DNA of 6,299 nt. Source: Syntrophobacterales bacterium (GTDB taxonomy: Bacteria > Desulfobacterota > Desulfobaccia > Desulfobaccales > 0-14-0-80-60-11). The position numbers and the translations under genes were made by a program. The notes beneath the pieces are model-generated. The model was given only the letters and a program-made list of their open reading frames with translations, made no database searches and was not told where the DNA came from. Below, piece after piece: positions 1 through 6,299 of this stretch (positions within the stretch are counted from its first letter, which is position 1; each line of letters opens with the position of its first letter). Where the stretch lies: the NCBI GenBank assembly GCA_020052215.1, contig JAGVPN010000471.1:1-6299 (forward strand), given 5' to 3'.

Positions 1-390
1 ATGGGGCCGGGAGGCGGCCAGGGCCGCGGTTGGGGCGCCGGCGATGCTTACAGCCGGATGTATAACTCGAAAACCGTGGAAACTCTCAGCGGCGAAGTGG
101 TGAGCGTGGACAAATTCACCCCCGGGAAAAGGATGTCGTATGGGGTGCATTTTACCCTGAAGACCGAAAAAGAGACTGTCCCGGTCCACCTGGGCCCCAG
201 CTGGTACATGGAGAAACAAGGCATGACCTTTGCCCCCGGAGATAAGGTGGAAGTCACCGGCTCCCGGATCACCTATGAAGGACAGCCGGCCATCATTGCC
301 GGGGAAGTGAAAAAAGGCGGCCAGGTCCTGAAGCTGCGGGATGCAGCCGGGGTCCCGGCCTGGGCCGGTCAAGGCCGGCAAAACCGCTAA
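1..390 (+). CDS. Small OB-fold-like protein, probably missing its N-terminus
   Basis: The frame is open from the first base and stops with TAA at 388-390, giving 129 visible residues. The true start is probably upstream: the visible N-terminus is a Gly/Arg-rich linker (residues 1-18) with no signal peptide, whereas the paralog at 697-1137 has one. The core (about residues 28-122) is a compact beta-rich domain with the pattern SGEVVSV, then HFTLKT, LGPSWYMEKQG (64-74), PGDKVEVTGSRI (79-90) and KLRDAAGVPAW (111-121). Alternating hydrophobic strands and the GDxVxVTGS turn suggest a small OB-fold or DUF5666-like barrel. No catalytic residues are recognisable and the ligand is unknown. It was probably exported, by analogy with the paralog. 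A strong intrinsic terminator follows 20 bases after the stop, so this is the last gene of its transcript. The fold is inferred; the paralogy is directly visible. Confidence 0.72.
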   Translation: MGPGGGQGRGWGAGDAYSRMYNSKTVETLSGEVVSVDKFTPGKRMSYGVHFTLKTEKETVPVHLGPSWYMEKQGMTFAPGDKVEVTGSRITYEGQPAIIAGEVKKGGQVLKLRDAAGVPAWAGQGRQNR

Positions 391-409
391 CAGGGGAAGC
401 GATCGTGGA

Positions 410-440
410 TCGGGGGGCTTAAACTGCTCCCCGAACTTTT
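410..440 (+). terminator. Rho-independent terminator after the first gene
   Basis: TCGGGGGGC (410-418) pairs with GCTCCCCGA (426-434) to give a 9-bp GC-rich stem containing one G-U pair. The loop is the 7-base TTAAACT, and the stem is followed by ACTTTT (435-440). It lies 20 bases after the TAA at 388-390, the expected place for the end of that transcript. The T tract is short, so termination may be incomplete. Confidence 0.7.
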
Positions 441-463
441 ACGATAAAGGGCCGAACCAGGCC

Positions 464-498
464 GGCTACCGGTCTCACCAGCCTGCGGCTACCGGTCT
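464..498. repeat. Direct repeat pair GGCTACCGGTCT
   Basis: The 12-mer GGCTACCGGTCT occurs exactly at 464-475 and 487-498, with start-to-start spacing of 23 bases. Each copy contains the 6-base palindrome ACCGGT. Function is unknown. The copies lie in the non-coding stretch between the two OB-fold-like genes and could be binding sites or remains of a dispersed repeat. Confidence 0.6.
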
Positions 499-617
499 GG
501 TCCGCCAGAAGAATCGCACCTCGACTCTCATAGCTTGTTGTCAGCCCCCAGGACGCTGGTCACCACAAAGACCCAGATCCAGCGGTCTGGTCCCCTGAAG
601 AAAATTTACCTCATAGC
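493..617. repeat. Imperfect longer direct repeat in the non-coding stretch
   Basis: The segment 493-534 resembles 583-617. Both begin CGGTCTGGTCC (493-503 and 583-593), continue with a GAAGAA-containing block, then ACCTC, and end ATAGC. The second copy is about 7 bases shorter, with small gaps. The two copies start 90 bases apart. Together with the GGCTACCGGTCT pair this accounts for much of the 391-696 stretch, in which I see no convincing coding region on either strand. The pattern fits a decayed duplication or an intergenic repeat family; no function is visible. Confidence 0.5.
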
Positions 618-639
618 GCCGGTTTTGCATTTTGGCGCT
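615..639. repeat. Inverted repeat next to the candidate promoter of the second OB-fold-like gene
   Basis: AGCGCC (615-620) and GGCGCT (634-639) form a perfect 6-bp inverted repeat around a 13-base T-rich loop. No T run follows, so it is not a standard terminator. It ends on the TG of the candidate extended -10 element, so it could be an operator or simply a chance hairpin. Confidence 0.35.
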
Positions 640-647
640 GTTATATA
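639..647 (+). promoter_or_regulatory. Candidate extended -10 promoter for the gene at 697
   Basis: TG (639-640), one base, then TATATA (642-647) fits an extended -10 element. No good -35 hexamer exists at normal spacing; TTGCAT at 625-630 is too close. Transcription would start near 654 and give a leader of about 40 bases. It is the only AT-rich promoter-like stretch between the upstream terminator and the gene. Confidence 0.3.
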
Positions 648-696
648 TGCAGGAAACCGATTATCCGCATTCCCATAATTGAGAGGTCAAGTAACC

Positions 697-1137
697 ATGA
701 AAAAGCCCGGCCCCTTATATCTTGTGGTTATTGGGCTTTTGAGCCTGATGTTCATCGTATCCGCATCATGGGCGCAGGGTGGGCGGCGCCTCCATTACAG
801 CACCTTATTCAACCCCGGGACCTTGGGAACCGTCTCTGGCGAAGTGGTGCGGGTGGAGCATGCCTTCTCTGGCAGCGGCAAGGATTACTGCGTCCATGCC
901 CTGTTGAAGACCCCGCAAGGGCAGGTGACCGCGATCTTGGCGCCTAAGGGTTACATGGCGGAACGGGGGCTAACCATCGACCGGCAAGACCGGGTGACAG
1001 TAACCGGCTCCTTGATCTCCGTCCTGGGAAAGCCCTTTCTCCTGGCCATGGAGATGACCGGCGACCGCTCCATGAAACTCAGGGACGGGAGCGGCCGTCC
1101 GGCCTGGGCGGTGGGCGATGACTGGCACATCCATTGA
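697..1137 (+). CDS. Secreted OB-fold-like protein, paralog of the first gene
   Basis: This gene encodes 146 residues from ATG 697. I chose that start because GAGAGG (681-686) sits 10 bases upstream and the protein then begins with Lys-Lys and a clean signal peptide. The in-frame TTG at 679 would overlap the ribosome binding site. Residues 1-26 form the export signal: a basic start, a hydrophobic core (about 8-22) and a likely signal peptidase I site after SWA (24-26). The mature domain (about 45-139) repeats the pattern of the protein at 1-390: SGEVVRV (47-53), VHALLKT (66-72), GYMAERGL (85-92), DRVTVTGSLI (98-107) and KLRDGSGRPAW (127-137). It is therefore a periplasmic or extracellular small beta-barrel-like protein of unknown ligand. 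The Gly/Arg-rich linker of its paralog is reduced here to QGGRR. No catalytic motif is visible. Confidence 0.8.
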   Translation: MKKPGPLYLVVIGLLSLMFIVSASWAQGGRRLHYSTLFNPGTLGTVSGEVVRVEHAFSGSGKDYCVHALLKTPQGQVTAILAPKGYMAERGLTIDRQDRVTVTGSLISVLGKPFLLAMEMTGDRSMKLRDGSGRPAWAVGDDWHIH

Positions 1138-1171
1138 CGGCGAAATGTGATTGCCGCCATCTATCAAGGAT

Positions 1172-1190
1172 AAGGAGATTGACAGTTATG
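1172..1190 (+). promoter_or_regulatory. Strong ribosome binding site and ATG, out of frame with the glycosyltransferase remnant
   Basis: AAGGAG (1172-1177) lies 10 bases before ATG 1188, a good translation start. The frame it opens, beginning MPADLVLPSE, encodes only 33 residues before a TGA near 1287-1289. It is a different frame from the glycosyltransferase sequence that starts being recognisable at about 1225. The simplest reading is that this is the original start of a gene whose middle was deleted, leaving the tail out of frame. Confidence 0.5.
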
Positions 1191-1224
1191 CCTGCTGACC
1201 TGGTTTTGCCCTCTGAAACCCGAC

Positions 1225-1818
1225 ATGTTCTGCACCCCCGGGGCCTTGTCCGCCTACCGCCGGGAAGCCATTATGCCCATCCTGGATGAATGGCGCCACC
1301 AGACCTTTCTGGGGGTGCGCTGCACCATCGGCGAGGACCGGGCCTTTACCAACCTGGTGCTGCGGCAAGGCTATGACACCGTGTACCAGCGCACCGCCGT
1401 GGTTTACACCACGGTTCCCGAGCATTACCGGGGCCTGTCCCGGATGTTCCTCAGGTGGGATCGCAGCAACTTTCGGGAATCCCTGGTCCAGCTCTCTTAC
1501 ATGTTCACCCGCTACCGGCCCCGAAACCGGCTGCTGCCCATCCTGGATTTTGTGGTCCGGGAGTTGGAGTTTCCTGTCACCGCCATCTTTCTCCCCCTGA
1601 TGATAGCGTCGTTTCTCTGCTGCCCCATCCTGATCGTGAAATTTGTCAGCGGCATGGCCCTGGTCTCTTTCTTTCTCTCCTCTTACTACCTGCGGCAGGA
1701 GCGGGATGCGGACTTCATTTACGGGGTCATCTATTCTTTTTATGCCTTTCTCTTTCTCCGCTGGATTCGGCCTTACGCCTTTCTCACCCTGCGGGACGGC
1801 CGCTGGTTGACGCGGTAG
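1225..1818 (+). pseudogene. C-terminal half of a family 2 (NodC/hyaluronan-synthase-like) membrane glycosyltransferase
   Basis: The frame gives 197 residues from ATG 1225 and is open back only to a stop at 1180-1182. Visible motifs match the acceptor side of processive GT2 enzymes: CTPGALSAYRRE (3-14), the GEDR acid motif (36-39, with the presumed catalytic Asp), and RWDRSNFRE (77-85), corresponding to the QxxRW region with Met in place of the usual Gln. Hydrophobic segments at about 105-135, 136-156 and 164-185 are the expected C-terminal membrane helices. The N-terminal Rossmann-like half with the UDP-sugar and DxD sites is absent; family members are usually about 400 residues or more. No ribosome binding site precedes ATG 1225, and the good one upstream serves another frame. 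I therefore infer a deletion-derived pseudogene without polymerising activity. Family assignment is confident; non-functionality is inferred. Confidence 0.75.
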
Positions 1819-1887
1819 CCGAGGCGAAAGACTTTTTTCGAGGGCGCTCAGGGTAATCTCTCGGGTCCCTCCTCAAGTGAGTAGCAC

Positions 1888-2436
1888 ATGAAGCGTAATT
1901 TATGGATCTGCTTGCTGGTCTTTTCCCTGGCCCTCAATCTCGGGGGGCTGGCCGCCCTCGGCTACCTGCGCCTCCAGGGTCACGGAGAAGCAATGACAGG
2001 GCAAGGTCCTTTGCCATCGCCACCCCAGGAAATCTGGAGAACCCTTAACCTGGAGACAGAACAGCGCCGGGTATTGGAGAGCCTGCTTCCCGAACATCGC
2101 CGCCGGGTGCGGGACCTGCGGGCGGAATTGGCCCTAAAAAGATTTGAATTGTTTGAAATGATCAAAGAGGGAGCGGCGGCTTGGCCGGGCATTCAAGAGA
2201 AGGTGAAGGAGGTAAGCGCACTCCAGGGGAAGTTGGAAGAGGAGGTGCTGCGGTTCTCCCTGGATTTCCAGGAGCACCTGAAACCGGAGCAGAGAGCCGC
2301 GTTCATTACCTTCGTGGAGCGGCGCCTGCCTAACCTCCAAGGTGGCAAAGGCCGCCGGTCTCCCCGGTGGGAGAAAGGCAAGGGGGCTGGGGCGCCTCAG
2401 GCTGGCGGGCCCTGCGACAGGTCACAAATTCATTGA
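1888..2436 (+). CDS. Periplasmic helical protein of the Metal_resist/CpxP-CnrX type
   Basis: This gene encodes 182 residues from ATG 1888. Residues 1-4 are basic (MKRN), followed by one hydrophobic helix (5-28), which is an uncleaved anchor or a signal peptide. The rest would lie in the periplasm. Residues 47-145 are almost entirely amphipathic helix: LNLETEQRRVLESLLPEHRRRVRDL (53-77), a second helix (80-93), a third from about 101, and LKPEQRAAF (131-139). The two (L)xxEQ elements flanking a helical hairpin are typical of CpxP, CnrX and zinc-resistance-associated proteins, which sense metals or envelope stress, or act as chaperones. The His/Met/Cys metal ligands of true CnrX are not evident. 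The tail after residue 150 is Gly/Lys/Arg-rich and probably disordered. The ribosome binding site is weak. No sigma/anti-sigma or two-component partner is visible, so the role remains open. Confidence 0.68.
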   Translation: MKRNLWICLLVFSLALNLGGLAALGYLRLQGHGEAMTGQGPLPSPPQEIWRTLNLETEQRRVLESLLPEHRRRVRDLRAELALKRFELFEMIKEGAAAWPGIQEKVKEVSALQGKLEEEVLRFSLDFQEHLKPEQRAAFITFVERRLPNLQGGKGRRSPRWEKGKGAGAPQAGGPCDRSQIH

Positions 2437-2461
2437 CCGATTACCCTTATCGCGGCATGAT
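2433..2461 (+). promoter_or_regulatory. Candidate sigma70 promoter of the restriction-modification gene
   Basis: TTGACC (2433-2438, one mismatch to the consensus) and CATGAT (2456-2461, four of six bases matching) are separated by exactly 17 bases. Transcription would start near 2467-2469, giving a leader of about 28-30 bases before GTG 2497. The -35 box overlaps the stop codon of the preceding gene. Confidence 0.45.
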
Positions 2462-2490
2462 ACCGGCAAGAAGATTAACCGCCATAAGGG
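2444..2490 (+). promoter_or_regulatory. Inverted repeat that would hide the ribosome binding site of the restriction-modification gene
   Basis: CCCTTAT-C-GCGG (2444-2455) pairs with CCGC-C-ATAAGGG (2479-2490): 7 bp plus 4 bp around a single C/C mismatch, with a 23-base loop. The 3' arm contains AAGGG (2486-2490), the ribosome binding site 6 bases before GTG 2497. A transcript that includes both arms would have this site paired. A transcript from the candidate promoter at 2433-2461 would start after the 5' arm and keep it free. Confidence 0.45.
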
Positions 2491-2496
2491 ATTATC

Positions 2497-5400
2497 GTGA
2501 CACCTGAAATCTACGAATGGGAATTCACTGCGGATGTGGCGAGCTGGATCAATGAAATCCTGGTCAAATCCCCCCGTTTGCCCTTCTCCAGGGCGAAATG
2601 CGAGCAGCCCAGCTCCGGCTCCCGCAAGCGCCGGGATTTGACCCTGCTTGACCAGGATAAGAGGGCCGTTCTAACCGGCGAAGTCAAGATGCCATGGGCA
2701 AATGACGGCCGCAGTCCTTACAACAATGCCGTAGTGCAAGACGCCAGGAGAAAGGCCCGACTTGCCGAGGTCCGGTTCTTCTTCACCTGGAACGTCAATG
2801 AGTTCGTTCTGTGGGAAACTGATTCCGCCGAAGCTCCCTTAAAAGACCGCCAGTTTAAATCCTGGCCGGTAGCTCAAGTTCATAAGTCACACCATCTTAA
2901 GCTCTCCAGCGCCATCCAGGCCCTCAAAACCTGGCTCGCAGATTTTCTTTCTGAGTTTGCCAAAATTTACCACGGCGTGGCCCTACTGGGCACTCAGTTG
3001 CCCGATGAAAAATTTCTTCGGATGCTGGAGGCTGCCCTCCACCAGCCCATTTGCTACACCCAGGACGAACTGGAAAAGTGCTATGAGCAGCCCAAGTTAA
3101 AGAGGGACCTCGATCTGTGGATGAAGGCTAAAGGCTGGCTCATTGTCGATGACCCCGAAGGGGTGCGGGATAATCTGGAGAGGGCCGCCAAGTACGCCTG
3201 CTATGCCCTGGTCAACAAGATAGTCTTCCATGAGGCCCTGCTCAAACGCTATGCCGGGATGATGGAAAAGCTCTCGGTCGACAACAATATCAAGAAGGGG
3301 GATGATCTATACCCCCGTTTAGAGAAATACTTCCTGCAAGCTAAGGAAGTCACTAAGGATTATGAGACCGTATTTGGTGAAGAGCATACCGGCATCGGCA
3401 ACCGCATTCCCTTTTACTCCGACCACGCCGTCCCCTATTGGCGCGACCTCATTAACCAAATCCACGATTTCGACTTCTCCCAGCTCGACTATGAGGTGAT
3501 TGGGAATATTTTCGAAAGGCTGTTATCCCCTGGAGAACGCAAGAAATATGGGCAATTCTATACCCGCGTTGAGGTGGTGGACCTCATCAACAGTTTTTGC
3601 ATTACCCGCGGCCAGGAGAAGGTGATGGACCCGGCCTGCGGCGGTGGCACCTTCCTGGTGCGGGCTTATGCCCGCAAACGAATCCTGGCACCTGGACGGA
3701 AACACGGAGAACTGCTCTCCGATCTCTTCGGGGTAGATGTCGATGAGTTTGCCGCCCACCTCACCACCATCAACCTGGCTACCCGGGACCTCATTGACGC
3801 CGAAAATTATCCCCAGATTGTTCGCAGCGACTTTTTCGACCTGAAGGCGGACAAGGCCTTCATGTCTTTGCCGATCCACAGTAAGGGCCTGGGAAAAATC
3901 CAGCGCCGGAAAGTAGAAATTCCCCGCCTGGATGCGGTCATCGGCAATCCCCCTTATGTCCGGCAGGAACAGATTCGTAAAGCCAAAAATGGCAAAAACC
4001 CGGAGCGCGGCACCAAAGAATATTATCAGGCCCTGGTGCAGCGGGAGATGGGGGCCAACCTGGGAGGCCGCAGTGACATTCACTGCTATTTCTGGCCCCA
4101 TGCCGCCGGCTTCTTGAAAGAGGACGGCTATCTCTGTTTGCTCACCTCCAGCCAGTGGCTGGATGTGGAATACGGCTTCCGCCTGCAAGAATGGATTCTC
4201 CGGAACTTCGAGATCGTGGCCGTGTTCGAGAGCATCGACGAACCCTGGTTTGTGGGGGCCCGGGTGGCCACCGCGGTGACCATTCTTCGCCGTCAACCGG
4301 AAGAAAAAAAGCGGATGCTGAACCCGGTGCGCTTCGTGCAACTGCGCCGCCCCATCCGGGAGATTCTCACCCATGATGTCACCGCGGGAGGGGCTTTCGA
4401 GGCCGCAGACGATTTTCGCAATGAAATCCTGGCTCTGCAAGCCAACACTGTTAATGAACGGTACCGCGCCCGCTTGGTGCGCCAGGGGGATTTGTGGAAA
4501 GACGGAGTACGGCTGGGGGTGATCATGGGCCGGTCCAAACACCCCGCCAACGATGACCCCGAACTTCAAGACGGTGAATATTACGGGGGCAAGTGGGGGA
4601 TTTTTCTGCGCGCCCCGGACCTGTGGTTTGAGTTATTGGATAACTTGGGAACTCGTTTCACCCACTTGGGGGACATTGCGGATGTGCGCTTCGGGGTGAA
4701 AACCGGCAATGACAGCTTCTTTTTCCCCATCGACGCCAGTGAGCAGTGCCTTGCTGGCCATGCCGACCCCAACGATTTTAAAACAACCTATGGCGTCCCC
4801 CGGAAAACCGTGGAATCCGGCCAGGTCAAGCTGGTGCGCTGCGGGGAAGGAAGAGGCGAAATCCGGCCCATTGAAGCCAGATATCTGGAACCGGAAGTCC
4901 ATAACCTTATGCAGGTCAATAGGTTTTCTGTAGACCCCCAGGATTGCTCTCACATGATGCTCTTTGTAAGTGATTCAAAGGATGAGCTTAAAACTACATT
5001 GGTTCATAGATATATTCGTTGGGGGGAGAAACGAAATGTTCACATGGGTTCGACGGTAGCCGGTCGTGCCACCAAAGAACATGATTGGTACGACCTAACA
5101 TTAAATAAACGGGCAGATATAATATTACCTAAAATACAACAATATAGGCTTATTTCATTCCTAAATCCAGAAAAAACTCATATCAATTCATCGCTACTCG
5201 GAATATATAATGTACAAAATGACATAGTTAAGCCGCTTTGCGCTATATTAAATAGCACTATTTCCATTTTATCACGCTTAATTTATGCAAGGATTCTCGG
5301 CAATGAAGGTAACATTCAATTAGATGTGTATTCTGCAAAAATGATGTTGGTTCCAGATATTGTACATTATAATTCACAACCACTCATTGATAAAATAAAT

Positions 5401-6171
5401 TTATCGTTTGACAAAATGCTCGATAGGGAGGTCGTAGGTTTTATTCCTGAGCGGCGTTTACGGCACATGGCCTATACCCAGGCGGGGAAAGAAGCCGAAC
5501 TGGAAAAACTCTCCGACCTCTGCGAACTGGACCTGGCCGACCGTCGGGAACTGGACGATGCGGTCCTGGAAATGCTGGGCGTGGAGTCCGCGGCGCGGCG
5601 GCAAGAACTCCGAGAGGAGCTTTACGACTATCTGCGGGAGTTCTTCGAGTTAACCCGCCAGAAAGAAGAAAAGGCCATTGCCAATAAGAATAAGGCCCGG
5701 CGCCGGGGCCAGGCCAGTCCTACGGAGATCGCCGCTCAAATCCTGGCCGAAATGAGCGAGAGCCACCCCGACTTGCTCCGCGGCTACGATCCCGACTTCC
5801 TGGACCCGACCAAGCCCTTCGACACCTTCGATCTCCCCGGCGAAGGCGTTCCCCACCTCCTGAAAGACACCAATCCCCTCCTGTACGATCGGGGCGTGGT
5901 CTTCCTGAAAGGCAAAAAACCCCTCGCCAACCTCATTACCAAAACCCCGGAACAAGACCCCCTCATCATCCTCCTGGCCCGCTCCGGCCTCCACGGCCTG
6001 GTGCGCCTCCCCCACGACCCGGAAGAATGCCGGCGACTCCACCAGGAATACGCCGATTTCCTCCGGCTCCGGGATGAAACCATCCAGGAACTGATCGCCA
6101 ACCGCACCCTGGACGAAGACATGCAGGGAAAAATCTACACCGCCCTCATGCCCCGCCTCCTGTGGGGCTAA
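2497..6171 (+). CDS. Type IIG (Eco57I-like) restriction-modification enzyme: fused nuclease, N6-adenine methyltransferase and specificity region
   Basis: This 1224-residue single-chain enzyme starts at GTG 2497 behind AAGGG (2486-2490). Residues 1-130 resemble an HsdR-type PD-(D/E)XK nuclease: RRDLTLLD (45-52, Asp47), GEVKMP (61-66, Glu62 and Lys64) and a following VVQDARRKA helix. A helical linker spans about 135-345. The methyltransferase (about 350-600) has GQFYT (352-356), motif I DPACGGGTFL (378-387), FGVDVDEFA (411-419) and catalytic GNPPY (483-487); it transfers methyl from SAM to adenine N6. The target-recognition region runs from about 665 to 955: LGDIADVRFGVKTGNDSFFF (724-743), then LNSTISIL (918-925) and VYSAKMMLVPD (944-954). 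Residues 985-1224 are a charged, largely helical extension I do not recognise. No separate R, M or S subunit lies nearby, as expected for type IIG. Bases about 4900-5450 are strikingly AT-rich. Three tandem stops (TAA TAA TAG, 6169-6177) end the frame. BREX PglX or DISARM DrmMI are alternatives, but the N-terminal nuclease and absence of partners argue against them. Confidence 0.9.
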   Translation: MTPEIYEWEFTADVASWINEILVKSPRLPFSRAKCEQPSSGSRKRRDLTLLDQDKRAVLTGEVKMPWANDGRSPYNNAVVQDARRKARLAEVRFFFTWNVNEFVLWETDSAEAPLKDRQFKSWPVAQVHKSHHLKLSSAIQALKTWLADFLSEFAKIYHGVALLGTQLPDEKFLRMLEAALHQPICYTQDELEKCYEQPKLKRDLDLWMKAKGWLIVDDPEGVRDNLERAAKYACYALVNKIVFHEALLKRYAGMMEKLSVDNNIKKGDDLYPRLEKYFLQAKEVTKDYETVFGEEHTGIGNRIPFYSDHAVPYWRDLINQIHDFDFSQLDYEVIGNIFERLLSPGERKKYGQFYTRVEVVDLINSFCITRGQEKVMDPACGGGTFLVRAYARKRILAPGRKHGELLSDLFGVDVDEFAAHLTTINLATRDLIDAENYPQIVRSDFFDLKADKAFMSLPIHSKGLGKIQRRKVEIPRLDAVIGNPPYVRQEQIRKAKNGKNPERGTKEYYQALVQREMGANLGGRSDIHCYFWPHAAGFLKEDGYLCLLTSSQWLDVEYGFRLQEWILRNFEIVAVFESIDEPWFVGARVATAVTILRRQPEEKKRMLNPVRFVQLRRPIREILTHDVTAGGAFEAADDFRNEILALQANTVNERYRARLVRQGDLWKDGVRLGVIMGRSKHPANDDPELQDGEYYGGKWGIFLRAPDLWFELLDNLGTRFTHLGDIADVRFGVKTGNDSFFFPIDASEQCLAGHADPNDFKTTYGVPRKTVESGQVKLVRCGEGRGEIRPIEARYLEPEVHNLMQVNRFSVDPQDCSHMMLFVSDSKDELKTTLVHRYIRWGEKRNVHMGSTVAGRATKEHDWYDLTLNKRADIILPKIQQYRLISFLNPEKTHINSSLLGIYNVQNDIVKPLCAILNSTISILSRLIYARILGNEGNIQLDVYSAKMMLVPDIVHYNSQPLIDKINLSFDKMLDREVVGFIPERRLRHMAYTQAGKEAELEKLSDLCELDLADRRELDDAVLEMLGVESAARRQELREELYDYLREFFELTRQKEEKAIANKNKARRRGQASPTEIAAQILAEMSESHPDLLRGYDPDFLDPTKPFDTFDLPGEGVPHLLKDTNPLLYDRGVVFLKGKKPLANLITKTPEQDPLIILLARSGLHGLVRLPHDPEECRRLHQEYADFLRLRDETIQELIANRTLDEDMQGKIYTALMPRLLWG
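4900..5450 (+). other. AT-rich island inside the specificity region of the restriction-modification gene
   Basis: My base counts give 89 G/C in 300 bases (about 30%) for 5101-5400, against 39 of 60 (65%) at 5521-5580 in the same gene. GC begins to fall near 4900 and recovers sharply around 5450-5460, although 5041-5100 is locally higher at about 53%. The codons change accordingly: ATA, TTA, AAT and AAA become common here and are rare elsewhere in the gene. The reading frame is intact throughout. The island covers about residues 802-985, the distal part of the target-recognition region, which fits a recombined segment of foreign origin. Confidence 0.7.
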
Positions 6172-6299
6172 TAATAGCTCCCATCTCCATAGCCCGGGGC
6201 CTGAAAATTGATTGCGGCTGCGGCCTGTTCTTCCAGCGCCAGGTGGGGTTGGAGTCCATCCTGGAAGACGCCCTGCTTTTGGGGGTGGCGGGTTGGCTC
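6171..6299 (+). pseudogene. C-terminal fragment of a MauE/DoxX-like membrane protein, running off the window
   Basis: In a frame different from the preceding gene, bases 6189-6299 read IARGLKIDCGCGLFFQ followed by RQVGLESILEDALLLGVAGWL. This resembles the end of MauE/DoxX-like redox-associated membrane proteins, in which a loop carrying (D)CGCFG is followed by an R/E-D-(A/L)-LLL membrane helix. Here the usual Phe of CGCFG is missing (CGCG). The visible stretch has no start codon or ribosome binding site, and the four-helix N-terminal part that should precede it is absent: restriction-modification coding sequence lies directly upstream. It therefore looks like a 5'-truncated remnant. With only about 40 residues visible the family call is tentative, and the sequence beyond 6299 is unknown. 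Confidence 0.45.

Follow-up and report, generated by a model that had tools for sequence, protein, structure and literature searches.

The type IIG alleles Cj0031 and CjeFV of Campylobacter jejuni are described as single chains that are 90–99% similar overall but differ strongly in one predicted target-recognition domain (TRD) region, with 87–91 differences in 136–140 residues; the alleles methylate different motifs (CCYGA, GGRCA and GAAGAA) and show in practice how one exchange can re-aim such an enzyme (PMC4889913). TaqII and TaqIII of Thermus aquaticus are reported as near-identical single chains that differ in recognition and have most of their differences within the putative TRD (PMC5587805). 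Domain movement has been described for type I S subunits and, in Helicobacter, for the S subunit of a type IIG system (PMC3077401), and for type IIG and type IIL enzymes it has been argued that a shared recognition domain re-aims both activities (PMC4833311). Here we describe a predicted type IIG enzyme with an AT-rich patch, which we read with high confidence as an exchangeable target-recognition cassette (residues 801–984) that was replaced whole, most likely by homologous recombination in conserved flanks, with a likely change of the recognised motif.

The window, by which we mean the whole 6,299-nucleotide stretch of DNA analysed, is one entire contig (C334, 6299 bases) of a genome of 2.8 Mb that comprises 514 contigs and is 73% complete; the single-contig genome G024 (3,282,536 bases) belongs to the same order. 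The predicted single-chain type IIG-like restriction-modification gene lies at 2497..6171 on the + strand and, as the original prediction had it, is one intact reading frame, open from its GTG start over its entire length and encoding 1224 residues plus a stop. It matches Eco57I and N6_Mtase in Pfam and REase_MTase_IIG in PADLOC (E = 5.6e-39). A nuclease domain is predicted at the N-terminus (2497..2871, +; residues 1–125, with an approximate border), where the structural model has an alpha/beta fold and where D47...E62-x-K64, read from its motif, would form a PD-(D/E)XK nuclease site; these residues are kept in 175 (D47), 177 (E62) and 174 (K64) of 179 aligned rows. The N6-adenine methyltransferase core (3394..4356, +; residues ~300–620) was assigned by Pfam, and across the same rows its motif I, DPACGGGTF (3628-3654, +), is nearly invariant and its motif IV, NPPY (3946-3957, +), is present in 179 of 179. 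Downstream is a proximal recognition region that stays with the backbone (4357..4896, +; residues ~621–800), which shows no identity collapse and is spanned by structure matches to CamA, M.BseCI and M.TaqI. It is followed by the exchangeable target-recognition cassette (4897..5448, +), delimited by breakpoints against 12 relatives and by tree conflict. The remainder (5449..6168, +; residues 985–1224) is a C-terminal helical region with a predicted alpha/beta end, covered by the model up to residue 1198, which by its identity to relatives sides with the backbone.

The predicted structure of residues 1–1198 (pLDDT 85.6, pTM 0.74) was matched best by CamA, M.BseCI and type I M subunits; across the longer chain the best matches were BpuSI, MmeI, BrxX and DrdV. 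The matches to CamA, M.BseCI, M.TaqI and BpuSI extend beyond the methyltransferase to residues 957–1050. Within the cassette, a TaqI_C match at residues 837–922 is weak and under the Pfam cut-off, and among eight homologs scanned TaqI_C (E up to 0.05) was listed for P0002 and absent for the other seven. Judged from sequence and prediction, an N-terminal nuclease and an N6-adenine, gamma-class methyltransferase are joined in one chain, and the matches of the structural model place a target-recognition domain downstream of the methyltransferase in that same chain. This is the layout of a type IIG restriction-modification enzyme, which we predict the window gene to encode, presumably in active form. 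Two other identities were considered and rejected, the match to MADS MAD2 reaching 49 bits against an NCBIfam equivalog cut-off of 720 and that to BREX PglX 19 bits against a cut-off of 400.

The AT-rich patch is real. GC is 55.5% over codons 1–800, 34.2% over codons 823–978 and 61.7% over codons 985–1224, with GC3 of 0.68, 0.28 and 0.77, respectively, and the lowest GC in 200-base windows is 30%. The drop to about 30% with a matching codon change was thus correctly foreseen, as was the host-like composition of both flanks; at 55–62% GC, these flanks lie below the 65% first given for them. A two-breakpoint scan of GC3 returned codons 823–984 as the best segment, which defines the AT-rich part of the cassette (4963..5448, +), with a likelihood ratio of 104; across 40 permutations the ratio never exceeded 24. 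For the amino acids encoded here, codon usage as sampled in the host predicts a GC3 of 0.72, whereas the patch has 0.28 (z = -13). Among 740 host windows, each 156 codons long, none reached so low a GC3 (minimum 0.42, median 0.78), the host sample being mechanically called open reading frames of at least 200 codons from 20 of the 514 contigs, 3 of the 20 consisting only of N. At the 5' side, composition changes (codon 823) ~20 codons further into the cassette than identity does, codons 801–822 of the cassette being already host-like (GC3 0.64).

A protein search with an E cut-off of 1e-20 returned 725 homologs, and from the best 120 of these, 117 proteins of at least 1150 residues, the window's included, were aligned. 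Different segments are carried by 12 of the 15 closest homologs, with breakpoints at residues 801–806 and 983–986 (~nt 4897–5448). This agrees with the extent of 4900–5450 proposed for the patch, and with the expectation that identity would collapse only between about residues 802 and 985. The 12 homologs are 74–89% identical to the window's protein outside the segment and 34–43% inside it; outside residues 801–1000 their 40-residue windows remain at 60% or above, except four at 52–57% (P0006, P0009, P0016). The other three, P0002, P0005 and P0008, have the window's segment in common. In the alignments used, aligned cassettes occupy the same columns. Between the window and P0003 the backbone is 89% and the cassette 37% identical, and between P0002 and P0014 the values are 91% and 35%; for the window and P0002 they are 83% and about 94%, and for P0007 and P0013 82% and 98%. 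In a set of 179 rows, several of them locus rows that repeat a listed protein, 134 pairs had backbones at least 85% identical, and in 34 of these the cassettes were below 55%; the two identities were correlated over all pairs (r = 0.52). Relatives with the same AT-rich segment, as diverged there as in the flanks, had been named as grounds against an exchange, and this outcome occurs in part: P0005 (cassette about 78–79%, backbone 81%) and P0008 (about 76–77% and 77%) differ from the window's protein about equally in both parts. Recent swapping therefore does not account for every cassette.

The nearest relatives of the window differ by part, being P0003 upstream (90.4%), P0009 and P0004 downstream (87.6%) and P0002 in the cassette (93.3%). 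These relationships bear on whether the contig is an assembly chimera that fuses strains at conserved stretches, a reading helped by a fragmented, 73% complete genome and by conserved borders at which assemblers could jump. However, the frame is intact, two jumps would be needed because neither flank is nearest to P0002, which has the nearest cassette, and the same AT-rich cassette pattern is found in a single-contig genome (L003). We consider a chimera highly improbable.

Trees were built quickly under LG+G4 from 30 chosen rows (16 closest and 14 others). On the backbone tree, the window's cassette class requires 9 changes, against a mean of 9.2 for shuffled labels; on the cassette tree it requires 1, partly by construction as the class is defined by cassette identity. 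AU tests, applied to groups picked once the identities were known, a practice the test cautions against, rejected on the cassette the groupings of the window with P0003 (p = 0.0001), of P0002 with P0014 (p = 1e-6) and of L024, L025 and L035 (p = 0.0004). Backbone tests rejected as clades the window plus P0002 (p = 6e-71), the four sister enzymes sharing the window's cassette (p = 6e-5) and the full set of eleven class-A rows (p = 1e-62). The proposed mosaic is borne out by breakpoints, trees and AU tests, in that the rest of the protein has one history and the segment in the distal recognition region another; a single phylogeny for all segments, set beforehand as the contrary outcome, was tested and did not occur, with the AU tests rejecting a shared history. 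As in natural TRD exchange, the TRD differs within near-identical flanks, and TRD and backbone trees conflict.

The exchange of recognition segments envisaged in the original prediction can be seen with borders at the DNA level in L025 and L035, both from Syntrophus sp. Their genes are 92.8% identical over 1853 bp and, after a gap of 481 bp, 93.1% identical over 741 bp; no blastn match (E up to 1e-10) spans the 481 bp, and the borders fall at ~residue 810 and ~residue 980 in window coordinates. L024 and L025, which are 93.3% identical along the entire gene, cassette included, carry the window's cassette class, AT-rich in both (GC3 0.47 versus 0.79), and L035 carries another class that is GC-rich (0.77 versus 0.82).

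Fifteen of the 17 loci with DNA have a lower GC3 in the cassette than elsewhere in the gene, and recognition domains are quick to diverge, which would suit a history with no exchange at all, the segment diverging fast in place and drifting toward AT by local mutation or selection. As a full explanation this is already contradicted by the sharp borders, by the occurrence of the same cassette in different backbones and of different cassettes in near-identical backbones, and by the AU tests; besides L035, L033 also has a GC-rich cassette (GC3 0.82). We therefore give in-place drift very little credence as the whole account, and local bias could add to AT-richness on top of exchange. Fixed-border cassette exchange also resembles phase-variable specificity genes, in which case the genome would contain silent cassettes or inverted repeats that shuffle the segment. 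Against such programmed switching, one cassette match was found in the window's own genome (73% complete) and 0 or 1 in each of 10 others, with no second copy in any of them, and no repeat lay near both borders among the 20 of 28 direct families and 23 inverted pairs examined. Of the alternatives we weighed, this appears the least probable.

The original prediction also proposed that the donor was a much more AT-rich genome and that the exchange was recent. In its favour are the GC3 of 0.28 in the cassette against 0.70 in the remainder of the gene, and a P0002 cassette that is nearer to the window's (94%) than is the P0002 backbone (83%). A protein search with residues 801–1000 as query gave 96 hits among 814 candidates. 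The nearest cassettes were those of P0002 (about 94%), P0005 (about 79%) and P0008 (about 77%), with the next best at 61%, and over protein and genome searches these three were the only full-length cassettes at least 70% identical. P0129, a 685-residue protein of the sister clade (81% identical overall), ends inside the cassette and is 86% identical over 54% of it. The nearest cassettes are thus found in sister backbones; those of P0002, P0005 and P0008 are 77–83% identical to the window's and, judged from protein rather than DNA, have a similar GC-rich-like amino-acid make-up. Genome searches in which the query was the cassette plus short flanks gave no closer source in 395 genomes sampled from the phylum (4 matches, own genome included), nor in 392 Planctomycetota genomes (4 matches) or 132 genomes of the phylum of L032 (3 matches). 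A plasmid search gave no cassette match and distant whole-protein matches only, a phage search with the whole protein gave distant matches only, and no viral contigs matched in two short-peptide-pattern scans.

Dating the exchange by composition found no support either. Strongly AT-rich cassettes occur in 5 of the 17 loci with DNA (the window, L023, L003, L024 and L025), where GC3 borders fall at ~residues 806–823 and 968–1003 with likelihood ratios of 80–108, and they represent at least three cassette lineages; in the other 12 loci the ratios were 10–26, mostly for other segments. Since L024 and L025 hold their AT-rich cassette through 7% DNA divergence, AT-richness cannot be equated with recent arrival. 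A recent and direct transfer from a much more AT-rich genome, for which no such donor was found, we therefore judge unlikely. An inherent AT-richness of the entire cassette class was likewise rejected, as the GARP/FYMINK amino-acid ratio ranges over 0.45–1.40 in 50 class-A cassettes and correlates with that of the backbone at r = 0.56. At the low end, 0.45–0.52, is the window's sub-lineage (P0001, P0002, P0005 and P0008).

As the nearest cassettes lie in sister backbones and nothing closer was found, the last donor was probably a P0002-like sister enzyme of the same backbone clade, and the cassette lineage probably became AT-rich in a previous host. Repeated import of cassettes from AT-rich hosts is likely, and a bias of the segment toward AT is possible. 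More speculatively, and in our view somewhat doubtfully, the cassettes of this family might form a circulating pool of their own that crosses genera, orders and phyla via fixed conserved borders, with the pool that supplies GC-rich Thermodesulfobacteriota biased toward AT, so that unrelated cassettes would repeatedly enter GC-rich genes in AT-rich form.

That the recognition cassette was swapped is well supported. Conserved border stretches (e.g. E793, E800, H802 and M805; R987 and R989) could supply the homology for recombination, by which the cassette would be replaced as a unit. Homologous recombination as the route and a change of recognised motif with the swap are both inferred. As a common recognition domain would guide the nuclease and the methyltransferase alike, one exchange would re-aim cutting and methylation; the proximal recognition half (residues ~621–800) may also set specificity. 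A single recombination event could in this way change cutting and protection together. The pairs window/P0003, P0002/P0014 and L025/L035 are natural before-and-after pairs with mapped borders, useful for assigning motifs to cassettes and for guiding chimeric enzymes, and the family cautions against taking an AT-rich patch for something newly acquired from an AT-rich donor.

In the literature searched, with most subscription journals outside its scope, we found no report of AT-rich TRD patches or of this 1224-residue family in Desulfobacca; the account in PMC5587805 lists a Desulfobacca acetoxidans relative of 1091 residues, whereas P0041, from D. acetoxidans, has another length, 1231 residues. 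The window enzyme differs from the MmeI or type IIL family (PMC4833311) in that its match to the MmeI methyltransferase family PF20473 reaches 23.0 bits against a cut-off of 27, which places it outside that family, although one of eight homologs scanned exceeded the cut-off (P0016, 27.7 bits). Like the S subunits described in PMC3077401, it has a recognition domain most likely replaced by recombination in conserved flanking sequence; there, however, two TRDs trade places in a separate S subunit, whereas here one fused cassette keeps the same place in alignments. TaqII and TaqIII are described as having 71 residue differences in ~1105 residues (PMC5587805), compared with a segment down to 34–43% identity in the window's family. 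Cj0031 and CjeFV likewise are single-chain type IIG enzymes varying in one predicted-TRD region; that variation is described within one species and is phase-variable by a polyG tract (PMC4889913), whereas in the window's family it lies between species and genera, covers ~184 residues and carries a step in GC. The window gene carries a well-supported natural cassette exchange, clearly a further instance of a process already described.

The predicted type IIG-like restriction-modification enzyme has a predicted alpha/beta end, following a helical region and spanning approximately residues 1100–1224 (window 5797–6168), for which the Pfam search returned no match. Elsewhere in the enzyme, AT-richness is a tendency of the exchangeable target-recognition cassettes in these loci; two same-order relatives, L003 and L023, carry AT-rich cassettes at residues 806–1003 in the numbering of the window protein, and these belong to lineages different from that of the window's own cassette. 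In the Syntrophaceae relative L037, approximately 665 bp are absent from the enzyme gene at position 8088–8089 when compared with the Syntrophus sp. locus L035, a loss that removes roughly residues 700–915, including much of the cassette, and breaks the reading frame.

Upstream of the enzyme gene, the ORF at window 1225–1818 resembles the C-terminal portion of family 2 glycosyltransferases. Its Pfam matches are weak and cover the later half of the profile, and the N-terminal half of a glycosyltransferase is absent from its frame. At the DNA level, this stretch is matched at 67–78% in many genomes of the family. Two small proteins, encoded at window 1–390 and 703–1137, look alike by eye, and both stretches were matched on one contig in several genomes of the family.
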